DNA of 64,000 bases from Marinihelvus fidelis. GTDB taxonomy: Bacteria > Pseudomonadota > Gammaproteobacteria > Xanthomonadales > SZUA-36. Positions 1 to 64,000 of the stretch are shown here, piece after piece. The position numbers and the translations under genes are program-made. The stretch is taken from assembly GCF_008725655.1 (NCBI RefSeq), contig NZ_VYXP01000006.1, forward strand, positions 200,024 to 264,023, in the 5' to 3' direction. Position 1 is the first letter of the stretch, and the number at the start of each line of letters is the position of its first letter. The notes below the pieces were generated by a model. That model had not been told where the DNA came from, did no database searches, and saw only the letters and a list, made by a program, of their open reading frames with translations.

Positions 1-575
1 AACGGCTGACAGGCCGCTCACTCGACTATGGCCGCCGCGCGCTGTGCGCCACCGATGCCGCCGCCTGCGGCATCGCCGATACCGGCTTCCGCGACTACGC
101 CCCGGTACTGCAATCACTGGGCGCGGACGACGTCCCTACCCTGTACAGCTACAGCCTGTCCAAGCTGGCATGGATCCAGGCCCGCGCCGGTGACATGGGC
201 GCGCTCGCCGAGCTGCCGAAAGCGCAGGCCGCCCTGGACCGCGTCCGCGAGCTTGATCACGATTATCGCGAAGCCGAGGTCGAGCGTTACCTGGGCGTGC
301 TGGCCACCATCCGCCCACCCGCGCTGGGCGGCCGTTTCGACGAAGGCCGCGCCTATTTCGAGCGCGCCATCGAACTCTCCGGCGGTCGCGACCTGGGCGC
401 GCGCGTCGACTTCGCCCGCTATTACGCGCGCACGCTGTACGAGCGGGAACTTCACGACCAGTTACTGAACGAAGTCATCAGCGCCGACCCGCGCGCTGAA
501 GGCCTGACACTGCTGAACGTGCTGGCCCAGCGCGAAGCCGCGGAACTGCTCGCGTCTGCCGATGACTATTTCTGA
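1..575 (+). CDS. TRAP transporter TatT-like component, C-terminal part (5' truncated by window)
   Basis: The open frame enters from the left edge (first full codon at position 3) and stops at 575, leaving about 190 residues. The visible part is helical and TPR-like, with repeated hydrophobic/alanine helices and a tyrosine/arginine-rich segment before the end. It lies 42 bp upstream of a TRAP solute receptor and its two permeases. Known biology: TatT lipoproteins are TPR-like partners of the DctP-type receptor TatP in some TRAP systems. The family call rests on this context plus the repeat character. The start and signal peptide lie outside the window. Confidence 0.7.
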   Translation, partial: RLTGRSLDYGRRALCATDAAACGIADTGFRDYAPVLQSLGADDVPTLYSYSLSKLAWIQARAGDMGALAELPKAQAALDRVRELDHDYREAEVERYLGVLATIRPPALGGRFDEGRAYFERAIELSGGRDLGARVDFARYYARTLYERELHDQLLNEVISADPRAEGLTLLNVLAQREAAELLASADDYF

Positions 576-617
576 GCACCCGAACACTGACCTGAACCTG
601 AACCCGGTGAACCCGAC

Positions 618-1649
618 ATGAACCGAACGATCCTGAAAGCCCTTACGGTCCTGGTAGCCTGCGCCAGCCTGGCCCCGGCCATGGCCGCTGCCGACATGAC
701 CTTCAAAATCGCCACGGTCGTGCCCGAAGGCTCCAGCTGGATGACTGCCATGCGCGCCGGCGCCGAGGACATCGAGGCGCGAACCGAGGGGCGGGTTAAA
801 TTCAAGTTCTATGGCGGCGGCGTGCAGGGCAATGACGCCCAGGTCCGCCGTAAGATGCGCGTTGGCCAGTTGCACGGCGGCGCGTTCACCTCCGGCGCGA
901 TGCGCGACTTCCACCCCGACATGGAAATCTACGGCCTGCCGCTGCTGTTCCGCGGCTATGACGAGGCCCGCCAGTTGCGTGAGCAGTTCGACCCGATCCT
1001 GTACCAGCGCCTGGAAGACGCCGGCTACGTGACCTTCGGCTTTGCCGGCGGCGGCTTTGCCTACATGGCCTCGAACACCCGCATCGCCAACCGCGACGAC
1101 ATGGAAGGCCTGAAAATCTGGATTCCGGAAGGCGACCAGGTGGCCCGCGCCGCCGCTGACACGCTGGGCATCGCGCCGGTCACGCTGCCGCTGACCGATG
1201 TCCTGACCGGCCTGCAGACCGAACTCATCGACACGGTCATGGGCCCACCGGTGGGCATGATCGTCATGCAGTGGCACAGCACGGTCGAGTACATCACCGA
1301 CTTCCCCATCGCCTACGTGTACGCCGGCGTGATCATCGACAAGCGCCACTTCGGCAAGATCTCGGAGCAGGACCAGGCCGTCGTTCACGAAGTCATGGGA
1401 GACGTCTACCGCGGCTTCGATGAAGCCGGCGAGAAGGACAACGCCGAAGCCCTGGACGCCCTGTTCGCCGGTGGTATCCAGCGCGTTGACCTGACCGACG
1501 CGGAGAAGGCGCGCTGGCGGGAATTGCTGGAAGCCTCGAACCGCGAAGCCGGCAACCGCGGCGCGTTTGACCTGGAACTGCTCGACAGCATGGAGTGCGC
1601 CCTGGGTGCGATCCGGGGCACGGTGGACGCGGGCGAATGCAGCCAATAG
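618..1649 (+). CDS. dctP: TRAP transporter solute-binding protein, DctP family
   Basis: This 343-residue protein has a Sec signal peptide at residues 1-25 (hydrophobic core, then AMAAA) followed by a DctP fold: an early FKIATVVPEGSSW segment, GLPLLFRG near residue 110 and a FAYMASN segment. In this family the periplasmic receptor delivers a carboxylate or similar solute to the DctQM permease. It is followed directly by dctQ, whose start overlaps its 3' end by 13 bp, so the operon is translationally coupled. The substrate cannot be read from the sequence. The TatT-like gene upstream suggests a TatP-type receptor rather than a C4-dicarboxylate one. Confidence 0.9.
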   Translation: MNRTILKALTVLVACASLAPAMAAADMTFKIATVVPEGSSWMTAMRAGAEDIEARTEGRVKFKFYGGGVQGNDAQVRRKMRVGQLHGGAFTSGAMRDFHPDMEIYGLPLLFRGYDEARQLREQFDPILYQRLEDAGYVTFGFAGGGFAYMASNTRIANRDDMEGLKIWIPEGDQVARAAADTLGIAPVTLPLTDVLTGLQTELIDTVMGPPVGMIVMQWHSTVEYITDFPIAYVYAGVIIDKRHFGKISEQDQAVVHEVMGDVYRGFDEAGEKDNAEALDALFAGGIQRVDLTDAEKARWRELLEASNREAGNRGAFDLELLDSMECALGAIRGTVDAGECSQ

Positions 1650-2125
1650 AGCGCACCGCGGGCCGGCTTGAGAAGGCCGGCACCTGGGTCGAGAACGCGC
1701 TGCTATGCGCCCTGCTGCTGGCGATGATCGGCCTTGCCTGCTGGCAGATTTTCGCCCGCAACCTGTTCGGTTCGACCCTGGTCCTGGGTGATGAATTGTT
1801 ACGCCTGATGGTGTTGTGGCTGACCCTGGCCGGCGCGCTGGCCGCCAGCCGCGCCGACCGCCATATCGCCATCGCCCTGCTCGACCGGGTGCTCGATGGC
1901 CGCGCGCTCGATGCCGCCAAGGCCGTCACGGAAGCCTTCACGGCCATCGTCTGCGCGCTGCTGGCCTGGTACAGCTACGCCTTCGTCATGATGTCGCGCG
2001 AATTCGAGGATGTGCTGCTGGGCGGCGTTCCCGCCTGGTGGCTGCAGGCGCCGCTGCCCATTGGCTTCGGCCTGATGGCCTGGCGGCACGCGCTGCACGC
2101 CATTGCCCGGGCCCTGGGGCGCTGA
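1637..2125 (+). CDS. dctQ: TRAP transporter small permease, DctQ family
   Basis: This 162-residue membrane protein has four predicted hydrophobic segments. The first contains LLCALLLAMIGLACWQIFARN, which matches the usual DctQ start. I chose ATG 1637 (MQPIER), inside the end of dctP. An upstream in-frame start at 1595 would add 14 low-complexity residues and a longer overlap. Known role: the small subunit of the Na+-driven TRAP permease that pairs with DctM in the inner membrane. The dctM start follows 2 bp after its stop. Confidence 0.88.
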   Translation: MQPIERTAGRLEKAGTWVENALLCALLLAMIGLACWQIFARNLFGSTLVLGDELLRLMVLWLTLAGALAASRADRHIAIALLDRVLDGRALDAAKAVTEAFTAIVCALLAWYSYAFVMMSREFEDVLLGGVPAWWLQAPLPIGFGLMAWRHALHAIARALGR

Positions 2126-2127
2126 CG

Positions 2128-3375
2128 GTGTTCTGGCTGCTTATCCTGGTGCTGGTGCTGCTTGGCGCGCCACTGTTCGCCATCATCGGCGCCAACGCGC
2201 TGTGGAATTTCCACGGCGCCGATATCGACCTGCAGGTGGTCGCCATCGAGTTTTTCGGCATCGCCGAGACCCCGGTGTTACTGGCTATCCCGCTGTTTAC
2301 CTTCGCCGGCTACCTGCTGAGTGAATCGCAGGCGCCCCGGCGCCTGGTGCGGCTGACCAACGCGATGCTGGGCTGGATGCCCGCCGGCCTGGCCGTGGTC
2401 GCACTGGTGGCCTGCGCGCTGTTCACCGCCTTCACCGGCGCGTCCGGCGTGACCATCGTCGCACTCGGCGCGCTGCTGGTTCCGGCACTGGGCCAGGCCG
2501 GCTACCCCGAGCGATTCAACCTGGGCCTGGTGACCACGGCCGGCAGCCTGGGGCTGCTGTTCGCGCCGTCGCTGCCCCTGATCCTGTACGGCGTCATTGC
2601 CGAGGTCTCCATCGAGGACCTGTTCCTGGCCGGCGTGATCCCCGGTGTACTGATGCTGGCCATGCTGTCCGGCTACAGCATGTGGAAAAACCGCGCCATC
2701 CGTGTCCCGCTGGGTGATTTTTCCTGGCGCGAGGTGGCGGCGGCGGCACGTGAAGCCGCCTGGGAAATCCCCCTGCCGGTGGTCGTGCTGGGCGGTATCT
2801 ACAGCGGCTTCTTCGCCATCTCCGAGGCTGCGGCGGTGACCGCGCTCTATGTCCTGATCGTCGACCTGCTGATCCTGCGGGAAGTGAAATTCCGGCAGCT
2901 GCCGTCGATCATCCGCGAATCGATGATCCTGGTGGGCGGCATCATGATCATCCTGGGGGTCTCGCGGGCGTCGACCAACTTCATGATCGACGCCGGCGTT
3001 CCGCAGATGCTGCTTGAGTGGGTCAGCGGATTCGTGTCCAGCCCGTTCGCCTTCATGCTGATGCTGTTGCTGTTTTTGCTGGTGCTGGGCGCGATCCTGG
3101 ATATCTTCTCGGCGATCGTTCTGGTTGTGCCACTGGTGCTGCCGGTGGCGGTGCAGTTTGGCGTCGACCCCATCCACCTGGGCATCGTCTTCCTGGCCGC
3201 CATGCAACTGGGCTACATCACGCCACCAGTGGGTTTGAACCTGTTTATCGCCGGTTATCGGTTCGACCGGCCCATCGTCGACATTTACCTGTCGACGCTG
3301 CCGTTCTTCGCCTTCCTGTTACTGGCGGTGGTGATTATCGCGTTCTGGCCGGGCCTGTCGCTGTGGCTCGTGTGA
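2128..3375 (+). CDS. dctM: TRAP transporter large permease, DctM family
   Basis: This 415-residue protein has about twelve hydrophobic segments with family landmarks: an IPLFTFAGYLLSES segment near residue 55, GASGVTIVALGALLVP near 110 and a C-terminal QLGYITPPVGLNLF. I chose the GTG start at 2128, two bases after the dctQ stop; the open frame extends further upstream but only as a shadow of dctQ. It catalyses solute/Na+ symport with DctQ and the DctP receptor. Its 3' end overlaps the convergent NTP-transferase gene by 41 bp. Confidence 0.92.
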   Translation: MFWLLILVLVLLGAPLFAIIGANALWNFHGADIDLQVVAIEFFGIAETPVLLAIPLFTFAGYLLSESQAPRRLVRLTNAMLGWMPAGLAVVALVACALFTAFTGASGVTIVALGALLVPALGQAGYPERFNLGLVTTAGSLGLLFAPSLPLILYGVIAEVSIEDLFLAGVIPGVLMLAMLSGYSMWKNRAIRVPLGDFSWREVAAAAREAAWEIPLPVVVLGGIYSGFFAISEAAAVTALYVLIVDLLILREVKFRQLPSIIRESMILVGGIMIILGVSRASTNFMIDAGVPQMLLEWVSGFVSSPFAFMLMLLLFLLVLGAILDIFSAIVLVVPLVLPVAVQFGVDPIHLGIVFLAAMQLGYITPPVGLNLFIAGYRFDRPIVDIYLSTLPFFAFLLLAVVIIAFWPGLSLWLV

Positions 3376-4330
3376 TGTCCATCCACTCGGCGTAGCGACG
3401 GGACAGCACCCGGTAGTCGTCTTCGTCGTCGACATCCAGGCTCAGGCCGCCGAACGGGGTCACGGCCACCTTGACGGGGCCACCCAGGACGGCGCTCACC
3501 GCCGCTTCGACCCGGTCCATGGTATTGCCGGCCCTGACCCGGCGGTAGACGCCGCCATCGCCCGCCGCCAGCATGGCGGCGAGTTGCAGCCGGCCGATCA
3601 TCCAGGCCGCGGTCCAGCCACCCTGTTGCCGGAACAGCGAGATCACCAGCTTCATGACGTTGCGCCAGTCCTGCGCCTTTCGGTAGGAGAAGCTGGTCTG
3701 CAGGAATTCAGAGTGCGCCAGCAGGCGTGGGCGGACCACGTAGATGTTGGCCAGGCGCATGCGGCCTTCGGCCAGCTGGACCATTGGCCGCTGGATGCCG
3801 GGATGCTCCGTGCTGCCATGGAACGGCGTCAGCCCGTTTTCGTCACAGACGCCGACGACCATGGCATTCGGGTCGCCCTGCGCGGGCTCAAGCGCCGCGG
3901 CGCGGGCGACAAAGTCGTCAATGCCGGCCGCGCTGACCAGCGGCAGGTCACAGGACACCAGCAGGATGGGTCGACGGTCAGCGGCGTCGGTACCGGCGTC
4001 CGCGTAGCTGGCTTCGACGGCACGAATGGCCGCCCAGGCGTTGTCCAGCATCTTGCCTTCCTGGGGCACGCAAACGGTCTGCCCGCACCCCGATAGCGCC
4101 TGCTCCAGTTCCGCCTGCGGCCCGACGACATAGGTCCGCTTGATGAGCGTAGACGCGCCCAGCGCGTCGACGACGTGCCGCACCAGGGGCCGGCCCTCGA
4201 TATCCAGGAAGGCCTTGTTTCGCCCGTCGATCAGGCGCTTGGGGTTTTGGTGTGTGCCTGACAGGACCACCGCGTCCAGCGGTGCGGCCTGGCCCGGGTT
4301 GGGCTCATCGTTGGATTCGGTACGGGGCAT
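3335..4330 (-). CDS. Nucleotidyltransferase family protein (MobA-like NTP transferase fold)
   Basis: This 331-residue protein begins with a nucleotide-binding AVVLSG segment near residue 20, followed by NKAFLDIEGRPLVRHVVDAL. LLVSCDLPLVS carries the acidic metal site. It resembles MobA/GlmU N-terminal pyrophosphorylase domains, but the canonical LAGG is replaced by LSGTHQNPKR. The substrate is unknown. I chose ATG 4330; the frame opens upstream to 4459 but that extension looks non-coding. A -10-like CATAAT (minus strand, 4338-4343) sits 7 nt before the ATG and I see no Shine-Dalgarno. The 3' end overlaps dctM. Confidence 0.75.
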   Translation of the reverse strand: MPRTESNDEPNPGQAAPLDAVVLSGTHQNPKRLIDGRNKAFLDIEGRPLVRHVVDALGASTLIKRTYVVGPQAELEQALSGCGQTVCVPQEGKMLDNAWAAIRAVEASYADAGTDAADRRPILLVSCDLPLVSAAGIDDFVARAAALEPAQGDPNAMVVGVCDENGLTPFHGSTEHPGIQRPMVQLAEGRMRLANIYVVRPRLLAHSEFLQTSFSYRKAQDWRNVMKLVISLFRQQGGWTAAWMIGRLQLAAMLAAGDGGVYRRVRAGNTMDRVEAAVSAVLGGPVKVAVTPFGGLSLDVDDEDDYRVLSRRYAEWMDITRATATGPARTR

Positions 4331-4487
4331 GGTGACTATTATGCCGCCAAAGCCGTTTTTGGTGGCGGGATTGCGGCTTTCTTGTGGCCAAATTCGTTTT
4401 GTCGCAAGCTGATTTTCCCCCGTTCCACAACCATCCGAGCATGATTCAAAAACTTGCACACGCTACATCAGGTTTTGGTTCATCATT

Positions 4488-4505
4488 TGTGGACAATGTG
4501 GACAA
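4488..4505 (+). repeat. Two tandem TGTGGACAA nonamers upstream of the ncRNA promoter
   Basis: TGTGGACAA occurs at 4488-4496 and again at 4497-4505 with no spacer, ending 8 bp before the -35 hexamer. Read on the minus strand it is TTGTCCACA, one mismatch from the E. coli DnaA box TTATCCACA. It equals the form I recall for high-GC organisms such as Streptomyces. An activator direct-repeat site is the alternative. Inference only. Confidence 0.5.
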
Positions 4506-4513
4506 TTTGCGCT

Positions 4514-4542
4514 TTGACACAATTCTGCCACAGGAGTAATTT
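4514..4542 (+). promoter_or_regulatory. Sigma-70 promoter for the ncRNA
   Basis: A perfect -35 TTGACA (4514-4519) and a 17-bp spacer lead to TAATTT (4537-4542), a weak -10 with T1, A2 and T6 conserved. The predicted start is near 4549-4550. No open reading frame with coding character follows; the next downstream signal is the terminator at 4932-4965. Confidence 0.6.
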
Positions 4543-4549
4543 GAACTCC

Positions 4550-4965
4550 CCGTTGATTGAAACCCACCGGCCGCAAGGTCGGAAACGCCGGAAGGACGGG
4601 ACCGGTCTCCGGACCGGGACAGAACGGAAGGCGACCCAGCGAACGGCCGACCCGCCGAACACTTGGGAGGGTGAAAGAGACGGCCAGCGCCCCGGTGGTA
4701 CAGGGCGCGCTACCCCGACCGGGTTCTGCCATTGATGCGGTCGTACCATGTGGGTGGCTCGAAAGGGATTCGCGGTCCCTGGAGATAGACGCGAAATGCG
4801 TCGATAAAGAACGGCGGGAGGAAGTCCCGCGCCAGGCAGCCGAAGTGCAGAACGGATGCGGAGCCAGGCGAAATTGGAAAGGCCCAGGTGCAACTGCAGT
4901 TCACCTTAAGCGGAGTTCCAGTACCTTCACGGCCGGGGAAGCGCAAGCTTCCCCGGCTTTATTTT
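4550..4965 (+). ncRNA. Candidate structured non-coding RNA (about 415 nt), family not recognised
   Basis: The 700-bp gap between the NTP-transferase and mlaF has no credible gene but has a promoter and a terminator. Between them I can fold seven compact hairpins. They are 4567-4582 (6 bp, GCAA loop), 4602-4617 (6 bp, UCCG loop), 4687-4708 (6 bp), 4764-4780 (5 bp), 4788-4802 (5 bp), 4814-4830 (6 bp, GGAAG loop) and 4886-4906 (5 bp). GGA occurs 16 times from 4560 to 4950, far more than its complement TCC, giving a strand-specific purine bias. It does not show the conserved RNase P, tmRNA, 6S or SRP motifs. A CsrB/RsmZ-like sponge is possible, but only one GGA sits in a clear loop. Function unknown. 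Confidence 0.65.
4932..4965 (+). terminator. Rho-independent terminator of the ncRNA
   Basis: An 11-bp perfect stem (4932-4942 with 4947-4957) is closed by a GCAA tetraloop and followed by TTTATTTT. It lies 72 bp before mlaF and upstream of that gene's own -10-like TACAAT (4995-5000), so it ends the ncRNA rather than the mla operon. Confidence 0.9.
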
Positions 4966-4994
4966 GGGCCACTGTTTCGCGCCCCCATCCGTAA

Positions 4995-5000
4995 TACAAT
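4995..5000 (+). promoter_or_regulatory. Probable -10 element of the mla operon
   Basis: TACAAT lies between the ncRNA terminator and the mlaF ATG, giving a leader of about 30 nt. The -35 region is poor (the best guess is TGTTTC at 4973-4978), so confidence is limited. Confidence 0.35.
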
Positions 5001-5036
5001 AGACATCTCACCGGTAACCACACCGAGCCCGGCCAC

Positions 5037-5822
5037 ATGTCTTCCAACCACGAACACGCCATTCGCCTGGAGAACGTCGTCTTCCGACGCGGCGACCGCG
5101 CGATCCTGGACCACGTGAGCCTGACCATCCCAAGGGGTGCGATCGCCGCGGTGATGGGCCCCAGTGGCGTGGGCAAGACCACGGTGCTGCGGCTGGTTTC
5201 AGGCCAACTCAGGCCGGATTCAGGCCGCGTGCTGGTCAACGGCGAGGACGTCTCCTCCATGGGCCGCCGGGCGCTGTTTCGCATGCGGGAGAACCTGGGG
5301 TTTTTGCTCCAGAACGGTGCGCTGTTTACCGACCTGACGGTGTTTGAGAATGTCGCCACGCCGTTGCGCGAGCACCGCGATTACGACGATGAGCGCATCG
5401 AGGCGATCGTCAGCGAGCGGCTGGCATCCGTGGGCCTGGAAGGCACCGGGCAGCTGATGCCGCATGAACTGTCCGGCGGCATGGCGCGGCGCGTGGCACT
5501 GGCGCGGGCCGTCGCCCTGGACCCGTCGATCGTGCTTTTCGACGAGCCCATGGCCGGCCTGGACCCGATTGCCGTTTCAACCATCAATGAACTGATACGC
5601 CGTACCAACGACGAACGCGGCCTGACCAGCGTCGTGGTCACCCACGATGTCGAGCAGATGTCGCGGCTCGCTGACTACTGCTACATCCTGGTGGATGGCC
5701 GGATTGCCGGCGAGGGCCCGCCGTCGGAACTGGCCGACAGCCCCGACGCCGCCGTCCGCCAGTTCATGAATGGCCAGATGGACGGCCCGATTCCGTTCCG
5801 GTACGCGGGAGCCGGCGGCTGA
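5037..5822 (+). CDS. mlaF: Phospholipid ABC transporter ATPase MlaF
   Basis: This 261-residue ABC ATPase has Walker A GPSGVGKTT (41-49), signature LSGGM (145-149), Walker B IVLFDE (165-170) and the switch histidine in THD near 203. With MlaE and MlaD it forms the inner-membrane complex that moves glycerophospholipids between the inner membrane and MlaC, maintaining outer-membrane asymmetry. It is the first gene of mlaF-E-D-C-A. The stop overlaps the mlaE start. No mlaB (STAS subunit, which stabilises MlaF in E. coli) follows mlaC. Confidence 0.96.
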   Translation: MSSNHEHAIRLENVVFRRGDRAILDHVSLTIPRGAIAAVMGPSGVGKTTVLRLVSGQLRPDSGRVLVNGEDVSSMGRRALFRMRENLGFLLQNGALFTDLTVFENVATPLREHRDYDDERIEAIVSERLASVGLEGTGQLMPHELSGGMARRVALARAVALDPSIVLFDEPMAGLDPIAVSTINELIRRTNDERGLTSVVVTHDVEQMSRLADYCYILVDGRIAGEGPPSELADSPDAAVRQFMNGQMDGPIPFRYAGAGG

Positions 5823-6574
5823 TGGGCGCGCGCTGGCTGTCACCGGTCGCCGAGACCGGCCGCGCCGCGCTGTTCGTGCTGCGCATGCTGGCGGCCATCC
5901 GCCCAGGACCCAGGCTGGCGGGCGAGACCCTGCGCCAGGTGTACCTGGTGGGCGCCCGCTCGCTGATCATCATCATGATCTGCGGCTTTTTCGTCGGCAT
6001 GGTGCTGTCGCTGCAGGCGATTAACGCGCTGGCACAGTTCGGCGCGGCCGACCAGGTCAGCCTGCTGGTCGGCAAGTCCCTGTTCCGCGAACTGGGCCCG
6101 GTATTGACCGCGCTGCTGTTCGCCGGCCGGGCCGGCACGGCCATCGCCGCCGAGATCGGCCTGATGAAGGCCACCAGCCAGGTCGACGCGATGGAACTGA
6201 TGGCCATCGACCCCGTCCAACGGGTGGCGCTGCCGCGTTTCCTGGCCGGCCTCTTGTCCGTGCCGCTGTTGACCGCCATGTTCTGTGCAATGGCAATCCT
6301 GGGTGCGATGGTGTTTGCCATCGGTGTGATGGGCCTGGATGCCGGCATTTTCTGGAGCAAGCTGCAGACGGGCGTGCGCTTTGGTGACGACCTGGTCGGT
6401 GGCATCTGCAAGAGCGTGGTGTTTGGCGGTATCGTCAGCGCCACGGCCACCTGGTACGGCTTCAGCGCCCGGCCCACCGGCGCCGGCGTCGCCACGGCCA
6501 CCACCAACACGGTCGTGATAAGTTCGGTACTGGTACTGGTGGTTGATTTCATCATGAGTTCTTTTTTCACCTGA
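5822..6574 (+). CDS. mlaE: Phospholipid ABC transporter permease MlaE
   Basis: This 250-residue integral membrane protein of the MlaE/YrbE family has five to six hydrophobic segments. It has the conserved RELGPVLTALLFAGRAGTAI segment at about residues 88-107 and EIGLMKATSQVDAMELMAIDP after it. It is the dimeric permease core of the Mla complex. It starts inside the stop codon of mlaF (TGATG) and is followed 17 bp later by mlaD, which has its own purine-rich ribosome site. Confidence 0.96.
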   Translation: MGARWLSPVAETGRAALFVLRMLAAIRPGPRLAGETLRQVYLVGARSLIIIMICGFFVGMVLSLQAINALAQFGAADQVSLLVGKSLFRELGPVLTALLFAGRAGTAIAAEIGLMKATSQVDAMELMAIDPVQRVALPRFLAGLLSVPLLTAMFCAMAILGAMVFAIGVMGLDAGIFWSKLQTGVRFGDDLVGGICKSVVFGGIVSATATWYGFSARPTGAGVATATTNTVVISSVLVLVVDFIMSSFFT

Positions 6575-6591
6575 ACACGGAATAACGAGAC

Positions 6592-7065
6592 ATGCGCGCG
6601 AATTACAAGGTGGAACTGGCGGCGGGACTGTTCCTGGTCATCGGACTGGGGGCCCTGCTGTGGCTCGCCACGCAGGCCACCGACTACGGCCGTGACATCG
6701 GCCGCGAGGCGTACACGGTATCCGCGCGGTTCACCAATGTCGGCGACCTGCGCGAGCGCGCGCCGGTGAAGATCGCGGGTGTGCCCGTGGGCCTTGTGGA
6801 CGGCATCGAGGTCGACCCGGTGACCTTCGAGGCCGTGGTTCAGCTGCGCATCGACAACCGCTTCAACGAAGTACCGACCGACACCAGCGCATCCATCCTG
6901 ACCAGCGGCGTGCTGGGCGACCGCTATGTCGGGCTCGAGCCCGGCGGCTCGCCGATGGCGCTGGTCGATGGGGATGAATTGATGTTGACGCAATCCGCCG
7001 TGGTGCTGGAACAGCTGGTGAGCAAGTTCCTGTTCAACGCCGGCGACGACAAGGACGAGCAATGA
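6592..7065 (+). CDS. mlaD: Phospholipid transporter substrate-binding protein MlaD (MCE domain)
   Basis: This 157-residue protein has one N-terminal membrane anchor (residues 7-27) and a single MCE domain (TVSARFTNVGDLRERAPVKIAGVPVG, then DTSASILTSGVLGDRYVGLEPGG). In E. coli MlaD forms a periplasmic hexameric ring that channels lipid between MlaE and MlaC. The length is typical. The mlaC start overlaps its end by 4 bp. Confidence 0.95.
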   Translation: MRANYKVELAAGLFLVIGLGALLWLATQATDYGRDIGREAYTVSARFTNVGDLRERAPVKIAGVPVGLVDGIEVDPVTFEAVVQLRIDNRFNEVPTDTSASILTSGVLGDRYVGLEPGGSPMALVDGDELMLTQSAVVLEQLVSKFLFNAGDDKDEQ

Positions 7066-7700
7066 CACAGCCAGAACCTACACGGCGGCCATGGATCGCT
7101 GCCGCACTGGCGCTATTCGCACTCATGATGGTGCCTGTCGCGGCTTACGCCGAAGATGACCCGGCCAATATTGTCCGCGGCGCCGCCGACCGCCTGATTG
7201 AGCAACTCGACGCCCAGCGCGAACAGCTCAAAGCCAACCCCGACATCGCACGCCGGCTGGTTCGCGACGAACTGTTGCCGATCATGGATACGGTGTTCTC
7301 TGCGCGGCTGATCCTGGGCCGGGCCGGTCGCAACGCCACCGATAAGCAGGTGGAAGATTTTGCCGAGGCGCTGAGCACATCGCTGATCGACCGCTACGCC
7401 ACCGGTGTCGTCGAATACCGCGACGGCGACCAGATGGAGGTACTGCCCACGCGCGGCGATCCGAACCCACGGATGACGCGCGTGCGAACACGGGTACAAT
7501 TACCGGACGGCAAGCACCTTCCGGTCGACTACGTGTTCCACAAGACCGACGGAGGCGACTGGAAAGCGTTCGACGTGATTGTCGAGGGCATTTCCTATGT
7601 GACGACGTTCCGCAGCCAGATCATGCCGCAGGTGGAGGCATCGGGCATCGAGGCCGTCACGGCGCGACTTCGCAGCGGCGAACTGGCGCTGGAAGAATAA
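7062..7700 (+). CDS. mlaC: Periplasmic phospholipid-binding protein MlaC
   Basis: This 212-residue protein has a signal peptide (hydrophobic residues about 11-27, cleavage near AYA) and the MlaC/Ttg2D fold: an early ADRLIEQLD helix, a VFSARLILGRAGRNAT region and a C-terminal DVIVEGISYVTTFRSQI. It carries lipid across the periplasm between MlaD and the MlaA-porin complex. It starts in an ATGA overlap with mlaD. The gene after it is mlaA, not the usual mlaB. Confidence 0.94.
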   Translation: MTQPEPTRRPWIAAALALFALMMVPVAAYAEDDPANIVRGAADRLIEQLDAQREQLKANPDIARRLVRDELLPIMDTVFSARLILGRAGRNATDKQVEDFAEALSTSLIDRYATGVVEYRDGDQMEVLPTRGDPNPRMTRVRTRVQLPDGKHLPVDYVFHKTDGGDWKAFDVIVEGISYVTTFRSQIMPQVEASGIEAVTARLRSGELALEE

Positions 7701-7729
7701 TTCACTACCGGGGAGGACGGCGCAGGCAC

Positions 7730-8467
7730 ATGAGTTTCTCACGACGCGGCCACTGGCTGGCGATTGCGCTGTGCGCTTTGCTTTCGGCCTGCGCCGGCAC
7801 CCAGAATCGTCATACCGACCCGGTCAACGACCCCTGGGAAGGCTATAACCGCAAGATGCACGCCTTCAACATGGGGCTGGATCGCGCGGTCCTGCGGCCG
7901 GTTGCGAAAGGCTACGACACGATCACCCCGGACCCGTTGCAACGCGGTATCGGCAACTTTTTCCGTAACCTGTCCTACCCAGTCACGGCGCTCAACCAGA
8001 TCTTCCAGGGCAAATTCGTGGAGTTGGGTGAGAGCACCGACCGCTTTATCAAGAACACGACCTTTGGCCTGCTCGGGTTCATCGACGTGGCCACGATGAC
8101 CGACGTGCCGTTTCACGACGAGGACTTTGGCCAGACCATGGCCACCTGGGGCTGGGAGGACAGCCGCTATTTCGTGCTGCCCATCTTCGGCCCATCGACG
8201 ATTCGCGACACGTTCGGCCGCTCGGTCTACGGCACGGTCCACCCGATCAGCATCTATGCCCGTGAACAGGGCAATTACTGGCCGGCCGTCGCCGACGTGA
8301 TCCAGTTTCGCGCACAACTGTTGCCACGGGATGAACAGATCTCCTCGGCCTACGACCCCTACGTGCTGATCCGTGACGCCTGGTTGCAGAACCGCACTTA
8401 CCTGATCTACGACGGCGAACCGCCGGAACCCGACTACGACGCCTATCTGCAAGACCTGGAGGAATGA
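7730..8467 (+). CDS. mlaA: Outer-membrane lipoprotein MlaA (VacJ)
   Basis: This 245-residue lipoprotein has lipobox LLSAC with lipidated Cys21, then the family core NDPWEGYNRKMHAFN, GIGNFFRNL and GFIDVAT through to FGPSTIRDTFG. MlaA removes misplaced phospholipids from the outer leaflet and passes them to MlaC. In E. coli it lies away from the mlaFEDCB operon; here it is operonic, 29 bp after mlaC with a strong GGGGAGGA site. The next gene starts inside its stop codon. Confidence 0.95.
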   Translation: MSFSRRGHWLAIALCALLSACAGTQNRHTDPVNDPWEGYNRKMHAFNMGLDRAVLRPVAKGYDTITPDPLQRGIGNFFRNLSYPVTALNQIFQGKFVELGESTDRFIKNTTFGLLGFIDVATMTDVPFHDEDFGQTMATWGWEDSRYFVLPIFGPSTIRDTFGRSVYGTVHPISIYAREQGNYWPAVADVIQFRAQLLPRDEQISSAYDPYVLIRDAWLQNRTYLIYDGEPPEPDYDAYLQDLEE

Positions 8468-10230
8468 AAAGACTGCTCCCGCTCCTGTTGCTGATGTGCG
8501 CCTGTTCCGACCAGGCCACCGGCCCTGACGGCAGTACCTATGTTCACTCCATGGATGGCGCGCCCGACTCGCTGGACCCGGCGTGGGCTTCCACCATCTA
8601 CGCGAACACGGTGGTGGTCAACCTCTACGACACGCTCTACCGTTACCAGTATCTCGCCCGCCCCTACGCGCTGGCACCCAACCTGGCAGCGGCCATGCCG
8701 GAGTCTTCGGAAGATGGCCTGACCGTCACCATCCGCATCAAGCCGGGCGTTCATTTCGTCGACGACCCCGCTTTTCCCGGTGGAGCAGGCCGCGAGGTCA
8801 CGGCGGCCGATGTCATCTACTCGATCCAGCGCCATTTCGACCCGGCCACGCGGGCGCGCGGTGCCTGGCTGTGGCGCGACCGCATTGTCGGGCTGGATGA
8901 ATGGAAGGACGCAGGGGCCGACTATGACACCGATGTCGCCGGCCTGGTCGCACTCGACTCGCATACCCTGCAGGTCCACCTGACCCGCCCCTACCCCCAG
9001 TTCGTTCACACCCTGGCCCAGGGCTACGCAGGGGTCGTGCCACGCGAGGCCGTGGAAGCCTACGGCAGGGCCTTCGGCGCCAAAGCCGTCGGTTCCGGCC
9101 CGTTCCGGCTGGTGAGCTTCGACAGCGCCCGGGTGGTCATGGATCGCAACCCGGGTTTTCGTGCCGAGACCTTCGACCTGGCGGCCGAGGGCTACGACGC
9201 CGGCACGCAGTCCGGCCTGGGCCTGGAACCGTTGCAGGGGCGCACACTCCCGCTCATCGACCGCCTGGAAGTCGAGTTCATCGCCGAGGACGCGGCGCGC
9301 TGGAACGCACTGCGCGGCGGCGAAATCGACTATATCAAGGTGCCGGCGGCGCAGTTCGACCAGGTCCTGGCCACCCGGAAGCCCCTGTCCCTGGTGCCCG
9401 ACCTGGCCGACGAATACGCCGTTGCTGCCGCCCGCGAGGCCGGCTTCGTCTACACCAATTTCGACATGTCGAACCCACTGATCGGCCACAGCGACGACCC
9501 GGACAGGGACGAACGCAATCGCGCCCTGCGTTGCGCCATCATCCGCGGCTTCGACTGGGAGCAGCGAAACGAGCGGTTCTTCTCCGGTATCGGCGCGGTA
9601 TTCCCCGGCATCATTCCGCCGGACGTGCCGGAGCATGACCCGGCACAGGACAGGACGTCGGTGCAGCGCGACGTCGAAGGCGCCCGCGCGCTGCTGGCAG
9701 AGAATGGCTGGACTGCCGAGTCACTACCGACCCTCACCTACGGCTATCCATCCAGCGTCACCGAGCGGCAGATGTTCGAACAGTTCCGCGCGTTCATGGC
9801 CGATATCGGCTACCCGCATGACAGGATCAAGCCGCTGGTCTACGCCCGCTTCGGCGACTACCAGCGGGCCTACAGCGAAGGCGAGGTGATGCTGATCACC
9901 AGCGGCTGGACCATGGACTACCCGGATTCGGAGAACCTGGTGCAGCTGTTCTACGGCCCCCATGCCGCGCCGGGCGCCAACTCGGCCAGTTACAGCAACC
10001 CCGAGTACGACGCCCTGTTTGAGCAGGCGGCGCCGATGCCACCGTCGCCGGCACGCACCGAACTGTACCGGCGCATGAACCAGATGGTCATCGATGACTG
10101 CGCGACCATCAGTGGCCTGAGCCGGACACTGGTCTTCATGTGGCAGAAGGACGCCCGCATGCTCCCCGACCGGTCCTTCACCGGCGGCTACTTCCTCCGC
10201 TTTGTCGACATGGCCAGCGCCGACGAATGA
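8464..10230 (+). CDS. ABC transporter substrate-binding lipoprotein, peptide/SBP_bac_5 type
   Basis: This 588-residue protein has a short lipoprotein-like leader (Cys14 after a leucine run). It then follows the extracellular solute-binding family 5 layout: MDGAPDSLDPAWAS, LYDTLYRY, LAPNLAAAMPE and GLTVTIRIKPGVHF, then VTAADVIYSIQR. Such proteins capture oligopeptides or similar solutes for Opp/Dpp/Yej-type importers. It begins a four-gene transporter block joined by 4-bp overlaps and is itself coupled to mlaA by an ATGA overlap. The substrate is not evident. Confidence 0.9.
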   Translation: MKRLLPLLLLMCACSDQATGPDGSTYVHSMDGAPDSLDPAWASTIYANTVVVNLYDTLYRYQYLARPYALAPNLAAAMPESSEDGLTVTIRIKPGVHFVDDPAFPGGAGREVTAADVIYSIQRHFDPATRARGAWLWRDRIVGLDEWKDAGADYDTDVAGLVALDSHTLQVHLTRPYPQFVHTLAQGYAGVVPREAVEAYGRAFGAKAVGSGPFRLVSFDSARVVMDRNPGFRAETFDLAAEGYDAGTQSGLGLEPLQGRTLPLIDRLEVEFIAEDAARWNALRGGEIDYIKVPAAQFDQVLATRKPLSLVPDLADEYAVAAAREAGFVYTNFDMSNPLIGHSDDPDRDERNRALRCAIIRGFDWEQRNERFFSGIGAVFPGIIPPDVPEHDPAQDRTSVQRDVEGARALLAENGWTAESLPTLTYGYPSSVTERQMFEQFRAFMADIGYPHDRIKPLVYARFGDYQRAYSEGEVMLITSGWTMDYPDSENLVQLFYGPHAAPGANSASYSNPEYDALFEQAAPMPPSPARTELYRRMNQMVIDDCATISGLSRTLVFMWQKDARMLPDRSFTGGYFLRFVDMASADE

Positions 10231-11180
10231 GCACCGCCCGCTACCTGGCGCGGGCGGCGCTACAGGGTGCTGCGTTATTACTGGGCGTTACGCTGGTCAG
10301 CTTTGTGCTGATGGTGCATTTCGCCCCGGACCGCACCTGGGGCCTGTTGGGCAAGAACCCCACGGCCGAACAGGTGGCCGAGGTGCGTCACGAACTGGGT
10401 TACGACCGCCCCCTGGCCAGCCGCTACGTCGATTTCCTGGGTGAACTGGTCACGCTGGACTTCGGTCACTCCGACACCACCGGCGAGCGGGTCACGGACA
10501 TGCTCTCGCGCACGGTGCCGGTGACGCTGGCGCTAGTCATTCCGGGTTTCATCCTCGGCAATGTGCTGGGCATCATCCTGGGGCTGGCGGCTGCCTGGAA
10601 GCGCGGGCGCTGGCTGGACCGCTGGGTGATGGCCGGCTCGGTGGCGGGCATGAGCCTGAGCTTCCTGGTCATCATCATCGCCCTGCAGATCCTGCTGTGC
10701 ACGCCCTGGGGCCTGGACCTGTTTCCTGCCCGTGGCTGGCGCGTCGACGGCCTGGGCAGTTACCTGTGGTATGTCACCGTGCCGACGCTGGCGCTGGTCA
10801 CGGTCACGCTGGGCTACAACGCCCGCTTCTACCGCTCGGTGGCCGCCGAGGAACTGGACCGCAACCACATCCGCACCGCCCGCGCCTATGGCGCCTCACC
10901 CGCGACCATTTTGTTCGTGCATGTACTGCGCAACGGCGCGATCGCGATCCTGACCCGGGTGCTGTTCTCGATTCCGCTGGTGGTCGTCTCCGGCAGCCTG
11001 CTGCTGGAAACCTACTTCGGAATTCCCGGCGTAGGGCGGGTGACCTTCGATGCCATCACCAGCGGTGACCAGCCGGTGCTGAAGGCCGTGGTCTCGCTGA
11101 CCGCGGTGGCCTTCGTCCTGCTGCAGGCCTGCGCCGATGCCTGCTACCGCTGGGCCGACCCCAGGGTTGCCCGGTCATGA
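10227..11180 (+). CDS. ABC transporter permease, OppB/DppB type
   Basis: This 317-residue integral membrane protein starts at ATG 10227, overlapping the receptor's stop. It shows the family's N-terminal TM, a periplasmic segment (ELGYDRPLASRYVDFL), a five-TM core and the EAA loop AEELDRNHIRTARAYGASPATILFVH. It pairs with the OppC-like permease that follows. An upstream extension to 10140 would lie wholly inside the receptor gene and is not credible. Confidence 0.92.
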   Translation: MSTARYLARAALQGAALLLGVTLVSFVLMVHFAPDRTWGLLGKNPTAEQVAEVRHELGYDRPLASRYVDFLGELVTLDFGHSDTTGERVTDMLSRTVPVTLALVIPGFILGNVLGIILGLAAAWKRGRWLDRWVMAGSVAGMSLSFLVIIIALQILLCTPWGLDLFPARGWRVDGLGSYLWYVTVPTLALVTVTLGYNARFYRSVAAEELDRNHIRTARAYGASPATILFVHVLRNGAIAILTRVLFSIPLVVVSGSLLLETYFGIPGVGRVTFDAITSGDQPVLKAVVSLTAVAFVLLQACADACYRWADPRVARS

Positions 11181-12031
11181 CAGATCTTCGCCATTGGATT
11201 AGCGCACTGGGCCGGGCAGGCCAGGCCGGGCTCGTGATCGTCGCATTGTTCACGCTGGTCGCTTTCGTCATGGCCGTGGTGCCGGGGCCTGGCGACGCCA
11301 CACTGGCTTCCGGCGCCGGCCAGTGGGAACCGGCGAGCACACGGCACTGGTTCGGCACCAACCGGCTGGGCCAGGATGTCTTCGCCCGCGCCATGGGCGG
11401 CGCGGCCACGGCCATCAAGGTGGGCACGCTGGTGACGGCCCTGTCACTGCTGCTGGGCGCCGCGGCCGGCGCCGCGGTGGGCTGGCGCCAGGGCGGCTGG
11501 GTCGACACCCTGGTGGTCTGGCTGATGGGCGTACTCGACGCCATTCCGTTCTACCTGTTCGCCGCGGCCCTGGCCTTCGCCCTGGGCGCCGGCACCCTGG
11601 CCATGTACGCGGCCATGGTGCTGACGTTCTGGACCGCCACCGCCCGCCTGGTGCGCGCCGAGGTCCTGCGCCTGCGGCAGATGGACTACGTGGCATCCGC
11701 CCGCGCCATCGGCCTGCCGGGATGGCGCATCGCCGGGCGGCACCTGCTGCCCAACTGCCGGCACCTGCTGCTGGTCCAGGCCGTGCTGACCTTCGTGGCC
11801 GCCATCAAGACGGAGGTGATCCTCAGTTTCCTGGGCATCGGCGTGCGCGACGGCGTCAGCTGGGGGCTGATGCTGTCCGAGGCAACCCAGGACGTGCTCG
11901 CGGGCCACTTCGGCAACTTTCTTGCCGCGTCCCTCCTGATGTTCATCCTCCTGCTTGGCTTCAACCTGCTGGCGGACGCGTTGCAGGACCGCGACAGCCA
12001 GGCCCGCCCGGACGGGGTGCGAAGCCCATGA
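11177..12031 (+). CDS. ABC transporter permease, OppC/DppC type
   Basis: This 284-residue membrane protein has the family motif HWFGTNRLGQDVFARAMGG after TM1. Its EAA loop is RLRQMDYVASARAIGLPGWRI, followed by LLPNCRHLLLVQ. It is the second half of the permease heterodimer. It overlaps its neighbours by 4 bp at each end (ATGA), so expression is tightly coupled to the receptor and the ATPase. Confidence 0.92.
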   Translation: MTDLRHWISALGRAGQAGLVIVALFTLVAFVMAVVPGPGDATLASGAGQWEPASTRHWFGTNRLGQDVFARAMGGAATAIKVGTLVTALSLLLGAAAGAAVGWRQGGWVDTLVVWLMGVLDAIPFYLFAAALAFALGAGTLAMYAAMVLTFWTATARLVRAEVLRLRQMDYVASARAIGLPGWRIAGRHLLPNCRHLLLVQAVLTFVAAIKTEVILSFLGIGVRDGVSWGLMLSEATQDVLAGHFGNFLAASLLMFILLLGFNLLADALQDRDSQARPDGVRSP

Positions 12032-13848
12032 GCACAGTGCTGACGGTCTCCGGGCTCGCTGTTGACCTGCCCGCTGGGGGCACGGTCCAGGCGGTCCTGC
12101 GCGATGTGTCCTTTCACCTTGAACCCGGCCGCATCACCGGCCTGGCCGGTGAGTCGGGCAGCGGCAAGACCACGGTCGCGATGGCGCTGATGGGCCTGCT
12201 GCCGGCGGGTGCGCACCTGCGCTCCGGCACGGCCACGCTGCACGATCGCGACGTCGACCTCCTGGCCATGTCGGAACCGGTGGCACGGACCATCCGTGGA
12301 CGTGATGTGGCGATGGTGTTCCAGGACCCTGCGACCGCACTGGACCCGGTGCTGACCATCGGCCGGCAAATGCGGGCCGTCGCGCGCCGCCATGGTGTGG
12401 CCGCCGACCCAGGTACGGCCGCGCAGGCCGCGTTGGCCGAACAGGGCTTCCGCAGCCCATCGGACATCATGGGCGCTTTTCCGCATGAGCTCTCGGGCGG
12501 CATGCGCCAGCTGGTCATGATCGCGATGGCGGCAATGGTCCGCCCGGCAGTGCTGCTGGCGGACGAGCCGACCACGGCGCTGGATGTGACCACACAGGCC
12601 AGGGTGCTGGAAAACCTTCGTAAGCTGGCCCAGAGCGACAACATCGCGATCCTTCTGGTCAGTCATGACCTGCGTGTCCTGGCGCAGACTGCCGACGAAC
12701 TCCTGGTGATCCGTGACGGCCGTATCGTCGACGCCGGTCCGACCCGGCAGGTGTTGCAGTCACCGTCCAGTGACTGGACCCGGCAACTGGTCGCCGCCGT
12801 GCCACCGGATCCGTTCGGGCGCGGCGAATCACCAACTTCCGGCATCCCTGGGCAGGCGAACGACGTCCTGCTGTCGGTCAACCACCTGGATATCCGTTAC
12901 CACGCCGCCGGGATTTTTGGCGGTCGCCGGGGGCCGGCGAAGCAGGCGGTCATCAACGTCAGCCTGCAGCTACGACGCGGCCAGGCCTATGGGCTGGCCG
13001 GCGAGTCCGGCTCCGGCAAGAGTTCCCTGGCGCGCGCCATCATGGGGCTGGCACCCGATCCCGGCGGCGAGATCCTGTTCAACGGCGAGCAGCTGGCGAC
13101 ACGGCCGGCCGACCGCAGCCCGGAGCAACTTCGCCGTATCCAGGTGGTGTTCCAGGATCCGGATGCTGCCCTTAGCCCGCGCCGGTCGATCGAACAGGCC
13201 CTGCTTGAGCCGCTGCAGCATTTTGGCCTGGGCGCCGCTGCCGAACAGGCACACCGGGTTCGCGCGGCCCTGGCCGATGTAGGCCTGGAAGACGACATCC
13301 TGCCGCGGCGGCCGCGGCAGCTGTCCAGCGGCCAGCGCCAACGGGTCGCCATTGCGCGGGCCCTGGTCTGCGAGCCCGACCTGCTGGTGGCCGACGAAGC
13401 CGTCTCGGCCCTGGACATGACCACCCAGGCCCGGGTCCTGGCGCTGCTGAAACACTTGTGCGAAGAGCGCGGCATCGCGCTGATGTTCATCTCCCACGAC
13501 CTGTCGGTGGTGGCTGAACTGGCCGATACCGCGGGCGTCATGCTCAATGGTCACCTGGTCGAACAGGCGCCAGTGAACACGCTGTTCACTGCCCCGCGCC
13601 ACCCCTACACGCGCAAACTCGCCGCCGCCTCGCCCCGGCTGGCGCACGCCGGCCCGGCGCCGGAGATCAGCGCACTGGACGGCCTGGACGCGACGCCCTC
13701 GCACGGCTGCGTCTACCAGCACCGCTGCGAGCGCGCCACCGGGCTCTGCACCGAGTCCTCGCCCGAAGCCGTTTCGGGTGCGAACGGCGTTCGCATAGAA
13801 TGTCATTTTCCAATCACGGTACCCGCTGATGAACCATCAAACGGCTGA
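12028..13848 (+). CDS. Fused dual-ATPase subunit of a peptide-type ABC transporter (DppD-DppF / YejF-like)
   Basis: This 606-residue protein carries two complete ABC domains. The first has Walker A GESGSGKTT (41-49), LSGGMRQ and VLLADEP. The second has GESGSGKSS (325-333), LSSGQRQR and LLVADEA. The C-terminus has the cysteine cluster common to this family (CVYQHRCERATGLC). Fusion of the D and F subunits is also seen in E. coli YejF, where it serves YejABE. ATG 12028 overlaps the permease stop; the open frame upstream to 11323 is a shadow of the permease gene. The signature of domain 2 is LSSGQ rather than LSGGQ. Confidence 0.93.
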   Translation: MSTVLTVSGLAVDLPAGGTVQAVLRDVSFHLEPGRITGLAGESGSGKTTVAMALMGLLPAGAHLRSGTATLHDRDVDLLAMSEPVARTIRGRDVAMVFQDPATALDPVLTIGRQMRAVARRHGVAADPGTAAQAALAEQGFRSPSDIMGAFPHELSGGMRQLVMIAMAAMVRPAVLLADEPTTALDVTTQARVLENLRKLAQSDNIAILLVSHDLRVLAQTADELLVIRDGRIVDAGPTRQVLQSPSSDWTRQLVAAVPPDPFGRGESPTSGIPGQANDVLLSVNHLDIRYHAAGIFGGRRGPAKQAVINVSLQLRRGQAYGLAGESGSGKSSLARAIMGLAPDPGGEILFNGEQLATRPADRSPEQLRRIQVVFQDPDAALSPRRSIEQALLEPLQHFGLGAAAEQAHRVRAALADVGLEDDILPRRPRQLSSGQRQRVAIARALVCEPDLLVADEAVSALDMTTQARVLALLKHLCEERGIALMFISHDLSVVAELADTAGVMLNGHLVEQAPVNTLFTAPRHPYTRKLAAASPRLAHAGPAPEISALDGLDATPSHGCVYQHRCERATGLCTESSPEAVSGANGVRIECHFPITVPADEPSNG

Positions 13849-14323
13849 TGTTCCGCCCTCACCCCGCGCCTGGCGCCTGCCGGCCCTTTGCACCGCCCTG
13901 CTGTTGCTGTTGACGGCTTGCGGCGGCGGTGGTGTCAAGGGCGAGGCGCCGTTCGTGCAGGTCACCAGCTGGCGCATCGACGGAAACGCGCTGGCGGTGA
14001 GCTTGCGGCTGCGCAACGTCAACAGTGAAGCCCTGGTCGTTGACAGTATTCACCTCGATATCGAAGTGGACGATACGCCGCTGGCCACCCATATCGCCCA
14101 GCAGCGGTTCGAGATCGCGGCCAATGGCATGGAGTCGCTGGAACTGCAACTGACCGCCAAGGATGACGGCGTCGCCGCGCTGGAGCGACTTTCCAGCGGC
14201 GAGACCGGCAGCCTGCGCACCCGTATCGAGGGCGATGTCATCAGCCCGGACGAGGGGCGCCTGGCCTTTCATCGTGATGGTCATATCTACACGGTCCCCG
14301 GCCGCCCCGGGAACTTCCGCTGA
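13829..14323 (+). CDS. LEA14-like (LEA type 2) lipoprotein
   Basis: This 164-residue protein has a long leader and lipobox LLTAC (Cys31), then an all-beta domain (WRIDGNALAVSLRLRNVNSEAL) that resembles the Water-stress/Hypersensitive fold of bacterial LEA-2 lipoproteins. Its start overlaps the end of the ATPase gene by 20 bp, so it probably belongs to the same transcript. The function of these lipoproteins is poorly defined. Confidence 0.7.
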   Translation: MNHQTADVPPSPRAWRLPALCTALLLLLTACGGGGVKGEAPFVQVTSWRIDGNALAVSLRLRNVNSEALVVDSIHLDIEVDDTPLATHIAQQRFEIAANGMESLELQLTAKDDGVAALERLSSGETGSLRTRIEGDVISPDEGRLAFHRDGHIYTVPGRPGNFR

Positions 14324-14396
14324 GCCCGCATTGCGCCGGCACCGGCAGGGGCGGTAGGCTACTTCGCCTGGACCGCATTCTTCGGCGAGTACGCAC

Positions 14397-14954
14397 ATGA
14401 GAATCAGCTTCGACCTCAGCCAGTCCGACCTGGAACATTTCCGTGAAGTCATGACCCGCGCCCGCGAGGCGGCGAAGGAACATGACGTCGACCAGGTGAT
14501 CGACAGCGCCCGCGCGTTGATCACCGAGATCAACAGTTCCGAAACCTCGGATTTCATCCGTGACCGGATGCATACGCTGGAAACCCTGATCGGCATGGTG
14601 CTGGATTCCGGCTGGGGCCTGGTGGCCGAAGACCGCCAGCGTGTGATCGAGGCGCTGTCCTACTTTGCCGAGGCCGACGACCTGATCCCCGATGACATCC
14701 CGGTGCTCGGCTACCTGGACGACGCGATCATGATCGAGATCGTCGCCGAGGAGCTCAAGCACGAGATCCAGGCCTACCGGGATTTCGTCGTCTTCCGTTC
14801 CGCCGAGCAGGCCCGCCTGGGCGAGTCGGCTGAAGATGTCGAGCGTGCCGACTGGCTCGAGTCACGGCGCCAGCAACTGCATTCACGCATGCGCCGCCGG
14901 CGCCGCCGGGGTGGCGACAAGAGCGGCAGCAAGTCGCCGTTCTCGCTCTTCTGA
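14397..14954 (+). CDS. YkvA / DUF1232 family protein
   Basis: This 185-residue protein has the DUF1232 core near residues 78-115: YFAEADDLIPDDIPVLGYLDDAIMI. The N-terminal half is helical and acidic. The tail (residues about 160-178) is strongly basic, with a run of six or more arginines. Most YkvA proteins have a hydrophobic segment around this core; here it is weakly hydrophobic, so a soluble or peripheral protein is possible. Molecular role unknown. Confidence 0.75.
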   Translation: MRISFDLSQSDLEHFREVMTRAREAAKEHDVDQVIDSARALITEINSSETSDFIRDRMHTLETLIGMVLDSGWGLVAEDRQRVIEALSYFAEADDLIPDDIPVLGYLDDAIMIEIVAEELKHEIQAYRDFVVFRSAEQARLGESAEDVERADWLESRRQQLHSRMRRRRRRGGDKSGSKSPFSLF

Positions 14955-14972
14955 GCCATCGGTTCCAGGCCC

Positions 14973-16121
14973 GTGGCTGCAGACCACCTTCCCATACTCA
15001 TCGGCGTTGAGATCGATGCCGAGCGCCTGCCGGAAGGCGCGCCGCGGACCACCATCGACCGGAACAGTGCCGAGCAGCTGCTCGCCCACCTGGCCACCGA
15101 CCTGGCCGCGCTGGCGCCGGGCGCCCGTCACTGTTCACTCGCGCTCTCCGGCGCGCTGTATGACCCCACCGAAATCCTTCGCCCCGGTTACCCGGTGTTC
15201 GCCGCGCTGGCACAGTTGCAGAAGCACGCCGGCGACCAGGGGCCGCGACTGCTCAGCGTCGGCGCCGATGGCGAGCGCATGCCGCTGGACGGCCTGCAGC
15301 CCGGCTCGGCGGTGCCACGGGGCGCGCTGCAGCTGCTCGCACTGTCGCTGTCCGGCCCGGCGGACGAACTGGAACTGATTGCAGAGGAGGCCGAATACCG
15401 GTTTCTTGAAGAAGGACAGTTGTCTGCGCACACGGCCAAGGCCGTCGAGGCGCATTTCCGCCTGGCGACAGCGCATGCCCGGTTCATGACCCTGACCGAC
15501 ATGCAGGCCATGCTGCGCCTGCAACTGGAGCATTTTGGCTTCCTGCCGCTCTGGGAGTTGTTGCAGGCGGCCCTGGAGCAGGACGACGAGCCACTCGAGG
15601 TCCGCGCGGCCCAGGGCCAGCAGTTCCAGTGGACCGGCGACCGGGTGCTGGCGCGTTTCGAAACCTTTGATTACTGGGCTAGCCACGGCGGCGGTGCAGA
15701 ACTGCCCGCCGACGAGGCCGCGCTGGCGAGTGCTTACGGCGCCTGGACTCGCGGCTACCGCCAGTTCCTGATCACGCTGCGGGCGCATGACGTGCCATTG
15801 GAGCAACACTTGCCCGGCAGCACGACCCCGCTGTCGGGCGAGTTCCTGCTCGAGGATACCGGGCCGGTACACGGCGATGACGAAATCGCGGGCATCACCG
15901 AGCACAGTTGCGACGACACCGGCATGATCGCCGTGTCGGTCATCGACGATGGCCGGCTGCTGAACTATTACCCGCTGGCGGCTGCCGGCGTGGACGCCCT
16001 GCACGCGCGGATTCGCGCGTCGAGCAGCGGCTGCGGGCTGTCCTACCCCGGCACCATGGTCATCGACACGGCCTCGCGCCGGCTGGCGCCGGATACGCTG
16101 GCGGACAGCGCCAGCGCTTGA
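14973..16121 (+). CDS. Conserved-looking hypothetical protein, 382 aa
   Basis: I do not recognise this protein. It starts with GTG at 14973, 18 bp after the DUF1232 gene, with no clear ribosome site. It has no signal peptide or membrane segment and is acidic. It contains an alpha-helical middle region (residues about 130-210) and a C-terminal part containing CDDTGMIAVSVIDDGRLLNYYPLAAAG. Third-position GC and frame length support a real gene. Co-orientation with the DUF1232 gene suggests a shared transcript. Confidence 0.65.
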   Translation: MAADHLPILIGVEIDAERLPEGAPRTTIDRNSAEQLLAHLATDLAALAPGARHCSLALSGALYDPTEILRPGYPVFAALAQLQKHAGDQGPRLLSVGADGERMPLDGLQPGSAVPRGALQLLALSLSGPADELELIAEEAEYRFLEEGQLSAHTAKAVEAHFRLATAHARFMTLTDMQAMLRLQLEHFGFLPLWELLQAALEQDDEPLEVRAAQGQQFQWTGDRVLARFETFDYWASHGGGAELPADEAALASAYGAWTRGYRQFLITLRAHDVPLEQHLPGSTTPLSGEFLLEDTGPVHGDDEIAGITEHSCDDTGMIAVSVIDDGRLLNYYPLAAAGVDALHARIRASSSGCGLSYPGTMVIDTASRRLAPDTLADSASA

Positions 16122-16177
16122 ACCGGGCCCCGCCCCACCCCATCTTCTGAACTGACCCCGAACGACGGAACCCAACC

Positions 16178-17101
16178 ATGTCCCTTTCCGATGCCACCCG
16201 CGAGAAAATCGAGCACTACCTGGACCAGGACCGCGTCGTCCTGTTCATGAAGGGCTCCCCGCGCCAGCCCATGTGCGGCTTCTCCGCCAAGACCGCGGGC
16301 ATGCTCGACAGCCTGCTCGGCGAGTACACCAGTGTCGACGTGCTGGCGGACGAGGAAATCCGCGAAGGCATCAAGGTCTACGGCCAGTGGCCCACCATTC
16401 CGCAGCTGTACATCGACAAGGAACTGGTCGGCGGCTGCGACATCGTCACCGGCATGTTCAACAACGGCGAACTGCATGAAATGCTGGGCCTGGAAAAGCC
16501 CGACCGCACGCCGCCGGAAATCATCATCACCGAGGCGGCGGCCGCCAAGATTGCCGAGGCCATGGCCGATCATGACGATGTCGCCCTGCACCTGCAGGTC
16601 GATGCCGACTGGCAGACCCGCTTCAGCCTGGCACCCGCGCAGGGCGGCGAAATCGCCACACAGGCCGGCGGCCTGACGGTCCTGCTGGACCTGGCCTCCG
16701 CACAGCGCGCCCGCGGCGCGAAGATCGACTGGGTCAGCACCATGCAGGGCGAAGGCCTGTCCATCGACCTGCCCGGCGCGCCCGCACCGGTGCCGCAGAT
16801 GCCGGTCGCGGAGCTGAAAGACAAGCTCGACGCAGGCGCCATCACGCTGGTCGATGTCCGCCCGATGGACGAGCGTGAAAAGGCCTCCATCGAGGGTGCG
16901 CTGGGCATGGACGCGACGGTCATGTCGCAACTCGAAGCGATGCCGACGGATACGCCCATCGCGTTTATCTGCCACACCGGTGTCCGCAGCCAGGCGGCGG
17001 CCGAACACTTCCGCAAACTGGGCTTTACCGCGGTGGCCAACGTGGCTGGCGGTATCCATGCCTGGTCGGTGGAAATCGACCCGTCCATCCCGACGTACTG
17101 A
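16178..17101 (+). CDS. Grx4-type monothiol glutaredoxin fused to an A-type-like domain and a rhodanese domain
   Basis: The 307 residues form three domains. Residues 1-108 are a monothiol glutaredoxin with active site CGFS (33-36), WPTIPQLYIDKELVGGCDI and the glutathione-site TVP-like loop. Residues about 113-198 look like a HesB/IscA fold (PEIIITEAAAAKIAEAM) but lack the three cluster-binding cysteines. Residues about 205-307 are a rhodanese with active cysteine 265 in CHTGVRS. Grx4 proteins carry or deliver [2Fe-2S] clusters; the fusion suggests sulfur or Fe-S trafficking. I recall similar fusions in Xanthomonadaceae. The ribosome site is ACGGAACCC. Confidence 0.9.
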   Translation: MSLSDATREKIEHYLDQDRVVLFMKGSPRQPMCGFSAKTAGMLDSLLGEYTSVDVLADEEIREGIKVYGQWPTIPQLYIDKELVGGCDIVTGMFNNGELHEMLGLEKPDRTPPEIIITEAAAAKIAEAMADHDDVALHLQVDADWQTRFSLAPAQGGEIATQAGGLTVLLDLASAQRARGAKIDWVSTMQGEGLSIDLPGAPAPVPQMPVAELKDKLDAGAITLVDVRPMDEREKASIEGALGMDATVMSQLEAMPTDTPIAFICHTGVRSQAAAEHFRKLGFTAVANVAGGIHAWSVEIDPSIPTY

Positions 17102-17129
17102 CGCGTTACGCGTTACGGGTGACGGGTTA
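17101..17129. repeat. Heptamer array, site A
   Basis: Four contiguous 7-mers (ACGCGTT twice, ACGGGTG, ACGGGTT) fill the whole space between the convergent glutaredoxin and exonuclease genes. The last unit supplies the TAA stop of the exonuclease (17127-17129). It is the same family (GTNACSS) as the arrays at 36845, 60641, 61948 and 63254. Confidence 0.8.
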
Positions 17130-17903
17130 GAGCGAGAATTCGGCGATGGCGGGGGCGTGGTCGGAGGGGCGTTCCTGGCGGCGGGGCTCGATATCGACGT
17201 AGGCCGCGGTGCAGCGGTCGGCGAGCGCCTTTGACGCCAGCACCAGGTCGATTCGCAGGCCCATCTTGCGGCGGAAGGCGTTCATTCGGTAGTCCCACCA
17301 GCTCCAGGTCCGTTCTTCCTGCTCGAACAGGCGGAAGGTATCGGCCAGGCCCGGCGCGCACAGCTTCGCCAGCGCATCGCGCTCCGGCGTGCTGCACAGG
17401 ATCTGCTCGTGCCAGGCCTCCGGGTCGTGAACGTCGCGGTCATCCGGGGCGATATTGAAATCACCCAGCACGATGACCTTCTCGTGCGCCTGCATCTCGG
17501 CCCTGACCCACTCGGTCACCGCCGCAAGCCACGCCAGCTTGTACTCGTACTTGTCCGAACCGACTTCCTTGCCATTGACCACGTACAGGTCGATCACGCG
17601 GACATCACCGTAGGTTGCCGCCAGCACGCGCCGCTGCGGGTCGTCGAAACCCGGGATATCCATGATGATGCCGTCCGCGCTCGCGGGCTCGCGGCTGAGG
17701 ATGGCAACGCCGTTATAGGTGGGCTGCCCGGAATAGACACTGTGATAGCCGGCCTCCGCCAGCGCCTCGACGGGGAACTTTTCGTCCACGAGCTTGGTTT
17801 CCTGCAGCGCGAGAATGTCGGGCTGCGCGTCGGCGCACCACGCCAGCACATGGGGCAGTCGTACATTCAAGGAATTGACATTCCAGGATGCTACTTTCAG
17901 CAT
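17127..17903 (-). CDS. xthA: Exodeoxyribonuclease III
   Basis: This 258-residue enzyme of the exonuclease-endonuclease-phosphatase fold has LKVASWNVNSLNVR at the start, LALQETK, a central GDFNIAPDD, LRIDLVLAS and the C-terminal SDHAPAIAEF. These carry the metal ligands and catalytic histidine of ExoIII/AP endonucleases, which repair abasic sites. I chose ATG 17903 because the fold starts there; an upstream in-frame start at 17981 adds unrelated residues. Its stop codon lies in the heptamer array. Confidence 0.93.
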   Translation of the reverse strand: MLKVASWNVNSLNVRLPHVLAWCADAQPDILALQETKLVDEKFPVEALAEAGYHSVYSGQPTYNGVAILSREPASADGIIMDIPGFDDPQRRVLAATYGDVRVIDLYVVNGKEVGSDKYEYKLAWLAAVTEWVRAEMQAHEKVIVLGDFNIAPDDRDVHDPEAWHEQILCSTPERDALAKLCAPGLADTFRLFEQEERTWSWWDYRMNAFRRKMGLRIDLVLASKALADRCTAAYVDIEPRRQERPSDHAPAIAEFSL

Positions 17904-18027
17904 GACGAACGGTCCTCGGGGCCATCTTGAACGAGCCGCGGATGTTAGCATGGGCGCCGCGCCCGACGCCCGCGCAGCCACAGTGAATGGAGCCGACCAT
18001 GTCGCGAGTCACCGCAGGAGCACATGC

Positions 18028-18405
18028 ATGAAACCGGGCAAGACAGGCATCAGCCGGATCATTGACGCCACGGGCTATTCGATGAAGGGGCTACGCGCCA
18101 CCTGGGTCAGCGAGGCCGCGTTCCGCCAGGAAGTGCTGCTGGCCGTGGTCCTGTTGCCGCTGTCGTTCTGGCTGGCGACCACCCCAGTACAATGGGTGAT
18201 CCTGGTGGCCCCGTTGATGCTGATGCTGATCGTCGAACTGCTCAACAGCGCCGTCGAGGCAGTGGTTGATCGCATTAGCGACGCGCATCACGAACTGTCC
18301 GGGCGCGCCAAGGACATGGGCTCCGCGGCCGTCCTGCTGTCACTCATCCTGCTCGCGTCCTCGTGGGGCGCCATTGCCTGGGAGCGTTTCCATGGTTTTG
18401 CCTAG
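18028..18405 (+). CDS. dgkA: Diacylglycerol kinase
   Basis: This 125-residue inner-membrane enzyme has the prokaryotic DgkA layout: a basic N-terminus, [13 protein letters not shown] in TM1, and the active-site segment [14 protein letters not shown] before a third TM. It phosphorylates diacylglycerol released by envelope glycan synthesis. AGGAG at 18016-18020 fixes the start at ATG 18028, although the frame is open further upstream. Its 3' end overlaps the next gene by 14 bp. Confidence 0.94.
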
Positions 18406-18703
18406 ATTTTCCCTGACGACCCCCCTGCCCCGAATTCTCGTCGCCATCGTCATGTGCGCCTGGCTGGCGGCCTGTGCCGGGCAGGACGACGACAACGAAG
18501 CCACCGGGAAAGCCGCGGCCACCGCGCCGGAGACTGTCGCCGAAGACTGTGTCCTGGACCCGCCGGGCGAACCGGTCATGTGCACCCAGCAGTACGACCC
18601 GGTCTGCGGCTGCGATGGCAAGACCTATGGCAACGCCTGCATGGCCCGCGGCGCGGGCGTGCCGAGTTTCACCCCGGGAGCCTGCGGCAGCGGCCTGGAC
18701 TGA
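18392..18703 (+). CDS. Kazal-type protease inhibitor domain lipoprotein
   Basis: This 103-residue protein has a lipobox LAAC (Cys28) and a short acidic linker. It then has one Kazal domain with spaced cysteines around [20 protein letters not shown]. Kazal domains inhibit serine proteases by a canonical loop. A membrane-anchored copy could guard the envelope against its own or foreign proteases, but that is inference. ATG 18392 lies inside the dgkA 3' end, so the two are probably co-transcribed. Confidence 0.85.
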
Positions 18704-18783
18704 GCACTCGTCCACCCGTGCTGGACGCGGCAGCCCCACGCGGGTTAAGTTGCCGCGATGAAAACCGACTGCCTGGACACGCC

Positions 18784-19206
18784 ATGACCCTGAACCTGAG
18801 AGCCGCCTTTCTCCTGCTGCTGGTTGCCGTAATGGCCGCTGGCTGTCACACACCGAAGCAGGACAAGAGCCTGGATGAGACCCTGAGCCAGTACGAATCG
18901 ATGGTTCGCTGGAGTGAATGGGATGGCGCCGTCGGCTTCGTGGCACCCGATTTCCTGGAAAAGCACCCGATCACGCGGCTCGATGTCGATCGACTGCGGC
19001 TGTTCCGCGTGACCAACTACACCGTCCGCTCAGGCACGCCGATTGATGGTGGCGAAGGCTTCGTGCAGGTGGTGGAAATCCGCATGTACAACAAGAATCG
19101 TGCCGTCGAGCAGGTCGTCATGGACCAGCAGGAATGGCGCTGGGACGCCGTCGGCGAGCGCTGGATGCTGCACTCCGGCCTGCCGGACGTTACCCGCCGT
19201 TACTGA
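18784..19206 (+). CDS. Small lipoprotein, unknown function (140 aa)
   Basis: The leader is hydrophobic and ends in lipobox MAAGC (Cys21). The mature part has a helix (LDETLSQYESMVRWSEWDGAVGF) followed by beta-rich sequence ending in WRWDAVGERWMLHSGLPD. This pattern recalls small NTF2-like or DUF4440-type domains, but I cannot assign a family. It is convergent with sppA, 21 bp apart. Confidence 0.7.
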   Translation: MTLNLRAAFLLLLVAVMAAGCHTPKQDKSLDETLSQYESMVRWSEWDGAVGFVAPDFLEKHPITRLDVDRLRLFRVTNYTVRSGTPIDGGEGFVQVVEIRMYNKNRAVEQVVMDQQEWRWDAVGERWMLHSGLPDVTRRY

Positions 19207-19227
19207 TCGACACGCCGCCTGGCAGGA

Positions 19228-21093
19228 TCAGCGGATCCTGCACAGGCAGTGCGCGGCGAGCGTGATGCGCTCACCGCTGGACGCCAGGTAGCGCATGTCC
19301 TCGTAAACCCGGTTGGCCAGGGTCAGCGGCGCCCAGTCGGCGCGCAGCGCGCTGACCGGGCCAGCGGCACCGGCCACGAGCGTGACCGCACCCAGCGTGA
19401 ACTCCTCCACGAAAGCCTCGAACGGTGTCAGCTCCTGCTGGTACCACTCGACACGGTAGTCCTCGCCCAGCCCGGCCATGCGGGCCGCGGCATCCACCGC
19501 TTCGGCGGTCGTGCCCAGCCGGTCCACCAGGCCGTGCCTGGCCGCCTGCGCGCCACTCCAGACGCGACCACCGGCGATGGCGTCGACCTCTTCAACGGTC
19601 ATGCCCCGCGCCTCGGCCACGCGCTCCAGGAACTTGCGATAGGTGTTCTGCACGCTGGCCTGGAAGATCTGCCCCACGCCCTCGTCCAGCGGCTGGTCGA
19701 TACGCAGCTTGCCGGCCATCGGGGTTGTCCCCACGCCATCGGCGCGCACACCAATTTTCTCCAGCGTGCCGCCAAAGGTCGGGATCATCGCGAATACGCC
19801 AATCGAGCCGGTCAGCGTGGCCGGGCTGGCCCAGATTTCGTCGGCGGCCGTGGCAATCCAGTAGCCACCCGATGCTGCCAGTTCGCCCATGCTGATGACG
19901 ACGGTCTTGCCGCTGTCGCGCAGCAGTTGCAGTTCGTTGCGGATCTGCTCCGAGGCCAGCACCTCGCCACCGGGGCTGTCCAGCCGCAGGACCACGGCGC
20001 GCACGCCATCGCGTCGGCCGACATCCCGCAGCTGGTGACTGAGCGCATCCGCGCCAATTCGTCCCGGACCCGGGTCGCCGCTGGTAATGTCGCCGGCGGC
20101 GACCACGACCATGACATCGGGCGCACCCGGCGCCGGAATGGGCGGGCGCATCATGGCCAGGTAGTCCTGGTGGCCGATGCGACGGAAGCCGTCACCCTGG
20201 GCATCGGGGGCACCACGCAGCGCCAGTTCCTGGCGGGCCACCGGCCGGGTCACCAGGCGGTCGACCAGGCCAGAACGCAGGGCCCACTCGGCCAGGTCAC
20301 CATCCCATGCCCGCGCCGCGGTGGGCAGGTCCGCCAACATCGGTGCCAGCGACTCCTCGGGGATGCCGCGATGCCGGGAGACCCCTTCGATGTACTGATT
20401 CCACAGGTTGCCCAGCCAGTGCAGGTTGGCCTCGCGCGCCTCCGGTGACATGTCGTCGCGGATGTACGGCTCCATCGCCGACTTGAACTCACCGGCGCGG
20501 AACAGGTTGATTTCCACGGCCAGCTTTTCCAGCCCCTCGCGGTAGTAGTGCCGTACACGCGAGTAGCCATCGATAAAGACCATGCCCTCGGGGTGCAGCC
20601 AGACTTCGTCGGCCATGGACGCCAGGTAGTAGCCGTGCTGGGTCATGTAGTCGCCGCTGCCGATCACGCCCTTGCCGGTTTCCTTGAACCGTTCGACAGC
20701 GCCTTCGAGTTCCAGCAACGCCGGCATGCCGATGCCGGTGAGATAGTCGGTATCGATGACCATCTGGGTGATGCGCGGGTCCGTCGAGGCCTTGCGCACG
20801 GCGTCCAGCAGGTCGCGCAGGCGCGTTTCCATGGGTGGCTGGTCGCTGGCCTGCTGCAGGGCGCGGTCGAGCGGCGTAGTCGTGAATTCTTCGACCACCT
20901 GGCCGAAGGGGCGTAACACCAGCGTGGTGTCGTTTTGCAGCCGTACCGGCTGGCTGCCCGGCGCCAGGAAGACCAGCAGCACGATAAACAGCAGCAGCAG
21001 GAACAGCAGGTTCAGGAACACCTTGCGCGCGCCATCGATGACGCGCCAGAGGCCTACGAAAAAGGTCTTCAGTCCCGAGTCGGGCTTGCTCAT
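19228..21093 (-). CDS. sppA: Signal peptide peptidase SppA (67-kDa type)
   Basis: This 621-residue protein has one N-terminal membrane anchor (residues about 20-45) and two tandem S49 domains. The catalytic lysine lies in FRAGEFKSAMEP of the first domain and the catalytic serine in GELAASGGYWIATAADEIW of the second, as in E. coli SppA. It degrades signal peptides left in the inner membrane. It lies 69 bp downstream of the GT2-like gene and probably shares its transcript. Confidence 0.95.
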   Translation of the reverse strand: MSKPDSGLKTFFVGLWRVIDGARKVFLNLLFLLLLFIVLLVFLAPGSQPVRLQNDTTLVLRPFGQVVEEFTTTPLDRALQQASDQPPMETRLRDLLDAVRKASTDPRITQMVIDTDYLTGIGMPALLELEGAVERFKETGKGVIGSGDYMTQHGYYLASMADEVWLHPEGMVFIDGYSRVRHYYREGLEKLAVEINLFRAGEFKSAMEPYIRDDMSPEAREANLHWLGNLWNQYIEGVSRHRGIPEESLAPMLADLPTAARAWDGDLAEWALRSGLVDRLVTRPVARQELALRGAPDAQGDGFRRIGHQDYLAMMRPPIPAPGAPDVMVVVAAGDITSGDPGPGRIGADALSHQLRDVGRRDGVRAVVLRLDSPGGEVLASEQIRNELQLLRDSGKTVVISMGELAASGGYWIATAADEIWASPATLTGSIGVFAMIPTFGGTLEKIGVRADGVGTTPMAGKLRIDQPLDEGVGQIFQASVQNTYRKFLERVAEARGMTVEEVDAIAGGRVWSGAQAARHGLVDRLGTTAEAVDAAARMAGLGEDYRVEWYQQELTPFEAFVEEFTLGAVTLVAGAAGPVSALRADWAPLTLANRVYEDMRYLASSGERITLAAHCLCRIR

Positions 21094-21162
21094 GTTGCCG
21101 GATCCATTACAGGTATGCCGCCATTGTAGGGTCGCGCCGGGGTAGCGACAATGCGGCGGAGG

Positions 21163-22077
21163 TCATGCCCCGGGCTGGCCGTCCCAGGAGCGGATGAGCT
21201 GGAAATGGCGCTTGGAAAAGTCCCGGCCGGTGATCGCTTCCAGGCGCGCCAGCCAGCGATGTTTGCGCTCACGCGACGTCAGCCGGTGGTCCGGGTCGAA
21301 CTCGAAGGACGGGTTGGCATGCGCGTCCAGCCAGTCGCTCATGATCGCGGGGTGCTCGCCCTCGAACACGCTGATCTGCTGCGGGTCGATCCGGCCGTAA
21401 CCGGCGCCAAACGCCTGTTTTTCCGACCAGTACTGGTTACCAATGTCGGCCTTGGCCTGCACGTAGCGCGCGTGGCGCGCATTGCCATAGTGATAGATGG
21501 GGATATTCAGCGCGGCCGCCCTGGGGTAGCGGGTACGGCGCTTGTTTCGGCCACCGTGCCAGGTGCGATCACGGATCACCGCCCAGTACAGGCCGTCCGG
21601 TGCGATGGTTCGAATGCTGTTGCGAATGATCCGGCAGGCCTTGCGGTAGGCCTGCGAGGCATGGTGTACATGGCCTGCATCACCGTAGAAATGGATATAG
21701 TCAAACGCCAGCGCCTCCACCTCGCGGTCGTCCAGGTAGTGCGCCATCGCGGCCCGCAGCCGCGCCGTGTCGTCCTCGTGCAGGACTTCATCGCCCTCCA
21801 GGTAGAAGGCCCAGTCACCGGTGCAGTTGTACTGCGCGATCATCTTCTGCTGGCCGTAGACAAAACCGTGGCTGCGGCAGGCCTCGTTCCAGGTGGTCTC
21901 CACCAGGCGCAGTTTCGGCTCGTTCATGTCACGCAGGCACTGCAGGGTACCGTCGTCACCGCGGCCCACGGCGACGACAAATTCGTCGCAAACGGGCAGG
22001 GCCGAGCGGATGCTCTCGACGAAGGGATAACCCAGGCGGATACCGTCCCGGATGAAGCTGAATCCACTGACCTTCAT
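21163..22077 (-). CDS. Glycosyltransferase, GT2-like
   Basis: This 304-residue protein starts with MKVSGFSFIRDGIRLGYPFVESIRS, followed by a predicted nucleotide-sugar site. It has an acidic motif in WAFYLEGDEVLHEDD that fits the GT-A DXD-type metal site. No membrane segment is evident. It is divergent from the GT1 gene across only 25 bp, suggesting joint control of a surface glycan step; the acceptor is unknown. Confidence 0.8.
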   Translation of the reverse strand: MKVSGFSFIRDGIRLGYPFVESIRSALPVCDEFVVAVGRGDDGTLQCLRDMNEPKLRLVETTWNEACRSHGFVYGQQKMIAQYNCTGDWAFYLEGDEVLHEDDTARLRAAMAHYLDDREVEALAFDYIHFYGDAGHVHHASQAYRKACRIIRNSIRTIAPDGLYWAVIRDRTWHGGRNKRRTRYPRAAALNIPIYHYGNARHARYVQAKADIGNQYWSEKQAFGAGYGRIDPQQISVFEGEHPAIMSDWLDAHANPSFEFDPDHRLTSRERKHRWLARLEAITGRDFSKRHFQLIRSWDGQPGA

Positions 22078-22102
22078 GGCACGGATACATTACTATATTT
22101 CC

Positions 22103-23179
22103 ATGCGAGTGGGCCTCGACATCAGCCAGGCGGTCAAGCGCCGTGGCCGCGGGATCGCCCGCTACATCCGACAGGTCGTGCCGGCGCTGGCGGCGTTGCC
22201 TCTGGACGGCCGGCTGGAGATTCGCGCCCACCGCTGGACCCGGCGCGCACTGGTCGCCGACCTGGCTCCGGACTGGCCCCGACACTGCTTGCTGCTGAAC
22301 CGCGCGGGCCGTGAACTCGACCTGTTCCATGGCTTCGGTAATCACCTGCCCGGGCGTGGCCGCGTACCGCTCAGTTTCACCGTGCACGACGTCCGCGCGC
22401 TGGACCAGCCCGCCGGCTACGAAGGGCGCGAGCGGCTGATCCGGAACCTGGGGCGGGCGGACGGTGTGCTGTGCCTGACGCAATACGGCCGTGATCGCCT
22501 TCTGCACCATCATCCGGAGCTTGCCGACCGGCATGTCGCGGTGGTGCCGCACGGCGTTGACCACGGCGTGTTCAACCCCCGCCCTGTGGACGAGGCCCAA
22601 GCCACCACGCGACGCTATGGCCTGGACGCACCCTACCTGCTGCAACTGGGCAGCTGGTTTCCGCACAAGAACCTGGAACTGTCCATCCGCGCCTTCGCGG
22701 CCAGCCGCGCCCGTGGCGCCGGCCTGCGCCTGGCCTTCGTGGGCGGCGGTGCGCCCGATGCCTACCTGGCCCGCTTGCGCGAGCTCGCGGCGACCCTGGG
22801 CGTGGGCAACGACATCCACTGGGTTGAGCATGTGCCGGGCCCCGACCTGCCTGGCCTGCTTTCGGCCAGCCGTGCGCTGCTGCAACCGTCACGCTATGAA
22901 GGCTTCGCCCTGCCCATCCTCGAGGCCATGGCCTGCGGCACGCCTGGCGTGGTCTCGGATTCATCCTGCCTGCCGGAAGTCTCCGGCGGTTGCTGGCCGG
23001 TCGCGGGCCAGGATGACCCGGAAGCCTTCGCCGCGGCGATGGACCACGTGGCCCTGGATGGCCAGGCCCGAGACCAGGCCATCAGTGACGGCCTGGCCCA
23101 TGCCGCCCACTACACCTGGGCGCGCTGCGCGAGCGAGACCGCCGCATTCTTCCGGGACACCCTGACGCGCGCGCGCTGA
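22103..23179 (+). CDS. Glycosyltransferase family 1
   Basis: This 358-residue GT-B enzyme has VGLDISQAVKRRGRGIARY at the start, LFHGFGNHLPG, and VVPHGVDHGVF at the domain junction. LQLGSWFPHKNLELSIRAF follows, and the C-terminal nucleotide-sugar motif is PSRYEGFALPILEAMACGTP. I prefer ATG 22103. A -10-like TACTAT ends 6 nt before it and there is no ribosome site, so the mRNA may be leaderless; the frame opens at 22052 inside the divergent gene's 5' end. Confidence 0.87.
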   Translation: MRVGLDISQAVKRRGRGIARYIRQVVPALAALPLDGRLEIRAHRWTRRALVADLAPDWPRHCLLLNRAGRELDLFHGFGNHLPGRGRVPLSFTVHDVRALDQPAGYEGRERLIRNLGRADGVLCLTQYGRDRLLHHHPELADRHVAVVPHGVDHGVFNPRPVDEAQATTRRYGLDAPYLLQLGSWFPHKNLELSIRAFAASRARGAGLRLAFVGGGAPDAYLARLRELAATLGVGNDIHWVEHVPGPDLPGLLSASRALLQPSRYEGFALPILEAMACGTPGVVSDSSCLPEVSGGCWPVAGQDDPEAFAAAMDHVALDGQARDQAISDGLAHAAHYTWARCASETAAFFRDTLTRAR

Positions 23180-23237
23180 CCCCTTTTTCCACCTCACGCG
23201 CTCACCTACACTGGGTGTCCACCAACAGGAACTGACC

Positions 23238-24614
23238 ATGCCCTACCTTGCCGAGACCATTGACTTGCCGATTCGCCTGACTGCCGTTTCGCCGGACACA
23301 TACGAGCAGTGGCTGGCCCAGGCCCCGGCCCATCACCGCGCCTGGCTGGACGCCCACGACTTTAGCTGCAAGGCCGGCAAGTGGGCCGCGCTGCCGTCAG
23401 TTGACGGCGGCATCGAGCAGGTGATTTTTGCCGACGCGGGTGACGCTTGGATCGACCGCCTGGCGCGGGCCGCCACCGGCCTGCCCGCCGGCGCCTACGC
23501 GCTGGACTGCGACTGGAGCGACGAACAGAAACGACAGGCCGCCCTGGGCTGGGGCCTGGCGCAGTACCGCTTCACGAAGTACAAGGACCGGCCGGAGCCG
23601 GAGGCGCGACTGGTGCTGGGTGAAGCACTCGAGCGGCAAACGCGGGCCATGCTCGACGCGCAGAACCTGGTGCGCGACCTGGTCAACACGCCCACCGAGG
23701 ACATGGGTCCCGGCGACCTGGGCGCCGCGCTGGCCAGCCAGGCCCAGGCATTCGGCGCCAGCTTCTCGGTCATCGAAGGCGAGCAGTTGCTGGAGCAGAA
23801 CTTCCCCGCCATCCACGCCGTCGGCCGCGCCGCCGCCCGTGCACCTCGGCTGCTGTCACTGGAGTGGGGCCGCGAAGGCGATCCCCTGGTGGTACTTGCT
23901 GGCAAGGGCGTGTGCTTCGATACCGGCGGCCTGGACATCAAGCCATCCAGCGGAATGATCCTGATGAAGAAGGACATGGGTGGCGCCGCGCACGTGATCG
24001 CGCTGGCGCGCCTGGTCATGCAGGCGGGCCTGCCCGTGCGGTTGCGGGTTCTGGTGCCGGCGGTCGAGAACGCCATCTCCGGCAACGCCTACCGGCCGGG
24101 CGACGTGATTCCCACCCGCAAGGGCCTGAGCGTGGAGATCGGCAATACCGACGCCGAGGGCCGCGTGGTGCTGTCCGACGCACTGGCACTGGCCTGCGAG
24201 CAGGCACCGGACCTGGTCATCGACTTCGCCACGCTGACCGGCGCGGCGCGGGTGGCCATGGGCCCCGATATCCCGCCCGTCTTCAGCAATCGCAAGGACG
24301 TCGCGCGCGGCCTGGTGGACGCCGGGGAAACCACCGAGGACCCGTTGTGGGAACTGCCGCTGTACAAGCCCTACCGCAAGCTGATCTCCAGCGACATCGC
24401 CGACGTCAATAACTCCGGCAAGACCGCTTTCGCAGGCGCTATCACCGCGGCCCTGTTCCTGGAGAAGTTCATCGACCCGGATATTCCCTGGGCGCATATC
24501 GACACTTTCGCCTGGAACCCCACCGGCCGCGCCGGCCGCCCCGCCGGCGGCGAGGCGCTGGGCCTGAGGGCCACGTTCGAATTCCTGCGCCAGCGTTACG
24601 CCACGACGGCCTAG
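23238..24614 (+). CDS. Leucyl aminopeptidase family protein (M17)
   Basis: This 458-residue protein has the M17 metal and catalytic motifs VVLAGKGVCFDTGGLDIKP, MKKDMGGAA, NTDAEGRVVLSDAL and the C-terminal GRAGRPAGGEALGLR. It removes N-terminal residues from peptides in the cytoplasm using two metal ions. The N-terminal domain is shorter than in PepA. The stop shares a CTAG palindrome with the stop of the convergent DUF3667 gene. Confidence 0.92.
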   Translation: MPYLAETIDLPIRLTAVSPDTYEQWLAQAPAHHRAWLDAHDFSCKAGKWAALPSVDGGIEQVIFADAGDAWIDRLARAATGLPAGAYALDCDWSDEQKRQAALGWGLAQYRFTKYKDRPEPEARLVLGEALERQTRAMLDAQNLVRDLVNTPTEDMGPGDLGAALASQAQAFGASFSVIEGEQLLEQNFPAIHAVGRAAARAPRLLSLEWGREGDPLVVLAGKGVCFDTGGLDIKPSSGMILMKKDMGGAAHVIALARLVMQAGLPVRLRVLVPAVENAISGNAYRPGDVIPTRKGLSVEIGNTDAEGRVVLSDALALACEQAPDLVIDFATLTGAARVAMGPDIPPVFSNRKDVARGLVDAGETTEDPLWELPLYKPYRKLISSDIADVNNSGKTAFAGAITAALFLEKFIDPDIPWAHIDTFAWNPTGRAGRPAGGEALGLRATFEFLRQRYATTA

Positions 24615-25675
24615 AACATCAGGAAGCCCAACAGCGCGATGAACAGCGACACGGTGCTGGCCAGCACCGTGTAGGTGACCCAGACCAGCAGGCCCTTGAG
24701 CAGGGTCATGGGCCACGACTGCCGGTACACGGTCTTCAGCGACATCAGCAGGTAGACCGGCATCCAGCAGAACATCACGGCGCCCAGCACCGACGCGGCA
24801 TGTGAACCCCAGGCCCCGGAGCCCAGCGCGTCGGAAATGGTGTCCAGCAACAACACCATGGACATGACCACGAACAGGAAGGCGTGGTTGTGCAACGACA
24901 GCACCAGGTGCTCGACGTAGTAGCGCCGGGCAAACAGGTACCAGAACTTCAGGATCAGCGCGAACACCGGCAGCAGCACGAACATGGTGCCGGGCAGCAG
25001 GTCCATGACCTCGCCGACAAACGCCCGCGGGTCATCGGCGATGTCCCTGGCCTTTCGCGGTGACTCGCCGATTTCCTCGTTGATCCAGTCATTCAGGCGT
25101 TGGGGCAGCAACGGAATCGCCACCGGGTTGGTCTCCGGGTCCCAGGGACGGTCATTGAACTGCAGGTTGGGAAACTCATCGGGCGGGTCCGGCGCGTCGG
25201 GCGTGATGTTGCCGGCCATGCCTTCCGCCATGACAACGGCGTTGTCCTCGATGGCCGCGACCGGGTCATCATCACCATTCGTGGTGATCTGGATCGGCAC
25301 GAACGACAGGGCCGTGGCGACCAGGAAGAACAGGATGCTGGAGAACAGGTACAGCCGCAACGGCGGGGTGTAGCGGTAGCGACGGCCCTCGAGAAAATCG
25401 CGGGTCAGCCGGCCGGGGCGCAACAGCAGCGGCTTGACCGTGCGGGTGAAGCGCGAATCGAAATCGACGAAGTCTTCAAGGAACTCGCGGAGTAACACCG
25501 GGAAGAACCGCATGATGCGCCGGTCCGGCTGGCCGCAGTAGTGGCAGAACGGGCCGGCCAGCGCGGTGCCGCAGTTCAGGCAATCGGCGGAACCCGCGCG
25601 GCGCGACGGCGCCAGCGTGTAATGGCCGTCCGGGTCGGCCGGTGCGTTCGACAACTCGCCCGCGGTCTCGCTCAT
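24611..25675 (-). CDS. DUF3667 family membrane protein with zinc ribbon
   Basis: This 354-residue protein has a zinc-ribbon-like CLNCGTALAGPFCHYCGQ at about residues 32-49. An FLEDFVDFDSRFTRTVKPLL segment follows, then RPGRLTRDFLEGRRYRYTPPLRLYLFSS, which is typical of DUF3667 proteins. Four to five hydrophobic segments complete it. A loop of about 100 acidic, proline-rich residues follows the first TM. Function unknown. ATG 25675 overlaps the SDR stop by 4 bp, so the pair is coupled. Confidence 0.8.
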   Translation of the reverse strand: MSETAGELSNAPADPDGHYTLAPSRRAGSADCLNCGTALAGPFCHYCGQPDRRIMRFFPVLLREFLEDFVDFDSRFTRTVKPLLLRPGRLTRDFLEGRRYRYTPPLRLYLFSSILFFLVATALSFVPIQITTNGDDDPVAAIEDNAVVMAEGMAGNITPDAPDPPDEFPNLQFNDRPWDPETNPVAIPLLPQRLNDWINEEIGESPRKARDIADDPRAFVGEVMDLLPGTMFVLLPVFALILKFWYLFARRYYVEHLVLSLHNHAFLFVVMSMVLLLDTISDALGSGAWGSHAASVLGAVMFCWMPVYLLMSLKTVYRQSWPMTLLKGLLVWVTYTVLASTVSLFIALLGFLMF

Positions 25676-26664
25676 GTCAGCATCCCCTCTCTTCGCATCC
25701 ACGCAATGGTATCGCCGAGCAGGGTGTCGATGGGCGTGAAACGGTAATTGAGCTCCGATTGAGCCAGTGATGAATCGCAGGTGGCGTGGTGGCAGATCAT
25801 CGCCGCGGCCTGCGGCGTCAGGTCCGGCGCCTGGTCACCGAATGCGGCGCCCAGCACCCGTGCCCGTGCCACCGCCTTGAGCAGCCAGGCCGGTTTCGGC
25901 CGTCGCGGCACGTCACGGCCCAGCCGCCGGCCGACTTCGCGCACCAGGTCGATAAACGCCAGGTCCTCGCCGCCCAGCAGGTAGCGGTGCCCGCGGCGGC
26001 CCCGGTCGAACGCTGTCACGTGCGCGCGGGCCACTTCGCGGACATCGGCGAAGGCGCCGCCGCCGGGCGGCACACCCGGCAGGCTGCCGTCCGACACCAT
26101 GCGGATCATGCGCGACCAGTTGTGCCGGTCACCCGGCCCCAGGATATGCGCCGGGTTGCACACCACGGCGTCCAGGCGGTCATGGCCGACCGCGCCCAGG
26201 ACGATGTCCTCGGCCGCGCGCTTGCTACGGATGTAGTTAATCCAGGTGCCGGCGTCACTGCGCGGCGTGGTTTCATCCAGCACGCCGTGGACGAATCCCC
26301 AGGCGGAGAAGCTGGAGGTATGAACGAGTCGTTTTACGTGGGCGCAGATCGCGGCCTCGACGACGTTACGCGTTCCTTCGACATTGACCCGTGTCTGCCG
26401 CGCGTCATGCCGTGACCAGACGCTGGTGTCCGCGGCGGCGTGAAAGACCGCAGTGGTGCCCGGCTTCATCCCGGCCAGCAACGATGCCGGATCGGTCACG
26501 TCGCCGGTGTGCAACCCGGCGCCCTGCGCCGCCAGCTGGCGGGCCGCCCGGGTGTCGGGGTCACGCACCAGCACGGTGACGGTCCAGCCACCGGCCAGCA
26601 ACTCGTGCGCGAGATGGCCACCGACGAAGCCGGTGCCACCGGTCAGGAAGGCATGTTGTCTCAT
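25672..26664 (-). CDS. NAD-dependent epimerase/dehydratase (extended SDR)
   Basis: This 330-residue protein has an N-terminal Rossmann motif TGGTGFVGGHLAHELL and FHAAADTSVW. Its active site includes the Ser segment HTSSFSAWG and YIRSKRAAE (the YxxxK pair). VCNPAHILGPGDRHNW follows. It resembles 3-beta-HSD / dihydroflavonol-reductase-like SDRs. The substrate is unknown. Its start is 29 bp from the divergent MATE gene. Confidence 0.87.
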   Translation of the reverse strand: MRQHAFLTGGTGFVGGHLAHELLAGGWTVTVLVRDPDTRAARQLAAQGAGLHTGDVTDPASLLAGMKPGTTAVFHAAADTSVWSRHDARQTRVNVEGTRNVVEAAICAHVKRLVHTSSFSAWGFVHGVLDETTPRSDAGTWINYIRSKRAAEDIVLGAVGHDRLDAVVCNPAHILGPGDRHNWSRMIRMVSDGSLPGVPPGGGAFADVREVARAHVTAFDRGRRGHRYLLGGEDLAFIDLVREVGRRLGRDVPRRPKPAWLLKAVARARVLGAAFGDQAPDLTPQAAAMICHHATCDSSLAQSELNYRFTPIDTLLGDTIAWMRREGMLT

Positions 26665-26693
26665 TGGCGCGGGTGGCTCGGGTACAATTCGGC

Positions 26694-28100
26694 ATGACTC
26701 CGGATCACGGCATGAATCATAGCACCCAGCCTGCCGGCCTCCGTTACGAGGTCGCGCGCACGTTGCAGCTGGCGGCGCCGGTGATGATCGGCCTGTTTGC
26801 CGGCTTCGCGATGAATTTTATCGACACGGTGATGGCCGGGCGCCTGCCCGAGCGTGAAGTGGCGATGGCCGCGCTGGCCACCGGCGGCGCGCTGTGGTCC
26901 GCCATGCTAATGATCGTCCTGGGGCTGCTGATGGCCGTACAGCCGGCGGTGGCGCAGCTCGACGGCGCCGGGCGCCGGGGCGAGGCCGGCGCGGTCACCC
27001 GCCAGGGCTTCTGGATCGCGCTGGTCATCAGTATTCCGTTCTTTGCGGTGATCTTCTTCGGCGGCCGCCTGCTCAGCCTGTTCCGGGTCGACGCCAGCAT
27101 CATCCCGGTCGCCATCGATTACCTGCGCGCGCTGGCCTGGGGCGCGCCGATGATCACGATGATGCTGCTGCTGCGCTTCTACAGCGAAGGCTCGGGTCAC
27201 ACCCGGCCAACGATGTATATCGGCCTGCTGGGCGCGCTGCTGAACATCCCCGCCAACTGGATGCTGATGTTCGGCCACCTGGGCTTTCCGGCCATGGGTG
27301 CCCGTGGCACCGGTTTTGCGACCTCCAGCGTGCTGACACTGCAGGCGGTGGCGATGTTCATCTACGTCTACCGCCATTCGCACTACCGGCCATTTGCGCT
27401 GTTCGAGCGCTGGGACTGGCCGGACCTGGCCGAGATCCGCAGGCTGCTGGTGGTGGGCTGGCCGATTGCCGGCACGCTGTTCGTGGAAGGCAGCCTGTTT
27501 ATCGCGGCGTCACTGATCATCGGCCAGCTGGGGCCGGTGCAGACGGCCTCGCACCTGGTGGCGATCAACTTTTCCGCGTTGCTGTTCATGATTCCGCTGG
27601 GGCTGGGCAGCGCCGTGACCACCCGCGTGGGCAACGCCCTGGGGCGCGGCGAGCCCGATGCCGCGCGCCACGCCGGCATGGTTGGGCTGGGTATCGTGCT
27701 GTGCACGCAGGCCATTTCGGCCACGCTGATGATCGTGTTCCCCGGCGCGATTGCCGCCATTTACACCGGCGATGCGGCCATCGCGGCGACGGCCGCCGGC
27801 CTGCTGTTCTACGCCGCCGTGTTCCAGTTCCCGGACGGTATCCAGGTGGTGTCGGCCGGCATCCTCCGGGGTTACAAGGACACGATGGTGCCGATGATCA
27901 TCAACGTCATCGCCTACTGGGTCATCGGCCTGTCACTGGGCTACTGGCTGACCTTTGGCGGCGGCATGGGGCCCGCCGGCATGTGGGTCGGGATGATCGC
28001 CGGATTGAGCACCGGCGCCGTGTTGCTGTCGTTGCGTTTCATGAGGGTCAGCAGCCGGCACCGCCGGCCGCCGCCCGTTACTCCCGCTCCAGCGCCCTGA
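26694..28100 (+). CDS. MATE family efflux transporter
   Basis: This 468-residue protein has twelve hydrophobic segments in two MatE repeats. The first begins LAAPVMIGLFAGFAMNFIDTVMAGRL and the second LLVVGWPIAGTLFVEGSLFIAAS. It exports cationic drugs or metabolites using Na+ or H+ (NorM-like). The start is uncertain: ATG 26694 has a -10-like TACAAT (26683-26688) 5 nt before it, and ATG 26712 is the alternative. Neither has a Shine-Dalgarno. Its 3' end overlaps the convergent pspC-like gene by 23 bp. Confidence 0.92.
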   Translation: MTPDHGMNHSTQPAGLRYEVARTLQLAAPVMIGLFAGFAMNFIDTVMAGRLPEREVAMAALATGGALWSAMLMIVLGLLMAVQPAVAQLDGAGRRGEAGAVTRQGFWIALVISIPFFAVIFFGGRLLSLFRVDASIIPVAIDYLRALAWGAPMITMMLLLRFYSEGSGHTRPTMYIGLLGALLNIPANWMLMFGHLGFPAMGARGTGFATSSVLTLQAVAMFIYVYRHSHYRPFALFERWDWPDLAEIRRLLVVGWPIAGTLFVEGSLFIAASLIIGQLGPVQTASHLVAINFSALLFMIPLGLGSAVTTRVGNALGRGEPDAARHAGMVGLGIVLCTQAISATLMIVFPGAIAAIYTGDAAIAATAAGLLFYAAVFQFPDGIQVVSAGILRGYKDTMVPMIINVIAYWVIGLSLGYWLTFGGGMGPAGMWVGMIAGLSTGAVLLSLRFMRVSSRHRRPPPVTPAPAP

Positions 28101-28413
28101 AGCGACGCTCGAGGTCGGCGATGCGCCGGCCCCGGGCCTCCAGGTTGGCCGCCGCCAGGCCGCCGGTATCATCGGGTGAGTCTTCCGGCTGCTCCGGGCC
28201 CGCTTCGGTGGCGGCGCCTTCACGGTTACGCCACCAGCCGAAGCCGACGGCGAGCGCCAGGTAGCCACCACCCACGACCAGTGGCTGCAGCAACAGCCCC
28301 ACCACCGCCAGCAGGCGGATGGCCCAGACGTTCCAGCCCAGGCGGCGCGCCGCGGCGGCGCACAGCCCCGCCAGCAGCGCACCCTTGACGCGTTGTCCTG
28401 CCGTCACGCTCAC
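28078..28413 (-). CDS. pspC: PspC-domain membrane protein
   Basis: This 111-residue protein has an N-terminal PspC domain (AGLCAAAARRLGWNVWAIRLLAVVGLLL) with two adjacent hydrophobic segments. A C-terminal charged helix follows (ARGRRIADLERRFRALERE). It overlaps the end of pspA by 4 bp. PspC senses membrane stress with PspB in enterics; no pspB is present here. The C-terminal helix could stand in for the PspB coiled coil, which is inference. Confidence 0.85.
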   Translation of the reverse strand: MSVTAGQRVKGALLAGLCAAAARRLGWNVWAIRLLAVVGLLLQPLVVGGGYLALAVGFGWWRNREGAATEAGPEQPEDSPDDTGGLAAANLEARGRRIADLERRFRALERE

Positions 28414-29132
28414 GCCCCGGCATCCACCGGTGCGTCGGCCGCCTTCGCGGCGTTCGCCGGCCTGGCGGGTTTCAGGCGGGCCTTCAGCGCTTCGAGTTCG
28501 GACTCAACCACCGGGTCGGCCGGTGCGTCGGCGGCGGCCCAGGCAGGCGCCGATTCGTGGCCGATCTCGTAAGACCGCACGCGCGCTTCCAGGCGGTCGA
28601 CCTGGTTCTGCAGCCGGTCGAAGCGACCCAGCGCGTCACGCACACGGCGCTCATTACGGCTGATCTGCCGCGGCGCGGGGCCGGCGGGCGCACCCGCGGG
28701 CACCGGGCGGGCCTGCATGGCTTTCAGGCGGGCGCGCGCCTCGTTGAGCTTGGACTTCAGCGTGCCCATGTCGGTTTCCAGCTGGGCCACGCGAACGGCC
28801 AGGTCCTCGCGATCGGCCTTGACCGTGTCGCGCCGGGCCTGGCACTCCGTACGCGCCTTGATCGCCGCACGCGCCAGGTCATCCCGGCCGGCAGTGACGG
28901 CACGCTCGGCACGCTCGCTCCATTCATTGATTTCTTCGCCCATGCGCTGGTCAGCACGCTCGAGCTGCTGCTGCTCTGCCAGCAATTCGGCCGTGGCCTG
29001 GCGGGCATCGTCGCCGGCTTCTTCCATTTCACGGATCAGGGCCCGCAGCAACTTCTCGGGGTTCTCGGCCTTTTCCAGCAAGGCGTTGAAGTTGGCAGCC
29101 ATGACGTAACGCAGTCTTGAAAACGTACCCAT
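28410..29132 (-). CDS. pspA: Phage-shock protein A (PspA/IM30 family)
   Basis: This 240-residue, mostly coiled-coil protein starts MGTFSRLRYVMAANFNALLEKAENPEKLLRALI, the amphipathic helix plus conserved PspA opening, with long heptad helices to about residue 145. The C-terminus is alanine/proline-rich and unlike E. coli PspA. PspA coats damaged inner membrane and restrains its sigma-54 activator. CAGGAG upstream supports ATG 29132. A sigma-54 promoter lies about 43 bp upstream of the start; the activator (PspF) is not in this window. Confidence 0.93.
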   Translation of the reverse strand: MGTFSRLRYVMAANFNALLEKAENPEKLLRALIREMEEAGDDARQATAELLAEQQQLERADQRMGEEINEWSERAERAVTAGRDDLARAAIKARTECQARRDTVKADREDLAVRVAQLETDMGTLKSKLNEARARLKAMQARPVPAGAPAGPAPRQISRNERRVRDALGRFDRLQNQVDRLEARVRSYEIGHESAPAWAAADAPADPVVESELEALKARLKPARPANAAKAADAPVDAGA

Positions 29133-29174
29133 GTAGGCAATCTCCTGTCTGGTTGAAAAGTACAACCGTACAGA

Positions 29175-29190
29175 TGCAGATTTCGTGCCA
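29175..29190 (-). promoter_or_regulatory. Sigma-54 (-24/-12) promoter of pspA-pspC
   Basis: The minus strand reads TGGCACGAAATCTGCA. It has the -24 GG and -12 GC with the exact 12-bp spacing, and matches TGGCACGRNNNTTGCW at every defined position but one (CTGC for TTGC). It lies just upstream of pspA, in the position and orientation seen for psp operons driven by RpoN and PspF. Confidence 0.82.
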
Positions 29191-29287
29191 CCCCATGTTG
29201 TTGCGCTATTTCAACACCTTAGGCCATGACCCCGGCCGCACTACCAACGGGACGTGGTGAATTTGACCTACCGGTGGCGAGCGCCCT

Positions 29288-30631
29288 TCAGTCGATCCGG
29301 GCCACGTAGGCGCGGCCGTTGCGACGGATCTGCAGCAACAAAGCGCCCCTGGCCTGGGTCACGCCGGACGCCAGGTCATCCAGGTCGTCGACGCGACCGC
29401 GGTTAACCGCGTTGATGATGTCTCCCTCGCGCAGGCCCTCGTAGGCCAGCCGGCTACCTTCGGCCAGGCCCGAGATCACCACGCCGGACTGCCCCTGCGC
29501 CCGCGCACGGGCCGGCAGCGCCATGAACCGGGCGCCTGCCAGGCGCGCGTCGATATCTTCGCCAAGCAGCACCTGCGGTGGCTCGATCACCAGCGTGGCC
29601 TTGCGCTCTCCGCCTTCACGCAGGAAGGTCAGTGGAACACGCTCACCTACCGGCACCTGGCCCTCGGCATTCAGGAAGGACTGCGCGGACCTCACCGGCC
29701 GCTTCGCCACCGAGGCAATGACATCACCAGCCTGCAGGCCAGCCGTCTCCGCCGCGGAACCCGGCATCACCTCGGCCACCAGCACGCCCTGCCCAGCCTC
29801 CAGCCCGAAAGCCAGCGCCAGGTCGGGTGTCAGGTCCTGCACCACCAGCCCCAGCGAGCCGCGGCGAACCTCGCCATGCTCCACCAGTTGTTCCAGGACA
29901 TAGCGCGCCATGCCCGAGGGAATGGCGAAGCCGATTCCGACATTGCCGCCGCTGGGCGTGAAGATGGCGCTGTTGATGCCCACCAGTTCACCACGGAGGT
30001 TGACCAGCGCGCCGCCGGAGTTGCCCGGGTTAATGGAGGCATCGGTCTGGATGAAATTCTGGAATTCGAGTCCACGAAGGCCGGCCCGGCCCAGTGCACT
30101 GACGATGCCCGAGGTGACCGTCTGCCCAAGCCCGAACGGGTTACCGACGGCGACGACGAAGTCGCCCACCTTCAACTGCTCCGAATCTGCCAGTGGCAGT
30201 GCCGTCAGGTTCTCCGCCGGCACCTGGATCACGGCCAGGTCGGTGTCCGGGTCGGCACCCACCAGGGTCGCGTCCAGGCTGCGGCCGTCCTGCAGGGTAA
30301 CGGCAATATCGTCGGCGCCCTGGATGACGTGGTTGTTGGTCAGCACGTAGCCGTTCCCGGCATCGACAATCACACCCGAACCCAGGCTCTGCGACACCCG
30401 TTCGCGCGGCACATCGGGAATATTGAAGAAGCGGCGGAAGAAGGGGTCGTCCATCAGCGGGCTGCGGACCCGCACGCGGGTTCGCGTGTAGACGTTGACC
30501 ACCGACGGCGTGACCTCCTCCAGGACCGGCGCCAGCGATGGCAGGGGTTGCCCGTCAACCGCGGCCGGCAGGGCCGCGTGTGCCCAGAAGGGCGCCAGGA
30601 GAGTAAGCAGTCCAACCCAAATCTTCTTCAC
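29288..30631 (-). CDS. degQ: Periplasmic serine protease of the Do (DegP/DegQ) family
   Basis: This 447-residue protein has a Sec signal peptide (1-19, ending AHA). It has a trypsin-like domain with catalytic triad His101 (NNHVIQG), Asp131 (DTDLAV) and Ser205 (GNSGG), then two PDZ domains (about 255-340 and 355-447). It is a quality-control protease/chaperone of the periplasm. The LA loop is short, closer to DegQ/MucD than to DegP. It sits upstream of pspA in the same orientation, 155 bp apart, but pspA has its own promoter. Confidence 0.92.
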   Translation of the reverse strand: MKKIWVGLLTLLAPFWAHAALPAAVDGQPLPSLAPVLEEVTPSVVNVYTRTRVRVRSPLMDDPFFRRFFNIPDVPRERVSQSLGSGVIVDAGNGYVLTNNHVIQGADDIAVTLQDGRSLDATLVGADPDTDLAVIQVPAENLTALPLADSEQLKVGDFVVAVGNPFGLGQTVTSGIVSALGRAGLRGLEFQNFIQTDASINPGNSGGALVNLRGELVGINSAIFTPSGGNVGIGFAIPSGMARYVLEQLVEHGEVRRGSLGLVVQDLTPDLALAFGLEAGQGVLVAEVMPGSAAETAGLQAGDVIASVAKRPVRSAQSFLNAEGQVPVGERVPLTFLREGGERKATLVIEPPQVLLGEDIDARLAGARFMALPARARAQGQSGVVISGLAEGSRLAYEGLREGDIINAVNRGRVDDLDDLASGVTQARGALLLQIRRNGRAYVARID

Positions 30632-30740
30632 GATGCAGTGCTCCGGATGACCTGTCTGTACTGCAGATATTCAGGCCCTCAGCCACGCTTTCAAGCCGGT
30701 CCGGGCCGTACGCCAGCGACAAGACAAAAGCGGAGAATCC

Positions 30741-30769
30741 TTGCTAAACCATGAAAAAAACGATATATA
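30741..30769 (+). promoter_or_regulatory. Possible promoter of the HNH endonuclease gene
   Basis: TTGCTA (30741-30746), a 17-bp spacer and TATATA (30764-30769) lie in an AT-rich stretch (about 30735-30805) that contrasts with the surrounding GC-rich DNA. It would give a leader of about 85 nt before ATG 30862. Both hexamers match consensus at four of six positions. Confidence 0.4.
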
Positions 30770-30861
30770 GCCATAAAACAGCAACAAAAGCACAATATGT
30801 TGTGTCAGCAACATGGGTGTTAACCGGCTTGTTGGATCAAGAGGATCTGGGGAATGATGTC

Positions 30862-31470
30862 ATGAACCTCCAACTGCAGGTGCTGCGAACCGACGTCTCC
30901 GGCATGCCGCTGGAATGGATCGGGTACCAGGAGGCAGTGAGGCATATCAGCCTCGACCAGGTGAGTTACAGCCTGGGCCGAAAACTGTTCACCATCCACG
31001 GCGGCATCAATGCCCTCAGCGGCCGCCAGAGCACCATCGACGTCAACGCCATCATCGCCACCACTGGCCAGCACCCTCACAAGCACCTGTTCGAAGACGG
31101 CTACGTCCCCCCCCTGAGCAACAAGGCGCTGTTCCGGCGTGACCAGAGCCTGTGCCTGTACTGCGGCGACAAATTCCCCAACTACCTGCTGTCCCGCGAC
31201 CACGTCTCGCCCATCACCCAGGGCGGCCAGGACACCTGGCAGAACGTGGTCACCGCCTGCAAGCGCTGCAACAACTACAAGGCCGGACGCACGCCCGAAC
31301 AGGCCGGCATGGAGCTGCTGGCGATTCCGTTCACGCCCACGCACGCCGAATACATCTATTTGCAGGGGCGGCGCATCCTGGCCGACCAGATGGAGTTCCT
31401 GCTGGCGCACTTCCCGCGCACCAGCGTCCTTCGCAAGCGCGCCGAGGCCGGCGAGGCCCTGCTCGACTGA
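30862..31470 (+). CDS. HNH endonuclease family protein
   Basis: This 202-residue protein carries a zinc-type HNH motif in its centre: CLYCGDKFPNYLLSRDHVSP, then NVVTACKRCNNYKAG, with two CxxC pairs and the DH and N residues of the nuclease. The N-terminal part is a separate beta-rich domain found in this small HNH family. I chose ATG 30862 because the 37 codons upstream (from 30751) are AT-rich, unlike the gene, and overlap a plausible promoter. Whether it cuts DNA in repair or serves another role is unknown. Confidence 0.85.
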   Translation: MNLQLQVLRTDVSGMPLEWIGYQEAVRHISLDQVSYSLGRKLFTIHGGINALSGRQSTIDVNAIIATTGQHPHKHLFEDGYVPPLSNKALFRRDQSLCLYCGDKFPNYLLSRDHVSPITQGGQDTWQNVVTACKRCNNYKAGRTPEQAGMELLAIPFTPTHAEYIYLQGRRILADQMEFLLAHFPRTSVLRKRAEAGEALLD

Positions 31471-31527
31471 ACCCGCAAGCCTTGCCCTGCCCCGGCAACA
31501 CGCCGCCGGGATTGCTATGATTCGCCG

Positions 31528-32415
31528 ATGACCCCCGAACCCGTCTACCTGGTCGATGCCAGCATCTACCTGTTCCGCGCCTGGTACTCAATGCCCGATG
31601 GTTTCGAGAACGCCCGTGGCGAGCCCACGAATGCCGTCTATGGCTTTACCGGGTTCCTGTGCAGCCTGCTCGAACAGACGGATTCGCCGCTGGTGGGCAT
31701 CGCCTTCGACGTCTCGCTGACCACCAGCTTCCGCAACGAAATCTATCCCGAGTACAAGGCCAACCGCGAGCCGGCGCCGGTCGCGCTGAAGCGCCAGTTT
31801 GCCTGGGCGCGGGACATGGCCGAAGCCATGGGCCTGAAATGCTACGGGGATGAACGATTCGAGGCCGACGACATCATCGGCACGCTGGCCAGCTGCTGGA
31901 AGTCACGCGGCCACGCCATTCACGTCGTCACTGGTGACAAGGACCTGGCGCAACTGGTGGAAGATGGCGACACCTGGTGGGACTTCGCGCGCAACCGCCA
32001 ACTGGGGTCCAGCGCCATCGCCGAGCACTTCGGCGTGCGCCCGGACCAGATCGCCGACTACCTGGCGCTCACCGGGGATGCGGTCGACAACATTCCGGGC
32101 GTACCCGGCATCGGCCCCAAGACCGCCGCGGCGCTGCTGGCGCACTTCGGCAGCCTGGACGCCATATGGTCACGGCTGGGTGAAATCCCGCACCTGAGCT
32201 TTCGCGGCGCCAAGACGCTGGCGCCCAAGCTGGAGTCCCACCGCGAAGCAGCCGACCTGGCACGCAGGCTCACAGGCATCGAACGGGCCGTACCTTCGGC
32301 GCTGGCGGACCCGGACGTCCGCCGCGTTGGACTGGATGAAGACCGCCTGAATACGCTGTTCGATGACCTGGCGTTTGGCGGCATGCTCAGGCAACGCTGC
32401 CTGGCCTGCGGCTGA
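31528..32415 (+). CDS. 5'-3' exonuclease / flap endonuclease (PolA N-domain family)
   Basis: This 295-residue protein is homologous to the 5' nuclease domain of DNA polymerase I. It has YLVDASIYLFRAWY, the FDVS and FEADDIIGTLA metal-binding acidic clusters, VVTGDKDLAQLV and the helix-hairpin-helix region NIPGVPGIGPKTAAALLAHFG. It removes flaps or RNA primers. It is longer than E. coli Xni (251 aa). A -10-like TATGAT (31516-31521) ends 6 nt before the ATG with no ribosome site. Confidence 0.9.
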   Translation: MTPEPVYLVDASIYLFRAWYSMPDGFENARGEPTNAVYGFTGFLCSLLEQTDSPLVGIAFDVSLTTSFRNEIYPEYKANREPAPVALKRQFAWARDMAEAMGLKCYGDERFEADDIIGTLASCWKSRGHAIHVVTGDKDLAQLVEDGDTWWDFARNRQLGSSAIAEHFGVRPDQIADYLALTGDAVDNIPGVPGIGPKTAAALLAHFGSLDAIWSRLGEIPHLSFRGAKTLAPKLESHREAADLARRLTGIERAVPSALADPDVRRVGLDEDRLNTLFDDLAFGGMLRQRCLACG

Positions 32416-32448
32416 CCCGGTCTGCCCGGGTCGGCCGCGCACCGGCCG

Positions 32449-33825
32449 TCAGGAGTCGCCGGCGGCGTCGGCCTGCTGCTTGCGGTGCTCTTCCATGATT
32501 TTCTGCACCTCGTTCGAGATCAGTGACGGCGCGTTGTCGACATTGATTTTCGCCACCTGGACCGGCCCCTGCTCGCGGGCATTGGGCACCCAGTGGGAGT
32601 TGGCGAAGAACACCAGCTCGGCGCCTTTCATGGTGCCAAAATCCGGCAGGTTGAAGATATCCAGGGCGACGGCCAGCGGCGCGATATCGCCGATGGCGGT
32701 GCCGTCTTCGGTCAGCTGCAGGCGCATGATGCGCTGCGGCGTAATGCCATTCTGGATGACAACCAGGTGACCATCGCGGAAGAACAGCCCCTCGATGCCA
32801 CCCAGGTTCAGGTTGTCAGCGCCTTGCACCTGGAAGGCCTTCTTGTCGGCCAGGTCGAGGCCCAGCAGGCCCATTTCATAATCGGCCACGTAGAGCTTGC
32901 TGCCGTCATCCGACAGCGCGATGCCACGCAGGCTGGTCATGCCGTGCGCGGCCAGGAATGAGCTGAGTTCTTCATCACCCGGTGACAGGCGGTAGATGAC
33001 GGGCAACACGGAGTCGACCGCATAGATGTCACCACCGGGGGTCCGCACCATGCCGCCCAGGCGGCGCGGCTGCTTGTCCACGGGCACGGTATGGCGCGCG
33101 ACGATCTCGAGCGTGTCCAGCGCCAGTTCGACGATCTCCGCCGGGCGCGCGTTGTCGGCGTCGTGGCCTTCACGCAGCTTGGTCGGGTTGCTGGTCAGCC
33201 AAAGGCGATTGGCCTGTTCGTCAACCAGCAGGCTGTAGATGCCCTGCAGCTGGTTGTCGGCATCGGCGGATACCAGCGTGCTGGCCTTGCCGTTGCTGTC
33301 GACCGCGAACACCGCACCCTTGCGCACATCGCTCACCAGCCACTGTTCGCGGCTGCTGTCCCAGGCGATGCCGGTGGGCAGCAGGATGTCTTCGGGCAGG
33401 GCGAACTCCACCTCGGCGCTGCCGGCGGGCTGGCCGGCACGAACCATCAGGTCGTTGACGTGATCGTAGACCTGGGTGCCACGGATGGCCTGGGTGGCTT
33501 CAGTGGAGTTGAAATCGAACGACAGGCCCTGCTGCTGCATGGCCAGCATCATCTCGTAAGCGGCCGGGCGGTCGCCCTCAAGCGCCGCGCCGATGACGAC
33601 CCAGGACATGTACTCGTCGTTGTACGGGCGCATTTCGTGCAGCGCCGTGGCCACGCTGCGGAACGTGGCGGCATCGCCGCTGCTGTAGGCCTGCGCGGCA
33701 CGCTGTCGCAGTTCGCTGACACTGACCGGCCGCTGCGCCGCCGAGGGCTGCGCGAACGCGGGCGCTGAAGACAACACGAGGCTGGCCGCGACGATGGCGG
33801 CGACGAATTTGATTCTGGCTGGCAT
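32449..33825 (-). CDS. Secreted beta-propeller (SMP-30/NHL-like) protein, unknown function
   Basis: The 458 residues include a signal peptide (1-24, ending AFAQ), a helical TPR-like section to about 130, then repeated propeller blades. Typical blade sequences are LPTGIAWDSSREQWLVSDV, GGMVRTPGGDIYAVDS and RGIALSDDGSKLYVADY. This arrangement matches periplasmic SMP-30/gluconolactonase-like propellers. No catalytic assignment is possible. GGGAG before ATG 33825 supports the start; the frame opens to 33861. Confidence 0.75.
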   Translation of the reverse strand: MPARIKFVAAIVAASLVLSSAPAFAQPSAAQRPVSVSELRQRAAQAYSSGDAATFRSVATALHEMRPYNDEYMSWVVIGAALEGDRPAAYEMMLAMQQQGLSFDFNSTEATQAIRGTQVYDHVNDLMVRAGQPAGSAEVEFALPEDILLPTGIAWDSSREQWLVSDVRKGAVFAVDSNGKASTLVSADADNQLQGIYSLLVDEQANRLWLTSNPTKLREGHDADNARPAEIVELALDTLEIVARHTVPVDKQPRRLGGMVRTPGGDIYAVDSVLPVIYRLSPGDEELSSFLAAHGMTSLRGIALSDDGSKLYVADYEMGLLGLDLADKKAFQVQGADNLNLGGIEGLFFRDGHLVVIQNGITPQRIMRLQLTEDGTAIGDIAPLAVALDIFNLPDFGTMKGAELVFFANSHWVPNAREQGPVQVAKINVDNAPSLISNEVQKIMEEHRKQQADAAGDS

Positions 33826-33939
33826 AACGACTCCCATGGATTCCGCTGCTTTGAGCGGCAACCCGGAATTTGGTTCCCGAAACCCCCATTTTCAATGAAA
33901 TCGTGGCGGCTTGTCACATTTCACCGCTACACTCGCGGC

Positions 33940-34509
33940 ATGAGCACACCGGTCAGACACTTTCACGGCCGATACCTGGCCCTCGACGAACGCGGCAGCT
34001 GGGAATACGCCACCCGCGTGAATGCCCATGCCGTGGCGGTGATCGTGCCGGTGACGGAAGCCAACGAACTGGTCCTGGTCGAACAGTTTCGCGTGCCGGT
34101 GCAGTGCCGCACCATCGAGTTGCCGGCCGGCCTAGTCGGTGACGGCGCCGACCCCGACGAGCCCCTGGAGCCGGCCGCCCATCGCGAACTGCTGGAAGAA
34201 ACCGGGTTTCGTGCCGCCACCATGCAACGCTTCCTGGACTGTCCCAGCAGCGCCGGCATGACCGACGAGGCCATCACCTTCTTCCTGGCCACCGGGCTGA
34301 CCCGGGTCGCCGAAGGTGGTGGTGACGAGACCGAGGACATCACCGTCCACGTCGTGCCTCTCGAGGACATGGACGAATGGCTGGCGGCGCGCCTGCGCCA
34401 GGGCCTGATGCTGGACCCGAAACTCTATGCCGCGCTGTACTGGCTGGGCGACCGCCGCCGCGTGAACATCATCGCAGCAGCGTCCACGCCAGCACCTGCC
34501 AGAGATTGA
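33940..34509 (+). CDS. NUDIX hydrolase (ADP-ribose pyrophosphatase-like)
   Basis: This 189-residue protein has a NUDIX box ending in EPAAHRELLEETGFRA. It shows the extended ADP-ribose pyrophosphatase layout (LVEQFRVPVQ upstream, ELPAGLVGDGA just before the box). It hydrolyses a nucleoside diphosphate linked to another group; the exact substrate is open. A -10-like TACACT (33928-33933) ends 6 nt before ATG 33940 without a ribosome site. Its 3' end overlaps the convergent MAPEG gene by 41 bp. Confidence 0.88.
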   Translation: MSTPVRHFHGRYLALDERGSWEYATRVNAHAVAVIVPVTEANELVLVEQFRVPVQCRTIELPAGLVGDGADPDEPLEPAAHRELLEETGFRAATMQRFLDCPSSAGMTDEAITFFLATGLTRVAEGGGDETEDITVHVVPLEDMDEWLAARLRQGLMLDPKLYAALYWLGDRRRVNIIAAASTPAPARD

Positions 34510-34873
34510 CCAGCGCCGCGAGCAGGATCACCAGCCAGGTCAGCCCGGTGCCCCAGAAGCGCCCGACGCTGATGCCGGACGAACCGGCCAGGCCCCAGGC
34601 GTGCAACAGCCGGCCCAGCAACAGCAGCCCACCCAGCAAATAGAGCCACCACGCACCGGGCGAGCCCGCCTCGGCCAGCAACAGTAGCAACAGGGCGATG
34701 GGCACATACTCGACGAAGTTCCCCTGCACGCGCATCGCCGACTCCAGCGCCGGCTGGTCACCATGACCGATACCCACACGGGTACGACGACGAACGCGGA
34801 CAACGCGGTAGGAGAGCGCCAGCAACAACAGGCCCAGCAGGGCCGCGAACAGGCTGGTGACGGGGTACGACAT
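34469..34873 (-). CDS. MAPEG family membrane protein
   Basis: This 134-residue protein has four hydrophobic segments and the MAPEG signature region RVGIGHGDQPALESAMRVQGNFVEYVPIALLLLLL. Bacterial MAPEG proteins resemble microsomal glutathione transferases and leukotriene C4 synthase; substrates are mostly unknown. I chose ATG 34873 over the longer frame to 34936 because hydrophobic TM1 starts directly after it. Confidence 0.88.
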   Translation of the reverse strand: MSYPVTSLFAALLGLLLLALSYRVVRVRRRTRVGIGHGDQPALESAMRVQGNFVEYVPIALLLLLLAEAGSPGAWWLYLLGGLLLLGRLLHAWGLAGSSGISVGRFWGTGLTWLVILLAALVNLWQVLAWTLLR

Positions 34874-34999
34874 GGCGATGTTCCTCGCTAGAAAGAGCCG
34901 CCGCCAGCTTAACAGCAGCGACGGTGCGAATCTCACGCTCGGTTGCTATTCTTCGCTTCACCCGGGCGCCACCGCCCTCACGGACCAGGAGAACAAATA

Positions 35000-36016
35000 A
35001 TGACGACCGTGCGACAGGCCCGAAAACTGGTGCTTTCCCTGCTGCTCTTGCCCGCCCTGTGTGCCCACGCCAACCCCGGCAATGGGGTGGCGATCGCCAT
35101 TCACGGCGGCGCCGGCACCATCAGCCGCGCGGAAATGACTGCGGAGCGTGAGGCCGCGTTCCGGGCCAAGCTGACCGAGGCCGTGACCGCCGGCCACCAG
35201 GTCCTGATTGAAGGCGGCGATGGCGTCGACGCGGTGCGCACGGCCATCAACATCCTGGAAGACTCGCCGTTGTTCAACGCCGGCAAGGGCGCCGTGTTCA
35301 CGGCGGCGGGCACTAACGAACTGGACGCCTCGGTGATGGACGGCGCCACCCGCAACGCCGGCGCGGTTGCGGGCGTGAAACACATCCGCAACCCCATTGA
35401 TCTCGCTATCAGCGTGATGAACGACTCCAAGCACGTGATGCTCTCCGGCGACGGCGCCGAGGCCTTCGCCCGCGAGCAGGGTTTCGAGATGATCGACCCG
35501 TCGTACTTCTACACCGAGCACCGCTGGAAGGCGCTGGAAAAGGCACGTGAAGGTGAACGTGACGCCGCGGCCTCGCTGGCCGAGCCGCCGAAGCAGACCT
35601 TCTTCTCCACCGTCGGCGCGGTGGCGCTGGACGCCAACGGCGACCTGGCCGCGGGCACGTCGACGGGCGGCATGACCAACAAGCGCTGGGGCCGCATCGG
35701 CGACTCACCGGTGATCGGCGCGGGCACTTTCGCCGACAACGCGTCCTGCGCCGTCAGCGCGACCGGGCACGGCGAGTTCTTCATCCGCTGGGTGGTGGCC
35801 TACGATATCTGCCAGCGGGTGGCGCACGGCGCATCCATGACCGAGGCGGCCGGGACGGTCATCAATGACGTGCTGGTGGAGGCCGGCGGCACCGGCGGCG
35901 TGATCAGCCTGGATGCCAACGGCGATATCGCCATGCCGTTCAATACCGAGGGCATGTATCGCGCCAGCATCGACACCGACGGCAAGCTGTACGTGGGGAT
36001 TTACGGCGACGAGTGA
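35000..36016 (+). CDS. iaaA: Exported isoaspartyl peptidase / L-asparaginase (Ntn hydrolase)
   Basis: This 338-residue protein is made as a precursor that autocleaves before a threonine nucleophile. The conserved segment is TVGAVALDANGDLAAGTSTGGMTNKRWGRIGDSPVIG, placing the nucleophile at Thr204. It removes beta-aspartyl residues from dipeptides. Odd points: a Sec signal peptide (residues 1-24) predicts a periplasmic enzyme, and the residue before Thr204 is Ser instead of the usual Gly. AGGAGAAC before ATG 35000 is a strong ribosome site. The 3' end overlaps metF by 16 bp. Confidence 0.92.
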   Translation: MTTVRQARKLVLSLLLLPALCAHANPGNGVAIAIHGGAGTISRAEMTAEREAAFRAKLTEAVTAGHQVLIEGGDGVDAVRTAINILEDSPLFNAGKGAVFTAAGTNELDASVMDGATRNAGAVAGVKHIRNPIDLAISVMNDSKHVMLSGDGAEAFAREQGFEMIDPSYFYTEHRWKALEKAREGERDAAASLAEPPKQTFFSTVGAVALDANGDLAAGTSTGGMTNKRWGRIGDSPVIGAGTFADNASCAVSATGHGEFFIRWVVAYDICQRVAHGASMTEAAGTVINDVLVEAGGTGGVISLDANGDIAMPFNTEGMYRASIDTDGKLYVGIYGDE

Positions 36017-36840
36017 TCGCCGTTCAGGCGCTGCCAGATCTTCATCGTCGCGTTGGCGCGGTTGAGCGTGTAGAAATGCAGGCCGGGCGCGCCACCGGCG
36101 ACCAGGTCCTCGCAGAGCTTCGTCACCACGTCCAGGCCGTAATCCCGGATGGCCGCGCCATCGTCGCCGAATGACTGCAGTTTCTCCGCCAGCGCGGCCG
36201 GAATCTTCGCACCGCAGCGGGCCGAAAAGCGCGCCAGCTGCGTGTAGTTCGTGATCGGCATGATGCCGGGGATGATCGGGATACTGATGCCCGCAGCGCG
36301 GCAGCGCTCGACAAACTCAAAGTAGGCGTCGGCGTTGAAGAAGTACTGCGTGATGGCCGCGTCCGCGCCCGCGTCAACCTTCTCTTTAAACCAGCGAATT
36401 TCGCTGTCCATGGACTCCGATTCCGGGTGGATCTCCGGATAGCAGCCCACTTCCACCGAGAACCGGCCGGGGTGGCGGTCGTGCACATGCGCCACCAGCT
36501 CGCTGGCGTAGCGGAACGGCGGCGTGAAGTCCGCGTCTTCCGGCCAGTCGCCGCGCAGCACCACCAGGCGGTCCACACCATCGGCGGCGTAGGTGTCCAG
36601 CAGCCTGTCGAGTACATCCAGGCTGGGCGCCATGCAGGAAATATGCGGCGCCACCGGCACGCCCGAACGCTCGATCAGGTCCAGCACCGTGCGATGCGTG
36701 GCTTCCTGCGTGGACCCACCGGCACCAAACGTCACCGACAGGTAGCCCGGCTCCAGCCGGGCCAGCTTCTGCCAGGTGCTCTGCAGCACCAGCTCCTGCT
36801 CCGCGTTACGCGGCGGAAAAAACTCGAATGAACACTTCAT
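36001..36840 (-). CDS. metF: Methylenetetrahydrofolate reductase
   Basis: This 279-residue TIM-barrel flavoenzyme starts KCSFEFFPPRN, with SVTFGAGGST, LVVLRGDWPE and an FKEKVDAGADAAITQYFFNAD flavin/folate site. It reduces 5,10-methylene-THF to 5-methyl-THF for methionine synthesis. It is the last gene of metK-ahcY-metF. Its start is reached through a palindromic repeat element, with no Shine-Dalgarno visible, so the element could shape its translation. Confidence 0.95.
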   Translation of the reverse strand: MKCSFEFFPPRNAEQELVLQSTWQKLARLEPGYLSVTFGAGGSTQEATHRTVLDLIERSGVPVAPHISCMAPSLDVLDRLLDTYAADGVDRLVVLRGDWPEDADFTPPFRYASELVAHVHDRHPGRFSVEVGCYPEIHPESESMDSEIRWFKEKVDAGADAAITQYFFNADAYFEFVERCRAAGISIPIIPGIMPITNYTQLARFSARCGAKIPAALAEKLQSFGDDGAAIRDYGLDVVTKLCEDLVAGGAPGLHFYTLNRANATMKIWQRLNGDHSSP

Positions 36841-36844
36841 CGGG

Positions 36845-37040
36845 GTGACGCGTGACGCGTGACGCGTGACGGCGTAACACCGCCGCCGTGCGGGCGGGTG
36901 ACCGCGCCGGCGGACCCTCGGCGGCAGGGATGCCGCCGAGGAGCGTACAGGGACGTATTCACAGCGGGTCCGCCGGGGCAGTCACCCGCCCGCACGGCCC
37001 GCGATGTCTTGAAGTCACGCGTCACGCGTCACCCGTCACC
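36845..37040. repeat. Palindromic element between ahcY and metF bounded by inverted heptamer arrays (site B)
   Basis: The left end has GTGACGC three times plus GTGACGG (36845-36872). The right end has GTCACGC twice, GTCACCC and GTCACC (37014-37040), so the arrays are inverted. Between them lie three nested perfect inverted repeats: 36886-36902 with 36981-36997 (17 bp), 36907-36917 with 36966-36976 (11 bp), and 36917-36926 with 36931-36940 (10 bp, GGGA loop). A 25-nt unpaired stretch (36941-36965) follows the inner hairpin. It looks like a non-coding mobile or REP-like element inside an operon. Confidence 0.85.
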
Positions 37041-37041
37041 A

Positions 37042-38472
37042 TCAGTAGCGGTAGTGATCGGGCTTGAACGGCCCATCCACTTCCACGCCGATGTACTTCG
37101 CCTGGTCATCGCTGAGCGTGGTCAGGTTCGCGCCGATGCGGTCCAGGTGCAGTTGCGCCACTTTCTCATCCAGGTGCTTGGGCAGCACGTAGACCTGGTT
37201 GTCGTACTGGTCGCCCTTCTGCCACAGTTCGATCTGCGCCAGCACCTGGTTGGTGAAGGAGTTGGACATGACGAAACTGGGGTGGCCGGTGGCGCAGCCC
37301 AGGTTCACCAGCCGGCCCTCAGCCAGCAGGATGATGCGGCGGCCTGACGGGAAGGTGATGTGATCCACCTGCGGCTTGATGTTCTCCCACTCGTACTTCT
37401 TGATGCCGGCGACATCAATCTCGTTATCGAAGTGGCCGATGTTGCAGACGATGGCTTCGTTCTTCATCGCCGCCATGTGGTCATGGGTGATGACGTTGTA
37501 GTTGCCCGTCGCAGTGACGAAGATGTCGGCCTGCGGGGCGGCGTCTTCCATGGTCACCACGCGGTAACCTTCCATCGCCGCCTGCAGCGCGCAGATCGGG
37601 TCGATTTCGGTCACCCACACGGTGGCGCCCAGGCCGCGCAGCGACTGCGCGCAGCCCTTGCCGACATCGCCGTAGCCGGCGACCACGGCGATCTTGCCGG
37701 CGATCATCACGTCGGTGGCGCGCTTGATGCCGTCCACCAGCGATTCGCGGCAGCCGTAGAGGTTGTCAAACTTGGACTTGGTCACCGAGTCATTGACGTT
37801 GATGGCCGGGAACGGCAGTTCGCCGGTCTTGGCCATCTGGTACAGGCGCTTGACGCCGGTGGTGGTTTCCTCGGTGACACCCTGGATGGCAGCCAGCGCC
37901 TTCGTGTACCAGCCCGGCTTGGTGTCCAGGCGCTTGCGGATGGCGTTGAACAGCGAGACCTCTTCCTCGCTGGCCGGGTTATCCAGCACCGACGGGTCGG
38001 ACTCGGCCTTCATGCCCAGGTACAGCAGCAGCGTGGCGTCGCCACCGTCGTCCAGGATCATGTTGGCGAAGGTTTCCTCGCCGTTTTCGTCCTTCCACTC
38101 GAAGATGCGGTGGGTGAACTCCCAGTACTCGTCGAGGGTCTCGCCCTTGAACGCGAACACCGGGGTACCGCCGGCGGCAATCGCAGCGGCCGCGTGGTCC
38201 TGGGTGGAGTAGATGTTGCACGATGCCCAGCGCACCTCGGCGCCCAGCGCGACCAGGGTCTCGATCAGCACCGCGGTCTGGATGGTCATGTGCAGGCTGC
38301 CGGCGATGCGCGCGCCCTTCAGCGGCTGCTCGGCGGCGAACTCGTCGCGGATGGACACCAGGCCGGGCATTTCGGTTTCGGCGATGGCGATTTCGCGACG
38401 GCCCCAGTCGGCCTGGGACAAGTCGGCAACGTAATAGTCGTCGCTGCGAAGGTTTTCGATCACTGCGTTCAT
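37042..38472 (-). CDS. ahcY: Adenosylhomocysteinase (SAH hydrolase)
   Basis: This 476-residue protein starts near [21 protein letters not shown]. It has [48 protein letters not shown], the NAD-binding [21 protein letters not shown] and the C-terminal [11 protein letters not shown]. It splits S-adenosylhomocysteine into adenosine and homocysteine in the SAM cycle. The length includes the insertion typical of bacterial enzymes. It lies 36 bp downstream of metK. Confidence 0.97.
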
Positions 38473-38508
38473 GTCAGTACTCCTGTATTCGTTGGTTGCG
38501 GCCGGGGC

Positions 38509-39672
<1,164 letters not shown>

Positions 39673-39690
39673 GGGCATGTTCTCCAGGGC

Positions 39691-39726
39691 ATATATCTTT
39701 CTATGCAGATTAAGAGATATATTCTA
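39691..39726 (-). promoter_or_regulatory. Candidate operator and -10 of the metK-ahcY-metF operon
   Basis: ATATATCT (39691-39698) and AGATATAT (39715-39722) form an inverted repeat with a 16-bp, partly symmetric spacer. A minus-strand TAGAAT (39721-39726) overlaps its edge as a -10. A repressor bound here would cover the transcription start. SAM-cycle operons in Proteobacteria can be controlled by the ArsR-family repressor SahR, so an SahR-like site is plausible. I see neither a MetJ box nor an SAH riboswitch. Confidence 0.5.
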
Positions 39727-39810
39727 GTCCACGCGTCAGTAAATTGCACCCCCCCGACAACATTGACTGACATCGCCACCCACGGCGGAGGCTGAGATAC
39801 AATTTCAACC

Positions 39811-40512
39811 ATGCAGGGGGACCTTCCAGATAAACCACGCCGTGGTATCCGCAGCTTCGTACTGCGCGCCGGCAGGCTGACCACGGGCCAGCAGCGCGCG
39901 CTCGACGAGCTCTACCCGGAGTTTGGCGTTGATGACGGCGACGCGGCGCTTGACCTCGCCACGCTGTTTGGTCGTGACGCACCCACGGTGATTGAAATCG
40001 GCTTTGGTAATGGCGATGCCACCTGGCGCATGGCCGAGGCAGAACCGGAAAAGAACTTCCTGGCCATCGAGGTCCACCCGCCCGGCGTCGGCCGCCTGTT
40101 GCAGGAAGTCCAGGCCCGCGACATCGGCAACATCCGCGTGGCCATGACCGATGCCGTCGCCCTGCTCCAGGACCGGGTCGCCGACGGCAGCCTGGCCGGT
40201 GTGCGGATCTATTTTCCCGACCCCTGGCACAAGAAACGGCATCACAAGCGCCGCATCATCCAGCCTGGGTTCACCGCCCTGCTGGCGCGCAAGCTGGCCC
40301 CAGGCGGCATCCTGCACCTGGCCACGGACTGGGTGCCCTACTCCGAGCACATGCTGGAGGTACTGGACGCCGAGCCACTGCTGGAGAACAGAAACCCGGA
40401 CGGCGGCTTCAGCCCCCAGCCCGAATGGCGCCCCAATACCAAGTACGAGCGCCGTGGCGACCGCCTGGGCCACGAGACCCGCGACCTGGTCTTCCGGCGC
40501 ACGGACACCTGA
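39811..40512 (+). CDS. trmB: tRNA (guanine46-N7)-methyltransferase
   Basis: This 233-residue SAM-dependent enzyme has RRGIRSFVLRAGRLTTGQ and EIGFGNGDATWRMAE (SAM loop). IYFPDPWHKKRHHKRRIIQPGF and HLATDWVPYSEHMLEVL follow. It forms m7G46 in tRNA. A -10-like TACAAT (39798-39803) ends 7 nt before the ATG and there is no ribosome site. Confidence 0.96.
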   Translation: MQGDLPDKPRRGIRSFVLRAGRLTTGQQRALDELYPEFGVDDGDAALDLATLFGRDAPTVIEIGFGNGDATWRMAEAEPEKNFLAIEVHPPGVGRLLQEVQARDIGNIRVAMTDAVALLQDRVADGSLAGVRIYFPDPWHKKRHHKRRIIQPGFTALLARKLAPGGILHLATDWVPYSEHMLEVLDAEPLLENRNPDGGFSPQPEWRPNTKYERRGDRLGHETRDLVFRRTDT

Positions 40513-40530
40513 CCCCGGGGCGCGGCGGCA

Positions 40531-42369
40531 ATGGAAACCGGCCTGACGCTGACCACGGACATGATGCTGGTTCTGGCCGTGCTGGTCGCCACCATCGGCC
40601 TGTTCGTCTTCGAAGTGCTGCGCGTCGACGTGGTGGCCATCACGGTGATGGTGCTGCTGGGTGTACTGGGGCTGGTTCCTGCCTCGCAACTTTTCGACGG
40701 CTTCGCCTCCAATGCCGTGATCTCGATCATCGCGGTGATGATCCTGGGCGCCGGGCTGGACCGAACCGGGGTCATGACCCTGGTCGCGCAATGGATCCTG
40801 AAAGTCGGCGGCAAAACGGCCACACGGATCATTCCACTGGTCTCAGGCATCGTCGGCATCATTTCCGGCGTCATGCAGAATGTCGGCGCAACGGCGCTGT
40901 TCATGCCGGTGGTATCGAAAATCTCGTCGCGCACCGCCATTCCGCTGTCGAAGCTGCTGATGCCGATGGGCTTCTGCGCCATCATGGGTGGCACCATGAC
41001 CATGGTCGGCTCATCACCGCTGATCCTGCTGAATGACCTGATCCAGAACGCCAATGACTCGTTGCCGGCCGGGGCCGAATCACTGCGCACCTTCGACCTG
41101 TTCGATGTCACGCCGGTAGGCCTGGCGTTACTGGCTTCGGGAATCCTGTATTTCCTGCTGCTGGGCCGCTGGCTGCTGCCCGTGCACGAGATACCGTCCC
41201 ACGGCGCACCGGCCCGGACCAGCGCCTATTTCGCCGAGACCTATGGCATCGAGGGCGAAGTCTACGAACTGCTGGTCACTGTCGACAGCCCGATGGTCGG
41301 CATGTCGGTGGGCGATGCCGAGGCCTTGCCCGGCGCGCCGCGCATGCTGGGCATCCGCAACACCGATGCACCACGCATGGCGCCGCCCGTGGACGAAATG
41401 ATCTGGGTGGGCACGGTGCTGGGGGTCATGGGCAAACGCGGGCAGGTGGGCCAGTTCGCGCTCGATAACCAGTGCCGGGTCAACCCGGCGCTGCGCACCT
41501 TCGGTGGCCTGTTCAACCCGTCGCGCGCGGGCATTTCCGAGGTCGTGATCCCGCCCGGCTCACGCCTGGTCGGCCAGTCGGTAGGCGAGGCGCGGCTGCG
41601 CAAGCGCTACGGCATCAGCGTGCTGGCGATCAACCGACGCGGCGAGATCATCACCGACCATGTGCGCGAACAGACCATGGAAACCGGCGACTGCCTGGTC
41701 AGCCACAGCACCTGGCGCGACCTGGCCGCGGTGGCCTCGGAGCGGGACTTCATCGTCGCCACGGACATTCCCAAGGAGGAGCAGCGGCCGCAGAAAGTTG
41801 CCCATGCCCTGCTGTTCTTCGCGCTGTCGATGTCGATGATCGTGTTCACCGACTTCCGCCTGGCCATCTGCCTGCTGGTCGGCGCGCTGGGCATGGTGTT
41901 GACCGGCGTGGTCAGCATGGACGAGGCCTATGGCTCGGTCAGCTGGAAGACGGTTTTCCTGGTCGCCAGCCTGATCCCGCTGGGCCAGGCCATGGAACTG
42001 ACCGGGACAGCCGCGTGGATCGCCCAGGAGGCGCTGCGGCTGCTGGGCCACATGCCGGCGCTCGCCATCCAGGTGATGCTGGCGCTGCTGGCGACGGTGT
42101 TCTCACTGGTGATGTCGAATGTCGGCGCCACCACCATCCTGGTGCCCATCGCCATCAGTATCGCGCTGGCCACCGGCGCCAACCCGGTCATGTACGCGCT
42201 GATTATCGCGCTCTCCACATCCAATGCCTTCATCCTGCCTACGCACCAGGTGAACGCGCTGATCATGGGCCCTGGTGGTTACCGCGTGAAGGATTTCGTC
42301 CGCGCCGGCTCCGGTATGTCGGTGGTGTTCCTGGTGGTGATGCTGACGGTCGTGAACCTTATGTTCTGA
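40531..42369 (+). CDS. SLC13/DASS-type permease with two RCK-C (TrkA-C) domains
   Basis: This 612-residue protein has hydrophobic helices at both ends (residues about 5-220 and 425-612) with the cation-binding GVMQNVGATALFMPV and NVGATTILVPIAIS repeats. Between them lie two cytosolic TrkA-C domains (about 235-320 and 325-415). Such carriers move sulfate, dicarboxylates or other anions with Na+, and the RCK-C domains probably sense a ligand. The substrate is not evident. It follows trmB by 18 bp. Confidence 0.88.
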   Translation: METGLTLTTDMMLVLAVLVATIGLFVFEVLRVDVVAITVMVLLGVLGLVPASQLFDGFASNAVISIIAVMILGAGLDRTGVMTLVAQWILKVGGKTATRIIPLVSGIVGIISGVMQNVGATALFMPVVSKISSRTAIPLSKLLMPMGFCAIMGGTMTMVGSSPLILLNDLIQNANDSLPAGAESLRTFDLFDVTPVGLALLASGILYFLLLGRWLLPVHEIPSHGAPARTSAYFAETYGIEGEVYELLVTVDSPMVGMSVGDAEALPGAPRMLGIRNTDAPRMAPPVDEMIWVGTVLGVMGKRGQVGQFALDNQCRVNPALRTFGGLFNPSRAGISEVVIPPGSRLVGQSVGEARLRKRYGISVLAINRRGEIITDHVREQTMETGDCLVSHSTWRDLAAVASERDFIVATDIPKEEQRPQKVAHALLFFALSMSMIVFTDFRLAICLLVGALGMVLTGVVSMDEAYGSVSWKTVFLVASLIPLGQAMELTGTAAWIAQEALRLLGHMPALAIQVMLALLATVFSLVMSNVGATTILVPIAISIALATGANPVMYALIIALSTSNAFILPTHQVNALIMGPGGYRVKDFVRAGSGMSVVFLVVMLTVVNLMF

Positions 42370-42383
42370 CCGCGCGGGCGGTG

Positions 42384-42722
42384 TCAGGCCGCTGGCTGCG
42401 CCGCGAAGACCTCGCCACCGCGCACGTCAATGGCCACCGGCGTAAGTGACGCGCCACGGCATGGCCCCTCGACACACTCCCCGGTCCCCGTGATAAACAG
42501 GGCGCCGTGATGCGGACACACCAGTCGGCCCTGGTTGTCGTACAGGAACTCACCCGGCGCCCAGCTCAGGCTGCGGCCCATGTGCGGGCAGACATTCGCC
42601 CAGGCGCGGACGTCACCATCGACCATCACCACCAGAACGTGGCGCAGAACATCCCCGGCCTGCAGGCTGCACTCCAGCCCCATGGCCGGGTCGATGTCAT
42701 CCAGGTCGCAGAGCTTTTGCAT
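42384..42722 (-). CDS. Rieske [2Fe-2S] ferredoxin-like protein
   Basis: This 112-residue single-domain protein has both cluster motifs, NVCPHMGRSLSW and RLVCPHHGALF, giving the 2-Cys/2-His ligand set. Stand-alone Rieske proteins pass electrons to oxygenases or reductases. No partner oxygenase lies nearby. I chose ATG 42722 because the long frame upstream is a shadow of the opposite gene. Confidence 0.88.
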   Translation of the reverse strand: MQKLCDLDDIDPAMGLECSLQAGDVLRHVLVVMVDGDVRAWANVCPHMGRSLSWAPGEFLYDNQGRLVCPHHGALFITGTGECVEGPCRGASLTPVAIDVRGGEVFAAQPAA

Positions 42723-42758
42723 TTGCCTTATCCGGTGTCTGCCCCCACATTTGCGGGC

Positions 42759-43055
42759 ATGCCAGTTTACATCACACCCCCGCCAGGCAACGGCCTGACC
42801 CGCGTGCTCGCCGTCATCATCGGCGTGCTGGCCCTGGCCGCGTTTTTCTTCGTCGGGCTGGTCGCCCTGGTGATCGTCGTCGGTGTCGGCCTGGTGCTTG
42901 GGATCGTCGCGTGGGTGCGCCAGCGTTTCTTCGCGCCGGCCAGCCCGAAATCCACATCCGGCCAGGCGCCGGGGTCGCGTTCCCGGGCCGATGTCATCGA
43001 CGCCGAGTACTCCGTGGTTTCGCGAGAGAAAGGTGAGCGCGGCGACGCCGATTGA
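42759..43055 (+). CDS. Small membrane protein, unknown function (98 aa)
   Basis: A short polar N-terminus (MPVYITPPPGNG) is followed by two hydrophobic helices (residues about 14-52). A basic stretch and a polar tail containing RADVIDAEYSVVSRE come next. The tail motif DVIDAEYEV-like is common in small membrane proteins of gammaproteobacteria. No function can be assigned. It is divergent from the Rieske gene across 36 bp. Confidence 0.65.
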   Translation: MPVYITPPPGNGLTRVLAVIIGVLALAAFFFVGLVALVIVVGVGLVLGIVAWVRQRFFAPASPKSTSGQAPGSRSRADVIDAEYSVVSREKGERGDAD

Positions 43056-43120
43056 AGCCGCGTTGTTTTTCCGTCGCATCGGGCTAAACTTGGATTAAGC
43101 CGAACCAAGCTCAAGTGACG

Positions 43121-43555
43121 ATGAAATCGGTAGCCGAAATCCTTGACCAGAAGGGCGCCATGGTGCTCTGCCTGGACCAGAACGAATCCGTGTTCGACGC
43201 CATCAGCCTGATGGCCGACGTCAATATCGGCGCCGTGCTGGTCAAGAAACAGAACGCCATTGCCGGCATCTTCACCGAGCGCGACTACCTGCAGAAAGTC
43301 GCGCTCAGGTCACGCGCCTCGCGCGATACGGCCCTGCTTGAAGTCATGACCTCGCCGGTCATCACGGCCTCGCCGGACGACACCATCCAGCAATGCCTGG
43401 AAACCATGACCAACTGTCGCTGCCGTCACCTGCCGGTCGTCGGTAACGGTGAGCTGCTCGGCATCCTGTCGATCGGCGACCTGGTCAAGTCCCTGCTCGA
43501 CGACAAGCAGGCGGAAATCGACCAGCTCAGTCATTACATCGCCGGCTCCTACTGA
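43121..43555 (+). CDS. CBS-domain pair protein
   Basis: The 144 residues consist of two CBS motifs (about 5-65 and 72-135). Typical segments are DAISLMADVNIGAVLV, AGIFTERDYLQKV, ITASPDDTIQQCLETM and LPVVGNGELLGILSIGDLV. Such stand-alone pairs bind adenosine nucleotides and act as sensors. The frame opens with a GTG at 43115, but ATG 43121 is the simpler start. No partner domain is fused. Confidence 0.88.
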   Translation: MKSVAEILDQKGAMVLCLDQNESVFDAISLMADVNIGAVLVKKQNAIAGIFTERDYLQKVALRSRASRDTALLEVMTSPVITASPDDTIQQCLETMTNCRCRHLPVVGNGELLGILSIGDLVKSLLDDKQAEIDQLSHYIAGSY

Positions 43556-43651
43556 ATCCCGCCTGTTCCTTCGCGCAAACCCGCCAGGACCCTGCCCCGG
43601 CCGGGCCGGCGTTGTAGAATGCCCGGCTCGCGCAACAACGGAACACACCGA

Positions 43652-44071
43652 ATGAAATACCTGCACACGATGGTCCGGGTCAGTGACCTGGGTGCCTCAC
43701 TGGCGTTTTACTGCGACCTGCTTGGCCTGGAAGAACAACGCCGCAAGGACTTCCCCGGCGGCCGCTTCACGCTGGTTTTCCTGGGTGCCCCCGGCAACCC
43801 CGAATCCCAGGTCGAGCTCACGCACAACTGGGACCCGGAGGAGTACACCGGCGGCCGCAATTTCGGCCACCTGGCCTACGAGGTCGACGATATCTACGCG
43901 CTGTGCCAGAAACTCGCGGATGCTGGCGTGACCATTAACCGCCCGCCGCGTGAAGGCCGGATGGCGTTCGTACGCTCACCGGATGGCATTTCGATTGAAT
44001 TGCTGCAGGCCGGTGAACCGCTTCCGGAAAGCGAACCCTGGGCATCGATGCCCAATACCGGGGAGTGGTAA
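43652..44071 (+). CDS. gloA: Lactoylglutathione lyase (glyoxalase I)
   Basis: This 139-residue VOC-fold enzyme has the metal ligands His5 (LHTMVRV), Glu in QVELTHNW, His in [11 protein letters not shown] and Glu in GISIELLQ. It isomerises the methylglyoxal-glutathione adduct. A -10-like TAGAAT with an upstream TG (43613-43620) would give a 25-nt leader before ATG 43652. It is convergent with pyrB, 14 bp apart. Confidence 0.92.
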
Positions 44072-44085
44072 ACCGCGGCGGCGCT

Positions 44086-45003
44086 TTAATCGGCGCCGCG
44101 CAGCCCCAGCAGGTGTGACAGCACGGCCATCCGAACCCAGACGCCGTTGCTGACCTGCTCGCGGATGACTGAACGCGGGCCGTCGGCGACTTCCGAGTCG
44201 ATCTCGACACCGCGGTTCATCGGGCCGGGATGCATGACGATGCACCCGGGCGCCGCCAGGGCCAGCCTTTTGTTGGTCAGGCCCCAGTGGCGGTGGTAGT
44301 CCTGGCCGTCGGGCGCGTCCATCGCGCCCAGGCGCTCGTGCTGGATGCGCAGCATCATGACGGCGTCGACGCCTTCGAGCGCGGCGTCGAAATCCTCGAA
44401 CACTCGAACGCCTTCGGTGACCAGGCTGCCAGCCATCAACTCACGAGGCGCGCACAGGCGGATTTCGCCCACGCCCAATTTCTTCATCAGTGCCACGTCA
44501 GAACTGGTGACCCGTGAGTGATGCAGGTCACCCGCGACCAGCACCACGCGATTCTCAAGGTCCGGCAGGTGCCGGCGCAGCGTAAACAGGTCCAGCAGGG
44601 CCTGGGTCGGGTGCGCGCGGCTGCCATCACCGGCATTGACGATATGCAGGCGGGGCTCGGCCACCGACGTCAGCTCACCCAGGGCGCCGTTGGTCGGGTG
44701 GCGGATGGCGATGCAATCCGGCCCCATCGCCTGCAGGCTAAGGAAGGTGTCCTGCAGCGTCTCGCCCTTGCGCACGGAACTGTCGCTGGCCGCGACATTG
44801 ATCACGCGCAGGCCCAGTCGCATGGCCGCCAGCTCGAACGACACGCGGGTGCGGGTACTGGGCTCGTAGAACAGGTTGATCATGACCCGGTCGCGACCGG
44901 CGTGCTGGTAGCGCTGCGGATCGTCAGCAATGTCCGAGGCCCGCGCCAGGATGGCCTCGAGGTCGTCCACGGACGTGGACGTGATATCGATCAGGTGTTG
45001 CAT
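44086..45003 (-). CDS. pyrB: Aspartate carbamoyltransferase catalytic subunit
   Basis: This 305-residue protein has the carbamoyl-phosphate loop YEPSTRTRVSFELAAMRLG, HPTNGALGELT, HPTQALLDLFTLR and the C-terminal HPGPMNRGVEI. It forms carbamoyl-aspartate in pyrimidine synthesis. It begins directly at the end of ruvX (1-bp overlap). In Pseudomonas pyrR and a pyrC-like gene flank pyrB; neither is present here. Confidence 0.96.
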   Translation of the reverse strand: MQHLIDITSTSVDDLEAILARASDIADDPQRYQHAGRDRVMINLFYEPSTRTRVSFELAAMRLGLRVINVAASDSSVRKGETLQDTFLSLQAMGPDCIAIRHPTNGALGELTSVAEPRLHIVNAGDGSRAHPTQALLDLFTLRRHLPDLENRVVLVAGDLHHSRVTSSDVALMKKLGVGEIRLCAPRELMAGSLVTEGVRVFEDFDAALEGVDAVMMLRIQHERLGAMDAPDGQDYHRHWGLTNKRLALAAPGCIVMHPGPMNRGVEIDSEVADGPRSVIREQVSNGVWVRMAVLSHLLGLRGAD

Positions 45004-45482
45004 CAGTCAGTTTCCGAAACGTTGCCCGCACGGGTGGCCGCGGGGCTGGTCAGCCAGTTTTCCAGAATGATACCCGCGGCGACGGCGTCGAGCATGGCGG
45101 CATCGCGCCGGCGGGCCCTGCCGTCGGCCCGGCGGGCGGCAAAACCGGCTTCCGCGGCCTGGGACGTCAGTCGCTCATCGCAGTAAAACACGGGTTTGCC
45201 GGCCCGCTCACCCAGGGCTGCGCCAAAGGCGCGCGCGGCCTTCGACATGTCCGTGTCGTCGCCTTCAATTCCCAGCGGCAGGCCAACGACCAGCCCGGCC
45301 GGACGCCATTCTTTCAGCAGCTTGTCGATGGCGGCCCAGTCGGGCGCGTCGGTGTGCCGGACAACGGCCAGCGGGCTGGCGGTACGGGTCATGGTCTGGC
45401 CCACGGCCACGCCAATGCGGCGGAAACCGAAATCAAACCCGAGCAGGGTGCCCTGTGGCGGCGCCTCGCCGGTTTCAGGCAT
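45003..45482 (-). CDS. ruvX: Holliday junction resolvase RuvX (YqgF)
   Basis: This 159-residue RNase H-like protein has LLGFDFGFRRIGVAVG with the first acidic residue, VVGLPLGIEGDDTDMSKAARAF, VFYCDERLTS and the C-terminal DAVAAGIILENWL. YqgF proteins act in 16S rRNA 5' processing or junction resolution. I chose ATG 45482, which overlaps the yqgE 3' end by 8 bp; the frame to 45695 is a shadow. Confidence 0.92.
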   Translation of the reverse strand: MPETGEAPPQGTLLGFDFGFRRIGVAVGQTMTRTASPLAVVRHTDAPDWAAIDKLLKEWRPAGLVVGLPLGIEGDDTDMSKAARAFGAALGERAGKPVFYCDERLTSQAAEAGFAARRADGRARRRDAAMLDAVAAGIILENWLTSPAATRAGNVSETD

Positions 45483-46050
45483 GTCCGCCGACGTCGTGAA
45501 GATGGGAGATGTCCACGCCCAGGTTACCCACCGCCTTGCCCCATCGCTCCGGCAACGGCGCGTCGAAGACGATGGCGCTGTCGACCGGCACGGACAGCCA
45601 GGCGTTTTCGCGCATCTCGGTTTCCAGCTGGCCGTCGGCCCAGCCGGCGTAACCCAGTGCCAGCACGTACCGCTCCGGCCCTTCGCCTTCGGCAATGGCC
45701 GCCAGCACGTCGCGTGACGTGGTCACCATGATGTCGTCATTGATTAGCATGCTGGATTCATAACCATCAACTGGCGTGTGCAGGACGAAGCCGCGGTCCC
45801 GGTGCACCGGGCCGCCTTCCAGCACGATGCGCCCACGCACCTGGTCGTCCTCGCAGTCCAGCTTCATCTGCTCAAACACTTCGCCCAGGTTGAAGCCCGA
45901 CTCGCGGTTGACGGTAATGCCGATCGCGCCCTCGCTGTTGTGCTGGCAGACCAGGGTCACGGTGCGGGTGAAATGGGGATCCTCAAGACCGGGCATCGCG
46001 ATCAGCATCTGCTGGTCGAGATACCCCTTGGTGGCGTCGATGTCGCTCAT
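45475..46050 (-). CDS. yqgE: YqgE/AlgH family protein
   Basis: This 191-residue protein starts YLDQQMLIAMPGLEDPHFTRTVTLVCQHNSEGAIGITVNR, the family signature. It then has GGPVHRDRGFVLH and ALGYAGWADGQLE. Biochemical role unclear; it is nearly always next to ruvX. GAGGG before ATG 46050 is the ribosome site. Confidence 0.94.
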   Translation of the reverse strand: MSDIDATKGYLDQQMLIAMPGLEDPHFTRTVTLVCQHNSEGAIGITVNRESGFNLGEVFEQMKLDCEDDQVRGRIVLEGGPVHRDRGFVLHTPVDGYESSMLINDDIMVTTSRDVLAAIAEGEGPERYVLALGYAGWADGQLETEMRENAWLSVPVDSAIVFDAPLPERWGKAVGNLGVDISHLHDVGGHA

Positions 46051-46090
46051 ATCCCTCTATATCGGGCGCGCAGCGCGCGGGTTCAAGTTC

Positions 46091-46951
46091 CTATTCGAAG
46101 CGGTGACCGGCGGAGAAACGCCAGGTCCGGGTAATGTGCAGCACGTCCACCTTGGCGGCGATGTCCGCCGGCAGCGGTGAGAAAGGCGCGGCCAGCCGGA
46201 CGATCCGCTCGGCCGCACGGTCCAATTCGGGTATGCCGGAACTGCGCTGCACGCTGATGCTCTCGACCCCGCCGGCGGAATCAATGCCTACGGTCATCAG
46301 CAGGTCACCGGCAATGCCGCGCTGCTTCAGCTCGGTGGGGTAGTTCAGGTTGCCGACCCGTTCCACCTTGGCCACCCAGGCCGCCATGTAGGTTGCAAAC
46401 TCGTATTCACGCGTGTTGGCGGAAATGAAGCGCCTACGTGGCAGCTTGGACTGCCACTCGGTGTCGCGATCATGCTCGGGCTGCATCTGCGCCACCTGCA
46501 TGCTTTGCTGCATCAGCTCGGCGGCGCTGGGCATCACCGGCAAGGGCTGCTCGATATCAGTAATCTGCTGCGCCGGTCGCGCGTCGGGGGTTTCGGCGGT
46601 CACGGTTTCGCGCGACTCGGGCGATTCCTCCGGCACGACCTCTTCGCTGCTGACCGGCATCATGCCCTCGTCCACGCTGGGGATGTCGGGGCTGATCTCC
46701 TGCGACGGCTTTTCTGCCTCCTCGGACTCACCGCCACCCAGCTGCGATACCTGCGCCAGGAACTCCGCCTCGTCGGGCGCGGTTTCGCTGCGCCAGTTCA
46801 CCAGCACCACGTCGAGGGTCTCGGCGGCCTTGCGCAACGGGTTGATGTCGAGAACGAAACTCACACCCAGCAGCACCAGCGCGTGTATGCCCAGCGCCAG
46901 TGCAAAGGCGATGGAAAAGCGGTCGTTGAACAGGTTTCCGGTCACAGCCAT
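46091..46951 (-). CDS. tonB: TonB-like energy transducer
   Basis: This 286-residue protein has an N-terminal TM (FSIAFALALGIHALVLLGVSF) with the His residue typical of TonB anchors and a long acidic Pro/Glu-rich periplasmic spacer (about 70-170). The C-terminal TonB domain includes NLNYPTELKQRGIAGDLLMTVGIDSAGGVESISV. It powers outer-membrane receptors with ExbB/ExbD, which lie outside the window. It lies between gshB and yqgE, the conserved arrangement in this group. Confidence 0.9.
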   Translation of the reverse strand: MAVTGNLFNDRFSIAFALALGIHALVLLGVSFVLDINPLRKAAETLDVVLVNWRSETAPDEAEFLAQVSQLGGGESEEAEKPSQEISPDIPSVDEGMMPVSSEEVVPEESPESRETVTAETPDARPAQQITDIEQPLPVMPSAAELMQQSMQVAQMQPEHDRDTEWQSKLPRRRFISANTREYEFATYMAAWVAKVERVGNLNYPTELKQRGIAGDLLMTVGIDSAGGVESISVQRSSGIPELDRAAERIVRLAAPFSPLPADIAAKVDVLHITRTWRFSAGHRFE

Positions 46952-46956
46952 CGGCC

Positions 46957-47949
46957 TCAGGCCGCCGCCTCCCGCGCGGCCAGCCGCGACTCGATGGCGT
47001 CGAACAGCTGGCCGGCGATATTCAGGCCGTGCGCCGCGTCGAGTTCACGGATACAGGTGGGGCTGGTGACATTGATCTCGGTGAGCCAGTCGCCGATCAC
47101 GTCCAGCCCGGCAAACAGGATGCCCCGCGCTTTCAGCTCTGGCGCCACCTGCGCGGTAATCCAGCGGTCACGGTCACTGAGCGGCACCGGCTTGCCGGTT
47201 CCGCCCTTGGCCAGGTTGCCGCGGAAGTCACCGGCGCCGGGAATCCGCGCCAGCGCGTAGGGCACCGGCTCGCCATCAACGACCAGGATGCGCTTGTCCC
47301 CCTTGTCGATCTCCGGGATGTAGGCCTGCGCCATCACCTGCTCGCGGTCGTGATCCGTGATCGCCTCCAGGATGACCTTCAGGTTCGGGTCACCGGGGTT
47401 GAGCTGGAAGATGGATTCGCCGCCCATGCCATCCAGTGGCTTCACCACCGAGCGGCCGGTGGCCTCGACAAAGGCCTGGATACGCTTCGACTCGCGGGTG
47501 ATCAGGAAGGGCACACAGCATTGCGGAAAATGTGTGATGAAATATTTCTCGTTGGCATCGCGCAGGGCATTGGGACGATTCACCACCAGCACACCCGCGG
47601 CCTCGGCCAGGTCCAGCGCGTAGGTCTGGTAGACATAGTCCATGTTAAACGGCGGGTCGCGGCGCATCAGCACGGTGTCCAGCCCGTCCAGCGGTGCGTC
47701 GACCGCGTCACCCAGCGTGAACCAGTCGTCCTGGTTGTCGCGTACGGCCAGCGGCCGCATCGCCGCGTGCGCGCGGCCATCGGCCACGTAAAGGGCACCG
47801 GGCTCCATGTACTGGAGTTCATGCCCGCGGCGCTGTGCTTCGAGCAGCATCGCGAACGTCGAGTCCTTGTAGGTTTTGATCCCGGCGATGGGGTCCATGA
47901 CGACCCCGACCCGGATTTTGCCGGCCGTCCCGGCAGCTGTTTCGGTCAT
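46957..47949 (-). CDS. gshB: Glutathione synthetase
   Basis: This 330-residue ATP-grasp enzyme starts RVGVVMDPIAGIKTYKDSTFAMLLEAQ. It has VLMRRDPPFNMDYVYQTYALDLAE, the KPLDGMGGESIFQL ATP loop and NVTSPTCIRELD at the metal site. It ligates glycine to gamma-glutamylcysteine. GGGAGCGAG precedes the ATG. It is the first gene of gshB-tonB-yqgE-ruvX-pyrB and is divergent from pilG. Confidence 0.97.
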   Translation of the reverse strand: MTETAAGTAGKIRVGVVMDPIAGIKTYKDSTFAMLLEAQRRGHELQYMEPGALYVADGRAHAAMRPLAVRDNQDDWFTLGDAVDAPLDGLDTVLMRRDPPFNMDYVYQTYALDLAEAAGVLVVNRPNALRDANEKYFITHFPQCCVPFLITRESKRIQAFVEATGRSVVKPLDGMGGESIFQLNPGDPNLKVILEAITDHDREQVMAQAYIPEIDKGDKRILVVDGEPVPYALARIPGAGDFRGNLAKGGTGKPVPLSDRDRWITAQVAPELKARGILFAGLDVIGDWLTEINVTSPTCIRELDAAHGLNIAGQLFDAIESRLAAREAAA

Positions 47950-48063
47950 GTCTCGCTCCCTGCGATTGCGACCTCATTATCCGCCGCGACAGGCCACGCT
48001 GCCAACCACCCAGATGCCATTCCGGGGTTTTCCCCATGGGGTCAATTAGCTATACAACATTTC

Positions 48064-48188
48064 TTGCAAACTGCCGCAGGCTGGAATACTGTAAATTTCG
48101 GGAGTAGACTTAGTGGTCCCCGGGTTCGTGCAGCGGATACTGCCAATCCGGGATAGGGGACACTAAATGGGGGAGATCGTGCAGCGGA
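48064..48188 (+). promoter_or_regulatory. Upstream region of pilG: weak promoter, inverted repeat and direct repeat
   Basis: TTGCAA (48064-48069) and TACTGT (48087-48092) with a 17-bp spacer form a modest promoter. Downstream lies an imperfect inverted repeat, TTAGTGGTCCCC (48110-48121) against GGGGACACTAA (48156-48166). The 11-mer CGTGCAGCGGA is repeated at 48127-48137 and 48178-48188. The roles are unknown. Confidence 0.35.
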
Positions 48189-48221
48189 AAAGCGCGAGCA
48201 ACCAACAACAGGGAAGAAGAC

Positions 48222-48647
48222 ATGAACATGGAAAGCGTTCAGGTGGCTGATCACATGGCCACTGAAGAAGTCGCACCACGGCGAGAGATCTGCATTCTCT
48301 TCGTCGATGATAGTGCCACCATCCGGCGCTCTGCCGAGACCATGCTGGCCAACGAGGCCTGCCGCGTCGTCACGGCGGAAAACGGTTTTGAAGCCCTCTC
48401 GAAGATCACCCGGCATCGCCCGGACCTGATTTTCGTGGACATCATGATGCCGCGACTCGATGGCTACCAGACCACGGCCATCATCAAGAACAACGCCGAA
48501 TTCCGCAACACGCCGGTCATCATGCTGACCAGCAAGGACGGCCTGTTCGACAAGGCGCGCGGCCGGGTAGTGGGCTCTGATCTCTACCTGACCAAGCCGT
48601 TCACGCGGGAAGAACTGCTTTCCGCCGTGGAACAGCACGCGGGCTGA
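48222..48647 (+). CDS. pilG: Twitching motility response regulator PilG
   Basis: This 141-residue single REC domain has the acidic pair in LFVDDSATIR, the phospho-acceptor Asp in DLIFVDIMMPRLDGY, the Thr in MLTSKDG and the Lys in LTKPFTREEL. PilG receives phosphate from the ChpA kinase and promotes pilus extension. It is the first gene of the Pil-Chp cluster. The separate pilH regulator that normally follows is missing here. Confidence 0.93.
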   Translation: MNMESVQVADHMATEEVAPRREICILFVDDSATIRRSAETMLANEACRVVTAENGFEALSKITRHRPDLIFVDIMMPRLDGYQTTAIIKNNAEFRNTPVIMLTSKDGLFDKARGRVVGSDLYLTKPFTREELLSAVEQHAG

Positions 48648-48706
48648 CAACGCGACTGGCGGCCACCAATGCCGCCGGACAGGTTACACGCGCACCCGGG
48701 GATCCA

Positions 48707-49252
48707 ATGATGAGCACGGTCAACGCCTCATTCGCCAAGTTACTCGAATACGAGCTTCGGGCCCGTGGTGCCGCGCATGGCGACGAAGACGGCGGCCCCG
48801 CCAAGGGCGACTGGGCCGGCCTGGCCTTCCGAGTGGGCGGTGCGCAGATGGTCTGCGGCATGGAACGCGTATCCGAATCATTGCCCTTGCCACAGGTGAC
48901 CCGCGTGCCCGGCACCAAGCCTTTCATTCTTGGGCTGGCCAACGTCCGCGGCGACCTGGTGACCATTGTGGACCTGGGTTGCTACCTCAGTGGCCAGCGC
49001 ACCCGCACGTCACCGGCCACACGGGTGCTGTCGTCCACGCTGCGTGGCCGCGCCGTCGGGCTGGTGGTGGACGAAGTCTTCGGCCAGCGCAACTTCCTCG
49101 ACAACGACGCCGACCCAGCGGATGTTCCGGACAGTTCTCCCCTGCATGGCCTGGTCAGGCGCGCGCATCGCGCGGGATCGGAGTCATGGCAGGAACTGGA
49201 CCTGGACACCCTGTTCCGTAACCCGGACTTTCTCGACGGGGCCGCGGCATGA
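48707..49252 (+). CDS. pilI: CheW-like coupling protein PilI
   Basis: This 181-residue CheW domain has GLAFRVGGAQMVCGMERVSE, LPQVTRVPGTKPFILGLANVRGDLVTIVDL and GRAVGLVVDEVFGQRNF. It couples the PilJ receptor to the ChpA kinase. The reading starts at ATG 48707 (or 48710). Its end overlaps the pilJ start by 4 bp. Confidence 0.92.
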   Translation: MMSTVNASFAKLLEYELRARGAAHGDEDGGPAKGDWAGLAFRVGGAQMVCGMERVSESLPLPQVTRVPGTKPFILGLANVRGDLVTIVDLGCYLSGQRTRTSPATRVLSSTLRGRAVGLVVDEVFGQRNFLDNDADPADVPDSSPLHGLVRRAHRAGSESWQELDLDTLFRNPDFLDGAAA

Positions 49253-51678
49253 AGACGCTCGGACAGGCCCAGGTCGCCGCCTCGGCTCGCAGCCGCGGTT
49301 TCGGTTCGCCGAAACTGGTCATCGCGCTGGCGGTGCTCACCGTGCTGGCCGGCATCGCGGTAGGTGTTTCGACCACCCTGCTGATGAAAAACGCGGGCCA
49401 CGAGCGCACCTGGACACGGCTCGCGACCGAAGTCCAGGTGGGTTCACAGAAACTCTCCAAGGCGGCCGCCGAGGCCGCCCTGGGCAATATCGATGCCATT
49501 GGCGAACTCGAGTCGACGTACGAGAAACTCGATCGCAACATGCAGGCCCTGCGCATCGGTTCCCCGGCCGGCAGCCTGCCGCCGACACCGGAAGAGGTCG
49601 GCACCGAGATGCGGGCCCTGAACAGCACCTGGACCCGGGTCAGCGACAACGCCTACGAAATCATCAACGCCGAGACCACCGTCAACGAACTGGCCTTGGC
49701 CGGCGCCAGCGTCTACAGCGCCATCCCGCAGATCCAGGCGGACACCGACCGCATGGTCCGGGAACTGGTCGAAAGCGGCGCCCCCAACCAGCAGGTCTTT
49801 GCCGGCAGCCGGCAACTGGTGCTGGCCGACCGCATGCAGCGCCGTGTCAGCCAGATCCTCCGTAACGGTGCCGACGCGGCCGGTGCGGCCGAAGAACTGC
49901 GCGCCGAGATGGGCGTATTCGCCCAGGTCCAGCGCGCCCTGCAATCCGGTAACCAGCGCATGGGCATTACCCCGGTGCGCAACCAGCAGGCGCTGGCCTC
50001 GCTGAGCCGCGTGCGCCAGGCCTTTGACGTCATGGAGCCGCAGCTCGAAGCCATCCTGGGCGCCTCGGAACGACTGCGCTCGGTGCGGCTCGCGGCCGAT
50101 CACATTTTCCTCGACAGCGAGGCGGTCTACCGCCAGGCCGGCGACCTGTCACAGGCCGTCGCCGCGCTGCCGCGCACGCGGGCCTGGCCCTCGGCGCAGC
50201 TGAACACCGCCGCGCTGGTGGCGCTGATCGTGCTGGCCATTGCCCTGGTCGGCGCGGTGTTGCTGAACGCGACGCGCAAGGCGGACACGGCCACGCAGTC
50301 CAACCGCCGCACCCAGGAGGCCATCATCCGCCTGCTGGACGAACTCGGCGCACTGGCCGAAGGCGACCTGACGACACGGGCCACGGTGACCGACGAGATC
50401 ACCGGCGCCATCGCCGACGCGGTCAACTTCGCCATCGAGCGCCTGCGTGAACTGGTCATCGGCATCAACCAGACTGCCTCGGAGGTCGCCGAGTCGGCCG
50501 AGTCCACGCGCACGACGACCTCGCGCCTGGCCGAGTCCGCCAATGAACAGGCCGGCCAGGTCGGCCGCGCCACCGAGAAAATCCAGGACATGTCATCGGC
50601 CTTCAACACGATGGCGAAGCGCTCGCTGGAGTCCAGCGAAACCGCGCTGAACTCGGTCACCATCGCCCATACCGGCGCCGGCAAGGTGCGCAAGACCATA
50701 TCCGGCATGGACACGATCCGTGACCAGATCCAGGAAACATCCAAGCGCATCAAGCGCCTTGGCGAGTCCACCCAGGAGATCGGCGACATCGTCAGCCTGA
50801 TCAAGGACATTGCCGAGCAGACCAACGTGCTGGCGCTGAATGCCGCCATCCAGGCGGCATCGGCCGGCGGCTCCGGCCAGGGCTTCGGCGTGGTGGCCGA
50901 CGAGGTCCAGCAGCTGGCCGAAAGCGCCACCAACGCAACTCGCCGGATTACCGGCCTGGTCCAGACCATCCAGGCGGATACCGCCGAAGCGGTTCGCTCG
51001 ATGGAAGAAACGACCAGCGAGGTGGTTAACGGCGCACGCCTGGCCCAGGACGCCGGCGCCGCGCTGTCACAGATCGAACTGGCCTCGACCGAGCTGTCGG
51101 CGCTGATCGAGGACATCGCCCGCGAGGCCGAGGCCCATTCCGGCCAGGCGCAGCGCATCTCCGAACTGATGGACGGCATCCGCGACGTGTCGGTGAAGAC
51201 CTCCAAGGGCACGACGCTCACCGCTGATGCCGTATCCGACCTGGCCGACCGGGTCATGCAACTGCAGGCCAGTGTGTCCGACTTCAAGCTGCCGGAAACG
51301 GCCAGCGAGAAACCGGCAGCCACGGCGACCCCGGCCCTGGCGCCGCCGCCCGATGCCAAGGCCAGCGCGGAGCCGGACCCGGACGTTCTTGAGTACGATC
51401 CGCCGCCGAAACCGGCAGCGGCCGACAAGCCCGCCGTCGACAAGGCGGCCACCAACAAGCCGAACGTCGACAAGGCTGCGTTCCTGGACAACGCCGAGCA
51501 CGCCGCCGCAGACGAACCGCCACCGTCGCTGGTCCCCCAGAAGCCGGAGAAGGCCACCAGCCCTGACGCCGCACCGGTTGTTGAGGCACCGGACTGGGAC
51601 GTGGTCGAATACGACTCTGACTCTGACAACGACGGCGCTGAAGACAAGGCCGACGAATCACGCAGGGAGTCCGCCTGA
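49249..51678 (+). CDS. pilJ: Twitching motility methyl-accepting chemoreceptor PilJ
   Basis: The 809 residues include TM1 (about 24-45), a periplasmic PilJ sensor region to about 320, TM2 (about 323-343), a HAMP region, and a signalling domain. The hairpin tip of that domain is DIAEQTNVLALNAAIQAAS. PilJ in P. aeruginosa is 682 aa. This one has an extra 120-residue acidic, Pro/Ala-rich tail after about residue 690, holding two related motifs (DVLEYDPP and DVVEYDSD). The tail could bind a partner or tether an enzyme. It is coupled to chpA by a 1-bp overlap. Confidence 0.93.
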   Translation: MKTLGQAQVAASARSRGFGSPKLVIALAVLTVLAGIAVGVSTTLLMKNAGHERTWTRLATEVQVGSQKLSKAAAEAALGNIDAIGELESTYEKLDRNMQALRIGSPAGSLPPTPEEVGTEMRALNSTWTRVSDNAYEIINAETTVNELALAGASVYSAIPQIQADTDRMVRELVESGAPNQQVFAGSRQLVLADRMQRRVSQILRNGADAAGAAEELRAEMGVFAQVQRALQSGNQRMGITPVRNQQALASLSRVRQAFDVMEPQLEAILGASERLRSVRLAADHIFLDSEAVYRQAGDLSQAVAALPRTRAWPSAQLNTAALVALIVLAIALVGAVLLNATRKADTATQSNRRTQEAIIRLLDELGALAEGDLTTRATVTDEITGAIADAVNFAIERLRELVIGINQTASEVAESAESTRTTTSRLAESANEQAGQVGRATEKIQDMSSAFNTMAKRSLESSETALNSVTIAHTGAGKVRKTISGMDTIRDQIQETSKRIKRLGESTQEIGDIVSLIKDIAEQTNVLALNAAIQAASAGGSGQGFGVVADEVQQLAESATNATRRITGLVQTIQADTAEAVRSMEETTSEVVNGARLAQDAGAALSQIELASTELSALIEDIAREAEAHSGQAQRISELMDGIRDVSVKTSKGTTLTADAVSDLADRVMQLQASVSDFKLPETASEKPAATATPALAPPPDAKASAEPDPDVLEYDPPPKPAAADKPAVDKAATNKPNVDKAAFLDNAEHAAADEPPPSLVPQKPEKATSPDAAPVVEAPDWDVVEYDSDSDNDGAEDKADESRRESA

Positions 51679-54600
51679 TGCGCGCGCGCTCACTGACACC
51701 CACGGCCCTGGGCTGGATCCGGGACGACCTGGACCGGCTGCTGGAAACCACCCGCCGGCAGGCCGAGACCATCGCCGGTAACCCACGCTCCGGCCCGGTG
51801 GTCTATGAAGGCGCCATCGACAGCGTCGAGCGGCTGGGGGAAATATTCCAGACCCTGGGCATCGACGGCGCCCGCCAGGTGACGCGGGCAATGAACAACC
51901 TGCTGCAGACTGCCGTCAGCGAAGAGGGCCGCTCCGGCCAGGGCGCCGGCGAGCACCTGCTTGATGCCATGGTCGTGCTGCCCGCCTACCTGGACCGCCT
52001 GCAGGCCGGCCATTCCGACCTGCCCATCCTGGTGCTGCCGCTGATCAACCGCCTGCGCCAGGCCCATGGCGAAGAGCCGTTATCCGAGGGCACGGTGTTC
52101 ACACCGCTGCTCGACGTCGAGTTGCCGGAACTGGACTACGTGCAGAAGCCCGGCTTCGACGAACCCTTCGAGTACCTGACGGGCCGCCTGCATCGCCAGA
52201 CCGAAACCGCCCTGTCGGAGTGGGAGCAATCCCCTGAACAGGAAGAACTGCTGACCGCGATCCAGGGCATCTTTGAAACCCTGCGCCACCGCGTCGACCG
52301 TTATGACCTGAAGCGGCTCTGGTGGGTCGCCACCGAAATCATCGGCGGCCTGGCGGACGGTCACGTCGACAATGATTCCCAGCTGCGTGGCCTGCTGAAC
52401 CGGCTCAGCCTGCTGGTCAAGGTCATGTCCGAAAAGGGCGAGGACGGCATCGACGCCGATACCTCGACATCAGTCACCCAGGCGCTGCTGTTCCATGTCG
52501 GCAAGGCGAAACCGGGGCACGCCGGTATCGACCTGGTACGCGAGCGATTCAAGCTCGACGAACTGGCGCCGGACGAGGCGTCCATGCTGCAGGCCCAGGG
52601 TACGATCTCGGGACGCGACCGCGACATGTACCGTTCCCTGAGCGCCGCGGTCGAAGACGAACTGGTGATGGTCAAGGACGCGCTGGACCTGGAGCTACGC
52701 ACCGGCCAGGTCGACCCCGACCGCCGGCGCCAGAGCCTGGAAGCGCTGAACCGCCTGGCCGACACCCTGGCCATGCTCGGCCATTCGGAAGCCGGCGAAG
52801 CCCTGGCACAGCTGGTGCCCGCATTCGAGGCCTCGGCCAGCGCCGGGCGCGAAGCGCGGGACGCAACGCTGATCAGCCTTGCCGAACAGCTCCTGCTGGT
52901 GGAGTCCTCCATGCAGGAACAGATCGAGACCCTGGGCGCGCCGGTCAACGGCCATGCCCAGGCGTCGTTCATTGCGCTGTCCGCGCACGAGCAGCGGCGT
53001 ATCAAGTGCCAGCTGCTCGACCAGTGTGTCGCCAGCACCCAGCTATCGCAGGACGCGATCCGCAGGCTGCTTGATGGCGACCGGACTGCCGATGCCATTG
53101 AGCCCCTGGAACAGGTGACCGGCGCACTCCGCCTGGCGCAGGAGGGCGTTGCCGCCGAACATACGGGCAAGTTGCGCAGTGCCGTGGACAGCCTGTTCAA
53201 CAACCTGCACAACGACTCACCCAGCGAAGGCACACGGCTCGAGAACATGGCCGACGCCATGGCGGCGCTGGAGCTGTACCTGGCCGCGAGCCGCGACCTG
53301 CAGCAGGACGCCGACCGCTTCCTGGCGGTGCTGAAGGCGCGCCTGGAAGCGATCAACGGCGATGAGCCGCAGCCCGCCGAAACCAGCGCCCCCGTCATCA
53401 ACGTGGCCGACTTCAAGCCCGCCGAGCCGCCGCCGGAACCGGACCACGAAGCGCCCGAGACCACGATTGAAGCCGCCCACTTCGACCAGCCTGACGAAAC
53501 GGCACATGACCGCGAGCCGCCAGCTGTCGAATCGCCGGTCGAAACGGCCGCGGACGCCCCAACAGAACGTGACGCGTCGCCCGCCCCGGTGGCCCAGGAC
53601 ACCGTGGCCCATGACGACGCCCTGCCGCCGGCCATTGACCCGGAACTTCGGGATATCTTCCTGGAAGAGTACGAAACCGTCCTGGAAACCCTGCAGCAGA
53701 ACATCCCGGACTGGATGGCCGAGCTCGAAAACGCCAAGCCGTTGACCGAAATCCGCCGCGCCTTCCATACACTGAAAGGCAGCGGCCGCATGGTAGGCGC
53801 CGAGGAAGTCGGCGACTTCGCCTGGCAGATCGAGGACATGCTCAACGCGTTACTCGAGGGCCGGGTCAGCAATTTCGCCGACATCTCGATGATGGTGCGC
53901 CTGGCGCAGGCCTCGTTGCCGGCATTGCGCCAGCGCATGCTGCAACAGGCCACCGGCCTGAAGCGCGATGTCATTCGCCTGGTGGGTGAGAGCGCGCAGG
54001 GCCTGGGCCAGGGCGCCGATGCCGACTGGGCCGCGCTCAGCCGCCATTTGCCGGCTTACCTGGCGACCCTGCTGCCCGGTGGTTTCGACCCGGAAGCCGA
54101 AGCCGCCCCTGCCCGGCCAGAAGCTGGCGACCAGGGTCACGCACTGCGCGACGAACTGGCGGGGCACCTGCGTTTTATCCAGTCCTACCTCGAATCACTG
54201 TCGCGCGACCGCAGCGCCCGGGCCGATGACGAACAGCAGCAGGCCGCCGGCGCCATCGCCGACCTGCTTGCCCGCCACCCCGAAGGCCGCGACGCCGACA
54301 TCGCCCGCGCACTCGCCGACCTGGTCGGCGCGCAGGCGTCCAGCGGCACGGAGTTCGCCCCGGACACCCTGTTCACGTTGGTCAGCGCCGTCGGGCAGTT
54401 GCAGAACCGGCTCGAGCGCCTCGAGGGCTTCGGTGACGATATCGACACCGACACCCAGGACGACGTCGTCCGCCAGTTGCAGCAGCTGGTACCGCAGTTC
54501 TCGCATGGCCAGGCGCCGGAAGAGAACCGCGGCTTCGACCCCGGCCGGTCCGTATTCGCCGGCGGCCCGGGCGACGACAGCATCGACTTCAACCCGCCCG

Positions 54601-57125
54601 AGCCAGCCCAGGCAACGACCGAGTCGCTGGACCAGGAAATCATCGGCATCTTCCTGGAAGAAGCCAACGAAGTCCTTGAGCGTGGCGATGCCGCACTGCA
54701 CCAGTGGCGCAACGAGGTCACCGGCCTGCGCTGGGTGCAGAACCTGCAGCGTGAAATCCACACCTTCAAGGGTGGCGCGCGCATGGCTGGCCTGACCAGC
54801 CTGGGCGACTACACCCATGAAATGGAAACCCTGCTCGAGCGTATCGCAGAGCGGGCAACGCCGCCGACACTGGACGCCGTGCAACTGCTCGAAGAAGCCT
54901 GCGACCGCCTGCACGCCTGGGTGGAAGAGGTCACCGCCGGCAGGGTGCCGGACGCGACGTCTGAGCGGGCCGAGCTGATTGGCAGGATCGAGGCCCTCGA
55001 CCACGGCGGCCAGGCCAGCGATCCGGGCCCGACCATCGCCATGACGCCTCCGGCGGCACCGACGCCGACACCAGCGCCGGCACCAGAGCCGGAGCCGCCC
55101 GTCGATACGGCCGCCACATCACTGGCCGACCTGGACGACGACCTGTCCGGGCTCGACGAGGCACTGGCCGAACTCGAATCAACGATCGAATCCACGGCCG
55201 AAAAGGCCGAACCCGTGGTCCGCGAGATGCGCGAGGCCCGGGAAGAGCCGCAGCCCGCCGCGGAAAGCGACAGCAGCGACCCGTCGCAGGCCCAGATCCG
55301 CGTATCCGCGGCGCTGCTGGACAAGCTGGTGAACGCCGCCAGCGAGGTCAGCATTTATCGCTCACGTATTGAGCAGCAGGTCACCAACCTGCGCGGCAAC
55401 CTGGGCGAATTCGACAAGACCCTCGATCGCCTGCGCGAGCAGTTCCGCAAGATGGAGATCGAAACCGAGGTGCAGATCCGCTCCAACTATCCGGACGCGA
55501 GCACCTCGGGCGATAGCGATTTCGACCCGCTGGAACTGGACCAGTTTTCCACGCTGCAGCAACTCTCGCGCAGCCTGTCCGAGTCCGTTTCCGACCTGCT
55601 GAACCTGCAGGAGATGCTGGAAGAAAGCGCCCGCAACTCCGAGCAGTTGCTGCAGCGCCAGTCCCGCGTCTCGACCGAGTTGCAGGAAGGCCTGATGAAG
55701 ACCCGCATGGTGCCGTTTGGCTCCATTGGTACCCGGCTGCGCCGCCTGGTCCGCTCCGCGGCCAAGGAAACCGGCAAAAAGGCCAACCTGCAGATGCGCG
55801 TGGTGGGCACCAGCGACGAGCTCGACCGCAACGTGCTGGAGCACATCACCGCGCCGCTGGAGCACATGATGCGCAATGCCATCGTGCATGGCATCGAAGC
55901 CCCGGCCGAGCGCAAGTCCGCCGGCAAGAAGGCAGACGGCGAGATCACCATCACGGTGGAATCGGAAGCCACGGAGTTCGTCATCCGCATTGCCGACGAT
56001 GGCGCCGGCATCGATGTCGACGCCATCCGTGCCCGGGCCGTTGACCGCGGGCTGCTGGACCCGTCCACCGAGCCCAGCCGCGAGCAGCTATACGAGTTCA
56101 TGATGGACAGTGGCTTCTCCACGTCCAGCAAGGTCACCAAGCTGGCCGGCCGTGGCGTGGGCATGGATGTTGTTAGCAGTGACATCAAGCAGATCGGCGG
56201 TTCGCTGGAGATCGACTCCGAGCGCGGCGCCGGCACGCAGTTCACCATTCGTATCCCGTTCACGCTGGCGATCATGCAGGCCATTGGCCTGGCCGCCGGC
56301 GACAACGACTACCTGCTGCCGCTGTCCAGCGTCGCCGGTGTCTCACGCATCCTGCCCGAGGAGTACCAGGCGCTGATCGAACAGGAGCAGCCCACCTACC
56401 GTTATGCCGGCCAGGAATACCCTGTGCTGGATATCGAGCCGCTGCTGGGTGAGCCGTCACGACAGGCCAGCCGCGACAACGTCACCTTGCTGATCCTCAA
56501 TGCCGGCGAGCAAAAGGCCGCGCTGCGGGTGCCGCAATTGCAGCCGCACCGCGAAGTGGTCATCAAGCCGGTGGGGCCGCAGATCAGCTGCGTCCCGGGC
56601 ATCCTGGGTGGCGCAATTGCCGGCGACGGCCGGGTCATCGTCATTCTCGACCCGGGCCCACTCATTCGTCACGCGCTGCTCCACGGGGTCAGCCCTGTCC
56701 CGGCGATGGAATCCATGGATGCCGATGCTGGCCGCCGCCTGGTCATGGTGATCGACGACTCCATCACCATGCGCAAGGTCACGTCGCGCGTGCTCGAGGG
56801 CAATCACTTCGAGGTGCTGACCGCCCGCGATGGCATGGACGCGCTGGAACAGTTACAGGAGCGCACGCCCGACATCATGCTCTGCGACATCGAGATGCCG
56901 CGCATGGATGGTTACGAACTGCTGGAACGCGTTCGCGCCGACACCCGCCTGCGCGATATCCCGGTCATCATGATTACTTCGCGCGCCGGCAAGAAACACC
57001 GTGAGCGCGCGGAGCGACTGGGCGCCAACGCCTACCTGACCAAGCCCTATCACGAAGACGAGCTGATCAGCGAGGTCGGTCGCCTGCTTGAACAGCACGG
57101 AGGCAACGATGCCCGAGATTCATGA
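51678..57125 (+). CDS. chpA: Hybrid CheA-type kinase ChpA (PilL)
   Basis: The 1815 residues start with an N-terminal Hpt-like region without clear phospho-histidines. Two canonical Hpt domains follow, with His697 (FHTLKGS) and His1028 (IHTFKGG). A dimerisation/kinase core then has HMMRNAIVHGIE, IADDGAGIDVDAI and GRGVGMDVVSSDI. A CheW domain and a C-terminal REC with Asp1737 (LCDIEMPRMDG) end the protein. P. aeruginosa ChpA is longer (about 2470 aa) and has more Xpt domains. It phosphorylates PilG and controls type IV pilus activity and cAMP signalling. Proline-rich acidic linkers separate the domains. Confidence 0.94.
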   Translation: MRARSLTPTALGWIRDDLDRLLETTRRQAETIAGNPRSGPVVYEGAIDSVERLGEIFQTLGIDGARQVTRAMNNLLQTAVSEEGRSGQGAGEHLLDAMVVLPAYLDRLQAGHSDLPILVLPLINRLRQAHGEEPLSEGTVFTPLLDVELPELDYVQKPGFDEPFEYLTGRLHRQTETALSEWEQSPEQEELLTAIQGIFETLRHRVDRYDLKRLWWVATEIIGGLADGHVDNDSQLRGLLNRLSLLVKVMSEKGEDGIDADTSTSVTQALLFHVGKAKPGHAGIDLVRERFKLDELAPDEASMLQAQGTISGRDRDMYRSLSAAVEDELVMVKDALDLELRTGQVDPDRRRQSLEALNRLADTLAMLGHSEAGEALAQLVPAFEASASAGREARDATLISLAEQLLLVESSMQEQIETLGAPVNGHAQASFIALSAHEQRRIKCQLLDQCVASTQLSQDAIRRLLDGDRTADAIEPLEQVTGALRLAQEGVAAEHTGKLRSAVDSLFNNLHNDSPSEGTRLENMADAMAALELYLAASRDLQQDADRFLAVLKARLEAINGDEPQPAETSAPVINVADFKPAEPPPEPDHEAPETTIEAAHFDQPDETAHDREPPAVESPVETAADAPTERDASPAPVAQDTVAHDDALPPAIDPELRDIFLEEYETVLETLQQNIPDWMAELENAKPLTEIRRAFHTLKGSGRMVGAEEVGDFAWQIEDMLNALLEGRVSNFADISMMVRLAQASLPALRQRMLQQATGLKRDVIRLVGESAQGLGQGADADWAALSRHLPAYLATLLPGGFDPEAEAAPARPEAGDQGHALRDELAGHLRFIQSYLESLSRDRSARADDEQQQAAGAIADLLARHPEGRDADIARALADLVGAQASSGTEFAPDTLFTLVSAVGQLQNRLERLEGFGDDIDTDTQDDVVRQLQQLVPQFSHGQAPEENRGFDPGRSVFAGGPGDDSIDFNPPEPAQATTESLDQEIIGIFLEEANEVLERGDAALHQWRNEVTGLRWVQNLQREIHTFKGGARMAGLTSLGDYTHEMETLLERIAERATPPTLDAVQLLEEACDRLHAWVEEVTAGRVPDATSERAELIGRIEALDHGGQASDPGPTIAMTPPAAPTPTPAPAPEPEPPVDTAATSLADLDDDLSGLDEALAELESTIESTAEKAEPVVREMREAREEPQPAAESDSSDPSQAQIRVSAALLDKLVNAASEVSIYRSRIEQQVTNLRGNLGEFDKTLDRLREQFRKMEIETEVQIRSNYPDASTSGDSDFDPLELDQFSTLQQLSRSLSESVSDLLNLQEMLEESARNSEQLLQRQSRVSTELQEGLMKTRMVPFGSIGTRLRRLVRSAAKETGKKANLQMRVVGTSDELDRNVLEHITAPLEHMMRNAIVHGIEAPAERKSAGKKADGEITITVESEATEFVIRIADDGAGIDVDAIRARAVDRGLLDPSTEPSREQLYEFMMDSGFSTSSKVTKLAGRGVGMDVVSSDIKQIGGSLEIDSERGAGTQFTIRIPFTLAIMQAIGLAAGDNDYLLPLSSVAGVSRILPEEYQALIEQEQPTYRYAGQEYPVLDIEPLLGEPSRQASRDNVTLLILNAGEQKAALRVPQLQPHREVVIKPVGPQISCVPGILGGAIAGDGRVIVILDPGPLIRHALLHGVSPVPAMESMDADAGRRLVMVIDDSITMRKVTSRVLEGNHFEVLTARDGMDALEQLQERTPDIMLCDIEMPRMDGYELLERVRADTRLRDIPVIMITSRAGKKHRERAERLGANAYLTKPYHEDELISEVGRLLEQHGGNDARDS

Positions 57126-57576
57126 AATCCGCGCGCTGCTGGCGCCCATCGAGGGCGGCGGGGTGCTCCTGCCCGGCAGCATGGTGGCCGAGGTCATCGA
57201 TTTCAGCGAGCCGGAAGCCTTCAGCCGCGGCCCGGACTGGCTGCTGGGTGAGCTGCGATGGAACGGCTGGCAGGTGCCGGTCGTCGACTTCGCGCAGCTC
57301 GCCGGCACCGGCGATGCCACCGCCAACCTGGACCGCGCCCGCGTCGTGGTGGTCAAGACCCATAGCGAGACCGCCAGCGTCAACCTGGTCGGCTTCCTGA
57401 TTAACGGGTTGCCGCGGATGCGCAACATCACCACCGGCAACCTGGTGGAGGATGACTCGCAGCACGAGCCTGTCGGCGGTGTTTTCAGTCGCGTGACCGT
57501 GGACGACAATGCCGCGATCATCCCGGACCTGGACACGCTGGCTTCGGATATCGAGGCCGCCGTCTACACGCGCTGA
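57109..57576 (+). CDS. chpC: Second CheW-like protein of the Pil-Chp cluster (ChpC-like)
   Basis: This 155-residue CheW domain has LAPIEGGGVLLPGSMVAEVIDF, DWLLGELRWNGWQVPVVDFAQL and a C-terminal IIPDLDTLASDIEAAV. ATG 57109, with GGAGGC before it, overlaps the chpA stop by 17 bp; the frame opens at 57088. In P. aeruginosa chpB (methylesterase) sits between chpA and chpC. Here no chpB is present. Confidence 0.82.
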   Translation: MPEIHEIRALLAPIEGGGVLLPGSMVAEVIDFSEPEAFSRGPDWLLGELRWNGWQVPVVDFAQLAGTGDATANLDRARVVVVKTHSETASVNLVGFLINGLPRMRNITTGNLVEDDSQHEPVGGVFSRVTVDDNAAIIPDLDTLASDIEAAVYTR

Positions 57577-57588
57577 ATCAGCGCCAAG

Positions 57589-58323
57589 CTAAGCCCCAAG
57601 GTCTCCAAACAGGGCCTGCAGCACGGCGATCGCGACCGGCCCGGCAGTTTCAGTACGCAAAACCCTGGGACCCAGGGCCACCATGTCGACTCCGGACCTG
57701 GTCATTTGCTGTGTCTCCAGGTCAGAAAACCCACCTTCAGGCCCAATGACCAGCTCAAAGCCATGACCCGCCCCGGGTAACGTGACCAGCGGCTGTTCCG
57801 CACCGGGCGCCAGGCACAGGCGCCGGCCGCGAGGCGGTTCCGGCAGCCACTCATCCAGGCCGGCGGCAGCTAGCAGTTCGGGGATATCCGCCCGGCCGCA
57901 TTGTTCGCAGGCCGATATCATGACTCGCCGCCAATGCTCCGCACGCTTTTCCAGTCGCTCCGCCTCCAGGCGCACACCGGTGCGCTCGGTAAACAGCGGC
58001 CGCACGGCCGCTACGCCCAGCTCGGTCGCTTTTTGCAGGCTGAAATCCATCCGGTCACCCTTGCCCACGGCCTGCACCAGCGTAACCGCCAACGGCGATG
58101 GCCGCAGTGCCGGCAGACGCGCGCTGACCGCCACTTCGACCCGGTCCCGCCGGTTACTCAATAGTTCGGCGGCGTAGTCGGCACCGTCACCGTTAAACAG
58201 CACCAGCGGGTCCCCGGCACGTAGCTTGAGCACCCGCATCAGGTAGTGCCCGGTTTTTGCTTCCAGCGTGATCGGGCGGCCAGGCTCAAGGCGCTCATCG
58301 GTGTAAAGGCGGGAAATTCTCAT
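57589..58323 (-). CDS. rsmE: 16S rRNA (uracil1498-N3)-methyltransferase
   Basis: This 244-residue SPOUT enzyme starts RISRLYTDERLEPG. It has the PUA-like N-domain and the knot region with ELVIGPEGGFSDLE and LGPRVLRTETAGPVAIAVLQ. It methylates U1498 of 16S rRNA. I chose ATG 58323, where the family begins and AGGAAG precedes. It is convergent with the CheW gene, 12 bp apart. Confidence 0.95.
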   Translation of the reverse strand: MRISRLYTDERLEPGRPITLEAKTGHYLMRVLKLRAGDPLVLFNGDGADYAAELLSNRRDRVEVAVSARLPALRPSPLAVTLVQAVGKGDRMDFSLQKATELGVAAVRPLFTERTGVRLEAERLEKRAEHWRRVMISACEQCGRADIPELLAAAGLDEWLPEPPRGRRLCLAPGAEQPLVTLPGAGHGFELVIGPEGGFSDLETQQMTRSGVDMVALGPRVLRTETAGPVAIAVLQALFGDLGA

Positions 58324-58466
58324 GGTCGACAACCAGCTTCCTGTTCAGTAGTGAATGGCGCTCATCCGCCCCCGGCATCCCGGGGTCGTCTGGTATGATG
58401 GTAGCCGCTTGCCGCCCGCGCAAGCCATCCATCCCAACGCCCGAAAAAGACCGAGCAGACACTGGC

Positions 58467-59273
58467 ATGAACCCCTACGTTGAAACCGCCATCCGGGCCG
58501 CGCACGCCGCCCGCGAACGCATCCTGGCCCGCTACCACGGCGAATTCGAGATCGAGATCAAGGACGACCAGACCCCGGTCACCGTGGCCGACCGCGAGGC
58601 CGAGCAGGCCATCCGCGCCGTCCTGACCGAGGCCTTTCCCGACCACGGCATCTACGGTGAGGAGTTCGGCGCCGACCAGCCCGATGCCGAGTACCTGTGG
58701 CTGGTGGACCCCATCGACGGCACCAAGGGCTTCGTCCGCGGCACCGGCATGTTCTCCACGCAGATCGCGCTGATGCACCAGGGCCGGATCATCGCCGCCG
58801 TCTCGTCGGCACCCACGGCCGACGAACTGGCCTGGGCGGCCGAGGGTGAAGGCGCCTGGCTGAACGATGAACGCCTGTCCATCAGCGCCGTCACCGACCT
58901 GGCCGACGCGCACGTGTCCGGCGGCAACCTGGTCACCATGGCCGGCTCACCGCGCTGGGAAGTGCTGCGCGGCATTGTCATCGGCTGCAACCGTTTCCGC
59001 GCCTACGGCGACTACTACCATTACCACCGCCTGGCCGCCGGCCAGCTGGACGTGGTCATCGAATCCGACGTCAACGTGCTCGACATCGCCGCACTCAGCC
59101 TGCTGGTCACCGAGGCCGGCGGCGTGTTCACCGACCTGGAAGGCGACCCGGTGCGGCTCGAGACCACGTCGGTGCTGGCCGCGCCACCGGCGCTGCACGC
59201 CCAGCTGCTGAGCGCATTTTCCAGCCCCGCCCCGGGTGCCGAGCCAGGCTTTTCGACCCGTACCGACGGATGA
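58467..59273 (+). CDS. Inositol-monophosphatase family phosphatase (HisN-like)
   Basis: This 268-residue protein has the metal-binding motifs GEEFG and LVDPIDGTKGFVRG, and a C-terminal DVVIESDVNVLDIAALSLLVTEAGG that resembles the histidinol-phosphatase subgroup. It removes a phosphate from a sugar-alcohol-like substrate with Mg2+. I chose ATG 58467 because a -10-like TATGAT near 58392-58397 makes the earlier start unlikely. It overlaps nudE by 4 bp. Confidence 0.85.
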   Translation: MNPYVETAIRAAHAARERILARYHGEFEIEIKDDQTPVTVADREAEQAIRAVLTEAFPDHGIYGEEFGADQPDAEYLWLVDPIDGTKGFVRGTGMFSTQIALMHQGRIIAAVSSAPTADELAWAAEGEGAWLNDERLSISAVTDLADAHVSGGNLVTMAGSPRWEVLRGIVIGCNRFRAYGDYYHYHRLAAGQLDVVIESDVNVLDIAALSLLVTEAGGVFTDLEGDPVRLETTSVLAAPPALHAQLLSAFSSPAPGAEPGFSTRTDG

Positions 59274-59827
59274 GCCGCCTGCCCAAGATCCATGCCCGGC
59301 GCGAGCTCGACCCCGGCCACGTCTTCCGCATCGAGCAGCTCGACCTGGAGTTCTCCAATGGCGTGAAGCGCACCTACGAGCGGCTTGAGTCAAAAGGCCT
59401 GGGCGCCGTCATCGTCGTACCCATGCGTGATGATGAGACCGTTTTGCTGGTGCGCGAGTACGCCTGCGGCCTGAATCATTATGAGACCGGACTGGTCAAA
59501 GGACGGCTGGAAGCGGGCGAGTCCATCCTCGAGGCCGCCCAGCGAGAATTGCGCGAGGAAGCCGGCGTGGCGGCGCGCGACCTGGTGGAACTGACCGAGC
59601 TGAGCCTGGCGCCGGGTTACATGTCCCACGTGACCCACGTGGTGCTGGCCCGCGACCTCTACGACAGCCCGCTGGAAGGCGACGAACCCGAGCCGCTGGA
59701 CGTTGAGCCCTGGCCCATCGCCAACCTGCGTGAATTGACCGCACGGCCCGACTGCACGGAAGGCCGCACCATCGCCGCGCTGTATATCGCCCGCGACTAC
59801 CTGCTGAACGAAAAAGAGAACGCATGA
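59270..59827 (+). CDS. nudE: ADP compounds hydrolase NudE
   Basis: This 185-residue protein has a full NUDIX box, GRLEAGESILEAAQRELREEAG, and the NudE lead-in AVIVVPMRDDETVLLVREYACGLNHYETGL. It splits ADP-ribose, Ap3A and NADH-type molecules. It is coupled to both neighbours by 4-bp overlaps. The NudE-CysQ pair also occurs in Pseudomonas, where both act on adenosine-phosphate compounds. Confidence 0.93.
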   Translation: MSRLPKIHARRELDPGHVFRIEQLDLEFSNGVKRTYERLESKGLGAVIVVPMRDDETVLLVREYACGLNHYETGLVKGRLEAGESILEAAQRELREEAGVAARDLVELTELSLAPGYMSHVTHVVLARDLYDSPLEGDEPEPLDVEPWPIANLRELTARPDCTEGRTIAALYIARDYLLNEKENA

Positions 59828-60651
59828 ACTTTATTGATCCGAAAACCCTGATGGGCGACCTGGTCGCCGTGGCCCGACGGGCCGGTGACGCCATCCTCGA
59901 CATTTACGACCAGGATGACCTGGGCGTGGTCACCAAGGACGACGACTCGCCGCTGACCCGCGCCGACCTGGCCAGCCACCGGGTGATCCGTGACGCGCTG
60001 AAGGCCCTGACCCCGCAGACCCCGCTGCTGTCCGAGGAGTCCGCCGAGATTGGCTTTGACACCCGGAAGACCTGGGCCGAGTACTGGCTGGTGGACCCGC
60101 TGGACGGCACCAAGGAGTTCATCAACCGCAACGGCGAATTCACCGTGAACATCGCACTGATCCGCGAAGGCCGCCCCGTGGCCGGCGTGGTTCACGTGCC
60201 CGTACGCGGACAGACCTACTACGGCATCGTCGGTGAGGGTGCCTGGCGCCGCGATGGCGACGCCGACCCGCAGGTGATCAGCACCCGCCGCCCGCCGGCC
60301 GAAACGCCGGTCGTGGTGGGCAGCCGCTCGCACGCCAACCCAAAGCTGGAACAGGCGCTGGCACCGCTGGGCGGGCACGAGATGACCAGCATGGGCAGCT
60401 CTCTGAAGTTCTGCCTGGTGGCCGAAGGCTCGGCCGACCTTTACCCGCGCCTGGGCCCCACCAGTGAGTGGGATACCGGCGCCGCGCAGGCGGTGGTGGA
60501 AGCCGCCGGCGGCGTGGTGGTCGGCCTGGAAGGCGACCCCCTGCCCTACAACGCCAAGGACGAGTACCTGAACCCGTGGTTCCTGGTACTGGGCGACCCG
60601 TCTCACGGATGGACCGACAAGCTCAACCTTTCGGTGGCGGGTGACGCGTGA
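59824..60651 (+). CDS. cysQ: 3'(2'),5'-bisphosphate nucleotidase
   Basis: This 275-residue IMPase-fold enzyme has LSEESAEIG, WLVDPLDGTKEFINRNGEFTVNIALI and STSEWDTGAAQAVVEAAGG-like C-terminal motifs. It removes the 3'-phosphate from pAp formed in sulfate assimilation. Its last codons and stop (TGA at 60649-60651) lie in the heptamer array that also holds the start of copA. Confidence 0.94.
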   Translation: MNFIDPKTLMGDLVAVARRAGDAILDIYDQDDLGVVTKDDDSPLTRADLASHRVIRDALKALTPQTPLLSEESAEIGFDTRKTWAEYWLVDPLDGTKEFINRNGEFTVNIALIREGRPVAGVVHVPVRGQTYYGIVGEGAWRRDGDADPQVISTRRPPAETPVVVGSRSHANPKLEQALAPLGGHEMTSMGSSLKFCLVAEGSADLYPRLGPTSEWDTGAAQAVVEAAGGVVVGLEGDPLPYNAKDEYLNPWFLVLGDPSHGWTDKLNLSVAGDA

Positions 60652-60696
60652 CGCGTAACGCGTTACCCGTCACGCGTCACGCGTCACCCGTCACCC
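60641..60696. repeat. Heptamer array, site C (eight units, palindromic)
   Basis: There are eight contiguous 7-mers: GTGACGC twice, GTAACGC, GTTACCC, GTCACGC twice, GTCACCC twice. The units switch strand at GTAACGC/GTTACCC, making a palindrome. The array contains the cysQ stop, the copA GTG start and the copA N-terminus up to the twin-arginine motif. Confidence 0.9.
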
Positions 60697-62555
60697 GGCG
60701 CCAGTTCGTGCTGGGCACGGCTGCTGCCGGTGCCCTGGTATCTGCCGGGACGCCACGCCGTGGCCTGACGGCCGGTTTCCCGGGCCTGAAACCAACCACC
60801 GAGCTGAGCGGCCAGCGCTTTGGCCTGCGCATCGGCGAGTCGACCGTCAATTTCACCGGCCAGGCGCGCCGCGCGGTGACCACCAACGGCAGCTTACCGG
60901 CGCCACTATTGCGCTGGCGCGAAGGCGAGCGGGTCACTATCAACGTGACCAATACCCTGGCCGAGGACACCTCCATTCACTGGCACGGCCTGATCCTGCC
61001 GTCCGGCCAGGACGGCGTACCGCATATCAGCAGGGGTTTCTCCGGTATCCGCCCCGGCGAAACCTTCACCTACCAGTTCGACGTGGTCCAGAACGGCACC
61101 TACTGGTATCACAGCCACTCCGGCTTCCAGGAGCAGTTGGGGCACTACGGGGCCATCGTCATCGAGCCGAACGATCCGGACCCGGTGAGCTACGACCGCG
61201 AGCACGTCATCGTGCTGTCCGACTGGACCGACCGCGACCCGGCGGGCATCTTTCGCACGCTGAAGAAGAACCCCGAGTACTTCAACTTCAACCAGCGCAC
61301 CACCGACGACCTGCTGGACGAGATCGAGGCGAAAGGCGTGTCAGCCACCTGGCGTGACCGCGCCATGTGGAACCGCATGCGCATGACCGACCGGGACATC
61401 TCCGATGTCACCGGCTACACCTACACCTTCCTGATGAACGGCGCGACGCCAGCGGGCGGCTGGACCGGCCTGTTCAAGCCGGGCGAGAAGGTGAGGCTGC
61501 GCATCATCAACGCCGCGGCGATGACGATTTTCGACCTGCGCATCCCCGGCCTGGACATGAAAGTCGTGGCCAGCGACGGCCAGAACATCGAACCGGTCAG
61601 CGTGGAAGAGTTCCGTATCGGCGTGGCGGAGACCTACGATGTCGTCGTCGAGCCGAAGGCCGACACCGCCTACTGCGTTTTCGCCCAGGCCATCGACCGC
61701 AGTGGCTACGCCCGCGGCACCCTGACCCCCGACCCCGCGCTGACTGTCGAGCCACCGCCGCTGGACCCACGACCGGTACTCACTCACGGCGACATGGGCA
61801 TGTCGATGGAAGGCATGGATCACTCAGGCCACGACATGGGCGGCATGGACCACGCGGGTCACGACATGTCGTCCATGGACCACTCCGCTCACAACATGCC
61901 GGCAACCGACCACTCGGGCCACAACATGTCCGGCACGGACCACTCTAGTCACGCGTCACCCGTCACCCGTCACCCAGGTCACGCGTCACCCGTCACGCGT
62001 CACCCCCAACCGGGAGACGCCGGCATGGGCAGCAACGCCGAGATCGTCCACGCCGACAGCGAGTACGGGCCCGGCATCGACATGCGCGCCGAGGAACCGA
62101 TAATGCGCCTGGACGACCCCGGCGTCGGCCTGCGAAACAACGGCCGCCGCGTGCTGACCTACGCGGACCTGCGCCACCTGGGCCCCAGCCCGGACCCGCG
62201 CGAGCCGTCACGCGAGATCCAGCTTCACCTGACCGGCAACATGCACCGCTACATGTGGTCGATGGACGGCATCGCCTTCGCCGACGCCGAACCACTCGAG
62301 TTCCGCCTGGGCGAGCGCCTGCGCGTCACCCTGGTTAACGACACGATGATGAATCACCCGATTCACCTTCACGGCATGTGGAGCGACCTTGAGACCGGTG
62401 ACGGCGAACGCATCCCGCGCAAACACACGGTGATCGTGCAGCCCGGCTCGAAGCTCAGCTACCTGGTCACCGCCGACGCGCCCGGGCCCTGGGCCTACCA
62501 CTGCCACCTGCTCTACCACATGCCCGGCATGTTCCGGAAAGTGGTGGTCTCGTGA
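60648..62555 (+). CDS. copA: Copper resistance multicopper oxidase, CopA family
   Basis: This 635-residue protein has a Tat signal (RRQFVLGTAAAGALVSAG, residues about 16-34) and three cupredoxin domains with copper ligands in SIHWHGLILP, YWYHSHSGFQ, HPIHLHGMW and WAYHCHLLYHMPGMF. A Met/His-rich stretch (residues about 380-450, MDHSGHDM repeats) should bind Cu. It oxidises Cu(I) in the periplasm. Odd: the first 16 residues and part of the Met/His region are encoded by heptamer arrays. The start is a GTG within cysQ's stop, and no ribosome site is visible. Confidence 0.92.
   Translation: MTRNALPVTRHASPVTRRQFVLGTAAAGALVSAGTPRRGLTAGFPGLKPTTELSGQRFGLRIGESTVNFTGQARRAVTTNGSLPAPLLRWREGERVTINVTNTLAEDTSIHWHGLILPSGQDGVPHISRGFSGIRPGETFTYQFDVVQNGTYWYHSHSGFQEQLGHYGAIVIEPNDPDPVSYDREHVIVLSDWTDRDPAGIFRTLKKNPEYFNFNQRTTDDLLDEIEAKGVSATWRDRAMWNRMRMTDRDISDVTGYTYTFLMNGATPAGGWTGLFKPGEKVRLRIINAAAMTIFDLRIPGLDMKVVASDGQNIEPVSVEEFRIGVAETYDVVVEPKADTAYCVFAQAIDRSGYARGTLTPDPALTVEPPPLDPRPVLTHGDMGMSMEGMDHSGHDMGGMDHAGHDMSSMDHSAHNMPATDHSGHNMSGTDHSSHASPVTRHPGHASPVTRHPQPGDAGMGSNAEIVHADSEYGPGIDMRAEEPIMRLDDPGVGLRNNGRRVLTYADLRHLGPSPDPREPSREIQLHLTGNMHRYMWSMDGIAFADAEPLEFRLGERLRVTLVNDTMMNHPIHLHGMWSDLETGDGERIPRKHTVIVQPGSKLSYLVTADAPGPWAYHCHLLYHMPGMFRKVVVS
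61948..62005. repeat. Heptamer array inside copA, site D
   Basis: Two runs of four units are separated by AG (61976-61977): GTCACGC, GTCACCC three times, then GTCACGC, GTCACCC, GTCACGC, GTCACCC. It is translated as a His/Pro/Thr/Arg segment (ASPVTRHP repeats) directly after the MDHSGHDM copper-binding repeats. Confidence 0.88.
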
Positions 62556-63250
62556 AGCGCACGCTCGCCGCCCTGCTGGCCACCGCCTGCGCGCCGGCAC
62601 TGGCCATGGAGAACGGCGACCCGCTCATCGGCTCCGTGCTGGTCGAGGAACTGGAGTGGCGCGCCAACGGCAGCGAGTCCGGCGCCGGCTGGGACATCCA
62701 GGGCTGGCTGGGCTACGACATCAACAAGTTTCGCTTCAAGACCGAGGGCGAGTGGGATGACACCGAAGACGTCGAGGCCGCCGATATCCAGGCACTGTAC
62801 TCACGCGCCATCGCGCCCTACTGGGACATCCAGGCCGGCTGGCGCCGTGAACTGGAGCCGGGCGATGACCGTGACTGGGCCGTCATCGGCATCCAGGGCC
62901 TGGCGCCCTGGCATTTCGAGGTCGACGCCAGCCTGTTCGTCGGCGAGGGCGGCCGCACCGCCGCGCGCGTGGAAGCCGAATACGAATTCCTGCTCACCCA
63001 GCGCTGGATCCTGGCCCCCAAGCTTGAACTGAACGCCCACGGCAAGGACGACCCCGAGCGCGGCATCGGCAGCGGCCTGAGCAATATCGAAACCGGCCTG
63101 CGCCTGCGCTACGAGTTCCGCCGCGAGTTCGCCCCTTACATCGGCATCCACCACGAGCGCCTGTTCGGCGACACCGCCGACTATGCCCGGGCCGAAGGCC
63201 GCGATGATTCGGAAACGCGCTGGGTGATCGGACTGCGCGCCTGGTTCTGA
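62552..63250 (+). CDS. copB: Copper resistance protein B (CopB/PcoB)
   Basis: This 232-residue outer-membrane protein has a signal peptide (1-18, ending ALA). It then follows the CopB barrel pattern: GDPLIGSVLVEELEWR, GWLGYDINKFRFKTEGEW, QALYSRAIAPYWDIQAGWRRE and an aromatic C-terminus ending WF. The Met-rich region found in longer homologues is absent. It overlaps copA by 4 bp; together they form the periplasmic copper-resistance pair. Confidence 0.92.
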   Translation: MKRTLAALLATACAPALAMENGDPLIGSVLVEELEWRANGSESGAGWDIQGWLGYDINKFRFKTEGEWDDTEDVEAADIQALYSRAIAPYWDIQAGWRRELEPGDDRDWAVIGIQGLAPWHFEVDASLFVGEGGRTAARVEAEYEFLLTQRWILAPKLELNAHGKDDPERGIGSGLSNIETGLRLRYEFRREFAPYIGIHHERLFGDTADYARAEGRDDSETRWVIGLRAWF

Positions 63251-63253
63251 ATG

Positions 63254-63292
63254 GTGACGGGTGACGGGTTACGCGTCACGCGTCACGCGTCA
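63254..63292. repeat. Heptamer array, site E
   Basis: GTGACGG twice, GTTACGC, GTCACGC twice and a final GTCA fill the space between the convergent copB and hemJ genes. The last partial unit supplies the hemJ stop (TGA, minus strand 63290-63292). Confidence 0.88.
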
Positions 63293-63706
63293 GAAGGGTT
63301 TGGTGACGGCGAGGATGATGACAACCACGAGGGCGAGGGCGGGGGCCTCGTTGAACCATCTGTACCACTTGTGGGAGCGGGTGTTGCGGTCGGCGGCGAA
63401 GTCTTTCACCAGGTAGATGCACCACACGTGGTAGGCCGTCAGCGCGATCACGAACATCAGTTTCACCCGCAGCCAGCCTGTCGCCATCACCCACGGCGAG
63501 GCGTGGATCAACGCCAGCCCGAACGCCCAGGTCAGCGCCCCGCCGATATGGGTCATCACCATTAACTTGCGTTCCATCACCTTAAACGTGGCCGATGTCG
63601 ACTCGTCCTCGGTCTGCGCGTGGTAAACAAACAGCCGCGGCAGGTAGAACAACCCGGCGAACCAGGTAACCATGAAGATGATGTGGAAGGCTTTGAGCCA
63701 GAGCAT
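63290..63706 (-). CDS. hemJ: Protoporphyrinogen oxidase HemJ-like membrane protein
   Basis: This 138-residue protein has four TMs and the HemJ hallmarks LKAFHIIFMVTWFAGLFYLPRLFVYH, a conserved Arg in GWLRVKLMFVIAL, and HKWYRWFNE. HemJ oxidises protoporphyrinogen IX in bacteria lacking HemG/HemY. ATG 63706 with GAGG upstream is preferred to the GTG at 63715. Its 3' end is repeat-derived. Confidence 0.9.
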   Translation of the reverse strand: MLWLKAFHIIFMVTWFAGLFYLPRLFVYHAQTEDESTSATFKVMERKLMVMTHIGGALTWAFGLALIHASPWVMATGWLRVKLMFVIALTAYHVWCIYLVKDFAADRNTRSHKWYRWFNEAPALALVVVIILAVTKPF

Positions 63707-63798
63707 GCTGAGCACCTCGTATAAGTCAGTCGTCGGAACCTTGCTCTACAAGCCTCATGCTACAGTGTGAGCATACCGATACCAACGGGGAATACGTC

Positions 63799-64000
63799 AT
63801 GTTGAGGCTGCTTCACGGGATCCGGTACACGAGTCTCCTTGCATTTCTGCTGCTTGCTGCTCCACTTCAAGCCGTGGAACAGGTGCACACCAGGTCGCCC
63901 CTATACCCGGAGGACATGTCGCTCTACGAAGTGATGATTGCGGAGGCTGACCGCGTGTTCGCCATGGCCCCGGATGCCACGGTGCAGTTCAGCGTCAAGG
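63799..64000 (+). CDS. N-terminal fragment of an exported protein (truncated by window)
   Basis: ATG 63799, preceded by a GGGG-containing site, opens a frame to the window end (67 residues). It begins with a signal peptide (basic start, LLAFLLLAAPLQA, cleavage near residue 30), then EDMSLYEVMIAEADRVFAMAPDATVQFSV. Codon use is slightly less GC-biased than in its neighbours. The family is not identifiable from this part. Confidence 0.55.
   Translation, partial: MLRLLHGIRYTSLLAFLLLAAPLQAVEQVHTRSPLYPEDMSLYEVMIAEADRVFAMAPDATVQFSVK

Follow-up and report, generated by a model that had tools for sequence, protein, structure and literature searches.

What lies between a divergently oriented MobA-like NTP transferase gene and mlaF in Marinihelvus fidelis, and is it a gene in its own right? 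We analyzed a stretch of 64,000 nucleotides of contig NZ_VYXP01000006.1 (positions 200,024 to 264,023 of the forward strand; hereafter, the window), for which an earlier note had proposed a promoter-bearing, terminated, structured noncoding RNA of no recognized family. That proposal held: no Rfam family matches the locus, and homologues with covarying stems exist. Positions 4514-4966 look like a stand-alone RNA gene, with mlaF (encoding an ABC ATPase, start at 5037) and, by reading of the translations, the rest of its operon downstream. The parts of the gene are as follows.

4514-4542, + strand: promoter TTGACA, 17-bp spacer, TAATTT (-35 at 4514-4519, -10 at 4537-4542)
4546-4965, + strand: noncoding RNA, placed by homologues and fold (z -3.25), with a predicted 5' end
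4931-4966, + strand: intrinsic terminator, 12 pairs plus a T-rich tail, placed by terminator scan and pairing (286 of 297 cells paired)

The promoter hexamers and spacer are present where the earlier note had put them, and the pattern TTGACn-17-TAnnnT recurs at the same position in all 31 homologous loci of the same family; copies in a second family, f5, have TTGACn-17/18-TAGCTT in three of three loci. TAATTT is a poor fit to the -10 consensus, and a consensus scan did not call this promoter. At the other end, a hairpin at 4931-4958 is followed by TTTATTTT; the earlier note had placed this terminator correctly and given it an 11-bp stem, which we count as 12 pairs. A terminator scan of a 2-kb stretch found two sites against 1.7 expected by chance, so the call rests on conservation and not on the scan: across 27 sequences, 7 of 11 pairs show changes on both sides, with 286 of 297 cells paired.

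The fold of the + strand beats 100 of 100 dinucleotide shuffles (z -3.25), and for the - strand 12 of 100 shuffles are equally good (z -1.19). The GCAA-capped and UCCG-capped hairpins reported earlier are found at 4567-4582 and 4601-4617. Open reading frames of up to 145 amino acids traverse the region, and across 27 homologues the longest run without a stop has anywhere from 63 to 185 codons. Because this run is inconsistent among homologues, no coding signal is apparent, and we rejected a protein-coding reading; the roughly 400 nt that the earlier note had described as noncoding become about 420 nt without a consistent reading frame. In 40-nt steps, identity between the window and genome G001 is 0.85-0.97 over 4570-4969; it is 0.51-0.57 upstream (4370-4489), 0.78 at the promoter (4490-4569), and 0.78 and then 0.58 in the spacer 3' of the RNA, a profile that speaks for constraint on the RNA. 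By eye, DnaA-box-like TGTGGA(T/C)A words lie at 4488-4507, just 5' of the promoter, and, in the alignment, also in L002, L005, L015 and L016 (genus g1).

How widely is this RNA distributed? Apart from the M. fidelis genome itself, BLASTN found it in 29 of 36 same-family relatives; in three of these, all of genus g8, only short matches were seen. R1, a covariance model built from 25 sequences to represent the 5' core, matched 33 of 39 family genomes and 21 of the 22 good ones, with one locus per genome except for second matches in G035 and G061. We read the former as one copy that contig ends divide and the latter as a strain variant lying at the end of a contig. R1 gave no match in the other 211 examined genomes of the order or in 368 others of the class. 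A wider model that included divergent members (R3) added three genomes of f5, a second family of the order, at 41-44 bits; beyond f5, it matched only the first family among 398 order genomes and only the M. fidelis genome among 398 phylum genomes. The f5 copies keep the P3 hairpin, the UGCA loop and GAGATAGAC..GTCGAnAAA, and they, too, end with a T tail. When named genomes were scanned with a pattern, 28 contig stretches came up, all from uncultured bacteria, labeled Lysobacterales (13), Xanthomonadales (5), Gammaproteobacteria (5), Oceanospirillales (3) and Chromatiales (2). Wider occurrence is possible because the strict filters of the large scans lose weak matches.

G008 (96% complete) is the only good family genome without a detectable copy. 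On the six R1-negative genomes, a model of the 3' core (R2) gave weak matches in four and the core motif in none; its match in G008 falls inside a 690-amino-acid open frame. A 28-nt BLASTN match in G051 lies on a different contig from the RNA. For the comparisons below, L011 and L013, both cut by contig ends, were excluded from alignments A1 and A2 and from the 27-sequence set (L013 is included in A3); L035 and L064 joined after A1 and A2 had been built; L028-L030 were replaced by longer stretches, L032-L034; these divergent copies and L093 stand outside the 27-sequence set; and the f5 copies (L109-L111) enter the counts over 34 RNAs and stand outside A1-A3.

The earlier note had suggested checking related genomes and Rfam. 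The first search yields conserved homologues with covarying stems and the second no match to any known family: neither the window nor eight homologue loci contain an Rfam 15 family at gathering score, and three weak matches around the RNA (E 0.22-2.4) are all far under the gathering scores. A literature search over titles and abstract starts turned up no description of the RNA that we noticed, and a search with the motif string gave, among the matches listed, unrelated titles. We take the RNA to be an undescribed family within a known kind, the large structured bacterial noncoding RNAs.

Comparison of the homologues suggests a core of helices, two of them nested within others, and two long-range pairings.

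4550-4554 with 4679-4683, + strand: P1, CCGTT with GACGG; 131 of 135 cells paired, no both-sided change
4562-4565 with 4669-4672, + strand: P2, ACCC with GGGT, inside P1; 98 of 108 cells paired, two both-sided pairs
4687-4708, + strand: P3 hairpin, GCGCCC/GGGCGC, with TGGTAC in its loop; both-sided changes in 6 of 6 pairs
4709-4714 with 4753-4758, + strand: P4, GCTACC with GGTGGC; 100% of cells paired, three both-sided pairs
4717-4721 with 4738-4742, + strand: P5, GACCG with CGGTC, inside P4; 99.2% of cells paired, one both-sided pair
4764-4780, + strand: P6 hairpin, AGGGA/TCCCT; both-sided change in 4 of 5 pairs
4814-4830, + strand: P7 hairpin, GCGGG/CCCGC; 100% of cells paired, 2 of 5 pairs both-sided
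4833-4836 with 4864-4867, + strand: P8, CAGG with CCAG; 92.9% of cells paired, 3 of 4 pairs both-sided, one mismatch in the window
4887-4905, + strand: P10 hairpin, GGTGCAAC-TGCA-GTTCACC, with a self-complementary UGCA loop; 86.0% of cells paired, 4 of 6 pairs both-sided
4696-4701 with 4743-4748, + strand: long-range pairing PK1, TGGTAC with GTACCA; 161 of 162 cells paired (27 sequences), no both-sided change
4724-4729 with 4847-4852, + strand: long-range pairing PK2, TTCTGC with GCAGAA; 161 of 162 cells paired, 2 of 6 pairs both-sided

Judged by counts, the predicted helices are well supported. In A1, 99.0% of cells are paired over 28 pairs, 14 of which show both-sided changes; none of 500 shuffles scored as high, and slid versions were 34-40% paired. 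A2 has 91.7% of cells paired and both-sided change in 9 of 20 pairs, and A3, which includes divergent members and was fitted to the model, has such change in 16 of 24. Covariation support is best for P3, P4, P6, P7, P8, P10 and the terminator; there is too little variation in P1 and P5 for such a judgment. A further candidate helix, P9 (TTGGA/TTCCA), was rejected, with only 100 of 135 cells paired. Against a custom-made phylogeny-preserving null, 5 of 79 proposed pairs reached E<0.05 (one in P3, one in P7 and three in the terminator), and in the same kind of test over all column pairs none was significant (best E 0.22); such strict statistics are limited because there are only 27 related sequences.

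PK1 joins the loop of P3 to the strand 3' of P5 and is near-invariant in the first family. A 6-bp match is possible in 34 of 34 RNAs, and each single case is weak because 37% of shuffled partner stretches give such a match too; in f5 the pairing has other letters (GGTGGT with ACCACC; GTGGTA with TGCCAC). PK2 links both halves of the RNA and reads CTCTGC with GCAGAG in other genera. No pair of either was significant in the phylogeny-preserving test on the 27 sequences. On this comparison, we regard PK2 as supported and PK1 as probable.

Among 34 RNAs measured, length ranges from 361 nt (L018) to 902 nt (L027). Members without large arrays have 361-428 nt; the rest of the range comes from growth of hairpin arrays at two fixed sites.

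4583-4644, + strand: variable site 1, about one hairpin in the window, between the 5' strand and GGCCGACCC
4782-4808, + strand: motif GAGATAGAC..GTCGATAAA flanking variable site 2, with a hairpin at 4788-4802 in the window

In genus g9, some genomes (L010, L012, L013, L014 and L064) have longer hairpin arrays at site 1, which is almost empty in L017-L027. At site 2, inserts of 200-559 nt occur in 9 of 27 homologues, inside the hairpin that follows GAGATAGAC. By eye, the large inserts consist of arrayed short hairpins, many of them capped by GNRA or UUCG-type loops, with purine-rich links in between; their commonest 8-mer is GCTTCGGC. Within the RNA gene these tandem arrays change fast; their periods are 28/56 nt in L012 and L013, at site 1, and 34/58/68 nt in L027, at site 2. 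GAGATAGAC and GTC(G/A)AnAAA are present in all 34 RNAs, which were found partly by the same stretch, and the TGCA loop of P10 in 31 (it is absent in L004, L027 and L093).

Conservation extends upstream of the promoter, to two elements.

4393-4407, + strand: upstream element TTCGTTTTGTCGCAA, a putative activator site; in 31 of 31 family loci with at most one mismatch
4445-4456, + strand: second upstream box TTCAAAAACTTG (TTCA..CTTG); in 27 of 27 loci, 56-57 bp before the -35

The upstream element (TTCGCTTYRTCGCAA) occurs in every one of 31 first-family loci, at 104-107 bp from the -35 in 26 loci, 96 bp in L024 and 7 bp in four divergent loci, and it was not found in the f5 copies. All 28 contig stretches of the pattern scan carry the word GGTCGTACCA (at most one mismatch) just 5' of the match. 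Such conservation suggests control of the RNA gene by an activator; the gene is an independent unit and probably a controlled one. The genome of M. fidelis has two exact sites. The other, at L094:1501-1515 (G000:C4:75026-75040), is flanked by gpsA and by a gene for a class II ribonucleotide reductase (names read from translations) and could be there by chance.

The GacA/UvrY palindrome is TGTAAG-N6-CTTACA. None was found near the RNA promoter, the best in the 27 upstream regions having 3-5 mismatches, and the window has one site with 3 mismatches, at 35988, which is below chance. In controls, csrB has a site with 1 mismatch and the csrC region one with 4, so the pattern misses some true genes. 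As far as its letters go, the upstream element is different from this palindrome. The TTCA..CTTG box was considered as an IHF site and rejected: its fit to the consensus is loose, 26 of 27 sequences do no better than many shuffles, and only in one of the 27 (L003) is the best IHF match reached by at most 5 of 100 shuffles. According to PMC4682653, UvrY binds far upstream of csrB, with IHF between; a promoter with a distant upstream element is a likeness to that gene.

Is the RNA transcribed? One levivirus contig (IMGVR_UViG_3300042536_000016; L063) encodes a maturation protein, a replicase and probably a coat protein, the last without a Pfam match. Downstream of its replicase gene, and in the same orientation, lie about 410 nt of the RNA, scoring 156 bits to R1. 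The RNA part lies on the minus strand of L063, at about 227-639, followed by about 226 nt of other sequence, and its pieces are 80-94% identical to homologues, among the matches listed. Because leviviruses have no DNA stage, the contig should derive from sequenced RNA; if so, expression of the RNA in that sample is most likely, for a chimera as well as for a recombinant. This is indirect support for transcription of the RNA. The join itself could be an RNA chimera or an RNA phage with a captured host RNA, or maybe an artifact of assembly or reverse transcription. The tail of the contig has no match in the 39 family genomes and none in Rfam; the contig has only short replicase matches to known single-stranded RNA phages and no close relative among viral contigs. 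Two further scans of viral contigs found nothing.

As to the neighborhood, mlaF lies downstream in 30 of 33 family loci tested, and the stretch from terminator to mlaF contains a TACAAT box in 22 of 27 loci. In genus g8 the RNA adjoins a lysC-lysA fusion gene, and in L033 ychF flanks it opposite; at the three f5 loci its neighbors are glnE and a transposase-like gene, one on either side. The place upstream of mlaF given by the earlier note is thus the usual one and not an essential one. The f5 transposase-like gene, divergent beside the RNA (L109:3219-4166, L110:3318-4292, L111:2666-3595), is of RAYT type by reading, with a Y1_Tnp match in L111 only and a DnaA-like helix-turn-helix match just below cut-off in L109 and L111. 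By eye, repeated boxes like ACAAnCCYGACCCC precede the RNA promoter in f5, and in L093, of the divergent genus g11, the interval from the RNA to mlaF holds inverted repeats that are REP-like and have a TGTAGG foot.

These neighborhoods bear on two other explanations. That mlaF follows so regularly would fit a leader or attenuator acting in cis on the mla operon; such a leader should always adjoin the gene and be co-transcribed with it. However, a terminator and usually the TACAAT box intervene, and because the g8 and f5 copies are kept at other loci, away from mlaF, we rejected the leader reading and consider it very improbable. The least probable reading is that of a selfish or REP-like array element in an intergenic site. 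The hairpin arrays, with units of 28/56 and 34/58 nt, and the transposase-like gene beside the f5 copies are features that such an element might have, but the RNA occupies one locus per genome (the extra matches in G035 and G061 being read as a split copy and a strain variant), and promoter, core and terminator are all conserved. A ribozyme with a conserved core and expandable peripheral domains, like RNase P or group I/II introns, is improbable, too, although the core motif is fixed in 34 of 34 RNAs with expansion at two sites, and long-range pairings are present. The class A RNase P RNA of bacteria is of similar size and likewise has GNRA hairpins, long-range pairings and an expandable periphery, and an early word similarity had pointed to it; RF00010, however, matches another locus of the genome (337 bits) and nothing here even at E 5, in agreement with the earlier note, which could not match the RNA to RNase P. 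Nor does any other Rfam family match, and the ends of the RNA resemble a promoter and a terminator, not splice sites.

The earlier note had also raised the possibility of a CsrA sponge, that is, a CsrA/RsmA-titrating small RNA like CsrB or RsmZ, whose GGA sites would bind CsrA and relieve repression, with longer arrays binding more. Like CsrB/CsrC and RsmX/Y/Z, this is a stand-alone, terminated RNA with many GGA in gammaproteobacteria that encode CsrA (31 of 39 genomes, including that of M. fidelis), and its promoter has a far-upstream element, as csrB does (PMC4682653). For the window, where 16 GGA had been reported, we count 17 in 4546-4965 and 20 in 4488-4965. Homologues have 9-45 GGA per RNA, with z scores of -1.7 to 2.6 against dinucleotide shuffles (27 homologues), the upper end being near that of CsrB (2.8); L008 reaches 2.7 in the comparison with CsrB. 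The insert arrays are enriched in GGA (197 versus 145 expected, z 8.2), and the longest RNA has 16 GGA predicted to be free versus 17 in CsrB. By GGA count and composition alone (z up to 2.6-2.7 versus 2.8), the RNA would be compatible with a sponge. Its anatomy argues otherwise, with Escherichia coli CsrB and CsrC as yardsticks. CsrB-type RNAs carry GGA in hairpin loops or other unpaired stretches, with 22 GGA in CsrB, according to PMC7652899. In the window RNA, GGA occurs in 1 of 12 predicted hairpin loops (the earlier note had remarked that it is rare there) versus 9 of 14 for CsrB in the same test, and it is little freer than the average base (mean unpaired probability 0.46 versus 0.39 for all bases; CsrB, 0.80 versus 0.44). 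Across seven homologues, 0-2 of 8-21 predicted loops contain GGA (CsrB, 9 of 14; CsrC, 4 of 7), and in predicted folds GGA is unpaired at 0.30-0.54 (all bases, 0.39-0.44) versus 0.80 in CsrB and 0.61 in CsrC. ANGGA has z scores of -1.3 to 1.0 in the 27 homologues, a weak test in which CsrB and CsrC themselves score 1.2 and 1.4. Moreover, GAA, AAG and CGG rise alongside GGA in the arrays, GGA falls under expectation in L007, L015 and L016, the RNA promoter lacks a nearby GacA/UvrY palindrome of the kind csrB has, and, unlike CsrB/CsrC and RsmX/Y/Z, the RNA has conserved primary sequence and long-range pairings. On this anatomy, we judge a sponge unlikely.

What remains closest in kind are the ornate large RNAs. 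In PMC12286853, GOLLD, ROOL and OLE are described as bacterial RNAs, large and pseudoknotted, whose self-assembly is partly mediated by self-complementary loops; our RNA resembles them in being large and pseudoknotted, with a self-complementary loop and a variable segment in a fixed core. It is large, complex, pseudoknotted and stand-alone, PK2 having two both-sided pairs and PK1 being invariant. The Rfam 15 models of GOLLD, ROOL and OLE match neither the window nor eight homologue loci. Going by the same paper (PMC12286853), our RNA differs from ROOL in being smaller (361-428 nt without large arrays, versus 659 nt for one ROOL example) and in lying at an intergenic site of the main gene set where ROOL occurs in phages and prophages. 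A 520-nt RNA of Lactobacillus salivarius, which PMC12286853 cites as ROOL, was measured to be abundant, according to PMC5643018.

Our preferred reading, to which we assign a probability of roughly 0.6, is that the RNA represents an undescribed family of large, trans-acting, pseudoknotted RNAs with their own promoter and terminator that act as the scaffold of a ribonucleoprotein or RNA assembly. The sequence data show the gene layout, the family, the covarying helices and the independence from mlaF; an activator, a partner, an assembly and a scaffold role are what we infer beyond them. In this model, a DNA-binding activator at the upstream element would switch the RNA gene on under some condition. 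The RNA core would be held by helices P1-P8 and P10 together with one supported and one probable long-range pairing, and the two peripheral sites would carry fast-changing hairpin arrays around the fixed motif GAGATAGAC..GTCGATAAA. The RNA would then act in trans as the scaffold of a ribonucleoprotein or an RNA-RNA assembly, in which the self-complementary UGCA loop could pair two RNA copies and the hairpin arrays might serve as added binding or spacing modules. A more specific version, that RNA copies made from an activator-dependent promoter join through their UGCA loops into an RNA-only or RNA-protein machine whose size or binding capacity is set by the arrays, is speculative, and we put it forward only tentatively.

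Among bacterial RNAs, large structured ones with conserved cores are rare; several have proved to be ribozymes or self-assembling particles. The present RNA offers an alignable family across two bacterial families, with natural length variants of 361-902 nt, covarying helices and long-range pairings, and with a conserved control element in the first family. As the records found come from uncultured bacteria, genetic work is for now out of reach. Given the alignable family, its length variants and its helices, folding, oligomerization and partner binding should be testable in vitro.
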